Assembly: GCF_001467615.1 (NCBI RefSeq)
Contig: NZ_LNYA01000024.1
Span: 131,389 to 181,388 of the forward strand
DNA from: Legionella erythra
GTDB lineage: Bacteria; Pseudomonadota; Gammaproteobacteria; Legionellales; Legionellaceae
Reading direction: 5' to 3'
Length of the DNA: 50,000 nt
The translations under genes were made by a program, and so were the position numbers. This document shows positions 1 through 50,000 of the stretch, piece after piece (positions within the stretch are counted from its first letter, which is position 1; the number at the start of each line of letters is the position of its first letter). Under the pieces are notes generated by a model. That model had not been told where the DNA came from. It saw nothing but the letters and a program-made list of their open reading frames with translations, and searched no databases.

Positions 1-151
1 GAAATTGAAAAATCTGTGCTCAATTCATAATTAAATCTTGTTTAAAAAAACTTCAGGGACGTTGCCTAACCTTTCCCCATGAACGCAGTGAAGAAGAGAC
101 ACCCTTTTTGCAGCGCTATACTATAGGTAGAGCTGTTGTTATTTTGACCCT

Positions 152-718
152 ATGGATAAAAAAAGCAATTATCGGGGGGCCATTCGCTGGCTGCCCCAAG
201 GCAGGGAAAAGCCGCCGCTGATACAATACATGCTGCTCGATGAAAAACTGGAGTATTTAATTTCTCCGCGGCAAATCCCTGTGGTTAATATCCAGCAAAC
301 CCTCGTGGGTATCCTCGATGACATGAGGACGTTTTCTTCAGAGCAACACCCCTTACAAGTGCATTTTAAATCCATTAACGTGCATTATGGTGGTCATCGG
401 CGGGATTCAGGACGCTTTCATTATTTAATCAGAGGCTTGTTAAAGCGCCGAGGCTTACTGACCCGGGATTCGCGCATGGCGTTTCTACTGACAAAAGACG
501 AATTGAAACGATTCAAGCAGGCGCTTGATTGGCTGGATGTAGACACAAGGACACGCGGTTCTGCCTTTATTGCTCATTTGTGGGCTATTGCCATGAAAGC
601 CACACACCGTCGCGTTGATGAGGCTATTCGGCAAATCTGGAAAGCCCGTTATGCCATTCAGCGCATGTCTAAAAAGGATGCAATACGTTTCGCTGAATTC
701 TATACTCATTTGCGATGA
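152..718 (+). CDS. Hypothetical protein, 188 aa
   Basis: I do not recognise a family. The product is soluble, with no signal peptide or membrane segment, and is basic and rich in Arg, Lys and His in its second half (about residues 80-188). No clear Shine-Dalgarno precedes the ATG, so the start is uncertain. A weak promoter-like TATACT lies about 30 bases upstream. It is followed 88 bases later by another orphan gene on the same strand. Together with the next two genes it forms an accessory block of unknown function at the window edge. Confidence 0.6.
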   Translation: MDKKSNYRGAIRWLPQGREKPPLIQYMLLDEKLEYLISPRQIPVVNIQQTLVGILDDMRTFSSEQHPLQVHFKSINVHYGGHRRDSGRFHYLIRGLLKRRGLLTRDSRMAFLLTKDELKRFKQALDWLDVDTRTRGSAFIAHLWAIAMKATHRRVDEAIRQIWKARYAIQRMSKKDAIRFAEFYTHLR

Positions 719-806
719 GTTATGATTATTTTGCATACGATTAGACCAAAAACAGCAATCAGGTTAAAATGCTGCGGTTCTATAATTTAATTGGGTAAGG
801 AAGTAC

Positions 807-1475
807 ATGTTTCCCTGGTTTAAGCGAAAAAAGAAAATAAATAATCCCGGACCTGCGCAACAGCTCTTTGTCTCTCAGGGTGATATGCTGCAGGCATTGA
901 AGAAAGACGACGAAAGCGGGTTATGCGGTCCTCTGACCAACATGGTGGCCGAAGAGCATCTTCAGGGTGCAGAACAAACGACTTTGTTTTCGAAAACGAA
1001 TGAAGTCGTTTACTATCAAGCGGTTGACGTAGAACATCATCAGGATATCATTCGGCAAACGGATCGAAGCAATGGCAAGCATTCTGCCTTTGTAGATACC
1101 AAAACGCCATTTGAAGTGGATAAGATCCCCGCGAAGGATCTCGATAAATTAACGCTTCCTGAGCTGGGTGAACATAATCTGATTACCTTTCCCGTTGAAG
1201 GTCAAGTCAAAGGGGAGGATCCTTACCATCAAATTTATTTCAGACGTCAACCACAGGGCTGCGTTAAATTTGATGCGGAAGAAAAATACGGGGAAAAAAA
1301 GGGAGATTGCCAGGTATTGTTTGATGCATTCAAAAAAAGCGTGGCCAGTCAGCCTGATCCATCCCGCCCGCCAAAACAGATTATTGTCGCGCGAAGCTTA
1401 AATTTTTTCCCGGCAGTCAATGAATCCAAGGTTTCTCAACCTGGCGCCGTGGTAAAAATGCATTATCAGCTATAA
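807..1475 (+). CDS. Hypothetical protein, 222 aa, with CGPL motif
   Basis: The ATG has a good ribosome site (AAGGAAG a few bases upstream). The protein is soluble, begins with a strongly basic stretch (FKRKKK) and has no export signal. A conserved-looking segment DESGLCGPLTNM at about residues 35-46 and a later KHSAFVD at about residues 92-98 could be the Cys and His of a papain-like fold. That is only inference from motif shape; no third residue is assigned. It could equally be a non-enzymatic orphan. Its 3' end abuts a hairpin shared with the convergent gene downstream. Confidence 0.65.
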   Translation: MFPWFKRKKKINNPGPAQQLFVSQGDMLQALKKDDESGLCGPLTNMVAEEHLQGAEQTTLFSKTNEVVYYQAVDVEHHQDIIRQTDRSNGKHSAFVDTKTPFEVDKIPAKDLDKLTLPELGEHNLITFPVEGQVKGEDPYHQIYFRRQPQGCVKFDAEEKYGEKKGDCQVLFDAFKKSVASQPDPSRPPKQIIVARSLNFFPAVNESKVSQPGAVVKMHYQL

Positions 1476-1503
1476 AAAAAGCCGCTCTTAAATGAGAGGG
1501 GCT
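1474..1503 (-). terminator. Rho-independent terminator of the 1513-2055 gene
   Basis: On the minus strand a hairpin with 9-base arms (AGCCCCTCT / AGAGCGGCT, one mismatch, 6-base loop) is followed directly by a run of seven T. It lies ten bases past the stop codon of the leftward gene and overlaps the stop of the rightward gene, so it may serve both. Confidence 0.7.
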
Positions 1504-1512
1504 CTATGGTCG

Positions 1513-2055
1513 TTATTTATTGCCGAATTTAATTTTAAATTCGTCAGAAGGCAGAAGTTCCTGGCTGATGCCATCTGATAAGCCTTTGCCAAAATGAATA
1601 ATGGCGCCCGCCAAATTTTCTGCGCGATGCGATTTCTTACTGGCTTGGAAGAAAGCAAAGGCATTATGGCTTTCCTGCTTTTGGCTGTAGACATGCGATT
1701 GAAAAGGCGATAAACCTTCTTTATGGTTTTGTTTAACCTGATTTAACAAGGATTCTTTAGCTAAAGGATCCAGGGGTGTTTTAGCCAGGTCATGACCATC
1801 ATTGACGTCGGCAATGGATTGATGATGATCGGGACCAAATTCTTTTAGTTTGCTATTTAAATCGTTGCGTTGTGGGCAATGGTAACCGGGGTAATCGGCT
1901 CCGGTTTCTTTCTTCAAATTCCTTACTTCAAAGGCTTGAGTAAAATTTGAGATGACGGCTTGGCTCACTTCTCTTAAAAAGCTTGCTTTGCTATCCGCAG
2001 TGGATTGCTGAGGTTCTGTATCAAATTGTTTGCTTTTGCCGTGCTTTGTGTTCAT
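1513..2055 (-). CDS. Hypothetical protein, 180 aa
   Basis: No family recognised. The start at 2055 is chosen over the upstream in-frame codon at 2097 because AACGAGAG sits at proper distance before this ATG and the extra residues look like untranslated leader. The protein is hydrophilic, rich in Gln, Lys, Asp and His, with no signal peptide or membrane helix. It ends in a Lys/Phe-rich tail. The composition and absence of relatives suit an accessory or effector-like protein, but nothing in the sequence proves that. Confidence 0.6.
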   Translation of the reverse strand: MNTKHGKSKQFDTEPQQSTADSKASFLREVSQAVISNFTQAFEVRNLKKETGADYPGYHCPQRNDLNSKLKEFGPDHHQSIADVNDGHDLAKTPLDPLAKESLLNQVKQNHKEGLSPFQSHVYSQKQESHNAFAFFQASKKSHRAENLAGAIIHFGKGLSDGISQELLPSDEFKIKFGNK

Positions 2056-2212
2056 GGTACTACTCTCGTTAAGTAAAAAATGAATCAGTAAGCTCATCGT
2101 AAGCCTTGCTGTCTTAACAGAGTCTTAAGTGAAACAGGATTAACACAAAATTTGCAATTGCTTTGCAAAAAGTTTTGTATTTTGACTGTGTGTTGATTAA
2201 TTTGTCACTTAT

Positions 2213-2403
2213 GTGGGGGTGTGTTGCAGGTACACGGCGAATGCCTCTAGCCGTTCGTTACGTCATCAAATGAACCCGCTCCGGGGCTTATGCGCACCAT
2301 TCAAGGGGCTCTTAACTCAGATGAAATCTGTGCTGTGCATCACGCACAGCACCCAGGAAAAACAACAGTTAAGAAGGTATTTAGGCTTTAAGCCAAAGGG
2401 AAA
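2213..2403. other. Intergenic stretch with nested inverted repeats
   Basis: The 348-base gap between two leftward genes holds no convincing gene. It contains a perfect 9-bp hairpin with a 5-base loop (GTGCTGTGC at 2330-2338, GCACAGCAC at 2344-2352). Outside it is an 8-bp pair, TCTTAACT at 2310-2317 and AGTTAAGA at 2367-2374. No T-run follows on either strand, so it is not a classical terminator. Base use (GC-rich at 2220-2310, AT-rich before it) suggests a small structured RNA, a leader or a degenerate repeat. Confidence 0.4.
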
Positions 2404-4218
2404 TCAGGACTTCAATTCCATACCCAGTGATTCTTCCTGTTTGTTGTTTGAAGGATTCAGCTTCTCTTTTAAAAGACCAAATTTTTTTAATTTATAAGAA
2501 GCTAATGCACGCTGATGCTTTTCAATCTCATCATCAATTCGCTCCAATCGTTTAGCATGTACTTGCAATTGTTCTGATGACGGCGGTTGCTCTTCCATGA
2601 TCGTGGACGGAAAATGCACGTGAGCGTCTGGAAATAACAGGGGAAGCGACGTCGCGACCAAAGGCCCATGAGGCCTTTCCTTAATTGCCACGTGTTCACG
2701 ATGATCCCTTAAGCGGCTTAAGGCTTCCTTTTCGTCATGAATTTTTTTCTTAATGTCCAAATAAGCCGGTTCTTGCATTAATTCTGACTTGGCCTTGTCT
2801 TGCAGGCGCTCTTCCTGAAGGAGTTCTGCCTGTTCGTCTGACAGGGTTTCTTCCCAGGGGAAAGGCACGGGCTCGGGTTGAGCTTCGTCCATCTCATTGG
2901 GTTTAAGGCAGTAAGCGATGCCTTTGTACAGTGCTACACCAATTGCAATGACAGCCAGGGGCAATAGAATAGCTGCAGCGATTGCCGTATAAATCGATGC
3001 AAAAAGAAACGGGAATACCACCAATGCTACCACGGTGAGAACAAGCCAGGCGGCAAAAGTCGTCATGGCACGTGGATGGCGGCTGGTGAAGGACAGTTGT
3101 TCAACCCGTGCATCCTGCATGGCTTCAAGTAATTGCTCATCCAGCAAGGGGGCTGCGACAGAATAGGATGGGCCACGTTTTACCTCGCCTATGAACCGGC
3201 CAAATTGCACCTTGTGATTGGTTCTTTTGGCGCGTGCAATTTCTTTGCGTACCTGTTCATGCAGTTCGGTATTGATGGCTTTGAGGCGTTCTGCTTCGTC
3301 TTGTCCAGGCGGAAAGGCCACTTGTTTCGCAGCCAGAATCGTGCGTTCCACGCCGGCATTAAACGCACGGTTAAATGGCACACCGGAGCCTGCGTCCCCT
3401 AAAAGAATGACTCGCCGGTTGCCGGGTAGGGTCTTGGCAAAGGTGGCGGTGCAATAGGTCGACAGTTCCACCCCGGCAATGGTTTCGCTGTCTGCTACCA
3501 ACTGGTCCTTGAGTTGTGCACGCCGCAGCGCCAGCCAGGGACGAATGCTGTTAGCCAACTGGGTCATGTTGCGGGTTTCTGGCTTAACCAAATCCGTCAA
3601 TTTTAACTTCTTCCTGGCGTATACTTCCTGATACGTCTCCTTATCGACAAAAAAGAACAGCGAAACGGGTGTTTTGCCGTTTTTCTTACGCCCTATCTGC
3701 TCAGAAACAAAATGTTCAGTCTGGCTTAAGGCGGGGGCATAGGTGGTGAGAGGGGTGGGTGTGGTTTTGCCGCGGACATGGTATTTGACTTCGACAATGT
3801 ATTGCAGATTCTTATCCACTGATTTTTCATCATTGAAGAATTTTTTCCTGACGGTGCTGTGCGCGCCATCTGCCCCGATTAGAGTATGGGCAGAAGGGTA
3901 ACGATCGAGGAGAACCTGAGGATCCTCGATTTTTTCGTATTCAATCTTAATGCCTAACTCATCCGCAAACTGTTTGAGTTTTGCTTCGATGGTGGAGGTC
4001 GGCACCGGGCCATGGAAATCACTTAAAATAGCCTGTAGCCGCTCATCGGGATGAGATCCTTTAAAGGCGGTGGGGTCGACCAGCAGGGTATGATGACGGG
4101 TGTATTCTTTGTTGCGTTCAAAAAGAACGATGTTAGCCTTCGGATTGTGTAGTTTGGCTTCAATAGCACTTAACAATCCAATCGGCCCGGCCCCGACGAC
4201 CAGAATATCAGGTTTCAT
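2404..4218 (-). CDS. Membrane-anchored FAD-dependent monooxygenase with coiled-coil tail
   Basis: Residues 1-350 form a flavoprotein-hydroxylase domain. The FAD dinucleotide motif VVGAGPIG lies at 7-14, the ribose-binding acid at FER (about 33-35), the DG motif GADGAHST at 115-122, and the second FAD motif LLGDAG at 272-277. The layout, with an RHHTLLVDP segment after the first motif, resembles PHBH- and MICAL-type monooxygenases. Two membrane segments follow (about 385-437). The last 165 residues are highly charged, Glu/Lys-rich and probably coiled coil. The extreme C-terminus (KQEESLGMELKS) is Glu-rich, like many Dot/Icm secretion signals. Substrate unknown. It lies downstream of the dehydrogenase gene on the same strand after 72 bases. 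Confidence 0.75.
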   Translation of the reverse strand: MKPDILVVGAGPIGLLSAIEAKLHNPKANIVLFERNKEYTRHHTLLVDPTAFKGSHPDERLQAILSDFHGPVPTSTIEAKLKQFADELGIKIEYEKIEDPQVLLDRYPSAHTLIGADGAHSTVRKKFFNDEKSVDKNLQYIVEVKYHVRGKTTPTPLTTYAPALSQTEHFVSEQIGRKKNGKTPVSLFFFVDKETYQEVYARKKLKLTDLVKPETRNMTQLANSIRPWLALRRAQLKDQLVADSETIAGVELSTYCTATFAKTLPGNRRVILLGDAGSGVPFNRAFNAGVERTILAAKQVAFPPGQDEAERLKAINTELHEQVRKEIARAKRTNHKVQFGRFIGEVKRGPSYSVAAPLLDEQLLEAMQDARVEQLSFTSRHPRAMTTFAAWLVLTVVALVVFPFLFASIYTAIAAAILLPLAVIAIGVALYKGIAYCLKPNEMDEAQPEPVPFPWEETLSDEQAELLQEERLQDKAKSELMQEPAYLDIKKKIHDEKEALSRLRDHREHVAIKERPHGPLVATSLPLLFPDAHVHFPSTIMEEQPPSSEQLQVHAKRLERIDDEIEKHQRALASYKLKKFGLLKEKLNPSNNKQEESLGMELKS

Positions 4219-4290
4219 GCATATACCCCTAATCAGTGGAAACGGCCTAGTATAACCACCGAGTTGTTGAAAAACAATGCAATTAGAGGA

Positions 4291-5334
4291 TTACAAACTC
4301 GCCATGTCAATCACGAAACGATAGCGTACATCGCTTTTAATGACTCGTTCATAGGCTTCGTTGACTTGCTGGATAGGGATGCGCTCGATGTCGCAGACAA
4401 TGTTGTGCTGGCCACAAAAATCAAGCATTTCTTGTGTTTCCTGAATGCCGCCAATGAGGGAGCCGGCCAACCGTTTTCTACCGCCAATAAGGGACAGAGC
4501 TTTGACCGGGATATCGTGTTTCGGAATGCCGACAATAACCATAATGCCGTCACGTTTGAGCAGTTTTAAATAATCATTCCAGTTTATTTTGGCCGAGACG
4601 GTATTGATCATTAAATCAAAGGTGCCGGCCAGTTTACTGAAGGTGTTGGCATCGGCCGTGGCATAAAACGCATCGGCACCCAAGCGTTTGGCATCGTTCG
4701 CCTTACTCAGGGAATGGCTTAAAACACTGACCTCGGCGCCAAGCGCGTGCGCAATTTTAACGCCAATATGGCCTAAGCCGCCCAGGCCAAGAATAGCGAC
4801 TTTTTTGCCAGGGCCGGCTGCCCAGTGTTTTAGTGGCGAATAAAGCGTAATGCCGGCGCAAAGCAGGGGAGCTGCTGCGTCTGGGGCCAGGTTGTCCGGT
4901 ATCCGCAGGACATAATGTTCATCCACAACAATGCGTGACGAATAACCGCCCTGCGTCAAGCGGCTGCCGTCGCGTTCCATGTTATTGTAGGTGGTGGTCA
5001 TGCCTTCGCTGCAAAATTGCTCCAACCCATCCTGGCAGTTGACGCATCGCCGGCAGGAGTCAACAAAACAGCCGACCCCCACCCGGTCGCCAACCTTAAA
5101 CCGGGTGACTTTCATTCCTGTTTGGCTGACTACCCCAATGATTTCATGACCCGGCACCATGGGGAACAGGCCGCCGCCCCATTCTTCGCGGGCCTGGTGG
5201 ATATCGGAATGGCAAATGCCACAAAATTGAATATCAATCAGTACATCCTGTTCACCCACATCGCGACGCTCAAACGCATAGGGGGCGAGGGGGGCCTTGG
5301 CCGTCTGGGCCGCATATCCTTTGACCGGGATCAT
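4291..5334 (-). CDS. Zinc-dependent NAD(P) alcohol dehydrogenase, YahK/CAD-like
   Basis: A medium-chain dehydrogenase of 347 residues, the usual family length. The catalytic zinc site is in GICHSDIH (Cys and His near residues 39-44) and PGHE (about 61-64). The structural zinc is bound by a Cys cluster (CRRC-x2-C-x7-C region, about residues 93-107). The Rossmann motif is GLGGLGHIG at about 183-191. The pattern fits the cinnamyl-alcohol/aldehyde reductase group typified by E. coli YahK, which usually uses NADPH. AAGGAG lies 6-7 bases before the ATG. Substrate cannot be read from sequence; broad aldehyde detoxification is likely. Confidence 0.88.
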   Translation of the reverse strand: MIPVKGYAAQTAKAPLAPYAFERRDVGEQDVLIDIQFCGICHSDIHQAREEWGGGLFPMVPGHEIIGVVSQTGMKVTRFKVGDRVGVGCFVDSCRRCVNCQDGLEQFCSEGMTTTYNNMERDGSRLTQGGYSSRIVVDEHYVLRIPDNLAPDAAAPLLCAGITLYSPLKHWAAGPGKKVAILGLGGLGHIGVKIAHALGAEVSVLSHSLSKANDAKRLGADAFYATADANTFSKLAGTFDLMINTVSAKINWNDYLKLLKRDGIMVIVGIPKHDIPVKALSLIGGRKRLAGSLIGGIQETQEMLDFCGQHNIVCDIERIPIQQVNEAYERVIKSDVRYRFVIDMASL

Positions 5335-5375
5335 GTTGATCTCCTTGAATGACGTTAGCTGTAGAACATAAACAG

Positions 5376-6656
5376 TCAGTCTAGCAAAAATGGGGGATTT
5401 TGTCGCAGGTTCTCTTCAGTTTTATCGAGACGTACCGGGTCAGATTGATTAAGCATTTTACAGGTTATCAACAGGATAAGACCGCTCGCCAGGAGCATGA
5501 CCAGGAAAAACCCGGAGTAACCAAGAACATGTTGAATCAGGCCGCTTCCTGCGCCAAAAACAATGACGCTTAGCGCCATAATCGACGTGCACAGCGTGTA
5601 CATGGACATGGGGTAAGGGCTTTGGTTGGCGATCCGAAGCAGGTAGGCCATGTAGGCACCATTCAGGAGTCCCGCGATGAATTGACCTGGCAGGACGGAC
5701 AACCAGACGAATGAGAGGACGTGGAATTGAGTCATTAAGAAAAAAAATAAATGGCTTGGGATCATCAGTCCGGTGCATTTTTTAAGACAGGAAGCAGTAC
5801 CCCACCGGCTCGACAGGTAGCCGGCTAAAGAAATCCCGGATATCAGCGCCAGACTGCCACCCACCCCATAGAGCGCGCCAAATTGCGGCAAAGACAAAGC
5901 CAAACCCTGAGGATCGACCAAATAAAGCGGCAGTATTTTTTGAATCTGGGCATCGGTCAGATTGTAAATAAAAATAAAAAGCAGCGGGGCATGCCATTGC
6001 TTCTCCACAAACAGCGTCTTGATGATGCACAGGTATTTCTCATTTGTCGCCGGCGTGGGATGATGGGATTTGGGGATAAAGAGGGCGTGAAACAGGATTA
6101 ACACCAGGAGAAGCAGGGTGAGCAGGCTGAAAAACAAGGGCCAGACCGCGAGCTGAGTGCGGGAGGCGAGAAGGAAAGCTAAAGCCAGCAACCCGCCTTT
6201 CACAGTCAGGCGGCCGAGTTGGTAGCAGCAACTGCGAAGGCCAACATACCGTTTTTGCTCAATTTCGGATAAATGCAGCAGGTAAAGCCCGTCAGACAGG
6301 ATATCATTCATGGACGAAAGCAGGGCAATGGCTAAGAAAGCAGGGATGGTTATCGGCAGGAAAACGGATGAGTCGGCCGTTACGGCAAGCAGAAAAACCA
6401 CGCATAGCAGGCTGCCTTGGATGGCGAGCAGGCAAGCTTTTTTGTTGTTTTGCTTTTCCAGAATCGGTGTGAATACTGGCTTAATACACCAGGGCAGCAT
6501 GAACAGGCTGGTCAACAGGGTAACCGCTGCATTACCTACGCCGTATTGCTGGTAACACAGTGCCGCCATGGTGGCGACCACCATATAAGGCAGGCTTTGG
6601 AAAAAATACAAACAGGCTACCCAGCCGCATCGTTTTAACAATTGATGAACATACAA
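5376..6656 (-). CDS. MFS transporter, AmpG/PAT-like
   Basis: An integral membrane protein of 426 residues with about twelve hydrophobic segments. The opening (QSLPYMVV, then a long first loop and LPWCIKPVFTPILE) follows the pattern of AmpG-type permeases, where substrates include muropeptides or nucleotide-linked molecules. SSMNDILSDG at about residues 115-124 is comparable to the AmpG signature around helix 4. An AGAGCGG ribosome site precedes the ATG. It lies 41 bases upstream of the dehydrogenase gene on the same strand and may be cotranscribed. Substrate is not established. Confidence 0.8.
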   Translation of the reverse strand: MYVHQLLKRCGWVACLYFFQSLPYMVVATMAALCYQQYGVGNAAVTLLTSLFMLPWCIKPVFTPILEKQNNKKACLLAIQGSLLCVVFLLAVTADSSVFLPITIPAFLAIALLSSMNDILSDGLYLLHLSEIEQKRYVGLRSCCYQLGRLTVKGGLLALAFLLASRTQLAVWPLFFSLLTLLLLVLILFHALFIPKSHHPTPATNEKYLCIIKTLFVEKQWHAPLLFIFIYNLTDAQIQKILPLYLVDPQGLALSLPQFGALYGVGGSLALISGISLAGYLSSRWGTASCLKKCTGLMIPSHLFFFLMTQFHVLSFVWLSVLPGQFIAGLLNGAYMAYLLRIANQSPYPMSMYTLCTSIMALSVIVFGAGSGLIQHVLGYSGFFLVMLLASGLILLITCKMLNQSDPVRLDKTEENLRQNPPFLLD

Positions 6657-6781
6657 AAACCGCTCTGGTTAAATGGGGTGCATAATTGTACATTAATTGT
6701 TCATATGTGGGCAATGCCTGGCAATTGCATCGATACGCGCTACTATTTAAGTTAAGCAAAGGATAAAAAATAAAAATTCCC

Positions 6782-7729
6782 ATGCCAGCAATCAATGAAA
6801 CATGGTTATGGTGTCTCTTTTTCTTCTTAATCACGATTGTGTTAAGTATTGATCTGTGGTTACTCAGAGGGCAAAAAAGTCATCGTGTTTCAACGCGCGA
6901 GGCCTTGTTATGGACTGCGGTGTGGGTGAGTTTGGCTTTAAGTTTTAACCTGGTGCTTTGGGTTTATCTTTATCATGCATTTGGCGCTGCGATTGCGTAT
7001 GAAAAATCACTTGAATTTTTAGCCAGTTATCTGGTTGAAAAATCGCTGTCAGTCGATAATCTGTTTGTTTTTATTTTGATTTTTCAATATTTTTCCATTC
7101 CCGCCCATCACCAGAGAAGGCTGCTGCAGTATGGTGTTATCAGCGCTATCTTCATGCGATTAATTATTATTTTATTCGGTATCTGGTTGATAAACCGTTT
7201 TGACTGGATATTTTATGTTTTTGGTGTTTTGTTGCTGATTTCTGCCTGCCGTATTCTGTTTTTGAGTCAGGAGGAACAAAGCCTTGAGACCAACCTGTTA
7301 ATCCGATTTTTTTCTAAAATTTTTCCCCTGTCTCATGAAAAAATTGATGGCCGATTTTTTATCCTTCATCATAACAAATGGTATGTGACGCCGATGTTTA
7401 TTGCCTTATTATTCATTGAATTCAGCGACTTGATTTTTGCTATTGACAGTATTCCTGCGGTTTTTGCAATTACTCGTGATCCCTTTATTGTTTTTACCTC
7501 CAATGTGTTTGCCATTTTGGGCTTGAGGACTTTGTATTTCCTCATCAGCAACATGAAAGAACAGTTTGCTTACTTAAGTCATGGTCTGGCCGTCATTTTG
7601 ATTTTTATCGGCATTAAAATGCTCATCCATGCCTACATCGACATTCCGGTGCTCATGACCCTGGGTTTTATCATTCTTATCTTGGCTGGGGCCATTACCT
7701 TAAGCCTGGTACTCAGAAAAGCGCGCTGA
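6782..7729 (+). CDS. TerC/Alx-family integral membrane protein
   Basis: Residues 1-315 carry about nine membrane helices. TerC hallmarks are EKSLSVDNLFVF (about residues 87-98) and EFSDLIFAIDSIPAVFAIT (about 217-235), with paired acidic residues inside the membrane that bind or move cations. Length matches Alx (E. coli, 321 aa), a manganese exporter with a pH-responsive leader. No such leader is obvious here: the start follows AAAGGATAA after an A-rich stretch. It is divergent from the AmpG-like gene. Manganese or other metal handling is inferred from the family only. Confidence 0.88.
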   Translation: MPAINETWLWCLFFFLITIVLSIDLWLLRGQKSHRVSTREALLWTAVWVSLALSFNLVLWVYLYHAFGAAIAYEKSLEFLASYLVEKSLSVDNLFVFILIFQYFSIPAHHQRRLLQYGVISAIFMRLIIILFGIWLINRFDWIFYVFGVLLLISACRILFLSQEEQSLETNLLIRFFSKIFPLSHEKIDGRFFILHHNKWYVTPMFIALLFIEFSDLIFAIDSIPAVFAITRDPFIVFTSNVFAILGLRTLYFLISNMKEQFAYLSHGLAVILIFIGIKMLIHAYIDIPVLMTLGFIILILAGAITLSLVLRKAR

Positions 7730-7780
7730 GCACCATTAGTGTGAAATTTTATCAAAATTTATAATTTCAAATCATAACCC

Positions 7781-7789
7781 TGATATAAT
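7781..7789 (+). promoter_or_regulatory. Extended -10 promoter for hss
   Basis: TGATATAAT (TGn-TATAAT) is a perfect extended -10. No good -35 is seen at the usual spacing, as is common for extended -10 promoters. It would start transcription near 7796, leaving a leader of about 85 bases before the chosen hss start. Confidence 0.55.
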
Positions 7790-7881
7790 TAGGTATGCCC
7801 ACGCGATTTATTCTTAAAACCGGGGTCGTTCTGACAATCGATTATCAGCCGCAGCGTTTCGGAGCAGGAGAAAGAAATAAA

Positions 7882-9313
7882 ATGGCTATGAATCGCTATA
7901 AAAAATACCGAAAATTTGCAGGCAAAATTGTTATCCTTGGCTTTGGCAGCATTGGTCAGGCGATATGCCCGCTGCTTACCAGGCATCTGATTCTTGAGCC
8001 GCAACAGGTACGGGTGATCTCCAAATTAGCCGAGGAAGAAAAAATTGCCCGGGAACTGGGGGTAAATTTTAGATTGCTTGAGGTTACGCGTGAGAATTAT
8101 CAGCGCATGATGAATGAAGAGCTCGCTTCTGGTGATTTTTTGGTTAATCTATCGACTGGGATTTCCAGCGCTGATTTAATCCGCTTTTGTCAGGAAAAGA
8201 AAGTACTGTACCTGGATGCCAGCACGGAACCCTGGGAGGGGTATTATACCGATGAATCATTATCTCCCTCGCACCGCACTAATTATGCCCTGCGGGAGGA
8301 AATGCTCGCCATGAAAGGAATAGCAGGGCCTACTGCTGTCATAACCCACGGCGCTAACCCAGGTCTGGTTTCTCATTTTGTCAAACAGGCGTTATGGAAT
8401 ATGGCTCGTGACAATAATTTACCCATCAGCCCCCTTCATTCCGCGCAGGATTGGGCTCATTTGGCGCAGCAATTAACGATTAAGGCCATTCATATTGCCG
8501 AGCGGGATACCCCAGATTACCTCTAAGCCTAAAATGCCGGGCGAATTTGTCAATACCTGGTCGGTGCCAGGCTTTATTGCCGAAGCCCGGCAGCCGGCAG
8601 AATTAAGTTGGGGAACGCATGAGCGCCATTGGCCAAAAGACGCTCATCATTATGATTTTGGATCGAATTGCTCCATTTATCTTGATAGACCAGGCGCTAC
8701 GACGCAGGTACGCACCTGGACGCCTGCACTTGGGCCTTTTCATGGTTTTTTAATAACACATGCCGAATCGATTTCCATTGCGGATTACCTGAGTATCCGG
8801 TGCAATGGTCATGTCATTTACCGTCCTACGGTTCATTATGCCTATTTCCCCTGCCCTGATGCCACCTTGTCATTGCATGAATACAATGGTATGGAGTGGC
8901 AGAATGGCATGAACGACGAGGATAATAGTCGTTTGATAGTCGACGACATCATTGATGGGATGGATGAATTAGGTGTATTGTTGATGGGAAATAAAAAAGG
9001 GGCTTACTGGTTTGGATCGCAATTATCCATCCACGATGCCAGAAAACAGGTTCCCTTTAATAATGCCACCAGTCTGCAAGTGGCCGCCGGCGTGCTCTCG
9101 GCCATGTTGTGGGCGATGGAGAACCCGGTCTGCGGCATTGTCGAGCCAGATGATCTCGACTACCAATACATTTTAAAAATCGCGCTGCCTTATCTTGGCA
9201 TAGTATCCGGCTATTACACCAACTGGAATCCGCTGAAAGACCGACAACAGCTGTATGCTGAAAAAATAGATCAAAGCGATCCCTGGCAATTCCTTAATAT
9301 TCGCGTTAATTAG
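7882..9313 (+). pseudogene. hss: Homospermidine synthase, split by a +1 frameshift
   Basis: The two halves together encode homospermidine synthase, which makes homospermidine from putrescine (or spermidine) using NAD. The first frame holds the Rossmann motif ILGFGSIGQ and ends IHIAERDTPDYL-stop at 8526. The second frame continues QITSKPKMPGEFVNTWSV. Removing one C from the C4 run at 8510-8513 restores AERDTQITSKPK and gives 476 residues, the normal family length, with no other lesion. AGGAGAAAG before 7882 supports that ATG over the in-frame ATG at 7795. The break could be a sequencing or assembly error, phase variation or a recent knockout; the intact remainder argues against old decay. Confidence 0.85.
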
Positions 9314-9466
9314 ATCAGAAAAACACCTTGAAGGATACATTTCTGAAATTTTTTCCTTGTCAAACATTTATAAAAACCACCAGATTTTTCATTGACTGGC
9401 TTTTCATCGTAACGAAGCTAAAATGATCTTAATCATTCAGCCATTATTTTACAGGGATAGGTCGTT

Positions 9467-9967
9467 ATGAACCTGATTAAGGATGTCCTGGCCTATCTTA
9501 AACAGCATGACCTGGTTTTAACCACAGCGGAATCCTGTACAGCGGGAAGAATCATTCATTTGCTTTCCAACATTTCAGGTAGCGGCGAATGCCTCGATGT
9601 GGGCTATGTGGTTTATTCTGTGGCAGCCAAAAAGCGGTTATTGGCAGTTAAACAAAAGACGATTGACAGCTACGGCTTAACCAGCGAAGAGGTCGCTCAT
9701 GAGATGGCCTTGGGCGCATTAAAGAAAAGTACGGCAAACGTGGTGGTCGCCACGACCGGAGTGGCGGGTCCCGGCACTATGGATGGCATTCCCGAAGGCA
9801 CCATTTGCTTTGCCTGGGGGTTTATTGTGAATAAGACGAGGATTATCTATACCCAAACCCGACAGTTCGAAGGCAACCGCAGTGGCGTACAAACTCGGGG
9901 GGCGGAGTATGCCCTGGCACAGATTCCGCCCTTTCATCAGCGTTGCCTTGAAGAAAACCCCTCTTGA
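9467..9967 (+). CDS. pncC: Nicotinamide-nucleotide amidohydrolase (short CinA)
   Basis: A 166-residue protein made only of the CinA C-terminal domain. It deamidates nicotinamide mononucleotide to nicotinic acid mononucleotide, recycling NAD breakdown products in the cytosol. Visible signatures are TTAESCTAG (about residues 18-26, with the catalytic Ser), the Y-V-x-YS segment (about 47-51), and TTGVAGPGTMDGIPEG (about 96-111). The N-terminal molybdopterin-like domain of long CinA is absent, as in E. coli PncC. A strong AGGGATAG precedes the ATG. Convergent with the next gene, with four bases between stop codons. Confidence 0.92.
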   Translation: MNLIKDVLAYLKQHDLVLTTAESCTAGRIIHLLSNISGSGECLDVGYVVYSVAAKKRLLAVKQKTIDSYGLTSEEVAHEMALGALKKSTANVVVATTGVAGPGTMDGIPEGTICFAWGFIVNKTRIIYTQTRQFEGNRSGVQTRGAEYALAQIPPFHQRCLEENPS

Positions 9968-9971
9968 TGGC

Positions 9972-10511
9972 TTATCGATGATTGAACAATTTAATCATGG
10001 CTTCATTAAATTGAGGAATATCATCTGGCTTCCTGCTGGTCAGGATCTGGTCGTCACAAACCACCGCCTTATCGACCCAATGGGCTCCGGCATTGATCAA
10101 GTCGGCTTTAATGGATGGCCAGGATGTCACTTGATGGCCTTTGACTACGTCCGCATTAATCAATAACCAGGGGCCGTGGCAAATGGCGGCAATGGGTTTA
10201 TGTTGTTTGTGCATGGCACTGACAAAAGAAGCCGCTTCAGGATAAAGACGCAGCCTGTCAGGATTAACTACGCCGCCTGGCAACAACAAGGCATCAAATT
10301 CGTCTGCCCTGGCTTCATTTAAGGGAATATCGACTGAAAACGTGTCCCCTTTTTCCAGGTGATTGAATCCTTGCAGGCCATCCTTTTCAGGCGAGATTAA
10401 AAACGTTTCCGCACCGGCATCCCGAAGGGCCTGACGTGGTTTAACCATTTCAACCTGTTCAAAGCCATTGGCGACCAGAATAGCCACTTTAAGGCCATTG
10501 AGATTCTCCAT
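9972..10511 (-). CDS. DJ-1/PfpI family protein (YhbO/PfpI-like)
   Basis: About 179 residues covering one DJ-1/PfpI domain. The nucleophile elbow is AAICHGP (Cys in a tight turn followed by His), and the acidic partner is in the EF/LLLPGG region. Family members act as glyoxalase III-type deglycases or chaperones in carbonyl stress; which activity applies here cannot be told. The start at 10511 is preferred (GGAG six bases upstream); the in-frame ATG at 10523 adds four residues. It is divergent from tdk. Confidence 0.88.
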   Translation of the reverse strand: MENLNGLKVAILVANGFEQVEMVKPRQALRDAGAETFLISPEKDGLQGFNHLEKGDTFSVDIPLNEARADEFDALLLPGGVVNPDRLRLYPEAASFVSAMHKQHKPIAAICHGPWLLINADVVKGHQVTSWPSIKADLINAGAHWVDKAVVCDDQILTSRKPDDIPQFNEAMIKLFNHR

Positions 10512-10680
10512 GTTATTCTCCATTAGTTCCTATGTTTTAATTATAGACAAATCCTAAAAAAAATAGATTAATCAATCAGTTATTTTTTATTGGGTCGCAT
10601 TCCTTTCGAGAAAGTTCGTGGCGATTGATTAATACCGGCTTTAGACGTTTAATATCGCCACGTAAGTGAAGGGGCATTTC

Positions 10681-11280
10681 ATGGCAAAATTGTATTTCTA
10701 TTATTCGGCAATGAACGCCGGCAAGAGCACCGTGCTACTGCAGTCAAGCCATAATTATCAGGAGCGGGGTATGCAGACCCTGTTGATGATGCCAGCTCTT
10801 GATAACCGGTTCCAGTACGGGACAATTACCTCGCGTATCGGCCTAAGCGAACCGGCCTATGCGTTTCATTCCGATGACAATTTGTATGAGCATGTGCTTA
10901 AAAGCCTGGCAGACAAGCCGTATGCCTGCGTGCTGATTGACGAGGCGCAATTTTTAACGCGGGAACAGGTCTATCAGCTGACCGAGATTGCTGATGGCCT
11001 GGCTATTCCTGTTCTGACCTATGGTTTACGTACGGATTTTCGCGGCGAGTTATTTACAGGCAGCCAATACCTGCTTGCCTGGGCCGATGAATTGGTGGAA
11101 ATAAAAACCATCTGCCATTGCGGGCGTAAAGCGACAATGAATCGACGCATTAATGCAGCGGGTGACGTGGTTGCGGAAGGCGAGCAGTTGTTTATCGGCG
11201 GCAACGAAAGCTATGTGTCCACCTGTCGACGTCACTTTAAAAGCCGGCAAACGGTCCCTGATATTCAATCTGTGCCATAA
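10681..11280 (+). CDS. tdk: Thymidine kinase, type II
   Basis: The 199-residue enzyme phosphorylates thymidine with ATP in the salvage pathway. It has a P-loop SAMNAGKST (9-17), Walker B-like LIDEAQF (85-91), and a lid zinc site from CHC (145-147) and CRRH (182-185). This is the TK1/bacterial Tdk architecture, close to the 205 residues of E. coli Tdk. The ATG at 10681 has AAGGGG upstream; the in-frame GTG at 10666 would overlap that site and is rejected. Single gene with no obvious operon partner. Confidence 0.95.
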
Positions 11281-11316
11281 AATTGTTCAATAAAGATACC
11301 TTTCCCCTTTATTTTT

Positions 11317-11345
11317 TGATACAATAGCGCGCAACTTTCGCGCGC
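11317..11345 (+). promoter_or_regulatory. Extended -10 with GCGCGC inverted repeat
   Basis: TGATACAAT at 11317-11325 fits an extended -10. Directly behind it, around the expected transcription start, are two 6-base arms GCGCGC at 11327-11332 and 11340-11345 separated by AACTTTC. This can be an operator or a leader hairpin ahead of the TTG-started MFS gene. Confidence 0.45.
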
Positions 11346-11362
11346 CGTATTAAGGAGTAACA

Positions 11363-12631
11363 TTGTCTGATTCAGCGACGGTGAATTCGGGGGTCGTTTT
11401 GCCTCGTGGTGGCCTGATGGCCTGGCTTGTGTGCCTGTCAGCCGGTTTGTTTTTCTTTTATGAGTTTTTTCAACTCAACATTTTTGATGTCATTAATCAG
11501 CCGTTGCGCGATGATTTTCATCTCGATGCGACAGAGCTTAGCTGGATGTCAAGCTCCTACCTTTGGGCCGATATTCTTTTCCTGCTGCCAGCCGGTATTA
11601 TCCTTGATCGTTATTCTATCCGCCGCGTTATCCTGACCGCCATGTTCATTTGTGTGATTGGCACGGTTGGTTTTGCCATGACCGATTCTTTCTTACTGGC
11701 CTCGTTTTTTCATTTTTTATCGGGCATCGGCAACGCGTTCTGTTTCCTTTCCTGTGTCGTTCTGGTGTCGCAATGGTTTCCGCCTCGTCGTCAGGCTCTG
11801 GTTATCGGTAGTCTGGTCACCATGGCTTTTATTGGTGGCATGATGGCCCATACGCCATTTGCCCATCTCAATGAAACTTACGGCTGGCGTAATTCACTGC
11901 TCATTGATGGGGCGGCTGGCGCCTTGTTGCTGGTTTGGATTTACGCGATTGTGAAAGACAGCCCTGATTCCAGGCGGCTTGTGCGCAATATTCAAACCCA
12001 GGCCGTGCTTCCGGGCTTTCTTAAGGCCCTCCGTAATCGCCAAAACTGGCTTTCCGGTTTATACACCTCCCTTTTAAATCTCCCTATCATGGTGTTGTGT
12101 GCCTTATGGGGTGCAAGCTACCTGCAGGTTGTCCATCACCTGCCGGAAATGGCCGCGAGTAACGTGGTCAGTCTGATTTTTATCGGCAGCATTATTGGTT
12201 GTCCTCTGGTGGGCTGGTTGTCAGACAGCCAGGGCCGCCGTAAGCCCTTGATGATTTTTGGGGCATTAACGACCTTAATTACAGTCGTTCCTTTGTTCCT
12301 TGATGTCACGCTTTCGCAAACCCAGTTAGGCCTTCTGTTTTTTGCCCTGGGTTTGTTCACCAGTACGCAGGTCATTACCTATCCTCTGATTGCGGAAAGC
12401 AATGACCCGGACAATACCGGGTCGGCAACGGGTGTCGCGTCTACCCTGATTATGGGGGGAGGCGGTGTAGGCCAGGTATTGTTTGGCTGGTTAATGCAGC
12501 ACCACGCCGGCACCACGGCACAACAGTATACAGTGGCTGATTTTCAATTCGCAATGTGGATGTTCCCCTTGACGGTGGTCGCCGCGCTGGTAGCGGTATT
12601 GTTAATCCGTGAAACTTACTGCAAACGTTAG
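11363..12631 (+). CDS. MFS transporter, paralogue A of a Legionella-type family
   Basis: The protein has 422 residues and about twelve membrane helices. Translation begins at TTG, set by AAGGAG six bases before it. The first helix carries FFFYEFFQLN and the loop after helix 2 has the MFS motif with DRYSIRR. QWFPPRRQA in the middle of the N-half is shared with the next gene and with the pair at 32-34.6 kb, so all four are paralogues. Substrate unknown; family members are often annotated only as MFS. It is followed after 16 bases by its neighbour, so the two are probably cotranscribed with deoB and zur. Confidence 0.82.
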   Translation: MSDSATVNSGVVLPRGGLMAWLVCLSAGLFFFYEFFQLNIFDVINQPLRDDFHLDATELSWMSSSYLWADILFLLPAGIILDRYSIRRVILTAMFICVIGTVGFAMTDSFLLASFFHFLSGIGNAFCFLSCVVLVSQWFPPRRQALVIGSLVTMAFIGGMMAHTPFAHLNETYGWRNSLLIDGAAGALLLVWIYAIVKDSPDSRRLVRNIQTQAVLPGFLKALRNRQNWLSGLYTSLLNLPIMVLCALWGASYLQVVHHLPEMAASNVVSLIFIGSIIGCPLVGWLSDSQGRRKPLMIFGALTTLITVVPLFLDVTLSQTQLGLLFFALGLFTSTQVITYPLIAESNDPDNTGSATGVASTLIMGGGGVGQVLFGWLMQHHAGTTAQQYTVADFQFAMWMFPLTVVAALVAVLLIRETYCKR

Positions 12632-12647
12632 GACAGAGGAGCTTTTT

Positions 12648-13925
12648 ATGCAGATGGTCGGTGAGTATAGGGAAGAAACCAGGGCGTCGCTGGGCATGTT
12701 GCCCTGGGTGGTTTGTTTTAGCGCATCGCTTTTTTTCTTTTATGAATTTATTCAAGGCAATATGTTTGCTTCCATTGCCGACAACATCATGCACGATTTT
12801 CAGATTCAGGCTGATAAAATGGCTTATCTTTCCAGCATCTATTATCTTTCCAATGTTCTGTTTCTCTTTGTTGCAGGAATGGTCCTTGATAAATACTCCA
12901 ATAAAAAAACCATCCTGTTTGCCATGTTTCTGTGTGTGGTCAGCACCTTTATCTTGGCCCATGCCCAGTCGTTTTATTTAGCCCTGCTTTGCCGTTTTAT
13001 TACCGGCATTGGCAGCGCGTTCTGCTTTCTCGGTCCCATCCGCATTGCCTCACGCTGGTTTCCTCCACGTCGCATGGCGATGATTACTGGTGCGGTAGTG
13101 ACTATGGCCATGACGGGCGGCATGCTGGCGCAATACCCGCTCACCAAACTGGTTGCACAAGTCGGCTGGCGCGACGCCTTAACCCAGGTGGGTTGGCTTG
13201 GTACCGCGATGCTGATTGTCATGTGTTTCGGTATTGTCGATAAAAAGCAGTTGGTGGCTGGCGAGTCTAAAAAAATCGAGATTAAAACCATCATCCGCAA
13301 AGCATACCTTAACGCCCAGAATCTGCGTGCCGCCTTATACACCAGCCTCATGAACATGGCCATTGCTGTTTTTGGCGCCATGATGGGCTCGTTGTATCTG
13401 ATGCAGCGTCTCGATATCAGTAAGGAAGATGCCTCGCTGGTCAACACCATGCTGTTTCTGGGGGCCATTTTCGGTGGCCCGGTGATAGGCTGGATCTCGG
13501 ATAAACTGGGTCTTCGCATCATGCCAATGAAAATCGGCGTCCTCGCCTCATTGGTTACGGTATTAGCCATTTTGTTTGCTCCGGTGTCTTTACCCTTAAT
13601 GAAGGTGCTGTTTTTCCTGCTTGGCTTTTTTACTGCGGCTCAAGTGATTAGTTATGCCCTAGTGGCAGAAAGCAGCTCGCCGCTCATGACTGCGACGGCG
13701 GTGAGTGTTATTTCCATCCTGACTCAGGGCGGCTACATCGTGTATCAAAATGTCTTTAGCCAACTGCTCATCCATCACGGTGAAATGCACATGGTGCAGG
13801 GCGTGCCTGTATATTCGTTGGGTGATTACCAATACGCTGCCCTGATGTTGCCAGTCGGATTAATTATTGCCTTATTGGCTTTAACCGGTTTGCGTGAAAC
13901 ACATGGCCGCCACATGGAGGGATAA
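12648..13925 (+). CDS. MFS transporter, paralogue B
   Basis: 425 residues, about twelve helices. The start at 12648 follows GAGGAG at good spacing; an in-frame GTG at 12609 lies inside the upstream gene and lacks a ribosome site. It shares [12 protein letters not shown] in helix 1, DKYSNKK in the first cytoplasmic loop and RWFPPRRMA in the fourth helix region with the preceding gene, showing tandem duplication. deoB starts five bases after its stop. Substrate unknown. Confidence 0.82.
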
Positions 13926-13930
13926 GCCGA

Positions 13931-15151
13931 ATGCCAGGACGTGTATGTATACTTTTATTGGATTCCTTAGGCATTGGCGCAAGCCTGGATGCTCACCGTT
14001 ACGGCGATGAGGGAGCCAATACCTTTGCGCATATCCACGAAGCCTGTGAACAGGGGCAGGCGGACAAGCCCGGGATGCGTCAGGGACCGCTGACGCTTCC
14101 TAATCTAACCGCGGCGGGGCTTTACCATGCCGCCATGGCCAGTTCCGCCCCTACGAGCTTCTCACTTGAAAACCTTGCCGAGCCCATAGGCTATTACGGC
14201 TATGCGGTGGAACAAAGTTTAGGCAAAGACACCCCCAGTGGTCACTGGGAACTGGCGGGTGTTCCGGTCACGTTTGAATGGGGGTATTTCCCCGACACCT
14301 TCCCTTGCTTTCCTGAAAAGCTTATTGCTGATTTTATCCGCGAAGCCAAACTGCCGGGTGTGTTAGGACAGAAGCATGCTTCCGGTACGGTCATTATTGA
14401 TGAATTGGGTGAAGAACACATCAAAACAGGAAAGCCCATTGTTTACACGTCAGCAGACAGTGTGTTTCAGATTGCCGCCCACGAAGCTCATTTTGGCCTT
14501 GAGCGTTTGTATGAGCTATGCGAAATTGCCCGAAGTCTGGTCGATGATTATCAAATCGGACGGGTGATTGCGCGTCCTTTTATTGGTCAACCAGGGCATT
14601 TTTCCCGTACGGGCAACCGCCGCGATTATGCTACCTTACCTCCCGCGCCCACGTTGCTTGATGAATTGAAAAAACGGGGACGGGACGTCATTGCCATCGG
14701 CAAAACGGCTGATATATTTGCCCATCAGGGCATAACGCACACCATTAAGGCGGATGGTAACATGGCTCTGTTTGACGCCACCCTTGAGGCCATGCAAACG
14801 GCATCGCCTGGTAGTTTGGTGTTTACCAATTTTGTCGATTTCGATTCCTCCTATGGTCATCGCCGCGACACCGCGGGTTATGCGCATGCGCTGGAGCAAT
14901 TTGATGCCCGGCTGCCCGAATTAAAGGCCCTGCTTAAAGATGACGACGTCATTGTCATTGCCGCTGATCATGGCTGTGATCCAACTTTCCCAGGGTCTGA
15001 TCATACCCGGGAACATATCCCGGTTCTCGTGTTTGGCCCTAAAACGCCAAGCCGTTTTATCGGACGGCGTGACAGTTTTGCGGATGTAGGGCAGAGCCTT
15101 GCCCAATACCTTGACATCGAGCCCTTACTTCACGGCGTTTCCTTTCTCTGA
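13931..15151 (+). CDS. deoB: Phosphopentomutase
   Basis: 406 residues, the normal length. It interconverts (deoxy)ribose-1-phosphate and -5-phosphate, linking nucleoside breakdown to the pentose pathway. It is an alkaline-phosphatase-superfamily enzyme with two Mn ions. The metal-binding residues are visible in [10 protein letters not shown] near the N-terminus, [13 protein letters not shown] (about residues 299-311), and [19 protein letters not shown] (about 341-359). The phosphorylated Thr lies in [10 protein letters not shown] (about 98-107). The final TGA shares its last base with the ATG of zur, indicating translational coupling. The combination with two carriers suggests nucleoside uptake and use, which is inference. 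Confidence 0.95.
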
Positions 15152-15609
15152 TGGCCTACCCGGTTGCTTTTCTCGATTTCTGCGCGACGGTAGCACACAA
15201 GCCTACGTCGTTACGTAAAAATGTTCTCTACATTTTATGGCGCAGCGACAAACCGCTTAAAGCCTATGACATCCTGGAGCAATTGTTGCAATTTAACGCC
15301 AATGCCAAGCCGCCTGCCGTGTACCGGGTGCTGGATTATTTTGTCGCTTTAGGGCTAGTCCACAAGATTGAATCCATTCAATCCTACTCCTTGTGCCAGG
15401 AGCATGAAAAAAAATACCATTGTGAGCTACTCATGGTATGCCATCACTGCCATGCGGTGGTTGAGGTGTATGATTCGAATTTGCATGCCTTGATAAAACA
15501 ATTAGGCCAAACGCAGCGGTTTGCCTTGCAGGAAAGCAGCATTGAAATCAAGGGCCTGTGTGAATCATGCCAGGCACAGCATCGAACCCAGCGTTCAAAA
15601 AAGGTATAA
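15151..15609 (+). CDS. zur: Fur-family zinc-type regulator (Zur-like)
   Basis: 152 residues with an N-terminal winged helix (about 15-85, with the AKPPAVYRVLDYF recognition segment) and a C-terminal dimerisation and metal domain. Structural zinc ligands are the pairs CHHC (about residues 91-94) and CESC (about 131-134). Other His/Cys in LCQEHEKKYHC suit the sensory site. The short form without a His-rich tail, and the LRKNVLYILW opening, match Zur rather than Fur. Its ATG overlaps the deoB stop (ATGA). No Zur box was confidently located in the window, so its targets are not stated. Confidence 0.82.
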   Translation: MAYPVAFLDFCATVAHKPTSLRKNVLYILWRSDKPLKAYDILEQLLQFNANAKPPAVYRVLDYFVALGLVHKIESIQSYSLCQEHEKKYHCELLMVCHHCHAVVEVYDSNLHALIKQLGQTQRFALQESSIEIKGLCESCQAQHRTQRSKKV

Positions 15610-15636
15610 AAAATCACCCACGCCTATTGAATTTCC

Positions 15637-15663
15637 AGCTTAATGCCCCCACATAAGCTTTTT
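15637..15663 (+). terminator. Weak terminator after zur
   Basis: AGCTTA and TAAGCT form a 6-bp stem around an 11-base C-rich loop, followed by four T. It ends the MFS-MFS-deoB-zur run before hslV. The stem is short, so readthrough into hslV is possible. Confidence 0.45.
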
Positions 15664-15684
15664 CAGTATGCATGAGGAATTATT

Positions 15685-16233
15685 TTGGAACAATACCGTG
15701 GAACAACCATCCTGTCGGTGAGGCGGGGTAATCAGGTCGTGATTGGCGGAGACGGTCAGGTCACGATGGGCAATACTGTCATGAAAGGCAATGCCAAAAA
15801 GGTCAGACGCCTTTATAAAGACAAAGTCATTGCCGGTTTTGCCGGCGGTACCGCGGATGCGTTCACCCTGTTTGAGCGGTTTGAACGCAAACTGGAAATG
15901 CACCAGGGGCATTTGGTGCGTGCAGCTGTGGAATTGGCTAAAGATTGGCGTACCGATAAAATCCTGCGGCGTCTCGAAGCCCTGCTCGCGGTGGCTGACA
16001 GCAAGGCTTCGCTCATTATTACCGGTAATGGCGATGTCATTGAACCCGAAGGCGGTTTGATTGCCATTGGTTCCGGCGGCCCCTTTGCCCAATCAGCGGC
16101 ACGGGCACTGATAGAAAACACCAAATTGCCGGCAGTGGACATTGTGCGCAAAGCCCTGGCAATTGCCGGTGATATTTGTATCTACACCAACCATAATTTA
16201 ACCATCGAAGAATTGGATAGCGACAGTGAATAA
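15685..16233 (+). CDS. hslV: ATP-dependent protease peptidase subunit HslV (ClpQ)
   Basis: The proteolytic core of the HslUV two-ring protease, 182 residues before processing. It starts at TTG with GAGGA upstream. The six-residue stub MEQYRG precedes TTILSVRRG. The mature enzyme needs the free N-terminal Thr as nucleophile, so the stub must be removed, unlike in E. coli where only Met precedes the Thr. Downstream are [15 protein letters not shown] and [10 protein letters not shown], standard for HslV. It overlaps hslU by eight bases, so the pair is one operon. Confidence 0.97.
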
Positions 16234-17560
16234 TGCAATGATGACTCCTCGGGAGATTGTGCAAGAGTTGGATAAGCACATTATTGGGCAGGATCAGGCG
16301 AAACGGGCGGTGGCCATTGCCCTGCGTAATCGCTGGCGGCGCATGCAAATTGTAGACGATGCCTTACGCAATGAGATCATGCCGAAAAATATTTTAATGA
16401 TAGGACCGACAGGTGTGGGTAAAACCGAAATTGCCCGCCGTCTGGCCAAATTAGCGCAAGCGCCTTTTATCAAGGTTGAAGCCACCAAATTTACTGAAGT
16501 CGGGTACGTTGGCCGCGATGTGGACTCCATCATTCGGGATTTGGCGGATATTGCCATCAAGCAAGAACGTGAATTGGCCATGAAAAAGGTCGAAAATTTA
16601 GCCGAAGAGGCCGCGGAAGAGCGGGTCCTCGATGCGCTGCTGCCGCCAGCCCGCGGTAGTTTGGTGCCAAGTGAAAAAGAAAGCTCAACCCGCCAGATAT
16701 TCCGCAAGCAATTGCGCGAAGGCACTTTAAATGACAATGAAATTGAAATTGAAGTGGCTGCTTCGCCGGTGGGTGTAGAAATTATGGCGCCTCCAGGCAT
16801 GGAAGAAATGACCAGCCAATTACAAGCCATGTTTCAGCAAGTGGGTAGCGGCCGCACCAAAACACGTAAAATGACCATTGCCAAAGCGATGAAACTCATT
16901 CGTGAGGAAGAAGCGGCAAAACTCATCAATGAAGAAGACATTAAAACACGTGCAATCGAAAAGGTTGAACAACACGGTATTGTGTTCATCGATGAGCTGG
17001 ATAAAGTCGCCCGGCGCGCGGAACATGGTGGCGGCGGGGATGTGTCGCGCGAAGGTGTGCAGCGCGATTTACTGCCGCTGGTGGAAGGAACAACCGTATC
17101 GACAAAATACGGCATGATTAAATCGGATCATATCCTGTTTATTGCCTCCGGTGCGTTTCATGTTGCCAAGCCCTCTGATTTAATTGCCGAGTTACAGGGT
17201 CGTTTGCCTATCCGTGTCGAACTGGCTGCACTCAGTGTTGATGATTTTGTCCGCATTCTGACGGAGCCCAGTTGTTCATTAACGCAGCAATACACATCGC
17301 TTATGGCAACGGAGGGTCTGACTTTAACGTTTGATACCTCAGGCATTAAACGCATTGCTGAAGTGGCCTGGCAAGTGAACGAGCGTACGGAAAACATTGG
17401 TGCGCGCCGTCTTTACACGGTCATGGAACGTTTGCTGGAAGTTGTATCCTTCGAAGCGACGGATAAAGCGGGTGAATCGGTACATGTCGATTTGGCTTAT
17501 GTCAATGAGCATCTCGGCAAACTGGTCGCCGATGATGACTTGGCGCGTTATATTTTATAA
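16226..17560 (+). CDS. hslU: HslU ATPase (ClpY), protease-associated unfoldase
   Basis: AAA+ unfoldase of 444 residues that feeds substrates to HslV. Walker A GPTGVGKT lies at 60-67 and Walker [10 protein letters not shown] at about 251-259. The intermediate I-domain is about 110-240, with sensor and arginine-finger segments after it. The C-terminal RYIL is the tail that inserts into HslV. A GTG at 16226 overlaps the hslV stop; an ATG at 16238 would remove four residues and is a real alternative, since neither has a strong ribosome site. Typical partner order hslV-hslU. Confidence 0.96.
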
Positions 17561-17562
17561 AT

Positions 17563-17588
17563 GCTTCCGCGTGATGCGGAAGCGTTTT
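17563..17588 (+). terminator. Terminator after hslVU
   Basis: Perfect 8-bp stem GCTTCCGC / GCGGAAGC with loop GTGAT, followed by GTTTTC. It sits two bases past the hslU stop and just before the 3' end of the convergent gene. Confidence 0.75.
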
Positions 17589-17591
17589 CAA

Positions 17592-18515
17592 TTATAATTG
17601 ACAGGTCGACGAGGGATCGCTTGAGTCGGCCATGTACTTCACGGCAATCGCCGCTGCCGTCAGTGCGGCGGTGCCAAAGAATAAAAGGGAACAATTCCTG
17701 TTTCGTCTCTGTTGTTCCAACTGCTGTTTCCGTTCGTGTTCCTCTTTGTTTTTTTCCTGGATCATGAGTTCTGATATGTCCTTTTTCATGGTGTTGACCA
17801 GGGTCGGAATATTATCCATATCGAGCATCGGTTGATTCGCAATTTTTGTCATGGTTGCGAAAACCTCCGGGGCCTGCTTTTTAGCGTTCTCAATCATTTT
17901 CTGGGAGGCGCCGGTGTCATTGGCGGTAAAATTCGCTATACAGGTGGGCAGTGGCTGGGCAATGTCCAGAGGGGAGCAGGACGGGTCGATAATTTTTTCA
18001 AAGGCTAGATAAAAACCAAATCGACAAAAAAGAGCGGCTTCGGAAGGGGCATTTTTTAACTGATAGTCAAAATGGACCAGCAGTTGCAAAATCTTCTCGA
18101 TCACAGGGTAGGGGTCATCCATGCCAGCATATTCGATATGAAAATGGGGGTACTCATTATGCGCATTCATATTGTGATAAAAATTGGGATCATGCGCATG
18201 GATAGTATCTTCGCCAAACAGCGAAACATGGCCATCGAGCACCTCCGCGTGAGGCAACTTCTGAGCAAAGGAAAATTGGGGGCACTGACTGCCATCGGAA
18301 TGACCGCCGCATTTGAGCAATACACTAATGAGCCCTTCCATAAAAAAGCTATTGATGGATTGCTCTTTTTCTGTTTTACCGCGTTGATGGAAGAGTGTAA
18401 ACGTCAGGGTTTTCGCGTCGTAAACAAACTCCACTTTCTCTAAAAAGGAGCCTTCTGAAAAGTCAATAATGGCACGTGCTCCTGTGTGTTTATGGTAAAT
18501 CGTGGTTAATTTCAT
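17592..18515 (-). CDS. Hypothetical protein with C-terminal membrane segment, 307 aa
   Basis: No family recognised. The start has AAGAGGG six bases upstream. Most of the protein is soluble and rich in His, Phe and acidic residues. A basic, Gln/Glu-rich probable coiled coil (about 250-275) leads into one hydrophobic segment (LLFFGTAALTAAAIAVKYM, about 277-295). A short tail of about twelve polar residues follows. That arrangement is a tail-anchor-like topology, which is rare for ordinary bacterial housekeeping proteins and seen in some translocated effectors; this is inference. It lies convergent to hslU and divergent from the SulP gene. Confidence 0.65.
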   Translation of the reverse strand: MKLTTIYHKHTGARAIIDFSEGSFLEKVEFVYDAKTLTFTLFHQRGKTEKEQSINSFFMEGLISVLLKCGGHSDGSQCPQFSFAQKLPHAEVLDGHVSLFGEDTIHAHDPNFYHNMNAHNEYPHFHIEYAGMDDPYPVIEKILQLLVHFDYQLKNAPSEAALFCRFGFYLAFEKIIDPSCSPLDIAQPLPTCIANFTANDTGASQKMIENAKKQAPEVFATMTKIANQPMLDMDNIPTLVNTMKKDISELMIQEKNKEEHERKQQLEQQRRNRNCSLLFFGTAALTAAAIAVKYMADSSDPSSTCQL

Positions 18516-18595
18516 TGAGACCCTCTTGGTAAGTCATTGAACGGAATCGGCATCCTGCGTAAAGCAAGTTTACATTTGCGTTAGCGAAGAACATA

Positions 18596-20275
18596 ATGAG
18601 ACAATTTTTATCGACTCGTGGGTGCATTATGATTGCTATCCTTGAATCTTTCAATGCCGGATTGTTAAATAGGAAGCATTGGTTGTCCAATATAATCGCA
18701 GGGATTGTTGTGGGTGTCGTAGCCCTGCCTTTATCGATGGCCTTTGCCATTGCTTCAGGCGCGAAGCCTGAGCAAGGTCTTTACACAGCCATTGTGGCCG
18801 GTTTGATTGTAACCCTTTTGGGCGGCAGCCGTGTGCAGATTGCAGGACCTACGGGGGCGTTCATTGCCATTTTAGTCGGTATTACGGCGAAATACGGTAT
18901 TGAGGGGTTGCAGATTGCCACCATGATTGCCGGTTGCATGCTGTTGCTGATGGGTTTTAGCCGCCTGGGCACGGTGATTAAGTTTATTCCGGATCCAGTC
19001 ATCGTCGGTTTTACCTCAGGGATTGCCGTGGTGATCTGGGTAGGGCAGTGGAAAGATTTTTTTGGCTTCCCGGCTGTCAACGGTGGGCATTTCCATGAAA
19101 AATTCTGGCATTTGATTCAAGTCTTGCCCCAGATGCAAGGGGCGACCACAGGCCTTTCAGTCTTGGCCCTTCTGCTGGTGATGTTTTCCTATAAATTGCC
19201 AGGTTTGAAGCGGGTACCGGGGCCTTTAGTCGCTTTGTTGATCATTACCCTGCTGCAGGCGATTTTTCATTTTAAAGGGGTGGCAACGATTGGTTCACAA
19301 TTTGGCGGGATCCCCCGAGGCTTGCCGGCATTTCATTGGCCCGATATCAGTCTGGATCGGGTTTTGGAGTTGATAGGGCCAGCTTTCGCCATCGCCATGC
19401 TTGGAGCCATTGAATCCCTGCTCTCCGCCGTGGTGGCCGATGGCATGGCGGGGACTTGCCATGATTCCAATCAGGAATTAATAGGTCAGGGGTTAGCCAA
19501 TATCGCAGCCCCCTTGTTTGGCGGGTTTGCAGCCACCGGCGCCATCGCCCGCACGGCGACCAATATCCGTAACGGCGCTAACAGCCCGTTAGCAGGTATT
19601 ATCCATGTCATAACCCTGATGCTCATCCTCATTTTCTTGGCGCCGCTGGCTGTTCATATTCCTTTGGCTGTATTGGCGGCTATTTTATTTATTGTGGCCT
19701 GGAATATGAGTGAGGTGAAGCATTTTGTAACCATTCTTCGCAAAGCACCGCGTGCGGATGTGGTTATCCTGCTGGTTACCTTTTCGTTAACGGTATTTGT
19801 TGACTTGGTTGCCGCTGTCAATATCGGCGTTATCCTGGCCGTCTTGCATTTCCTAAGGCGGATGGCTGCCAGTGTGGAAGTTGAGCAAATCCCCCATGAC
19901 CAATTACGCAATGACTGCGAAGAAAATGGCGTCGCTCATTTGCCGGATGATGTGCTGGTCTATGCGGTGGAAGGACCATTCTTTTTTGCAGCTGTTGAAA
20001 ATTTCCAGCTGGCGCTGGCTAATACCCATACGGATCCGCGTGTCCTCATTATTCGACTGGGGTGGGTTCCTTTCGTCGATATGACGGCGCTCAGGACCCT
20101 GGAAGAAGCGATCATTGAACTTCATCAGCGCGGTGTGCGTGTCATGCTGGCAGGCGCCAATGAACGCGTTTACGGGAAATTGAAAAAGGCGGGCATCATT
20201 CAATTAATTGGCGAGCAAAATAACAAGGCAAGCTATGCCGAGGCACTACACCAATGCACGGGGGCTACTCCTTAA
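18596..20275 (+). CDS. SulP-family anion transporter with STAS domain
   Basis: 559 residues. The N-terminal two thirds carry the SulP (SLC26-type) membrane domain, with LPLSMAFAIASG (helix 1) and GPTGAFIAI (helix 3 region). The C-terminal about 120 residues are a cytoplasmic STAS domain, containing VYAVEGPFFFAA and the VPFVDMTALRTLEE motif where regulatory contacts usually sit. Such proteins carry sulfate, bicarbonate or dicarboxylates. Bicarbonate is possible given the carbonic anhydrase gene at 29.5 kb, but the two are not adjacent. A second in-frame ATG at 18629 could be the true start. Its 3' end overlaps the convergent yihY gene by eleven bases. Confidence 0.87.
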   Translation: MRQFLSTRGCIMIAILESFNAGLLNRKHWLSNIIAGIVVGVVALPLSMAFAIASGAKPEQGLYTAIVAGLIVTLLGGSRVQIAGPTGAFIAILVGITAKYGIEGLQIATMIAGCMLLLMGFSRLGTVIKFIPDPVIVGFTSGIAVVIWVGQWKDFFGFPAVNGGHFHEKFWHLIQVLPQMQGATTGLSVLALLLVMFSYKLPGLKRVPGPLVALLIITLLQAIFHFKGVATIGSQFGGIPRGLPAFHWPDISLDRVLELIGPAFAIAMLGAIESLLSAVVADGMAGTCHDSNQELIGQGLANIAAPLFGGFAATGAIARTATNIRNGANSPLAGIIHVITLMLILIFLAPLAVHIPLAVLAAILFIVAWNMSEVKHFVTILRKAPRADVVILLVTFSLTVFVDLVAAVNIGVILAVLHFLRRMAASVEVEQIPHDQLRNDCEENGVAHLPDDVLVYAVEGPFFFAAVENFQLALANTHTDPRVLIIRLGWVPFVDMTALRTLEEAIIELHQRGVRVMLAGANERVYGKLKKAGIIQLIGEQNNKASYAEALHQCTGATP

Positions 20276-21470
20276 AGCTAAACAGTTCCTCGAGGTTAAG
20301 GGATAAACGGTCTTTAAGCGAGTCATCAGCTTGTTTAAAGACTGCTCGCCAGGGTTTGGCCAAGGTTTGCAGGTCATCGGCGGTAGGCAGGGGGTAAGGA
20401 ATCAGTTGGGACAGCTCATACACAGACAGCTTGCCCAGATCCCGGCTGAGCATGAACTGATCATCGGCGGTGCAATGGATTAAATGGGCGGCAATCAAGC
20501 CTTCGATGATTTCATCGGCATCCACCGCATAGGGTTGAGCGCTGCTTTCAATCAAGTGCTGCAAACACAACCCCTGTCCCTGTTGCTGCGCTAACCATAA
20601 TTGCTTAAGCCAGAGCAAAACATGAACAAATCCCCGCAAGGCTTCTCCTTCTCGCCGACGATAGGTCACTGATAGCGCGTAGCAGATTTCAGCGCCCAAA
20701 AGCGTAATAAACCAGACCCAATAGACCCAGATAAAAAAAATGGGTACGGTGGCGAAGGCGCCGTACAGAAGCTGGTAAGTATTGAATTGGGTCAGGTAAT
20801 AGGCGAAGGCTAATTTGGCTGATTCAAAAAGCACGGTGGCAACCATGCCACCAATTAAGCCATGACTTAATTTAACGGGATGGTTAGGGACAACCACGTA
20901 AAGGAAAGTAAAGCCTATTAATGACAACAGGTAGGGTGCTGAATTAAGCAATAAAGAAGGGGCTGAATTGTCGCGGATAAAGGGTACGGAAATAAGGTAG
21001 GAACTCGCGGCGAGACTTAAGCCTAAAAATATGGGGGCTAAGGATAAAATCGCCCAATAAAGTAAAAAGGCTGTCGCCCCATGGCGAGAGGTGGTGACAT
21101 GCCAGATTTTATTCATGGCCCGTTCAATGGTGAACATCACCAATAAAGCCGAGACGATAAGAAACACAATGCCCCAGGTGGGTAAACGCGTCACCTGAGC
21201 GGTAAATAACTGCAGGTAATTTTGAATCATTTTACCCGTAGCTGGGACAAAATTTTGAAAAATAAAGTCCTGGGTGGGTTGGATAAGCCCCTGAAAAACC
21301 GGAAAAGATGAAAAAATGGCCAGTCCCACGGTCATCAGCGGGACAACGGCCAGAAGACTGGTAAAGGCCAGCGCCGAGGCGCGGTAGGTGCAATCGTCAT
21401 GAATAAAATTGAGGATGACGAAGCGGATGAAGGAAACAAGTTGTCGGGTTAAATTTTTTAGCCAATCCAT
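20265..21470 (-). CDS. YihY/virulence factor BrkB family membrane protein
   Basis: About 401 residues. The N-terminal 270 residues are a six-helix membrane domain with DCTYRASALAFTSLLAVVPLMTV near the start, the family hallmark. Further signatures are LYWAILSLAPIFLG and FIWVYWVWFITLLGAEICYA. The C-terminal soluble extension (about 300-401) resembles a winged-helix-like tail found in longer members. Once called RNase BN, that assignment was withdrawn; the real role is not known. The start at 21470 is preferred over the TTG at 21494 that overlaps the upstream stop. The near-overlap with the MFS gene suggests coupling. Confidence 0.83.
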   Translation of the reverse strand: MDWLKNLTRQLVSFIRFVILNFIHDDCTYRASALAFTSLLAVVPLMTVGLAIFSSFPVFQGLIQPTQDFIFQNFVPATGKMIQNYLQLFTAQVTRLPTWGIVFLIVSALLVMFTIERAMNKIWHVTTSRHGATAFLLYWAILSLAPIFLGLSLAASSYLISVPFIRDNSAPSLLLNSAPYLLSLIGFTFLYVVVPNHPVKLSHGLIGGMVATVLFESAKLAFAYYLTQFNTYQLLYGAFATVPIFFIWVYWVWFITLLGAEICYALSVTYRRREGEALRGFVHVLLWLKQLWLAQQQGQGLCLQHLIESSAQPYAVDADEIIEGLIAAHLIHCTADDQFMLSRDLGKLSVYELSQLIPYPLPTADDLQTLAKPWRAVFKQADDSLKDRLSLNLEELFSFKE

Positions 21471-21490
21471 GAATGAACCCATTCCTGGTA

Positions 21491-22759
21491 TCAAGCCGGC
21501 TCGGCGTCCAACTCCCCAATGGCCAGATTTTTACGGGCGAGCGAGAAGGTCCAAGCCAGACCAACGAGATAGATAACCCCTACTATCGCACAATATAAAC
21601 CGAAATGGCTATTGTTGTGTTTGGCATAAACCGCACTGGCCGCCTCGACCCCAATGGCCTGCTCACACATGCACATCATGCTGATCACCGCATAAGCCGT
21701 TCCTTTACTAACCGGCGTTGAGAAAAGAATGAAACGGCTAAGCGGGGCACAGGCAACGCCTATACCGAACCCATACAGCGTTAATCCGGGCATCAGATAA
21801 ATAAAATGCGGGTTAATCATCATCGGCAGCAGCCAGGTCAGAAACATGCCGGCCACCGTAATGGCGGAGCCGCGTAGAATCATCTGCTTGACAGTGCGTT
21901 GTTTGGTCAGTTTACGCAAATACCAGTTACCAAACAGGCCGGCTGTGAAAATCGGCAATTGCCACAAGGCATAATGAATGACAGTCAAATGCGCGTCAGT
22001 GACGATAATAATGGGTGAAATGGCAATCCAGGCAATGCAGGGAATGCCCAATAAGCCGGAAGCAAACGCGCCCATCATGAACGTTGGGTTGCTTAAGAGC
22101 TGGCCATAATTTTTAAACACGGTTTTGGGGGTGAAAGGAATACGCGGAATGGTTTGTCCATCGCGTTTCACCGCCCCAATGGGCTCCGGCATAAACCGCC
22201 ACATGCCCCAGAGTGAAATCAGCGCCAGCGCACCGATTAATACGAAGATGGCTCGCCAACTGAAATAAAGAATAAACGTCGCGCCTGCAAGAGGACCGAG
22301 TAAAGGTGCCAAAGAGGCGATATTGGTCAATACCGAGGTAATGCGGATAGCGTCCATCTCCGCAAAAATTTCTTGCAGGGTGGCGTAACCAATCACCGTC
22401 GTAAAGCAAAGCCCCAGGCCTTCAAAATAACGAGCCAGTAAAAATTGGCCAATACTGCCGGAGTGGGCGATAAAAAAAGTAAACACCGTAAAGATGACGA
22501 CGCCAACCAGCATAACGGAGCGGCGGCCGTAGCTGTCTGAAATAGGGCCGAGAAACAATTGCAGGCTGGCACCGCCAAGGATATAGGCCGTCAATGAGGT
22601 GGCAATCGCTGACTCCGGTGCATGGAACGAGGACACCACATGAATCATGCCGGGCATGATCATGTCGTTGGCAATGTAAGTTAGAAATTGGTAAAGAACC
22701 AGAAAGGCAGCAAACCAGAGTGCTTGCCTGCGGGTAATATTAATCAAAGGTTTGGACAT
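21491..22759 (-). CDS. MFS multidrug transporter, MdfA/DHA1-like
   Basis: 422 residues, about twelve helices. Early residues include NDMIMPGM, an acidic-residue site in helix 1 as in MdfA. The motif-A region is LGPISDSYGRRSVML at about 68-82. GPLAGATFILYFSWRAIF at about 152-169 is the antiporter motif C region. Together these point to a proton-driven drug exporter. The ribosome site is weak. The downstream YihY gene follows directly. Its substrate range cannot be predicted from sequence. Confidence 0.82.
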   Translation of the reverse strand: MSKPLINITRRQALWFAAFLVLYQFLTYIANDMIMPGMIHVVSSFHAPESAIATSLTAYILGGASLQLFLGPISDSYGRRSVMLVGVVIFTVFTFFIAHSGSIGQFLLARYFEGLGLCFTTVIGYATLQEIFAEMDAIRITSVLTNIASLAPLLGPLAGATFILYFSWRAIFVLIGALALISLWGMWRFMPEPIGAVKRDGQTIPRIPFTPKTVFKNYGQLLSNPTFMMGAFASGLLGIPCIAWIAISPIIIVTDAHLTVIHYALWQLPIFTAGLFGNWYLRKLTKQRTVKQMILRGSAITVAGMFLTWLLPMMINPHFIYLMPGLTLYGFGIGVACAPLSRFILFSTPVSKGTAYAVISMMCMCEQAIGVEAASAVYAKHNNSHFGLYCAIVGVIYLVGLAWTFSLARKNLAIGELDAEPA

Positions 22760-22889
22760 GGTGTACCCAGTAGGGGTTAAAAATCGCAGGCCAGTTTACA
22801 CAAAATGGGGGGGAAAAGCACGGCTCAATTCGATTTATAAGGGCATGGAAATCAAATTCATCGTAACTGTTCAAAAAAAATACATCCTG

Positions 22890-22898
22890 TGATATAAT
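22890..22898 (+). promoter_or_regulatory. Extended -10 promoter for the 459-residue gene
   Basis: TGATATAAT is a perfect extended -10, identical to the one ahead of hss. A weak TTCAAA lies about 17 bases upstream. Transcription would begin near 22905, leaving a leader of roughly 23 bases. Confidence 0.5.
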
Positions 22899-22927
22899 AA
22901 TGGCCCTGCAACGAAGACTTGATAACC

Positions 22928-24304
22928 ATGCTAGAAAAAATTTTCCCTTTGATCTCGTTGGATGAGCTTAAAAAACGGTACCAGCGCTTAAAAGCGGACA
23001 CCTTCCTGATGCGTGCGGAGAAACTGGATTGCGTACAGGTGATTTTTGAAGACTTGCTCAACGCGGTACAAAAGCCGAACGGGCTATCCCAAAAACGGTT
23101 TGAAGCCATTCTCTATGTTAAGGCTCAGATTTATACGCTTTTAATCAGTGACAAGGTCCTAATTGATTCCCTGCTGGATAAGCTGGAACAGGCGTGTGCT
23201 GACAATTTTCATGCCTGCTCCTTAAGTGTCGATCACCTCCTGGAAAAGAAATTATGCCCTGGGTATTATCAGACCAAGCGCTTTCCCTATGCGCAGGGGA
23301 CGCAGGAGCTGGAGGAGCACCTTTACTATCCCGTCATTTCACAGGAAATTTTAGACGTTGACTACCCGCAAACGATTTTAACCACTCCGTTGTTGGAGCA
23401 ACTGCAAAAAAACCGCATTAATTTTCATTCCAGAGTGCCGGGCCGGAAGCGTTTTCTCGAAAGCGATGGCTGGTTACGCTTTTTTGGCATCGTGTCCGAT
23501 GCGTCCTCAAGCGCCGTCTTGTCAAGAGGCCAGATTTTTATAGAGCCGCCGGAATTTCCGCATACGGTTAGCCGTCTGCACGGCCCCTTTGGTCATGCCC
23601 TGCAGGAATATTTAAATTCAAAATTGCTTGAGGGAGGCCATTTGGACATGCCCGCCGAGGCGGGCGTGGGCAAAATCACCGCGCTTGACTTATTGAAAGC
23701 GGAGGCCTGGTCGCTTAAGGATGTAAAAAAAGGAGAATTTGCCACTTGTCTGTTTGACCTGATGCGTGAGCGCTTGCCCGAGAAGTTACGCCGGTTTCGT
23801 GTCGTTCCTAATCAGGCGTTTGCGTTTACCGCTTCTGAGTTTATCACCCAGTATCTCCTGTTGAGCCCGTACCGTTTCCCCTGCCTGTCAAGCATTATGT
23901 ATTTCGTTTATGCAAAGGGTACAAAAACTTATTTTCAGAGTGTACCGGGTTTCTCGGATCTTAAGCCGGAAGAACAACTGCTGATTATGAATAATTATTG
24001 TGATAATGTCGTGCTGGATATGGACGTTGGTGTCTTTATTAAAAAAAATCCAGACTATTTTCGATGCAATAATGGCTCAAGCAAGGATCCTATCTTTTTT
24101 AAAGAGGCATCAAAACCGTTTATTTACTCGTCCATGGATGATGATGTCCGTACCATTCGTGCCCGGAAAACCGCGGCAAAGGCCTGCATTGAGCCAGAAA
24201 GAAAGCACAGCGCAAGAGCGTTGTATGATGACTCATTATTCTCAGGTTCCCCGCGGATTACAAAAAAGGACGACCGGGAGCAAATGTCACTGATGCCGTT
24301 ATGA
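22928..24304 (+). CDS. Hypothetical protein, about 459 aa, effector-like
   Basis: No family recognised. A TTG at 22919 would add three residues; neither start has a strong ribosome site. The protein is soluble with no export signal, with mixed alpha-helical character and a helical N-terminus rich in Lys/Leu/Glu. A segment HGPFGHALQEYLNSK lies at about residues 220-234, and an acidic/basic tail ends KKDDREQMSLMPL. Size, lack of relatives and a disordered polar C-terminus fit a Dot/Icm substrate, but there is no direct evidence. It precedes the MerR-QueF operon by about 50 bases but has its own promoter. Confidence 0.65.
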   Translation: MLEKIFPLISLDELKKRYQRLKADTFLMRAEKLDCVQVIFEDLLNAVQKPNGLSQKRFEAILYVKAQIYTLLISDKVLIDSLLDKLEQACADNFHACSLSVDHLLEKKLCPGYYQTKRFPYAQGTQELEEHLYYPVISQEILDVDYPQTILTTPLLEQLQKNRINFHSRVPGRKRFLESDGWLRFFGIVSDASSSAVLSRGQIFIEPPEFPHTVSRLHGPFGHALQEYLNSKLLEGGHLDMPAEAGVGKITALDLLKAEAWSLKDVKKGEFATCLFDLMRERLPEKLRRFRVVPNQAFAFTASEFITQYLLLSPYRFPCLSSIMYFVYAKGTKTYFQSVPGFSDLKPEEQLLIMNNYCDNVVLDMDVGVFIKKNPDYFRCNNGSSKDPIFFKEASKPFIYSSMDDDVRTIRARKTAAKACIEPERKHSARALYDDSLFSGSPRITKKDDREQMSLMPL

Positions 24305-24310
24305 TCCGTC

Positions 24311-24341
24311 TTGACCCTCACGTAACGTGATCCATTACAAT
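24311..24341 (+). promoter_or_regulatory. MerR-type promoter with 19-bp spacer and palindromic operator
   Basis: -35 TTGACC (24311-24316) and -10 TACAAT (24336-24341) are separated by 19 bases, the overlong spacer characteristic of MerR-controlled promoters. Inside it is a perfect 13-base palindrome, TCACGT-A-ACGTGA (24318-24330). MerR proteins bind such sites and untwist the DNA to align the two hexamers. The expected transcript start near 24348 lies just ahead of the ribosome site GGAG at 24351. The fused MerR gene therefore probably controls itself and the genes behind it. Confidence 0.75.
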
Positions 24342-24360
24342 GCGTCGTGAGGAGTCAAAC

Positions 24361-25611
24361 ATGCGGTATTATCAGATTAAAGAAATCAGCCGCCTTACCT
24401 CATTGTCAGTGCGTTCTTTGCAATACTACGATGAGAGGGGCTTGCTTAAGCCCAGCAAGCGTTCGGATGCTGGTTATCGTCTGTATTCGGATGCCGATTT
24501 ACTGCGATTGCAGCAAATCGTCACACTGAAATACTTAGGCTTTTCTCTCAATGAGATTAAGAAAACGCTGAATGATCCGCAGTTTGATATTCAGAAATCC
24601 CTGGTCGTTCAGGCCAGGCTGCTTGCCGAAAAAGCACGGCAGCTGAAAGAGGCGTCGGCTTTGCTGACTTATATCGCATCACAACGGGAAGCGCAGCAGG
24701 CTGTGAACTGGCGAAGTACGGCAGAAATCATTGCAATTTTGGAGTTAAGCAATATGAATAATGGAGTAGATAAATATAATAATCAGGCGGATGATTCCGA
24801 GTTAGGCAGAAAGTCGGAGTATGATGCCTCATACAATCCGCAAAGGCTTTACCCGATTCCACGCGCCGGCAAGCGCCGGGAAATTGGTATCAATCCTGCT
24901 CACGAGTTGCCTTTTTACGGCTTCGACGGGTGGAATCATTACGAAGTGTCCTGGCTGAATGAGAAAGGGAAGCCCATTGTCGCTGTGGCGGAAATCGATT
25001 ATGATTGCCGCACGCCGATGCTGATTGAATCCAAGTCACTGAAACTTTACTTTAATTCGTTCAACAATACCCGGTTTAAATCCCTCACCGACGTAGTCAA
25101 TATCATAAAAAGCGATCTTGAACAGCGTGTTCAGGGCGACGTGAGGGTGGCTGTCCACCCCTTGGGCTCGGGTGTCATTCTACCTCTTTATGAACGGTTT
25201 AATGGTGAATGCATTGATCATCTCGACGTGGCGTGCTCAACCTACACGGTCGAACCGTCGTTTTTAACGGCGACAGGCGAACCGGTTGAAGAAACCCTTT
25301 ACTCCGATTTGTTAAAGTCCAATTGCCTGGTGACTAACCAGCCTGATTGGGGCAGCGTGCAGATTAGTTACAAAGGGCAAAAAATAAACCGTGAAGGGTT
25401 GTTAAAATACCTGGTTTCTTTTCGCAACCACAATGAATTTCATGAACAATGCATTGAGCGGATTTTCATTGATATTATGCGGCAGTGTCAGCCGGACGAG
25501 CTGACGGTGTATGGCCGTTACACACGGCGGGGTGGTTTGGACATTAATCCTTACCGCAGTACGAAGCAGCCGGTCCGCCAGGGACTGAATTTCAGGCTTC
25601 CTCGCCAGTAG
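24361..25611 (+). CDS. queF: MerR regulator fused to QueF (7-cyano-7-deazaguanine reductase)
   Basis: One uninterrupted frame of 416 residues holds two complete parts. Residues 1-70 are a MerR winged helix (YYQIKEISRLTSLSVRSLQY and an AGYRLYSDADLLRLQQI segment). Residues about 75-115 form the dimerisation helix. Residues about 146-416 are the long QueF enzyme, which reduces preQ0 nitrile to preQ1 with NADPH for tRNA queuosine. QueF hallmarks are LIESKSLKLY (Glu223), nucleophile Cys322 in KSNCLVT, Asp329 in QPDWG, and His361/Glu362 in FHEQC. All match E. coli QueF, so catalysis should be intact. GGAG six bases before 24361 decides the start. An internal ATG at 24754 with GGAG nine bases ahead could give free QueF of 285 residues. 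Confidence 0.9.
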   Translation: MRYYQIKEISRLTSLSVRSLQYYDERGLLKPSKRSDAGYRLYSDADLLRLQQIVTLKYLGFSLNEIKKTLNDPQFDIQKSLVVQARLLAEKARQLKEASALLTYIASQREAQQAVNWRSTAEIIAILELSNMNNGVDKYNNQADDSELGRKSEYDASYNPQRLYPIPRAGKRREIGINPAHELPFYGFDGWNHYEVSWLNEKGKPIVAVAEIDYDCRTPMLIESKSLKLYFNSFNNTRFKSLTDVVNIIKSDLEQRVQGDVRVAVHPLGSGVILPLYERFNGECIDHLDVACSTYTVEPSFLTATGEPVEETLYSDLLKSNCLVTNQPDWGSVQISYKGQKINREGLLKYLVSFRNHNEFHEQCIERIFIDIMRQCQPDELTVYGRYTRRGGLDINPYRSTKQPVRQGLNFRLPRQ

Positions 25612-25652
25612 CGCGGGCGGTAATCTGTATAATTGACGGAGTTTAGGCAGTA

Positions 25653-27559
<1,907 letters not shown>

Positions 27560-27689
27560 ACCCATGCTAAGCCAGTGTGATAACAGGCCCATACCGCACT
27601 GCGATGTGAGTCATTTTGTAATGAATGCGACCGCATGGATTTTGCGCACAAGGTGCGGAACGTAGGCGCAGTTCAATGACATGCAACGG

Positions 27690-27737
27690 CATCTCCTCTG
27701 CGTAGAGTAATATCCCCTCGACGTACCGCGGTATCCA
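27690..27737. repeat. Degenerate intergenic repeat, copy 1
   Basis: CATCTCCTCT (27690-27699) followed by CCCTCGACGTACC (27715-27727) and GCGGTATCCA (27728-27737). The same three blocks occur in the same order 110 bases downstream. Dispersed repeat of unknown origin. Confidence 0.6.
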
Positions 27738-27799
27738 GGTTTTCACAACAGCAATCGCAAGCCGGCCAAGGCCCGACCAGCCTTGACTACGTGCCACAA

Positions 27800-27851
27800 C
27801 ATCTCCTCTACCAACATCCCTCGACGTACCACGGCTTGACCGCGGTATCCA
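27800..27851. repeat. Degenerate intergenic repeat, copy 2
   Basis: CATCTCCTCT (27800-27809), CCCTCGACGTACC (27818-27830), then an extra ACGGCTTGAC block before CGCGGTATCCA (27841-27851). The extra block gives an internal imperfect palindrome (ACCACGG/CCGCGGT). Likely a longer, more complete unit than copy 1. Confidence 0.6.
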
Positions 27852-27963
27852 TGGGTAGAGTGCGATGGTTAGTATGTACTAATATTTACCTGATAAGAGC
27901 AGAACATCTTGCAATTAGTGTTCAGTCTCAGTAAGGTCAGTTGTTTTAAGTATTGGAAATGCC

Positions 27964-28749
27964 GTGAAAGTTATCAGTTTTAATGCTAATGGTATTCGTG
28001 CTGCCGCCAGGAATGGTTTTTATGAGTGGCTGCTGACCCAGAATGCCGATTTTGTCTGTCTTCAGGAAACCAAATCACAGGTGCACCAATTACTGCCGGA
28101 AGAACTTTATTACCCGCGGGATTATTATTGTGATTTTTATGATGCAGAGAAAAAGGGTTATAGCGGCGTGGCCATTTTTTCCAAACACAAACCAGAACGC
28201 GTAGTGAAAGGATTGGGTTTTGATTATTGCGACAAGGAAGGGCGTTATATTCAATTCGATTACCCCAAATTAAGTGTCATTTCACTCTATATGCCCTCGG
28301 GGACCAGTGGCGACGGGCGTCAGGAGGTAAAATACGATTTCCTGAAACGGTTCGCCGAACACCTGCTTCATCTCAAAGAGGAAGGGCGGGAATTAATTAT
28401 TTGCGGCGATTACAATATTGCTCATAAAAAAGTCGACTTAAAAAACTGGCGTAGCAACCAGAAGAACTCCGGTTTCTTACCGGATGAGCGTGCCTGGATG
28501 GATCAATTATTTGGCGCCATGGGGTTTGTTGATGCCTTCCGTGTTCGCAATCAGGAGGAAGAGCAGTACACCTGGTGGTCTTATCGTAGCCGTGCCTGGG
28601 AAAAGAATGTAGGGTGGAGAATCGATTATCAGGTCATTACTCCAGGATTAACCGAGAGCGTGGATACTGTGTATATTCATCGTGAAGGCCGTTGGTCCGA
28701 TCATGCGCCGTTAATTATCGATTACAAGGGGGATTGGTGCTTAAGTTAG
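27964..28749 (+). CDS. Exodeoxyribonuclease III family AP endonuclease (ExoA-like)
   Basis: 261 residues, GTG start. It cuts DNA at abasic sites and trims 3' ends. Visible metal and catalytic residues are FNANGIR (Asn7 region), LQETK (Glu34 region), GDYNIAH (Asp/Asn about residue 153), and WSDHAP near the C-terminus (Asp-His pair). A second, diverged ExoIII gene starts inside its 3' end, overlapping by 13 bases. The two share the fold but little sequence, so they are probably different subfamilies rather than a recent duplicate. Confidence 0.92.
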   Translation: MKVISFNANGIRAAARNGFYEWLLTQNADFVCLQETKSQVHQLLPEELYYPRDYYCDFYDAEKKGYSGVAIFSKHKPERVVKGLGFDYCDKEGRYIQFDYPKLSVISLYMPSGTSGDGRQEVKYDFLKRFAEHLLHLKEEGRELIICGDYNIAHKKVDLKNWRSNQKNSGFLPDERAWMDQLFGAMGFVDAFRVRNQEEEQYTWWSYRSRAWEKNVGWRIDYQVITPGLTESVDTVYIHREGRWSDHAPLIIDYKGDWCLS

Positions 28750-29507
28750 CGAGTTGGAATGTCAATTCCTTAAAAATTCGGCTGGATCAGGTGTTGGCCT
28801 GGCTTGATGCGACACAAACCGATATTTTAGCTTTGCAGGAAACCAAACTCATTGATGAGCAGTTTCCTGCCCAATGCTTTTCCGAGCGAGGCTTTGAAGT
28901 CGTGTATTCCGGTCAAAAAAGTTACAATGGCGTGGCCATTATCAGCCGTTACACCATGACTGAGATAGCTCGGGATATCCCGGGACTTGATGACCCACAG
29001 CGCCGCATTCTGGCGGTGACTGTCGCCGGCATGCGTTTAATCAATCTCTATATTCCCAATGGTTCAATGGTGGATTCTGAAAAATACCATTATAAATTAT
29101 CCTGGTTGGCCAAGGTTAAACTCTATATTGAGCAACAGTTGGCCCTGCATCCCAAATTGGCTGTAGTAGGGGATTTTAATATTGCACCGGACGATAGGGA
29201 TGTGCATGATCCCGCCGAATGGGTAGGCTCGGTACTGGTCAGTCCGCTGGAGCGGCAGGCCTTTTTTGAGATGATTAATCTGGGCCTGACCGATAGCTTT
29301 CGTTTATTTGAACAGGAAGAAAAATTGTTTAGCTGGTGGGATTATCGCGCAGCGGGGTTTCGGCGCAACCGCGGGTTACGCATTGACCACTTGCTTTTAA
29401 GCAATGAATTGACCGCTTGCTGTCTTCGCTCTACCATTGATAAGGAGCCGCGTAAACATGAACGACCTTCTGATCACGCGCCGGTAATGGTTGAACTTGA
29501 TATCTGA
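28737..29507 (+). CDS. xthA: Exodeoxyribonuclease III
   Basis: About 256 residues from the GTG at 28737, preceded by AAGGGGG. Earlier in-frame codons lie inside the upstream gene and lack family sequence. Signatures are SWNVNSLKIR at the start, LALQETK, NLYIPNG, VGDFNIAPDDRDVHDP and PSDHAPV at the end, all typical of E. coli-type XthA. It acts in base-excision repair as AP endonuclease and 3' phosphatase/exonuclease. Translational coupling to the upstream ExoIII gene is probable. Confidence 0.93.
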   Translation: MLKLASWNVNSLKIRLDQVLAWLDATQTDILALQETKLIDEQFPAQCFSERGFEVVYSGQKSYNGVAIISRYTMTEIARDIPGLDDPQRRILAVTVAGMRLINLYIPNGSMVDSEKYHYKLSWLAKVKLYIEQQLALHPKLAVVGDFNIAPDDRDVHDPAEWVGSVLVSPLERQAFFEMINLGLTDSFRLFEQEEKLFSWWDYRAAGFRRNRGLRIDHLLLSNELTACCLRSTIDKEPRKHERPSDHAPVMVELDI

Positions 29508-29529
29508 TCCAGATTCATAAGGAAAGAGA

Positions 29530-30282
29530 ATGAAAATAATAAAAGGAATTAGTCTGGCCCTGCTGCTTTCAACGTCTGCTTACGCAGCCAATGACACAGC
29601 CGCTACTGTGGATGATTCACTGCCTATCGCCAAGGTGACTACCGCGTCAAAACTCATGCGCATTACGCCTCGGCAAGCTTTGCTGCGACTGAAAGAGGGA
29701 AATCAGCGTTTCCTAAGCGGCAACCTGCAAAAAAGGGATTACCTGGCACAAGCCAAGATGGCTTCCTATGGTCAATACCCCTGGGCGGTTGTATTGAACT
29801 GCATGGATTCACGCAGTGTTCCTGAATTGTTCTTTGATCAGGGATTGGCTGATTTATTTATTCTGCGGGTGGCTGGTAATGTTCTCAATGATGATATCCT
29901 GGGCAGCATGGAATTCGCGACCAAGGCGGTGGGTTCTCGCTTGATCGTCGTGCTTGGCCATACCTCCTGCGGGGCGGTCGTTGGTGCTTGTAAAGGTGTT
30001 CACCTGGGCCATTTGGACAGCGTTCTGGATAAAATCAGTCCGCTTGTTTCGCCGACTAAAAAAGAAACCCATTTGGACAGCTGCACAGATCCTGCATTAA
30101 TTGATGCCATTGCCAAAAACAATGCCTTAAAGGTTGTTCAGCAAATTGTCCAACGTAGTCCTATTATTAAGGAGTTGATTGATCAGGGGCAAGTCGGTGT
30201 TGTCGCTGGTATCCATGATATTAAAACCGGTCAGGTCACCTTCTTTGAGGAAGGACGGTTATTACCCGATAGAAAAAATTGA
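29530..30282 (+). CDS. Exported beta-carbonic anhydrase
   Basis: 250 residues with an N-terminal signal peptide (basic MKIIK, then GISLALLLSTSAYA, cleavage after about residue 19). The mature part is a beta-class carbonic anhydrase with zinc ligands Cys91, His144 and Cys147 and the catalytic Asp93-Arg95 pair in NCMDSRSVPE. It interconverts CO2 and bicarbonate, here in the periplasm, where beta-class enzymes are less common than alpha-class ones. AAGGAAAG precedes the ATG, 22 bases after xthA. Possible roles are acid buffering or bicarbonate supply to a transporter. Confidence 0.9.
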   Translation: MKIIKGISLALLLSTSAYAANDTAATVDDSLPIAKVTTASKLMRITPRQALLRLKEGNQRFLSGNLQKRDYLAQAKMASYGQYPWAVVLNCMDSRSVPELFFDQGLADLFILRVAGNVLNDDILGSMEFATKAVGSRLIVVLGHTSCGAVVGACKGVHLGHLDSVLDKISPLVSPTKKETHLDSCTDPALIDAIAKNNALKVVQQIVQRSPIIKELIDQGQVGVVAGIHDIKTGQVTFFEEGRLLPDRKN

Positions 30283-30387
30283 TTTAAATGCCGATTTCTG
30301 GTAACCTTGCCCGTCATTTACAAAGAGTATGGTGTCTGGCAGGTGACCAGATGGCGATATTCATCTACAAACAGTGAGAGTGGTATT

Positions 30388-30594
30388 ATGCAACCTTCAA
30401 TTCATCCAGAATATAAAACAATTAAAGTGAGCTGCAGTTGCGGCCATAGCTTTGAAACCGGTTCAACGTTAGCTCATGATCTGGCTATCGAGGTTTGTGC
30501 TGAATGCCATCCTTTTTATACGGGTAAACAAAAGCTGGTTGATACGGGTGGACGCGTACAGAAATTCCGTGATCGTTATAAAAAGAAAGATTAA
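30388..30594 (+). CDS. rpmE: 50S ribosomal protein L31, zinc-binding form
   Basis: 68 residues. It begins [10 protein letters not shown] and keeps four zinc ligands: Cys16, Cys18, Cys37 and Cys40. This is the C+ form of L31; zinc-free copies are usually controlled by Zur. A longer in-frame extension to 30307 is rejected because it adds non-family sequence. GAGAG lies upstream. It is followed by a clear terminator. Confidence 0.96.
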
Positions 30595-30646
30595 TTCGCT
30601 GTTTAGCCACGCTATAATGGCATGATAATATTGATAAAAAATTCGA

Positions 30647-30673
30647 GGCGCAGTAAAAATGCGCCTTTTTTTT
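30647..30673 (+). terminator. Terminator after rpmE
   Basis: GGCGCA and TGCGCC form a 6-bp GC-rich stem around GTAAAAA, followed by eight T. Classical intrinsic terminator 50 bases past the stop. Confidence 0.88.
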
Positions 30674-30738
30674 GCAAAATGACTGTTCATGTTAATTTTT
30701 TTTCTATATGATTTTTCGCTGGATTTTGTGAGAAGAGA

Positions 30739-31989
30739 GTGAGCACCTTGGATAAAGATGAGTTAAAGCAACGCGCCCTGCATTACCATGAGTTTCCTAA
30801 AGCAGGAAAACTCGCCGTCAATGTAACCAAGCCAACGAATTCCCAGGATGATTTATCCCTGGCTTATACTCCGGGTGTTGCTGAACCCGTGCTTGCTATT
30901 GCTGAGAACCCCAATGATGCGTTTCGTTACACCGGTAAAGGAAATTTAGTTGCCGTGATGACCAATGGCACCGCTGTGCTCGGGCTTGGAAACGTAGGGC
31001 CTTTAGCCAGTAAGCCGGTTATGGAAGGAAAAGCTGTTCTTTTTAAACGGTTCGCTGACATCGATGTCTTTGACATTGAAATCGATGCCGATAACCCCCA
31101 GGCGTTTATTTCTACGGCCAAACGCATTGCCCCAACATTCGGCGGCATTAATCTCGAAGACATTAAAGCGCCCGAATGCTTTGAAATAGAGCAGGCACTG
31201 ATTGAACAACTCGATATCCCCGTTTTTCATGATGACCAGCATGGTACAGCGATCGTGGTTGCTGCCGGTTTGCTGAATGCCCTGGATTTGAAAAAGAAAA
31301 AACTGTCAGATGTCCGCATTGTCTGCATTGGTGCCGGTGCGGCGGGTATTGCATCCATGCGTCTGTTAGTCGCCTTGGGCGCTGATAAGGAAAATATGCT
31401 GTTACTGGACAGTAAGGGCGTCATCCATACCGGCCGGGAGGATCTTAATTCTTACAAATTTGCCTTCGCACGTAAAACCGATCGCCGCACCTTGGCGGAT
31501 GCGCTTGTTGATGCGGATGTGTTTATCGGTGTAGCCAAACCGGATTTATTAAATGCGGATTTATTGAAATTAATGGCGCCTGATCCTGTCATTTTCGCGC
31601 TGTCCAATCCTGATCCGGAAATCAGGCCCGAGATAGCCCACCGTTACCGCGATGATTTAATCATTGCCACGGGGCGTAGCGATTATCCCAATCAGGTAAA
31701 CAATGTTTTGTGTTTTCCATACATCTTCAGGGGGGCGCTGGATGTACGTGCTACGTGCATCAATCAGTCAATGCAGATTGCTGCTGTTGAAGCCATCCGT
31801 CAATTGGTTCTCGAACCAGTACCTCAAGTCGTTAAGGACAATTATCCCGGTGTAGATAACTGGGATTTTGGACCTCACTACATCATTCCCAAGCCGATTG
31901 ATCCCCGCCTGAAAGACAAAGTCGCTCAGGCGGTGGCCAAAGCTGCGATAGCAAGCGGTGTCAGTCGGATTGAGCGCACACCGAATTAA
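30739..31989 (+). CDS. NAD(P)-dependent malic enzyme, short form
   Basis: 416 residues, GTG start. It decarboxylates malate to pyruvate and CO2. The malic domain has YTPGVAEPV (residues 43-51), VFHDDQHGTAIV (about residues 161-172, metal site) and the NAD-binding GAGAAGIASMRLL (about 199-211). FALSNPDPEIRPEIA closes the active site. The C-terminal phosphotransacetylase-like domain of E. coli MaeB is absent, so this is the single-domain bacterial type. A TTG at 30748 is an alternative start. Cofactor preference is not readable. Confidence 0.93.
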   Translation: MSTLDKDELKQRALHYHEFPKAGKLAVNVTKPTNSQDDLSLAYTPGVAEPVLAIAENPNDAFRYTGKGNLVAVMTNGTAVLGLGNVGPLASKPVMEGKAVLFKRFADIDVFDIEIDADNPQAFISTAKRIAPTFGGINLEDIKAPECFEIEQALIEQLDIPVFHDDQHGTAIVVAAGLLNALDLKKKKLSDVRIVCIGAGAAGIASMRLLVALGADKENMLLLDSKGVIHTGREDLNSYKFAFARKTDRRTLADALVDADVFIGVAKPDLLNADLLKLMAPDPVIFALSNPDPEIRPEIAHRYRDDLIIATGRSDYPNQVNNVLCFPYIFRGALDVRATCINQSMQIAAVEAIRQLVLEPVPQVVKDNYPGVDNWDFGPHYIIPKPIDPRLKDKVAQAVAKAAIASGVSRIERTPN

Positions 31990-32043
31990 TGAAGCATTTA
32001 TCCATTCTTGTGCTTAACCAGTGAGTAAGTTAAGGAGTCAGTT

Positions 32044-33342
32044 TTGCGTACTATGAATGAAAAAAAATACATGGTCATGGCCTGGTTAATCTGTGGTCTT
32101 GGTGCTCTGTATTACAGCTATGAGTATTTATTACGAATATCCCCCAGTGTGATGGAGCCTGCACTAAGGGAACATTTCAACCTGTCTGCTACGGGTTTTG
32201 GTTTATTATCCGCCTTTTATTATTACGCTTACGTTCCCTTACAAATCCCGGTGGGCGTCCTCCTGGATCGGTACGGTCCCCGCTTGCTGTTAACACTCGC
32301 CTGTATCGTCTGTGTGATTGGCACATTCATTTTCTGCGGCACCCAGGTATTCTGGGTAGCGGCAGTTGGTCGTTTTCTGGTTGGTTTCGGCTCGGCTTTC
32401 GCATTCGTTGGGGTGTTAAAACTGGCCACTATTTGGTTACCGGAAGACAAACTGGCGATGGTATCCGGTATGGCTTCCGCCTTAGGCACCATTGGTGCTA
32501 TGGTCGGCGATAATTTGTTAGGATATATGGTTATGAAGCTGGGCTGGCGTGAAACGGTGAACTACACGGCTATTTTTGGTATCGGCTTAATTTTTGTCCT
32601 GTGGTATGGTATTCGTGATCGGCACCGTTACCAGCGTCAAAGCGGTACGGTGGAGAATTTTCGTCAAAGCATGATTGACTTAGGCATTATCGCCCGTAAC
32701 AGACAAATCTGGATCAATGGCATGTACGGTTGCCTGGTTTATCTACCAGCCACGGTATTTGCTGAGCTATGGGGCATTCCCTATTTAAAAAATGCACATG
32801 GATTGTCTCTTGAAGCCGCTGACTTAGCCAATTCCTTACTTTTCTTAGGTTTTACAATTGGTGCACCTTTATTTGGGCTGCTCTCGGATAAATTAAAACG
32901 GCGTAAACTGCCCATGATCATCGGTGCGGTGGGGGCGGCTATTGTCATGATGATGGTGCTTTACATGCCGGGATTGACGGAAGTCGGGCTTGATGTGTTG
33001 ATGTTTGTCTTAGGCTTGCTTTACAGCGCGCAGTGCATTGTCTTTGCCGTCGGCCGTGAGTTGAGCCCGAATGAAGCAGCAGGAACCGCTATTGCCATGA
33101 CCAATATGATTGTGATGCTGGGGGCTATGTTCCTGCAGCCCCTGGTTGGCCGGTTACTGGATTTCAGTTTGTCGGTTCATACGCACGCCGCCGGTCTGGA
33201 GAACCTGTCTACCGATAAGCTGGCGCAGCTTTACACGGCCAGCGATTATCAATTCGCACTATCCATTATTCCTTTGGGGATTGTGCTTGCCGCTATATTA
33301 ACCTTCTTTTTAGATGAGACTCATGCAGACGCTAACCATTAA
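32044..33342 (+). CDS. MFS transporter, paralogue C
   Basis: 432 residues, TTG start set by AAGGAG six bases before. About twelve helices. Helix 1 carries YYSYEYLLRISPSVM, the same position and shape as in the 11-14 kb pair. The first cytoplasmic loop has LDRYGPRLLL, and LVGFGSAFAFVGVLKLA marks helix 4. It overlaps the next paralogue by about 29 bases, so the two are translationally coupled. Substrate unknown. Confidence 0.83.
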   Translation: MRTMNEKKYMVMAWLICGLGALYYSYEYLLRISPSVMEPALREHFNLSATGFGLLSAFYYYAYVPLQIPVGVLLDRYGPRLLLTLACIVCVIGTFIFCGTQVFWVAAVGRFLVGFGSAFAFVGVLKLATIWLPEDKLAMVSGMASALGTIGAMVGDNLLGYMVMKLGWRETVNYTAIFGIGLIFVLWYGIRDRHRYQRQSGTVENFRQSMIDLGIIARNRQIWINGMYGCLVYLPATVFAELWGIPYLKNAHGLSLEAADLANSLLFLGFTIGAPLFGLLSDKLKRRKLPMIIGAVGAAIVMMMVLYMPGLTEVGLDVLMFVLGLLYSAQCIVFAVGRELSPNEAAGTAIAMTNMIVMLGAMFLQPLVGRLLDFSLSVHTHAAGLENLSTDKLAQLYTASDYQFALSIIPLGIVLAAILTFFLDETHADANH

Positions 33343-34597
33343 GTCAATTAGTAAAAGACAGGCTATCCTGGGTAGCCTGATTTGTGCAGTAGGCGCTTTT
33401 TTCTACTGCTACGAATTCGTCTTACGCATTCTTCCGGGAGCCTTGCAAAGCGAATTGAGTGCTGCATTTGGTCATATATCGGCCACAACGTTTGGTGAAT
33501 TATCGGCATTTTATTATTTTGCCTATTCACCCATGCAGTTGCCGGTGGGCATGTTGATGGATCGTTTTGGTCCCCGGCGCCTGCTTACCTTTGCCTGCCT
33601 GTGCTGTACTTTGGGCTCGTGGATGTTTACCATCACATCATCCATGATCATTGCCGGCAGCGGCCGGTTCTTGGTTGGATTCGGCTCCTCGTTCGCATTT
33701 GTCGGCGTGTTGTCGCTGGCTCTGCAATGGTTGCCGCGACGCTATTTTTCTCTCGTTGCAGGCTTGATTACCACACTCGGGATGCTGGGTTTGGTCTATG
33801 GCGAAGTCAAGATTACGGATATTGCTGAAACCATGGGCTGGTTGCATGTATTGAATTTAATGGTGACCATTGGCGGCGTATTGACGTTAATCATTTTTCT
33901 GATTGTGCGCGATGGCCCGGAAGGAAAGCCGGCCAGCCAGATTCCCTTACCTGAGTTCTGGCAAAATGTCCGTTTTGTGCTGTTGTCGCCACAGGTCTGG
34001 CTCGTTGGTTTTGTAGGGGCCTGTCTGTACACCTCGCTTTCGGTTTTTGGCGAATTGTGGGGTAAGACTTACCTGGAGCAGGCGCATCATTTGAGTAAAA
34101 TTGAAGCAGCCCATTCGATTTCAGCCATGTTTCTTGGCTGGGCAGTCGGTGCGCCTTTAGCCGGCTATTTTTCTGATTTAACCGGTCGGCGGGTGTTATT
34201 CCTGGTGATGGGTGCGATCCTGGGATTAGGTTGCATCAGTATGGTGCTTTATTATCCCGGCTTGTCCTATTTCTGGCTCAATGTGCTGTTATTCTTTTAT
34301 GGGGTGTTCAGCGCTACCGAAATTATTGTGTTTATCATGGGTAAAGAAAACAGCGGCGCCAAATTGTCAGGAACCGTCTTTGCAGCTGTAAACATGATTG
34401 TGACGCTGGGCGGGGTGATATTCCAACCGTTAGTGGGTAAATTACTGGATACCTTCGGCGACAGTCATCTGGTCAACGGCGAACACGTTTACACAGTGGT
34501 GGATTATCAAGTTGCGCTCTCTGTGTTGCCGATTTCGTTACTGTTAGTGGCTGTCTTTGCTTTTTTCATGAAAGATGCCACGTCCACTCAACACTAG
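33314..34597 (+). CDS. MFS transporter, paralogue D
   Basis: 427 residues; alternative ATG at 33323. About twelve helices with FYCYEFVLRILPGAL in helix 1, LMDRFGPRRLL in the first loop and LVGFGSSFAFVGVLSLA in helix 4, nearly the same as the preceding gene. The pair is a tandem duplication. It ends five bases before the stop of convergent dam. Substrate unknown. Confidence 0.83.
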   Translation: MRLMQTLTIKSISKRQAILGSLICAVGAFFYCYEFVLRILPGALQSELSAAFGHISATTFGELSAFYYFAYSPMQLPVGMLMDRFGPRRLLTFACLCCTLGSWMFTITSSMIIAGSGRFLVGFGSSFAFVGVLSLALQWLPRRYFSLVAGLITTLGMLGLVYGEVKITDIAETMGWLHVLNLMVTIGGVLTLIIFLIVRDGPEGKPASQIPLPEFWQNVRFVLLSPQVWLVGFVGACLYTSLSVFGELWGKTYLEQAHHLSKIEAAHSISAMFLGWAVGAPLAGYFSDLTGRRVLFLVMGAILGLGCISMVLYYPGLSYFWLNVLLFFYGVFSATEIIVFIMGKENSGAKLSGTVFAAVNMIVTLGGVIFQPLVGKLLDTFGDSHLVNGEHVYTVVDYQVALSVLPISLLLVAVFAFFMKDATSTQH

Positions 34598-34602
34598 CCT
34601 CC

Positions 34603-35412
34603 TCATCGAAACACGGCTACCAGTTCCTGAACCGGTAGCCGCTGATGCGCTTTACAACTGATCATGCGTTTGACTGGAAAGGACATGATGTCGCTATCAC
34701 GGTAGTGATGACGCGTAAACGCCGTATCATGGTTAGAAATGACCACCGTGACTCCTTGATTTGCTGAAGCTATCGCTAGCTTGGCCAATTCAATTTGATC
34801 TTCCTCACTGAAGCGTTTGTCAATGTAGGACGAGAAGCTGGCACTGGCTGACAGAGGAACATAGGGCGGGTCGCAGTAGATAATGTCTCCTTTTTCAGCC
34901 AGCGCGAAGGTTTCACGGAAATCGGCGTGGATAAATTGCACCGGTTGACTGCGGTGATGAAAAAGCATCATTTCCCGTCGGGGAAAGTAAGGGCGGCGGT
35001 AGCGGCCAAAAGGCACATTATAAAATCCCTTGAGATTATAGCGGCAAAGGCCATTGTAGCCATGGCGATTCAGATAAAGAAACAGGGCGGCCCGTTCACG
35101 CGAGGGTTGTGTTTGATTAAATTGATCACGCAAGCGGTAATATTGTTCCGGTGAGTTGTTTAAAGAAATAAAATATTGCTCACAGTAGTCGATAAACGCA
35201 CTTCCTTCCTGTTGCAGGTGATTATAAAGCGTGATTAAGTCAAGATTGCGCTCTGCCAAAAGGTAGGAAGCATAACCCGAATTGATAAATACTGCTCCGG
35301 AACCAGCGAAAGGCTCAATCAAGCGCTTGCCAGGAGGGAGGGATTTCAAAATGAATTCCAGGCAGTGGAATTTGTTGCCTGCCCATTTTAAAAAGGGTTT
35401 GGTTTTGTTCAT
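34603..35412 (-). CDS. dam: DNA adenine methylase (GATC)
   Basis: 269 residues. It methylates the adenine of GATC using S-adenosylmethionine and guides mismatch repair and replication timing. Motifs are FLKWAGNK (7-14, AdoMet site), EPFAGSGAVF (33-42), the DNA-contacting LNRHGYNGLCRYN (114-126), and the catalytic DPPY (181-184). Order and length match E. coli Dam (278 residues). The gene stands alone and is not beside a restriction enzyme, which supports a housekeeping role. It is divergent from the fusion gene at 35608. Confidence 0.94.
   Translation of the reverse strand: MNKTKPFLKWAGNKFHCLEFILKSLPPGKRLIEPFAGSGAVFINSGYASYLLAERNLDLITLYNHLQQEGSAFIDYCEQYFISLNNSPEQYYRLRDQFNQTQPSRERAALFLYLNRHGYNGLCRYNLKGFYNVPFGRYRRPYFPRREMMLFHHRSQPVQFIHADFRETFALAEKGDIIYCDPPYVPLSASASFSSYIDKRFSEEDQIELAKLAIASANQGVTVVISNHDTAFTRHHYRDSDIMSFPVKRMISCKAHQRLPVQELVAVFR
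34614..34641. other. Long inverted repeat at the dam 3' end
   Basis: CGGCTACC (34614-34621) pairs with GGTAGCCG (34634-34641), with an inner GTTC/GAAC pair. It lies within the last codons of dam and just past the convergent MFS stop. No T-run follows. It may act as a transcript-end stem for either gene. Confidence 0.45.
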
Positions 35413-35546
35413 AACTGGATTAACAGGATGTAAACCGCTTCATGTAAACACTGGATGTGACCCAGTGTGCCCAATCAGGATTGTGATCCTGTTTTTCCTT
35501 GAATGCAAATTTTCTTTTTCTTTAAAAAACTGGCCGGGCTTTAAGG

Positions 35547-35576
35547 TTGACGCTATTACTCCGCTGTGGGTATGAT
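35547..35576 (+). promoter_or_regulatory. Sigma-70 promoter for the ferritin-like/E2 fusion gene
   Basis: TTGACG (35547-35552) and TATGAT (35571-35576) with an 18-base spacer. The transcript should begin near 35583, giving a leader of about 25 bases that includes AGAGGG ahead of the GTG start. Confidence 0.6.
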
Positions 35577-35607
35577 GCTTCTGCATCAATGAAAGAGGGT
35601 TTAAACA

Positions 35608-37404
35608 GTGAGTGAGCTTAATGAATTTCTCCGCACAGCCTGGGGTTCTGAACAATGGATTTTAGAGGGCTGGAACAAGATAACAGAAGAGGAAAAAAAT
35701 CTTATTCGCCAGCGGATGGATGATTTGTTCAAAGACGGGCTGCCTTTTGAATTAAAAAATCATAAGTTATTGTATGTTTTTACTTTTTCATTGCTCGCTC
35801 AACTCGAAGTCCTTGCCATTCAAGTGCCTTTAAAATTTCAGGATAAGATGTCTACGGAGGAGCACAGGCACCGCATGCGGGTTCAATTCCTGGATGAAAT
35901 TTTCCATGGCCTGGTGTTTACTAAAATTGTGTACATGCTGTCAGCCCCTCATGCTTTACCGCCGGCCTACAATGAACACATTGAGGTATTGTGCAATTTT
36001 ATCCGCAACGAAGATTGCCCTAAAGTAGCGGTGATGCTCCTGAATCTCATTGGTGAAGGCTGGATTGAGGAAATTTTTTATAGCCTTAAGAAGCAGGGTG
36101 TGGCTCCCCGCGTGTTTGATACTATCATTGAAGATGAACACCGCCATGTGTGTGAAGCTGATCTGTATAAAGACATTGGCTTACCGGATATGGATGAGGT
36201 CCGCCAAAAAATGGCTTTTCTGGAAGAACAGTTGCTGACCAATATTTTTCTGCAGTATAAATACATGTTTTCCGTCTGCTCCTTGCTGGGTGTGGATGGC
36301 ACCATTGATTTTCTGCAATCCCTCAATCAAAAGCATGTCCAGCAGCTTGAGAAAATTAATCTCAAGCCCAGCGATAACTGGCAATTTTTCATGAAAGTGG
36401 GTGAAGAACTTTTCCCAAGAATTCGCCAGATGTCTGAATTGCATTACGCGGTGGAGATGACGCCGATTCGCAAGGTCTTTATGACGCAGTGGAGCGACCC
36501 GTCTGATCCCACCATGGTCGGTGAATTTAATCTCAATATCAGTTGCATCGATTTTTTTAATAAAAAATTCCCGCCGGAGACCGTCACAATCCTGATGCTG
36601 CAGGCAGTGAGTCAGGGCTTAAGTGAAACCGACTCGTTCCGTTCGTTCTTGAATTACCGGCAATTGTTTCAAAGCAAAGAAGCCTATATGGGGTTAATTG
36701 TTAAATTGCCTGACTGTGGCGATCACATTGGCACTATTGTGTTTGAAAATTGCCATCGCATGCCGTTTCAGGAAATTGCTGTGCGAGTACGCAACATCAT
36801 GAAAATGATGGTTTATTGCTTTAAAAAGCGCGAATACCTGGAAAAAACCTACCCGCATCTTAGCGTTAAACTGGAAAAAATGCTGTATGAACTGGCAACG
36901 GATGGCTATGATTACCCCTTGCCAGGGAACGCCGTGGTATCCTTAAGCAATATCGGATTTTGTGGTTATGTGCGAACCAAATCGCCGTTGCGCTGCAATG
37001 AAGCCATGAAATTTACGCTACTGGAAGTCGATCGTAAGCCCGTGTGGAATAAAGAAACGCAGGCGTTTGAGCCTCAGGATATTTTACCGGTGTCCATCAG
37101 CGCCGATCATCGCATTTTTGATGGCAACATTCCGGTGCCGAAAATGGTGCAGGGTTATTTTAACCAGATGTTCGCCAAGTTTCTTGAAGACTTGGCTAAC
37201 CCGCCAACCCTCGTGCCTGATACACAGGAAGCGCAACTCTTTAAAGTGATGGAAGAATTGATTGCCCGAAATGTCGACCTGGCCTATAAAACCCTGCTGG
37301 TCTTGCAAACCTATTGGGTCGATCCCCTACGCGTTGAAACGCTACTCAGCGAGGAATTACGTCAAGAATTGGAAAATAACCCGCCTGAAGCATTTTATCA
37401 ATAA
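35608..37404 (+). CDS. Ferritin-like diiron domain fused to an E2-type acyltransferase domain
   Basis: 598 residues, GTG start with AGAGGG eight bases ahead. Residues about 50-220 look like a four-helix diiron bundle: E67, E97-x2-H100 (DEIFH), E150/E154, and E175-x2-H178 (EDEHRH). Residues about 290-530 match the catalytic fold of 2-oxoacid dehydrogenase E2 / chloramphenicol acetyltransferase, with the active-site motif HRIFDG (His501, Asp505) inside VSISADHRIFDG. No lipoyl domain or E1-binding domain is present, so it is not a normal E2. A helical C-terminal tail of about 70 residues follows. Enzymatic role unknown; an acyl transfer linked to an iron-dependent oxidation is a guess. Confidence 0.8.
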   Translation: MSELNEFLRTAWGSEQWILEGWNKITEEEKNLIRQRMDDLFKDGLPFELKNHKLLYVFTFSLLAQLEVLAIQVPLKFQDKMSTEEHRHRMRVQFLDEIFHGLVFTKIVYMLSAPHALPPAYNEHIEVLCNFIRNEDCPKVAVMLLNLIGEGWIEEIFYSLKKQGVAPRVFDTIIEDEHRHVCEADLYKDIGLPDMDEVRQKMAFLEEQLLTNIFLQYKYMFSVCSLLGVDGTIDFLQSLNQKHVQQLEKINLKPSDNWQFFMKVGEELFPRIRQMSELHYAVEMTPIRKVFMTQWSDPSDPTMVGEFNLNISCIDFFNKKFPPETVTILMLQAVSQGLSETDSFRSFLNYRQLFQSKEAYMGLIVKLPDCGDHIGTIVFENCHRMPFQEIAVRVRNIMKMMVYCFKKREYLEKTYPHLSVKLEKMLYELATDGYDYPLPGNAVVSLSNIGFCGYVRTKSPLRCNEAMKFTLLEVDRKPVWNKETQAFEPQDILPVSISADHRIFDGNIPVPKMVQGYFNQMFAKFLEDLANPPTLVPDTQEAQLFKVMEELIARNVDLAYKTLLVLQTYWVDPLRVETLLSEELRQELENNPPEAFYQ

Positions 37405-37412
37405 CTCGGAAA

Positions 37413-37443
37413 CCATAAAGACTGCCCTTGGCAGTCTTTATGG
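37413..37443. terminator. Perfect 14-bp hairpin between convergent genes
   Basis: CCATAAAGACTGCC and GGCAGTCTTTATGG are exact complements around a 3-base loop, nine bases past the fusion-gene stop and 14 before the permease stop. T-runs are short (TTT on the minus side), so it is probably a bidirectional terminator or transcript-stabilising stem. Confidence 0.7.
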
Positions 37444-37456
37444 TATTACTATCGGC

Positions 37457-38653
37457 TTATATCGCCAGCGTCAGAAGGAAAATGGCGGTCAGTGCAACCG
37501 TGCCCAATAATAGATTGCCACCAGGCACCAGGACGATACCCCCATTAGGATTGGCGCTGCGGGCGCGCCAGGTCATGATGGCCGGGAGCAGCAGCAAAAG
37601 GATGATGCAACAAACGCCTGCGTAAGCCAACGCATGCAGGTAGATACCCGGATTAACCAGAACGACCACCAAAGGCGGGATGAATGTCAGGGCCAATGTC
37701 CATTTACCCTGTAAACCTGATTTCTTAAGGGATAAACCATCTGCCAGAAAATCAAATAAACCAATGGACACACCTAAAAAGGCAGTGACCATGCAGATGG
37801 ATGTGAAAAAGCCAAAAAAGCCGGTGATCCATTGGCTATGAACGGCATTGCTTAATGAATCGGTCAAACCGCTGGTGGTATGTTCGTTACTCGCCAAGGC
37901 AATTAACCCTTCCGCACCATCACGTGAAATAACACCCATGATGACCGCATCCCAGATTATATAACAGGTCAGGGGAATCAACGAGCCAAAAAGAATAACC
38001 TTGCGCAATGCAGCCACATCATCATTAAAATAATCACGCAGGCTTGGCACAATGGATGCGAAACCAAAGGAGGTGACTAATATCATCAAACTGCCGGTGA
38101 TGGCCTTAATCGAACCGCCGCTTAAGGTGCTGAAATTGATATGGGGACTGATAATGACGACCAGTAATAAATAAATACCGAGTTTTCCAAACATCAGGCC
38201 GCGGTTGACATAATCAACTGCCCGGATGCCGGCATAAACGACCAAGCTGAACAAGCCGGTAAAAATCAGGGCGGTAATCCAGGTTGGCATACTTAAATTG
38301 ACGCGTCCCAAAATGCCGCCAAGCACATCACTGCCGCCTGAAATGTAGGCCGCGAGGAGGGTATAGAGCAAGAAAAGGTAGGTTATCCAGGCAATGATTT
38401 GTCCGGGTAAACCCAGCGTCGACTTGGCCATCGAAACCATGTTGCTGCCTGCTGGTAAGCGCAAATTCACTTCCAGTATCAATAAAGCGCCAACGGTCAT
38501 GATGAACCAGCATAAAATCAGGAAAAAAATGGAATTGGTAAAACCAACTTCCGCTGTCGAAACGGGTAAGGCCAGCATCCCGCCACCAATGGACGTACCT
38601 ACGATAAGAAGAATGCCGCCGATGAATTTAGAGTTTGCCAATTTAAAGTCCAT
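37457..38653 (-). CDS. Aromatic amino acid permease, TyrP-like (copy 1)
   Basis: 398 residues with about eleven helices, of the HAAAP family. The opening FIGGILLIVGTSIGGGMLALP is the substrate-cavity helix of TyrP/Mtr-type proton symporters. TSFGFASIVPSLRDYFNDD marks the middle of the fold. Tyrosine or tryptophan uptake is likely by family. No strong ribosome site precedes the ATG. A paralogue lies 73 bases upstream on the same strand. Confidence 0.86.
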   Translation of the reverse strand: MDFKLANSKFIGGILLIVGTSIGGGMLALPVSTAEVGFTNSIFFLILCWFIMTVGALLILEVNLRLPAGSNMVSMAKSTLGLPGQIIAWITYLFLLYTLLAAYISGGSDVLGGILGRVNLSMPTWITALIFTGLFSLVVYAGIRAVDYVNRGLMFGKLGIYLLLVVIISPHINFSTLSGGSIKAITGSLMILVTSFGFASIVPSLRDYFNDDVAALRKVILFGSLIPLTCYIIWDAVIMGVISRDGAEGLIALASNEHTTSGLTDSLSNAVHSQWITGFFGFFTSICMVTAFLGVSIGLFDFLADGLSLKKSGLQGKWTLALTFIPPLVVVLVNPGIYLHALAYAGVCCIILLLLLPAIMTWRARSANPNGGIVLVPGGNLLLGTVALTAIFLLTLAI

Positions 38654-38726
38654 TATGTATAAATTTAATACAATATATTAAAGAATATATTCCCCATAGT
38701 CAATAGCCTCCTCACGAAGAAGCAAG

Positions 38727-39923
38727 CTAAATCACATGCAGTAGTTGTAATACTGCATGAATTAACAATAAAAATGAACACATAATCACAAAAACAGGGG
38801 TTAATCTGCCGCCTGGGACCTGGTATTCGCTTTTAAATTTCTTACGCCCCAGCATGACCATCAACGCCGGTAAAAGCAACAATAAAATCACACAAAATAG
38901 ACCGGCATAGCTGAGTGCAGAAATGTAGGCGCCGGGGTAATAAAGCACCAGAAGCAGGGGCGGGAAAAAAGTTAACAGAAATAAACCCAGGCCTTCCTTG
39001 CCTCTTTGTTCCACTTTAAGCCCATCAGCTAAAAAACTGATGAGGCAGAGAGAAACCCCCAGAAATGCCGTGAGCATGCAAATGGAAGTGAAAAAGTTAA
39101 ACAATGACGTAATGAGTGGACTATGCACGGTCTTTGCCAGCATGGCGGCTAATTCACTGTTGGTGCGATCGCTATGCATTAAAGCCGCTAAACCGTCGTT
39201 GCCCTCTGATGGCAAGGTGCCAATGATGACCGCATCCCACGCCAGGTAGCAGAGCAGGGGAATAAAGGAGCCAATCAAAATTACCCGCCGCAAGGTTTTG
39301 ATGTCGTCATTAAAGTATTCGCGAAGATTGGGTACAATGATGGCGAAACCAAATGAAGTCAGTAGCAGCATGATGCTGCTGGCGATGTTGCGGTAATCAC
39401 CACCATCAAGATAATTTAACTGGATATGGGGGGCAATAAGCACAACCAGGATAAGATAAACGCCCAGTTTGCCAAACATCAACCCGCGGTTCAGCAAGTC
39501 GACGCTGCGGATACCGGCATAAACCACCGCGCCAAAGGCTAAAGTGAACAGTAAGCTGGCCTGCCATTCATTGAGGTGGAGTCCGACACGCGAAAAGAGA
39601 CTGGCAAAAATATCTGCACCGCCTGAGATGTAGGCGGACAGCAGAGTGTACAAGAGAAAAATATAACTCAGCCAGGCGGTCAATAACCCGGCCTTTCCTA
39701 AGGTGGCTTCTGCCATGGATACCATGTGTTTGCCGCGTGGTAAATAGAGATTGGCTTCGAGAATAAACAGAGCGCCCAGAGTCATGATGGCCCAGCATAT
39801 AAAAAGAAAAAAGGTCGATTGCCAGAAACCGGTTGCGGCATTAGCGACAGGCAGGGCCAGCATGCCGCCGCCAATGGATGTGCCTACCACAAGAAGAATG
39901 CCGCCAATGAATCGGGATTTCAT
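38727..39923 (-). CDS. Aromatic amino acid permease, TyrP-like (copy 2)
   Basis: 398 residues, same fold and helix pattern as copy 1 (FIGGILLVVGTSIGGGMLALP, TSFGFAIIVPNLREYFNDD). The start at 39923 is preferred because GGAGGT lies five bases before it; the ATG at 39935 lies upstream of that site. The two copies are clear tandem duplicates that have diverged through most of the chain, so they may differ in substrate. Confidence 0.87.
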   Translation of the reverse strand: MKSRFIGGILLVVGTSIGGGMLALPVANAATGFWQSTFFLFICWAIMTLGALFILEANLYLPRGKHMVSMAEATLGKAGLLTAWLSYIFLLYTLLSAYISGGADIFASLFSRVGLHLNEWQASLLFTLAFGAVVYAGIRSVDLLNRGLMFGKLGVYLILVVLIAPHIQLNYLDGGDYRNIASSIMLLLTSFGFAIIVPNLREYFNDDIKTLRRVILIGSFIPLLCYLAWDAVIIGTLPSEGNDGLAALMHSDRTNSELAAMLAKTVHSPLITSLFNFFTSICMLTAFLGVSLCLISFLADGLKVEQRGKEGLGLFLLTFFPPLLLVLYYPGAYISALSYAGLFCVILLLLLPALMVMLGRKKFKSEYQVPGGRLTPVFVIMCSFLLLIHAVLQLLHVI

Positions 39924-40001
39924 AATGACCTCCAATGAAGAATCCTGTCCTTAATACTTACAAGCTTCGCATCCCTGAGGCTTTGGGTTTTCGGTGAACC
40001 G

Positions 40002-40706
40002 TTATTTCGTCATGGCCACGGCTGGCATGGGCGCAGGATGCGCGATGGGCGCATTAAACCATTGTATTTCCCCCCGCCGATTCTGAGCGCTGCCGTGAAT
40101 GATTTTATTGTCTGAGACATCATGCTTATCGCCATACCCTTCTGCCGTGAGGCGTTGAGCCTGAATGCCATTGGCCCATAAAAAGGTCAACATGGCCTCG
40201 GCTCGGGCTTGCGACAGCTTTTGTTTATGCCGTCTTGAACCAATGTTATCGGTAAATCCGGCTACATAGATAGTACTATTTGGATATAAACGAAGCAACC
40301 GCACAATATTGACCAATGCGGGGTAGCAAATATCATTTAATTCCGGCGTATCGAACACATAATACCGGTCAGTTGGGACAATTAAGGTCATTGTATCGCC
40401 GTACTCGACAAATTGAATGTCCTGTTCGTTGAGATCATGAACGATGGATTGTTTGGTTTCCTTATAAAGGCTGGTGGCCGCTCCCGCAATACCGCCCACG
40501 ACAATGCCCCCGGGAATGGCGGCTGAACTGGCTGCACTGGCCACGGTCCCGGCGATAAGGCCATACGTTGCTCCTTTTGCTGTGTATTTGGGCATGGAGT
40601 TATAGGGCTTGAAATTATTGTAGGGTGGTTTATAGCAGCCGCTCAAAGACAAGGGCAGCAGCAGGCTGGATAAAGCCAGGTATCGGGCGGCGTGTTTGGG
40701 TGACAT
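40002..40706 (-). CDS. OmpA-family lipoprotein with glycine-zipper segment
   Basis: 234 residues. A lipoprotein signal ends in LSLSGC (Cys24), so the mature protein is lipid-anchored. It is followed by a Pro/Tyr-rich stretch, a Gly/Ala-rich hydrophobic zipper (about 47-80) and an OmpA-type peptidoglycan-binding domain (about 100-215), with VAGFTDNIGSRRHKQKLSQARAEA showing the binding Asp and Arg. The AGGAG site is five bases ahead. It resembles the Dot/Icm lipoprotein DotK/IcmN in layout, but no other dot/icm gene is nearby, so that identity is not claimed. Confidence 0.8.
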   Translation of the reverse strand: MSPKHAARYLALSSLLLPLSLSGCYKPPYNNFKPYNSMPKYTAKGATYGLIAGTVASAASSAAIPGGIVVGGIAGAATSLYKETKQSIVHDLNEQDIQFVEYGDTMTLIVPTDRYYVFDTPELNDICYPALVNIVRLLRLYPNSTIYVAGFTDNIGSRRHKQKLSQARAEAMLTFLWANGIQAQRLTAEGYGDKHDVSDNKIIHGSAQNRRGEIQWFNAPIAHPAPMPAVAMTK

Positions 40707-40912
40707 TCCTACTCCTGTTACAGATCTAATCCCTCATTATTAAGCATCCCTGCCTATTTCGCAATCAAAGCCCTCATTTTCTGCTGACAAGGCTGAGATG
40801 CTCAGGTTTGAATGACTAATTCATTGTAAATTAAAGCCTTAGATAAAAAAACCTGCTAAACAGACTACGCAAGCCCATGATCATTCGTTATAGTGAAAGA
40901 CCGTCTTAATGG

Positions 40913-42796
40913 ATGTTTCACATGGCCGAGAAAAAATTTTCATTCAAATTAACCCTGGCAGCACTGGGGGTAGTATTTGGGGATATTGGAACCAGCCCGT
41001 TGTATGCTATTCGTGAGACACTGTGGGGACTGCCTATCAATGAGCTCGACGTGATGGGCGTTTTGTCGCTGGTTTTCTGGTCGCTTGTCATTGTCATCTC
41101 TTTAAAATACCTGGCGGTGGTTCTGCGTGCCGACAACGATGGTGAGGGCGGGATTCTCGCCTTGCTCGCGCTTTTGAAACGCAAGCGTGCCCGGCATGAG
41201 CACCTGTTTTATTTAGTCGCCATTTTCGGAGCGGGTTTATTAATCGGCGACGGCATGCTGACACCGGCGATTTCCGTGACCAGTTCCATTGAGGGTTTAA
41301 AAACGGTATCGCCGCAACTGGAAAAATGGGTCGTGCCGTTATCCTGCCTCATTTTAGTTGCCCTGTTTTCCATGCAACACAAAGGAACGGCCAAAATAGG
41401 CTTTGCTTTTGGCCCTCTGCTGTTGATTTGGTTTGTGACCATTGCCGTCCTCGGGGTGAATAAGATCATGGATAATCCGGAGGTGCTTATCGCGGTGAAT
41501 CCTTATTATGCCTTTGAATTTTTTCGCGAAAATGGTATGAAAGGGTTTTTCCTTCTGGGGGGCGTATTCCTGGTTGTGACTGGTGGTGAAGCCATGTATG
41601 CTGACATTGGCCATTTTGGTAAAAACCCTATTCGCGCCAGCTGGTTTATGATTGCCTTGCCTTGTCTGTTATTGAATTATTTTGGTCAATGTGCCAACCT
41701 GTTGGCTCACCCGGAAGACATTGACAACCCCTTTTATAATCTGGCGCCAGACGGCTTTTTTATTCCCTTGCTCATCATTTCAACCATCGCCACCATTATT
41801 GCTTCCCAGGCGTTGATTACTGCCACGTTTTCATTGACGCGGCAAGCCGTCTTGCTCGGGTTTTATCCTAAGCTGCAGATTATTCAAACATCCAAAGAGC
41901 ATGCGGGGCAAATTTACATCCCTCAGGTTAATTTTTTCTTAATGATTGGTACGTTGTTGCTGATTATTATTTTCCAAAGCTCAGCCAATCTTGCTCATGC
42001 CTATGGTATCGCTGTTAACTTGACCATGCTGATGGTCACCCTGATGGTGGCTTATGCGTCCGTGAAGGTTTGGCATTGGTCAATTGTCAAAATGCTTTTG
42101 GTTTTCTCGTTATTTGTCTCAGTCGATTTACTGTTCCTGGCGTCCAATTCGCACAAATTTATTACCGGCGGATGGGTGCCGATTGGCTTTGCTTTGCTGG
42201 TCGCCACCGTCATGTTTACCTGGAATAACGGTTTGCAGTTCTTAAAAACCAATTACTACATGGCTAAAGAAGACATCTCCAAGATAGTGAAACAATTGCA
42301 TTACAAAACCTTAAACAAGCTTCCCGGGTTAACGGCTATATTTATTACCGATACCTATGATCGAAGTGGCGGCAGTTTTCTACACTTTTTAAAATTGAGC
42401 CTGTCGGTCCCACAAAACATTCTGATTGTCAATTATGTGGTACGCAATCGCCCGCACATTTATATCAATCATCGTTTTGAGGTGAATAAACTCGATGACA
42501 CCATTTACGAATTAACCCTGAACTATGGGTTCATGGATGATATTTCCATCCCTGATGCCCTGATGCTGTTAAATGAGAAAGGGGATTTGCCGTTTAAACT
42601 CAATGTCGATAATGCAACCTACCTGGTGGAAATCCCTAATATCATGGCCTCGCGAGAGAAGCGCTCGCTTAATTTTTACTGGCAGGAAAAATTATTCGCC
42701 TTCCTGATGCGTAACTACTCGGTCAATCTCAACATTGAATTCTATAAGTTGCCCTACAACCGGACCATGGCTATCGGTACTTATTTCCAGATTTAG
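40913..42796 (+). CDS. kup: Low-affinity potassium transporter Kup
   Basis: 627 residues, the typical length of the KUP/HAK family. Twelve helices occupy the first 430 residues, with the signature GDIGTSPLYA near residue 22 and GGEAMYADIGHFG in the middle. A cytoplasmic C-terminal domain follows. It takes up K+ with protons. The first in-frame ATGs at 40913 and 40922 are both possible. The last four bases overlap the convergent DUF1460 gene. Confidence 0.95.
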   Translation: MFHMAEKKFSFKLTLAALGVVFGDIGTSPLYAIRETLWGLPINELDVMGVLSLVFWSLVIVISLKYLAVVLRADNDGEGGILALLALLKRKRARHEHLFYLVAIFGAGLLIGDGMLTPAISVTSSIEGLKTVSPQLEKWVVPLSCLILVALFSMQHKGTAKIGFAFGPLLLIWFVTIAVLGVNKIMDNPEVLIAVNPYYAFEFFRENGMKGFFLLGGVFLVVTGGEAMYADIGHFGKNPIRASWFMIALPCLLLNYFGQCANLLAHPEDIDNPFYNLAPDGFFIPLLIISTIATIIASQALITATFSLTRQAVLLGFYPKLQIIQTSKEHAGQIYIPQVNFFLMIGTLLLIIIFQSSANLAHAYGIAVNLTMLMVTLMVAYASVKVWHWSIVKMLLVFSLFVSVDLLFLASNSHKFITGGWVPIGFALLVATVMFTWNNGLQFLKTNYYMAKEDISKIVKQLHYKTLNKLPGLTAIFITDTYDRSGGSFLHFLKLSLSVPQNILIVNYVVRNRPHIYINHRFEVNKLDDTIYELTLNYGFMDDISIPDALMLLNEKGDLPFKLNVDNATYLVEIPNIMASREKRSLNFYWQEKLFAFLMRNYSVNLNIEFYKLPYNRTMAIGTYFQI

Positions 42797-43794
42797 TGGT
42801 TCCTGACATGACAACCATTGGACAAGGGTTGGGACGGAAGAACAATTTGGATGTTAATGCCTTTAATTGTCGGGCTGCTACGCGCTTCTGACAAGTAGTC
42901 AATCAGTGGTACATCAACCACTTTGCCGTATTGTGAAGAGGCCTGGCGGAAAACAGGCGTTCCATTTTTCCAGAAGACAAAGCCCAAGTGCGATACATTA
43001 AGATTGGTGCCAATTTCTTTACGTAAATTCCAGTTGGGCCTGACAATTTCAACAATGGCGGCCTCAGGGATCTGCTTGAACAGGTATTGATTAGCCTTAC
43101 CCCTGGTATCAAACAAAGCCGTAAAAGGCAGGTATGGCAGATTAGATACCGTTCGCGGCAGTTTGCTGCCCAGGACTTGCAACTCTTGAAGCCGTTGCTG
43201 GCGCAGGTGTGGGTCCTGATGGAGTAAGCGGATATGATCGTCGCCAAAATGCGCATACCAGGACGGCTTATCAATGAAGGCTGAGGCTGTTTTAAACACG
43301 GGCTGTTTGTTTTTATCCACAATGGTGGTGGTGATGTCTTTAACATAACCTTGACGCTGATTATTTTGGTTCCAGTCTAAACCGGTAAAATGATTGCGAT
43401 GGATAAAGCCCAATTTGCCCTGGCTGTAGCGAAGGTTTCTCAGGCAGTGTTTAAAGGTTTGTTCATTATTGGCCAGCGCAATGGCTAATATCGTGGTGAC
43501 ATAGGTTTCACAGTCAAACGCATCCGTGCGGTAACGCGGGTATTGATCAAAGCGTGCGCGACTGCCTTCACCCAGTGCGCCGAGCACATAAGGCCTTCCG
43601 AGGAAATAGCCGCTGATTTTATCAAGGCGCTCTGTCATATCAAAATTCGGTATGTGATTCATGCTGTGATATAGTCCCTTTAACGTCGCGGTTGCCTGCT
43701 TTTCTTCAGTAACCGCCGCGCCCGCTGAAAAAGCGGATAAGCCGAGAGAAAGCGTCAGCATGCAGGATAAGAGGGGCTGGCAGTTTTTTTTCAT
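42793..43794 (-). CDS. Exported DUF1460 protein (N-acetylmuramoyl-L-alanine amidase-like)
   Basis: 333 residues with a signal peptide (MKKNC... to SAGAA, cleavage near 26). The rest matches the DUF1460 fold, an NlpC/P60-like cysteine peptidase group. The catalytic Cys is probably in TDAFDCETYVTT (about residues 90-101) and the His in NVSHLGFVFW (about 269-278). Characterised relatives cleave peptidoglycan fragments, so a periplasmic murein-processing role is inferred. The stop overlaps that of kup. GAGAA precedes the ATG. Confidence 0.82.
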   Translation of the reverse strand: MKKNCQPLLSCMLTLSLGLSAFSAGAAVTEEKQATATLKGLYHSMNHIPNFDMTERLDKISGYFLGRPYVLGALGEGSRARFDQYPRYRTDAFDCETYVTTILAIALANNEQTFKHCLRNLRYSQGKLGFIHRNHFTGLDWNQNNQRQGYVKDITTTIVDKNKQPVFKTASAFIDKPSWYAHFGDDHIRLLHQDPHLRQQRLQELQVLGSKLPRTVSNLPYLPFTALFDTRGKANQYLFKQIPEAAIVEIVRPNWNLRKEIGTNLNVSHLGFVFWKNGTPVFRQASSQYGKVVDVPLIDYLSEARSSPTIKGINIQIVLPSQPLSNGCHVRNH

Positions 43795-43851
43795 GGTGTT
43801 CTCGGCAAATTCGATGGTGAATTTTAACCTTGATGCAACAGAGGTACAAGA

Positions 43852-44460
43852 ATGCTGAATGCAATATGGTTAGGGATGATTGTTTTGTCAGTGGTCGTCG
43901 GGGCCATTGAAGGGCGTCTCGACAATGTCGTGCATGCCGTGACCGACTCGGCCAAGTTAGGTTTTGAAATCGCTTTGGGTTTAAGCGGCATCATGGCCTT
44001 GTGGTTGGGTATTATGGCCATCGCATCGGAATCAGGCCTGGTCAACCGTTTTGCGCGCTGGCTTAAGCCGGTTTTGCGGCCATTGTTTCCTGATGTACCG
44101 GTGGATGATCCGGCCATGGGGGCGATGGTCATGAACATTGCCGCCAATATGCTTGGTCTGGCTAATGCTGCAACACCCTTTGGCCTTAAGGCGATGAATG
44201 AGCTGCAACGGTTAAATGGCAAAGCTGAACAGGCAAGCGATGCCATGTGTACTTTTTTAGCTATTAATACATCGAGTGTGCAATTAATTCCAGCGACGGC
44301 CATCGCGTTTCTGGCAGCAAACGGTGCTCATCAACCCAGCTCAGTGATTTTCACCTCCCTGATAGCGACCAGCGTATCCACTTTGGTTGCGATCGTGGCG
44401 GTAAAACAATTAGCCAAATTACCCGCTTATCGCTTAAGAGAGGTTGGGATAAATGATTGA
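43852..44460 (+). CDS. SpmA-like nucleoside-recognition (Gate) membrane protein
   Basis: 202 residues, about five membrane segments. MNIAANMLGLANAATPFGLKAM (about 93-114) is the Gate-domain signature of spore maturation protein A. Despite the name the family is common in non-sporing bacteria; its substrate is unknown. AGAGGT precedes the ATG. It overlaps the next gene by eight bases, as SpmA and SpmB usually do, so the two likely form one complex. Confidence 0.87.
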   Translation: MLNAIWLGMIVLSVVVGAIEGRLDNVVHAVTDSAKLGFEIALGLSGIMALWLGIMAIASESGLVNRFARWLKPVLRPLFPDVPVDDPAMGAMVMNIAANMLGLANAATPFGLKAMNELQRLNGKAEQASDAMCTFLAINTSSVQLIPATAIAFLAANGAHQPSSVIFTSLIATSVSTLVAIVAVKQLAKLPAYRLREVGIND

Positions 44461-44986
44461 AATTGCCAATTATATTTCCAATTGGGTGCTGCTTCTTTTT
44501 GTTGTTGGTATTCCGCTTTATGGATCCTTTAAAAAAATCAATGTGTTTGACGCCTTCGTCACCGGAGCGAAACAGGGGTTTGAAACCAGTATCAGCATCG
44601 TTCCTTACCTGATAGCCATGATGGTGGCGATTGGTATGCTCAGAGCGTCTGGGTTTTTTGAATTATTAAATGCAGCCCTGGCTCCTGTTCTGGCGTGGTT
44701 CGGCATGCCGCCGGAATTATTACCCCTGGCTTTAATCAGGCCATTTTCAGGCAGTGCTGCTACGGGTGTGATGGCTGAATTGATCCATGAAAACGGCGGG
44801 GATTCGTTCATTTCAAAAACAGCAGCCACCATGATGGGCAGTACCGAGACTACCTTTTATGTCATTGCGGTTTATTTTGGCGCTGTGGGGATTAAACGAA
44901 CCCGTCATGCCATCCCGGCTGGGCTGCTTGCGGATTTGGCCGGCATCATCGCGAGCGTGATGGTTTGCCGCTATCTTTTTTTGTAG
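44453..44986 (+). CDS. SpmB-like nucleoside-recognition membrane protein
   Basis: 177 residues, about four to five membrane segments. IRPFSGSAATGVMAELI and KTAATMMGSTETTFYVIAVYFGAVGIKRTRHA are the SpmB signature. Its ATG lies inside the end of the spmA-like gene. Its 3' end overlaps the convergent CDF-like gene by 41 bases, an unusually long antisense overlap. Confidence 0.88.
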   Translation: MIEIANYISNWVLLLFVVGIPLYGSFKKINVFDAFVTGAKQGFETSISIVPYLIAMMVAIGMLRASGFFELLNAALAPVLAWFGMPPELLPLALIRPFSGSAATGVMAELIHENGGDSFISKTAATMMGSTETTFYVIAVYFGAVGIKRTRHAIPAGLLADLAGIIASVMVCRYLFL

Positions 44987-45971
44987 TGGTAGACGCAGCC
45001 GCTGGTGTGGATGACCCATTTAACCGGGATGCGGGTAATACCGGCATGATGACAATGTCGTGCAGTCGCCAGTTGTATTGTTCAAGCTTGTGGCGCAAGG
45101 CATGAAGTTTGATCAAAGAGACATCATCTGCCTTGGGTTCAATCAGGATGTCGCCGAAAAAGACATGGCCTTCGTCACGAAAACGAGTCGTCACCGACTG
45201 AACCCAATCTTCTTTTTTAATCAGGGCCTTGACGTCGGCAATCAGGGGATCGGTTTTTTCATTGCCTATCATTTTAGGGATCTCATCCACCAAATCGAAG
45301 ACAGATTGTTTAAAATTCTTGTAGCCATCGTGGATGATACTGATTGAAATCAACAGGCCAACCCCTGCATCCGCCCACCAGTAACCCAACCCAATGCCCA
45401 GAATGCCGATGATACTGGCAAAGGCACTCATCCAGCTGGCTTTGTTCATTTTTGAATCAGTAAATAGTATTTTGTCGTAGAGTTTTCGGGAAAGAGGGAG
45501 TTTGACATGGCCTAAAATGGTTGAGGGGATGCCTGACCATAAGAGAGCAGGAATCATGATGAATCCTAACCAAATGGAATGCCCAAAGAAAAACACATTG
45601 GGGATGGTGGGGTGCTCGTGTTTCAGCAGCACAATGACCCCGTCGACCAATAGATAAATGCCTAAAATCAGTAAGGCCAGGGAACTGGTAAAAAAAGACA
45701 TGGTGGTGACGCGATGAAAACCATAGGGGAAATTGCGATTGGCTTTCCATTTAACAATGCGGCTGGCTATCAAAAAAGAAAGCGGCGGGATAATACCGAG
45801 CATGTCTTCAAGCCAGATTGTTTTCATGGTTTGCGAATTGGACATGACTAAAAACGAAAAAAAACTGGTGGAAATCATGTAAAAAAATGAAATCCATTCA
45901 TAGCGGATTGCCTGCGCGTAAACGGGTTGTAATTTTGCTGGAAATTCCAGGGTTTTAGTCACGTGCAGCAT
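44946..45971 (-). CDS. Cation diffusion facilitator-like transporter with altered metal site
   Basis: 341 residues from 45971 (AGAGGA about nine bases ahead). An in-frame ATG at 46004 lies inside the upstream gene. Six predicted helices are followed by a cytoplasmic domain of about 90 residues with the CDF order (VQSVTTRFRDEGHVFFGDILIE). The helix-5 position where most CDF proteins have HxxxD reads SKMNKASWMSAF, so the usual zinc ligands appear to be missing. It may carry another metal, or be degenerate. A Ser/Thr/Lys-rich tail ends the protein inside the antisense overlap with spmB. Confidence 0.75.
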   Translation of the reverse strand: MLHVTKTLEFPAKLQPVYAQAIRYEWISFFYMISTSFFSFLVMSNSQTMKTIWLEDMLGIIPPLSFLIASRIVKWKANRNFPYGFHRVTTMSFFTSSLALLILGIYLLVDGVIVLLKHEHPTIPNVFFFGHSIWLGFIMIPALLWSGIPSTILGHVKLPLSRKLYDKILFTDSKMNKASWMSAFASIIGILGIGLGYWWADAGVGLLISISIIHDGYKNFKQSVFDLVDEIPKMIGNEKTDPLIADVKALIKKEDWVQSVTTRFRDEGHVFFGDILIEPKADDVSLIKLHALRHKLEQYNWRLHDIVIMPVLPASRLNGSSTPAAASTTTKKDSGKPSRSR

Positions 45972-46404
45972 GCTGAATTGTCCTCTGCTTTTCAATGAAT
46001 TCATTCACCTGTTTAAGCCAGGCATTCTCACCGGGCGGTACCGCCAGCACATAAGCAGCATGATCGTTTTTATCATAAGGCACAGTAAACGCGAGGATTT
46101 CAGACCAAGGGGAATCCTGATGAATCGCACAGGCAACGATATCTATTTTATAGTCCTGCAACCGACGGTATAATACATCCTGAGGGTCTGAAAACCAGAT
46201 TACTTCTGCGTTCAAATGTTTCGCTAATGTCTTCAATAAGGCCATTTCGTCTGATGATGCGGTATGGTTTAAACAAACCCCGGCTTTTAAGCGGTGAGTC
46301 TTGCGAATTTTATTTAAGGTTTGATTGGGATCATCAGGGAACTGGCAGCCCGAAAGAACTGCTACAAGACTGATCGCGAGTAGGCTGTTTATCCATTCAT
46401 GCAT
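45955..46404 (-). CDS. Short solute-binding-like lipoprotein
   Basis: 149 residues from 46404 (AAAGGAATCTC before the ATG); the longer in-frame start at 46449 is rejected. The signal peptide ends in AVLSGC, a lipobox. The mature part resembles the first lobe and hinge of family-3 amino-acid-binding proteins (LKAGVCLNHTASSDEMALLKTLAKHLNAEVIW), but it stops at about 130 mature residues instead of about 240. No ABC permease gene is near. It may be a truncated or a specialised binding protein. It overlaps the CDF-like gene by 17 bases. Confidence 0.7.
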   Translation of the reverse strand: MHEWINSLLAISLVAVLSGCQFPDDPNQTLNKIRKTHRLKAGVCLNHTASSDEMALLKTLAKHLNAEVIWFSDPQDVLYRRLQDYKIDIVACAIHQDSPWSEILAFTVPYDKNDHAAYVLAVPPGENAWLKQVNEFIEKQRTIQHAARD

Positions 46405-46622
46405 GAGATTCCTTTCTTTGGCCCTATACCTGTCGGTGTTAATTTTCACCAGACGATTATCAGTATCCGGTGGCGTTTTCTGCGGTTAAAAATTAAAAAT
46501 CCTTAATTATCAGGTATTCATTTTATCGAAACCTATGGTAATGTTAAATGGAAATCGACCGTTCATGGTTGTTATTCATGCTGTAATCAAGTCACTAATG
46601 AACAAAAATATAAGGAAATGTC

Positions 46623-47201
46623 ATGAATTCAAAGCTTCTATTTTCTTTGGTTTGCAGCGCCGTGTTGTTCGCTTCCGGTTGCAATACCAACCCTCATTTT
46701 TATAATGATACCAATCAGCCTGTGACGCATGTTTCAGTTGAACAAAAGCAAACAGATGCCAAGATTTTAAGCAGCTTGATTGTGTTGAATAAAAACGAAA
46801 TTGCTGCCGCCAATACTGCGCAACAAAAATCAGCCAATCATGCGGTTAGAAATTATGCTGAAATCATGAACAAGGCTCACAGCAGAAACCTGCAGGAAGC
46901 AGAGCGCTTAAGCCAGAAACTGGATGTTGCTCCCAAACAAGGTCAAACGGCAGCTCAGCTGCAACGAAAAGGCCGACAAGAATTGGCTGCTTTAAACCGT
47001 CTGCAAAATCATGCATTTGATCGTGCCTACATCAATGCCATGGTAAAAGATCACGCGGCTGCTCTGCAATTGCTGGATCAACGTTTGATTCCGCAAGCGA
47101 CTAATCCGCAATTACGTCAATACCTGGAAGCGACCCGTGCCAATGTGGCTCAGCATTTAAAACAGGCACAAGCCGTTCAAAACCAATTAGCTAATTCCTA
47201 A
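46623..47201 (+). CDS. DUF4142 lipoprotein (ferritin-like fold)
   Basis: 192 residues. The signal peptide ends FASGC (Cys20). The rest is almost entirely helical, with two DUF4142 units: TDAKILSSLIVLNKNEIAAA (about 45-64) and FDRAYINAMVKDHAAALQLLD (about 133-153). The family has a four-helix fold, is exported, and is of unknown function. It has its own promoter region upstream and a clear terminator downstream. Confidence 0.85.
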   Translation: MNSKLLFSLVCSAVLFASGCNTNPHFYNDTNQPVTHVSVEQKQTDAKILSSLIVLNKNEIAAANTAQQKSANHAVRNYAEIMNKAHSRNLQEAERLSQKLDVAPKQGQTAAQLQRKGRQELAALNRLQNHAFDRAYINAMVKDHAAALQLLDQRLIPQATNPQLRQYLEATRANVAQHLKQAQAVQNQLANS

Positions 47202-47205
47202 TGAC

Positions 47206-47241
47206 AAAAAAACCGGGCGAGCGTCTGCGCGTCCGGTTTTT
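47206..47241 (+). terminator. Terminator after the DUF4142 gene
   Basis: AAAACCGG and CCGGTTTT form an 8-bp stem around a GC-rich 16-base loop that can itself pair, followed by TTTTTA. Placed five bases after the stop. Confidence 0.8.
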
Positions 47242-47264
47242 ATCCTGATTTTCATTTGGGTTGG

Positions 47265-48698
47265 TTAGCCTTTTTTACCCTGCTTTCTTGCCTTGCTGGC
47301 CAGATTGCCTTCCTCATACAGTTTCAATTGCGCAAGCAGCGTGTTGGTATTGGCTTTAAATGTCGCTAATTCACGGCCTGAGATGGGCGCTCCTCTGGGG
47401 AGTGTGACCGTAGTCGGGTTTTTAGGCTGGCCGTTGATATGAAACTCATAATGACAATGCGGGCCGGATGCTAAACCGGTTTGACCCACGTAGCCAATAA
47501 CCTGTCCCCGGCGTACAAAATCACCGCGGGATAAGCCTTTCTGGAATTTGAGCATGTGACCGTAAATGGTACTGTAAAGCTTGTTATGATTAATTTTAAT
47601 CATGTTCCCATAACCGCTTTGTCGACCAATAAGTTCAATACGGCCATCACCCGTGGCTTGAATAGGTGTGCCAATACGTGCCGCCAGATCCACCCCTTTA
47701 TGAGCCCGACGATAATGCAGGATGGGATGATAGCGCGACAGACTGAAGGTTGAACTGATATGGCTGAAGCGAATGGGGTAGCGATTAAATGCCTTTTTAA
47801 GGCTGGTGCCCTGGGGAGTGTAATAGTCGGTGCGCCCATCGCGGCTGGTATGGCGTATGGCCTGGAAGGTGCGGCCGCCATTTTTGTAAGAAACGGCAAG
47901 AATATCACCCGTTCCGACTAATTTATCTTCAATGTAATAGGCTTTGTAAATAATGGTAAAGCGATCACCCGCTCTCACATCGCGAGCAAAATCGATATCC
48001 CAGGTAAAAATATCTGTCATTTGTTGAATGAGCTTGTAGGGGATGTTGTTGCGTTTGGCCGTACTGTACAGTGACCCCTTGACGGTTGCAGTCAGAAAAT
48101 GGCTGTGGCTGTTCATTTTCCGTGAATTGATTTTACTTTTATAGTGGGCCCCGTCACGGTAGACCACCATGTATTGGGTACTGGTAAACGGCAGGATCAT
48201 CTTTTCCAGCACTTGCTCGTTGACCAGAAATTGAATTTCCTCATTGGGTTTAAGTTTGGACAATGCTTTGGCATGCGGATTGTCTTTAATAATAATGCCT
48301 AGCGTCTTGGCACTTAATCCAACCCGATTAAACACACTGGCTAACGAGTCGCCGGGGCGCGCTTTGATGATTTTCCATTCCTTGCCATGGATTATTTTCT
48401 TTTTGGCCACCACCGGGGCTGCCGTTTTTACCGGTTGAGGTGCTTTCTTTGCAGCAGCGACGGCAACAGTACCAACCGACGTGGGGCCAGCGGCCTTGAT
48501 CACAGCGGTTTGATGAGGGGCTTCCTGTTTGGCATGGGGAAGTGCGACACTGCGATTCGTAAAGCGTGTTTTCTGCTTATGAGGGAATGACTTGACCAGA
48601 ATAAACGGCAAGGCAAACGCGATAACCAAAGCAATCAGCGCCAGCAATTTAGATGGTTTTTCCGGACTATTTAATGAGACATTGGGTCTGTGATCCAT
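47265..48698 (-). CDS. M23 family murein endopeptidase, MepM-like
   Basis: 477 residues: one N-terminal membrane anchor (about 17-36), a Pro/Lys/Ala-rich linker, an OapA/LysM-like domain (about 105-165, with [17 protein letters not shown]), then a C-terminal M23 metallopeptidase (about 330-440). The zinc and catalytic motifs are AHKGVDLAA (HxxxD) and [12 protein letters not shown] (HxH). It cuts cross-links in peptidoglycan to allow wall growth. It is divergent from tyrS with a 267-base spacer. Confidence 0.9.
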
Positions 48699-48965
48699 GT
48701 TTCGCCTTTACTACTGTCATCCCAGGAGAATCTGTTAATTAAAATAAACGTTGTTACAGTCTTCTTTGGCTCTGACCGCTTAAGTAATAAGGTATCCCAA
48801 TCGTGTCCAGTGATTGACGAATCAGCCGTTACTAGTCATTACCATCCTAAAGCGTTCATGCTTTTTTGCTTATTCTTTGTACTGTCCTCTAGCGAGAACA
48901 GAATAACCGGGCTAAGATACTCGCTGCAAGAAGTTAGGTCAATCATTAAAAAAGGTTTTACACGC
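48699..48965. other. Divergent spacer between the M23 gene and tyrS
   Basis: Contains the promoters for both genes. No T-box-like aminoacyl-tRNA leader or convincing hairpin was found, as expected for a Gram-negative tyrS. No gene seen. Confidence 0.6.
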
Positions 48966-50000
48966 ATGATAATCGCAGATTCCGCCTACAATGAGTTAAA
49001 AAGAGGGTGTGAGGAAATTCTTCCGGAACAGGAACTTGAAAAAAAATTACTCAAAAATCGCCCCTTGCGTATTAAAGCGGGCTTTGACCCGACCGCACCC
49101 GATTTGCATTTAGGCCATACGGTATTACTGAATAAGCTGCGTCAATTTCAGCAGCTGGGGCATGAAGTCATTTTTCTTATTGGTGATTTCACCGCCATGA
49201 TTGGCGATCCAACCGGTAAAAATGTGACCCGTATGCCATTGACCCGCGAAGAGGTATTGGCTAATGCAGAAACCTATCAGCATCAGGTTTTTAAAATTCT
49301 CGATCCTGCAAAAACCACTATTGCCTTTAATTCGCAGTGGCTGGGTCAATTAAACGCAGCGGATCTAATTCGTCTGGCCGCGACCCATACCGTTGCAAGA
49401 ATGCTGGAGCGTGATGACTTCAATAAACGTTATACATCCGGACAGCCTATTGCCATTCATGAATTCCTCTACCCGCTCATCCAGGGCTATGACTCGGTGG
49501 AATTAAAAGCGGACGTGGAATTAGGAGGAACGGATCAGAAATTTAACTTACTCATGGGGCGGGAGTTACAAAAGCATTACGTCCATGAACCGCAGGTTAT
49601 TATGATGCTGCCACTGATTGAGGGATTGGATGGCGTCAAGAAGATGTCTAAATCATTGAACAATTACATTGGAATAGCAGAAAGTGCGGACAGCATGTTT
49701 GGCAAAATCATGTCCATCAGTGATGAATTAATGTGGCGATACCTTGATTTATTAAGTTTCAGACCCATCTCAGATATAGAGATACTTAAAAAGTCGGTTG
49801 CAGAAGGCTACAACCCCCGCGATGTAAAAATTGAACTGGCAAAAGAAATCATTGCCCGCTTCCATGATCTGGCGGCGGCTGAGCGGGCGCATCAGGCTTT
49901 TGTTGAGCGGTTTCAAAAAGGCGAGATACCGGAAGACTTGGTGGAGCAGGAACTGGCCATCAGTGAGCCCATCAGCATTGCCCAATTATTAAAACAGCTG
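48966..50000 (+). CDS. tyrS: Tyrosyl-tRNA synthetase (3' end outside window)
   Basis: The first 345 codons are present and the frame is open to the window edge; the enzyme normally has about 400-420 residues. It charges tRNA-Tyr. The class I signature HLGH is at 48-51 ([16 protein letters not shown]) and KMSKS at 226-230. GGTDQKFN (187-194) marks the tyrosine pocket. The [12 protein letters not shown] form is the TyrZ-type, common in many proteobacteria, rather than the E. coli TyrS type. AAGG precedes the ATG. Confidence 0.96.

What the first reader, a model, noticed from the sequence alone, without database searches (positions are those of the whole stretch)
24361..25611. MerR regulator fused in frame to a complete QueF enzyme
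One frame encodes an N-terminal MerR DNA-binding and dimerisation unit and a full long-form QueF with Glu223, Cys322, Asp329, His361 and Glu362 all kept. In usual MerR proteins the C-terminal part is the ligand sensor; here that place is taken by an enzyme that binds preQ0 and NADPH. The protein could be a transcription switch sensing queuosine precursor or NADPH, or simply tether an enzyme to DNA. I know of no described MerR-QueF protein, though absence from memory is not proof.
Basis: partly seen in the sequence, partly recalled or inferred. Interest (0 to 1): 0.9.

Follow-up and report, generated by a model that had tools for sequence, protein, structure and literature searches.

The report
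DNA-binding switch fused to queuosine enzyme
A gene in a Legionella-family bacterium joins a DNA-binding regulator to the enzyme that makes a precursor of the tRNA base queuosine, and carries signals for making both the joined protein and the enzyme alone, which suggests that the enzyme helps to set its own supply.

Summary
In detail: window 24361-25611 encodes one 416-residue protein, a MerR DNA-binding part, then a complete long-form QueF. It is no local accident: 40 of 143 Legionellaceae genomes hold 44 intact fused copies, and the MerR part is under purifying selection like QueF. (1) Each of the 44 follows a MerR-type promoter: -35, exactly 19 bp, -10, around a TCACGTnACGTGA-like palindrome found almost only at this gene: autoregulation. 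(2) Codons 127-132 hold a conserved Shine-Dalgarno and ATG (GAG in 42 of 42 distinct copies) where QueF begins; a close relative that deleted MerR keeps this start. The gene probably makes long MerR-QueF and short 285-residue QueF. (3) The nearest unfused MerR relatives are TipA-class regulators; tipA is reported to make two products from two start codons. Most examined carry the same internal start, and QueF sits where TipAS would. Best reading: a TipA-like, self-controlling two-product gene whose sensor was swapped for an enzyme. That QueF senses preQ0 is inferred, not shown. The paper searches listed no description.

The parts
24311..24316 (+). -35 box TTGACC of a MerR-type promoter
   Evidence: sequence; 19-bp spacer to a TAnnnT box in 43 of 44 fused copies by script, the 44th (L054) by eye
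24318..24330 (+). operator palindrome TCACGTAACGTGA inside the 19-bp spacer
   Evidence: the only match without mismatch to the operator pattern in the genome
24336..24341 (+). -10 box TACAAT
   Evidence: 5 of 6 to consensus at spacing 19
24350..24354 (+). Shine-Dalgarno AGGAG of the long form
   Evidence: sequence; duplex energy of -4 or lower in 38 of 42 distinct fused copies
24361..25611 (+). merR-queF fusion gene, long product of 416 aa
24361..24573 (+). MerR helix-turn-helix DNA-binding part (residues 1-71)
   Evidence: Pfam MerR_1; Mta, TipA and SkgA N-terminal structures match by sequence
24589..24753 (+). coiled-coil helix 77-110 and helix 117-131 (MerR dimerisation region and TipA-class linker)
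   Evidence: AlphaFold2 model
24741..24744 (+). internal Shine-Dalgarno GGAG (codons 127-128, TTG GAG)
   Evidence: GAG 42 of 42 distinct copies; duplex energy of -4 or lower in 42 of 42
24754..25611 (+). short product: QueF from internal ATG at codon 132, 285 aa
   Evidence: Pfam QueF_N and QueF complete in the 285-aa form; PGAP starts the L. adelaidensis homologue at the same codon
25653..26921 (+). MFS transporter gene 41 bases downstream, possibly co-transcribed; not part of the conserved core
   Evidence: Pfam MFS_1; same neighbour in G007, G008, G009 and G010 of the 11 genus genomes

Best explanation
A TipA-like, autoregulated, two-product gene in which the C-terminal sensor domain has been exchanged for the enzyme QueF. 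The long product (416 aa) is a dimeric MerR-type regulator that binds the palindrome in its own over-long (19-bp spacer) promoter and switches it. The short product (285 aa) starts at the internal ATG, codon 132, and is the free QueF enzyme that reduces preQ0 to preQ1. The QueF part of the long form most likely serves as the sensor: its occupancy by preQ0 (or covalent intermediate, or NADPH) would change the MerR part and so queF output, with free QueF lowering the signal. Shown from sequence: fusion, conservation, operator and spacing, internal start signal, TipA-class origin of the MerR part. Inferred: that both products are made, that the long form controls its own promoter, and above all that QueF occupancy is the signal. 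The confidence given is for the two-product autoregulated core with QueF as the likely sensor; sensing taken alone I put near 0.42. The first two rivals share the core and differ in the signal, so the figures do not add to 1.
For: Fused frame intact in 44 copies in 40 of 143 family genomes. dN/dS medians MerR 0.112, QueF 0.100 in 14 disjoint pairs. MerR-type promoter with 19-bp spacer in 43 of 44 by script, the 44th by eye. Operator pattern, no mismatch: 49 sites in 143 genomes, 0 for the reversed pattern; 46 lie before QueF copies and a 47th before a cut-short MerR-QueF. Internal start: Glu128 codon GAG 42 of 42, GAG elsewhere 389 of 1285; none of 15 other conserved Glu columns is above 30 of 42; Shine-Dalgarno energy of -4 or lower at codon 132 in 42 of 42, at other internal Met codons 19 of 244. 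Genome G007 lacks MerR by what reads as a clean deletion that leaves this Shine-Dalgarno and ATG just behind the old promoter, and its palindrome is gone. TipA-class relatives: E...M motif in 40 of 46 loci, GAG 40 of 40, energy of -4 or lower in 38 of 40; TipAS domain by Pfam in 11 of 15 scanned. tipA is reported to make TipAL and TipAS from two start codons (PMC7762955 and PMC6078987, passages). Active-site residues invariant in 25; queC and tgt present.
Against: No expression, protein or binding data. The linker 132-154 is predicted with pLDDT under 50, which argues against tight coupling of QueF to the DNA-binding part. In TipA the switch lies in TipAS helices alpha6-alpha7 (PMC7762955, passages), a domain absent here; TipAN and MtaN alone are reported constitutively active, so the MerR part might be always on. 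MerR is dispensable: 85 of 140 QueF rows in the tree have no MerR trace, and of the 55 rows with one, 11 have lost or broken it (remnant labels set by eye). Glu128 and Met132 as amino acids are inherited from the TipA-class linker, so only the codon-level signal speaks for the internal start; a Leu column (47) with no such role is even more conserved in codon use than 127 and 128. In TipA-class genes other Met codons also often have a Shine-Dalgarno-like stretch (89 of 237). The operator pattern was drawn from these genes' own promoters, so that it matches there is circular; only the scarcity of other sites is informative. The MerR dN/dS of the window against G010 is 0.67, uninformative because dS is 0.011.
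Confidence: 0.66

Rival explanations
1. Dosage-only autoregulation: the MerR part is constitutively active or repressing, as reported for TipAN and MtaN without their effector domains, and QueF is a passenger. The gene keeps its level steady without sensing any metabolite.
For: Low-confidence linker between the parts; TipAS domain absent; PMC7762955 reports TipAN and MtaN active without the effector domain (passages); operator almost confined to its own gene; MerR lost or broken in 11 of 55 QueF rows with a MerR trace.
Against: The MerR part stays fused in frame in 44 copies, although the internal start would let a stop codon separate the two at no cost to QueF; a whole MerR ended by a stop before QueF was not seen.
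Confidence: 0.25
2. Mixed-dimer titration: short QueF forms mixed dimers with the long form and disrupts the MerR dimer, so the ratio of short to long product, not a metabolite, sets the promoter.
For: Both parts belong to families that form dimers (recalled for QueF and MerR); the short form is likely made from the same mRNA.
Against: No data on dimer exchange; it would also lower DNA binding all the time if the short form is in excess, as reported for TipAS.
Confidence: 0.12
3. Only the short QueF matters: public annotation is right that the gene starts at codon 132, and the MerR frame is an untranslated or separate relic.
For: PGAP annotates queF of L. adelaidensis from codon 132 and no MerR upstream; several lineages have lost MerR.
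Against: The MerR frame is open and constrained (median dN/dS 0.112), has its own Shine-Dalgarno (38 of 42) and a conserved promoter fitting its family.
Confidence: 0.06
4. The MerR part senses something unrelated (for example a drug) through its own helices and uses QueF and, in this clade, the downstream MFS gene as targets.
For: TipA-class origin; an MFS gene directly downstream of queF in 5 of the 11 genomes of the genus.
Against: TipA-class ligands bind the TipAS domain (PMC7762955, passages), which is missing; the MFS neighbour is there behind only 3 of the 6 fused copies of the genus, and behind 2 of the 5 unfused ones (copies outside the genus not examined for it).
Confidence: 0.08

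Closest known systems
TipA-class MerR regulators (TipAL/TipAS of Streptomyces lividans; also AlbA, SkgA, Mta)
   Same: MerR N-terminal part with coiled coil; promoter of its own; two in-frame products from one gene reported for tipA (PMC7762955) and assumed for AlbA (PMC6078987); the same linker region with an internal start signal in 40 of 46 relatives examined here.
   Different: The drug-binding TipAS domain is replaced by QueF, an enzyme; the switch helices of TipAS are missing; the presumed ligand is an intermediate of the cell's own metabolism.
Long-form QueF (E. coli / Vibrio cholerae type, TIGR03138)
   Same: Complete domain, catalytic residues, 384 bits; closest solved structure by sequence 3bp1 (from V. 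cholerae as recalled).
   Different: Usually a stand-alone gene of about 280 codons; here preceded in frame by a DNA-binding regulator.
Trigger enzymes: enzymes that also regulate transcription (PutA, NadR, BirA; recalled)
   Same: Enzyme and DNA-binding part in one chain, regulating its own gene or pathway.
   Different: No MerR-type example with a tRNA-modification enzyme showed in the listings of the searches made; most listed papers were not opened.
preQ1 riboswitches
   Same: Control of queuosine genes by a precursor.
   Different: RNA-based; no Rfam family of any kind reached its gathering score in the window.

Membership tests
MerR family | N-terminal MerR winged helix-turn-helix with dimerisation helix | tested here: met
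   MerR_1 E 2.2e-20; helices 77-110 and 117-131 in the model
MerR family | Target promoter with 19-20 bp spacer holding a palindrome (feature recalled) | tested here: met
   19-bp spacer in 43 of 44 fused copies by script, the 44th by eye; 6 of 6 palindrome pairs in 26, 5 in 14, 4 in 3 of the 43; binding itself not tested
TipA class | C-terminal TipAS domain (PF07739) | tested here: not met
   No PF07739 hit in the fusion at E 0.001, QueF there instead; 11 of 15 scanned unfused relatives have it
TipA class | Two in-frame products from one gene | tested here: inconclusive
   Start signals present and conserved; the products themselves cannot be seen with these tools
TipA class | Ligand captured by the C-terminal domain releases or activates DNA binding | not testable with these tools
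   Needs binding assays
Long-form QueF (TIGR03138) | Model match above the curated cut-off over the full length | tested here: met
   384 bits against 293.45, residues 143-416, profile 3-275 of 275
Long-form QueF (TIGR03138) | Active-site Cys, Asp, His and Glu residues | tested here: met
   C322, D329, H361, E362 and E223 invariant in 25 proteins; roles recalled
Long-form QueF (TIGR03138) | NADPH-dependent reduction of preQ0 to preQ1 | not testable with these tools
   Enzyme assay needed; queC and tgt are present in the genome

The most novel reading that the evidence does not exclude
MerR-QueF is a trigger enzyme: a protein-based transcription sensor of the queuosine precursor preQ0, made by replacing the drug-trapping domain of a TipA-type regulator with an enzyme that also traps its substrate on a cysteine, while keeping the ancestral two-start layout so that one mRNA supplies both sensor and enzyme. 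A further reading: two-product translation is a general, ancient trait of the TipA class across several bacterial phyla, and makes it a ready acceptor for new C-terminal sensors.
Probability: 0.42. Interest if true: 0.86.

Novelty: new variant of a known kind. Interest (0 to 1): 0.72.

Why it matters
If both products are made and the long one responds to QueF occupancy, this is a one-gene feedback circuit for queuosine synthesis run by a protein and not a riboswitch, and a natural example of how a regulator family acquires a new sensor by domain exchange at an internal start codon. It also shows an annotation blind spot: in the one annotated fused record examined (L. adelaidensis) the gene is called at the internal ATG and the MerR half is left out, so such fusions can be invisible to searches of annotated proteins. 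The internal-start signal seen in 40 of 46 TipA-class relatives suggests that two-product translation, reported for tipA, may be general in the class.

Tried and rejected
Considered and rejected: (a) chance open frame: rejected by 44 conserved copies. (b) Two genes with a stop between them in relatives: not found in the loci examined; they keep the fusion, have lost or broken MerR, or show no MerR trace. (c) A riboswitch ahead of the gene: no Rfam hit at gathering scores in the window. (d) A wide regulon: only two sites with up to 2 mismatches in the genome. (e) Fusion outside Legionellaceae: the order search held only the same 143 genomes. None elsewhere at E 1e-60 among 369 class genomes (full-length rows are 3 Legionellaceae, the window included) and 398 phylum genomes (only the window itself); weaker or farther fusions would be missed. 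In genome contigs 464 loci were confirmed and the best 80 kept: ranks 1-34 are fused, of which 5 are broken inside QueF, one is cut by a contig end and one (L201) stops soon after the junction; ranks 35-80 are not fused. Most of the 34 bear Legionella or Fluoribacter names; a few are metagenome bins with other labels (one is titled Bacteroidetes, L202, 56% identical), which I take for mislabelled or mixed bins. One phylum row (G750) was reported from residue 61 with 2 stops; I read it as a stretched alignment and did not follow it up. (f) Phages: 0 of 104 matching records cover 80% of the query; plasmids: 5 of 354 do, all Legionella.

Results that did not go smoothly: Pfam finds no TipAS in 4 of the 15 unfused relatives scanned: L002 (the window's own paralog), L212 and L235 up to E 10 and L241 at E 0.001; the 11 with TipAS were picked by me from the non-Legionella loci. 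A profile built here from 16 loci of the TipAS-bearing kind finds the C-terminal parts of 20 of 21 loci of the L212/L235/L241 kind at E 1.5e-11 or better in a set of 21, one at 8e-4; hhalign 98.9%. L002 was not in that set; its match to SkgA runs to residue 169. My first count of TipA-class internal starts used a pattern that required RLY upstream and skipped several loci; one search repeats it on 46 loci, L205-L250, 6 of which lack the E...M motif, and 2 of the 40 counted (L220, L246) have E...M in a different sequence context. The QueF tree (quick method, 61 of 135 inner forks under 80 support) needs at least 17 changes of state and cannot tell gain from loss; I read it as one origin with many losses and some transfer because the copies share one junction. 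The 'remnant' labels in that tree (9 rows) were set by eye, and 3 rows (L094, L122, L123) were left out as too short. The sigma-70 scan does not list this promoter because it allows spacers of 16-18 only.

Full report
What is there. Window 24361-25611 is one open frame of 416 codons and a stop: a MerR helix-turn-helix (residues 4-71), a long coiled-coil helix (77-110), a further helix (117-131), a low-confidence linker (132-154) and a complete long-form QueF (AlphaFold2 on 25 sequences, mean pLDDT 78.8, pTM 0.60). It is the only QueF found in the window's genome, which also has queC and tgt, so it is presumably the working enzyme of queuosine synthesis.

How widespread. In the genus 6 of 11 genomes have the full fusion. 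In the family 40 of 143 genomes hold 44 intact fused copies; one more is cut by a contig end (G057), two are frame-broken inside MerR (G066, G072), and seven genomes have a second copy broken inside QueF. Named bearers of an intact frame include L. anisa, L. parisiensis, L. worsleiensis, L. bozemanae, L. gratiana, L. steelei, L. tucsonensis, L. longbeachae and Fluoribacter gormanii. Outside the family none was seen at E 1e-60 in 369 class genomes and 398 phylum genomes, nor in the best 80 of 464 genome-contig loci, nor over 80% of the query in phage records.

Is the MerR half real? Yes by selection: over 14 disjoint pairs of fused genes (whole-gene dS 0.15-0.9) the median dN/dS is 0.112 for MerR and 0.100 for QueF. 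One pair, the window and G010, gives 0.67 for MerR, but with dS 0.011: left of about base 24740 the two genomes are 91-100% identical per 100 bases from the upstream gene on, right of it 73-96% through QueF, which reads as a recombination boundary at the junction.

Promoter. Ahead of the 44 intact fused copies stands TTGAC(C/T), a 19-bp spacer with the palindrome TCACGTnACGTGA or a variant of it, and TAnnnT: 43 of 44 by script, the 44th (L054) by eye; in the 43 the palindrome has 6 of 6 pairs in 26, 5 in 14 and 4 in 3. Over-long spacers with a palindrome are the hallmark of promoters switched by MerR proteins (recalled). A strict pattern of this operator finds 49 sites in 39 of 143 genomes and none when read backwards; it misses several fused copies whose operators vary. 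Of the 49, 46 lie before QueF copies (intact, broken, cut by a contig end, or in one case with MerR deleted), one before a cut-short MerR-QueF, one before another MerR gene, one at an unrelated place. The pattern was drawn from these promoters, so the matches there are expected; the news is that there is almost nothing else. In the window's genome the pattern with up to 2 mismatches gives two sites: this gene, and with 2 mismatches a TipA-like paralog with a TGACGTTGCGTCA palindrome.

The internal start. Codons 127-132 read nTG GAG nnn nnn nnn ATG (codon 127 TTG or CTG in 41 of 42). Glu128 is GAG in 42 of 42 distinct copies although GAG makes only 389 of 1285 Glu codons elsewhere in these genes; of 15 other conserved Glu columns none exceeds 30 of 42, and columns 127 and 128 rank second and third of 233 for synonymous conservation, after Leu47, which has no known reason. 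Pairing with the anti-Shine-Dalgarno is -4 or stronger at codon 132 in 42 of 42, at other internal Met codons in 19 of 244. Nature has run a deletion test: genome G007 (89% identical over residues 124-416) lacks MerR from just behind the -10 box to just before the Shine-Dalgarno, keeps this Shine-Dalgarno, ATG and QueF, and has no palindrome left. Other MerR-less copies keep a tail of the MerR frame with the same start (for example L072, L078, L080, L104, L109). PGAP starts the L. adelaidensis gene at exactly this codon, 15745 against 15352 for the full frame, and annotates no MerR.

Where it comes from. The closest non-fused MerR proteins (ranks 35-80) are of the TipA class: 11 of 15 unfused relatives scanned carry TipAS (PF07739) just behind the same linker; the other four, three from Legionellaceae or Legionellales and one from an alphaproteobacterial bin, are missed by Pfam, and their kind is linked by a profile made here (20 of 21). 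Of 46 loci examined 40 have E...M at the linker, mostly as (I/M)EVxxM; the Glu codon is GAG in 40 of 40 (GAG elsewhere in the same genes 396 of 915) and pairing is -4 or stronger in 38 of 40. In one search, on an overlapping set of 40, other Met codons in the same frames reach that value in 89 of 237, so the contrast is weaker than in the fusions. For S. lividans tipA two products from two start codons are reported, the short one predominating (PMC7762955, passages), and the AlbA authors assumed the same for theirs (PMC6078987, passages). QueF therefore appears to have replaced TipAS at the position of the internal start, keeping the two-product layout.

How it probably works. The long form binds its own promoter as a dimer; the short form is the bulk enzyme; QueF in the long form is the natural candidate for the sensor, since, like TipAS (which binds thiopeptides covalently by a cysteine, PMC7762955, passages), it traps its ligand on a cysteine (recalled for QueF). 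The gating step is inferred. Against it: the flexible linker, the frequent loss of MerR (11 of 55 QueF rows with a MerR trace have lost or broken it), and the report that TipAN and MtaN are active without any effector domain, which would allow plain dosage control.

Known or new. No description of MerR-QueF showed in the listings of five literature searches of an open-licence library; of the papers listed I read passages of two (PMC10570037 and PMC11625349). The MerR review seen in passages (PMC9909328) names GyrI-like and TipA sensors and no fused enzyme there. I file it as a new variant: MerR DNA-binding part and QueF by membership, TipA-like by layout, not a TipA-class member because TipAS was tested and is absent.

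Noticed in passing
L205-L250 (genome-contig loci), codon about 128: TipA-class MerR genes from several phyla (by record titles) carry a conserved internal Shine-Dalgarno and ATG before the C-terminal domain: E...M in 40 of 46, GAG 40 of 40, pairing of -4 or stronger in 38 of 40. This suggests that two-product translation is general in the class.
   Followed up: partly
L035, L049, L050, L053, L055-L057; broken copies L094, L122, L123: A MerR-QueF copy is identical in three genomes of two genera (G073, G100, G136) and close in G069, G082, G092 and G128; seven genomes have one frame-broken copy with the same score; four Legionella plasmid records of 143-150 kb hold a copy in two pieces. It looks plasmid-borne and mobile.
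   Followed up: partly
window about 24740: Apparent recombination boundary between the window's genome and G010: 91-100% identity to the left, 73-96% to the right through QueF, at the MerR-QueF junction.
   Followed up: partly
window 25653-26921: MFS transporter gene 41 bases behind QueF, also in G007, G008, G009 and G010 and not in the other 6 genus loci; possibly co-transcribed.
   Followed up: no
window 22919-24304: 461-codon frame upstream of the fusion with no Pfam or NCBIfam hit at E 0.001.
   Followed up: no
L002 (own genome C28:36482): TipA-like paralog with its own related operator (TGACGTTGCGTCA); half-sites differ from those of MerR-QueF by one base, as if the two regulators had diverged to avoid cross-talk.
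   Followed up: partly
L252 (G127): A perfect operator match without a MerR or QueF gene behind it, upstream of a 710-codon frame.
   Followed up: no
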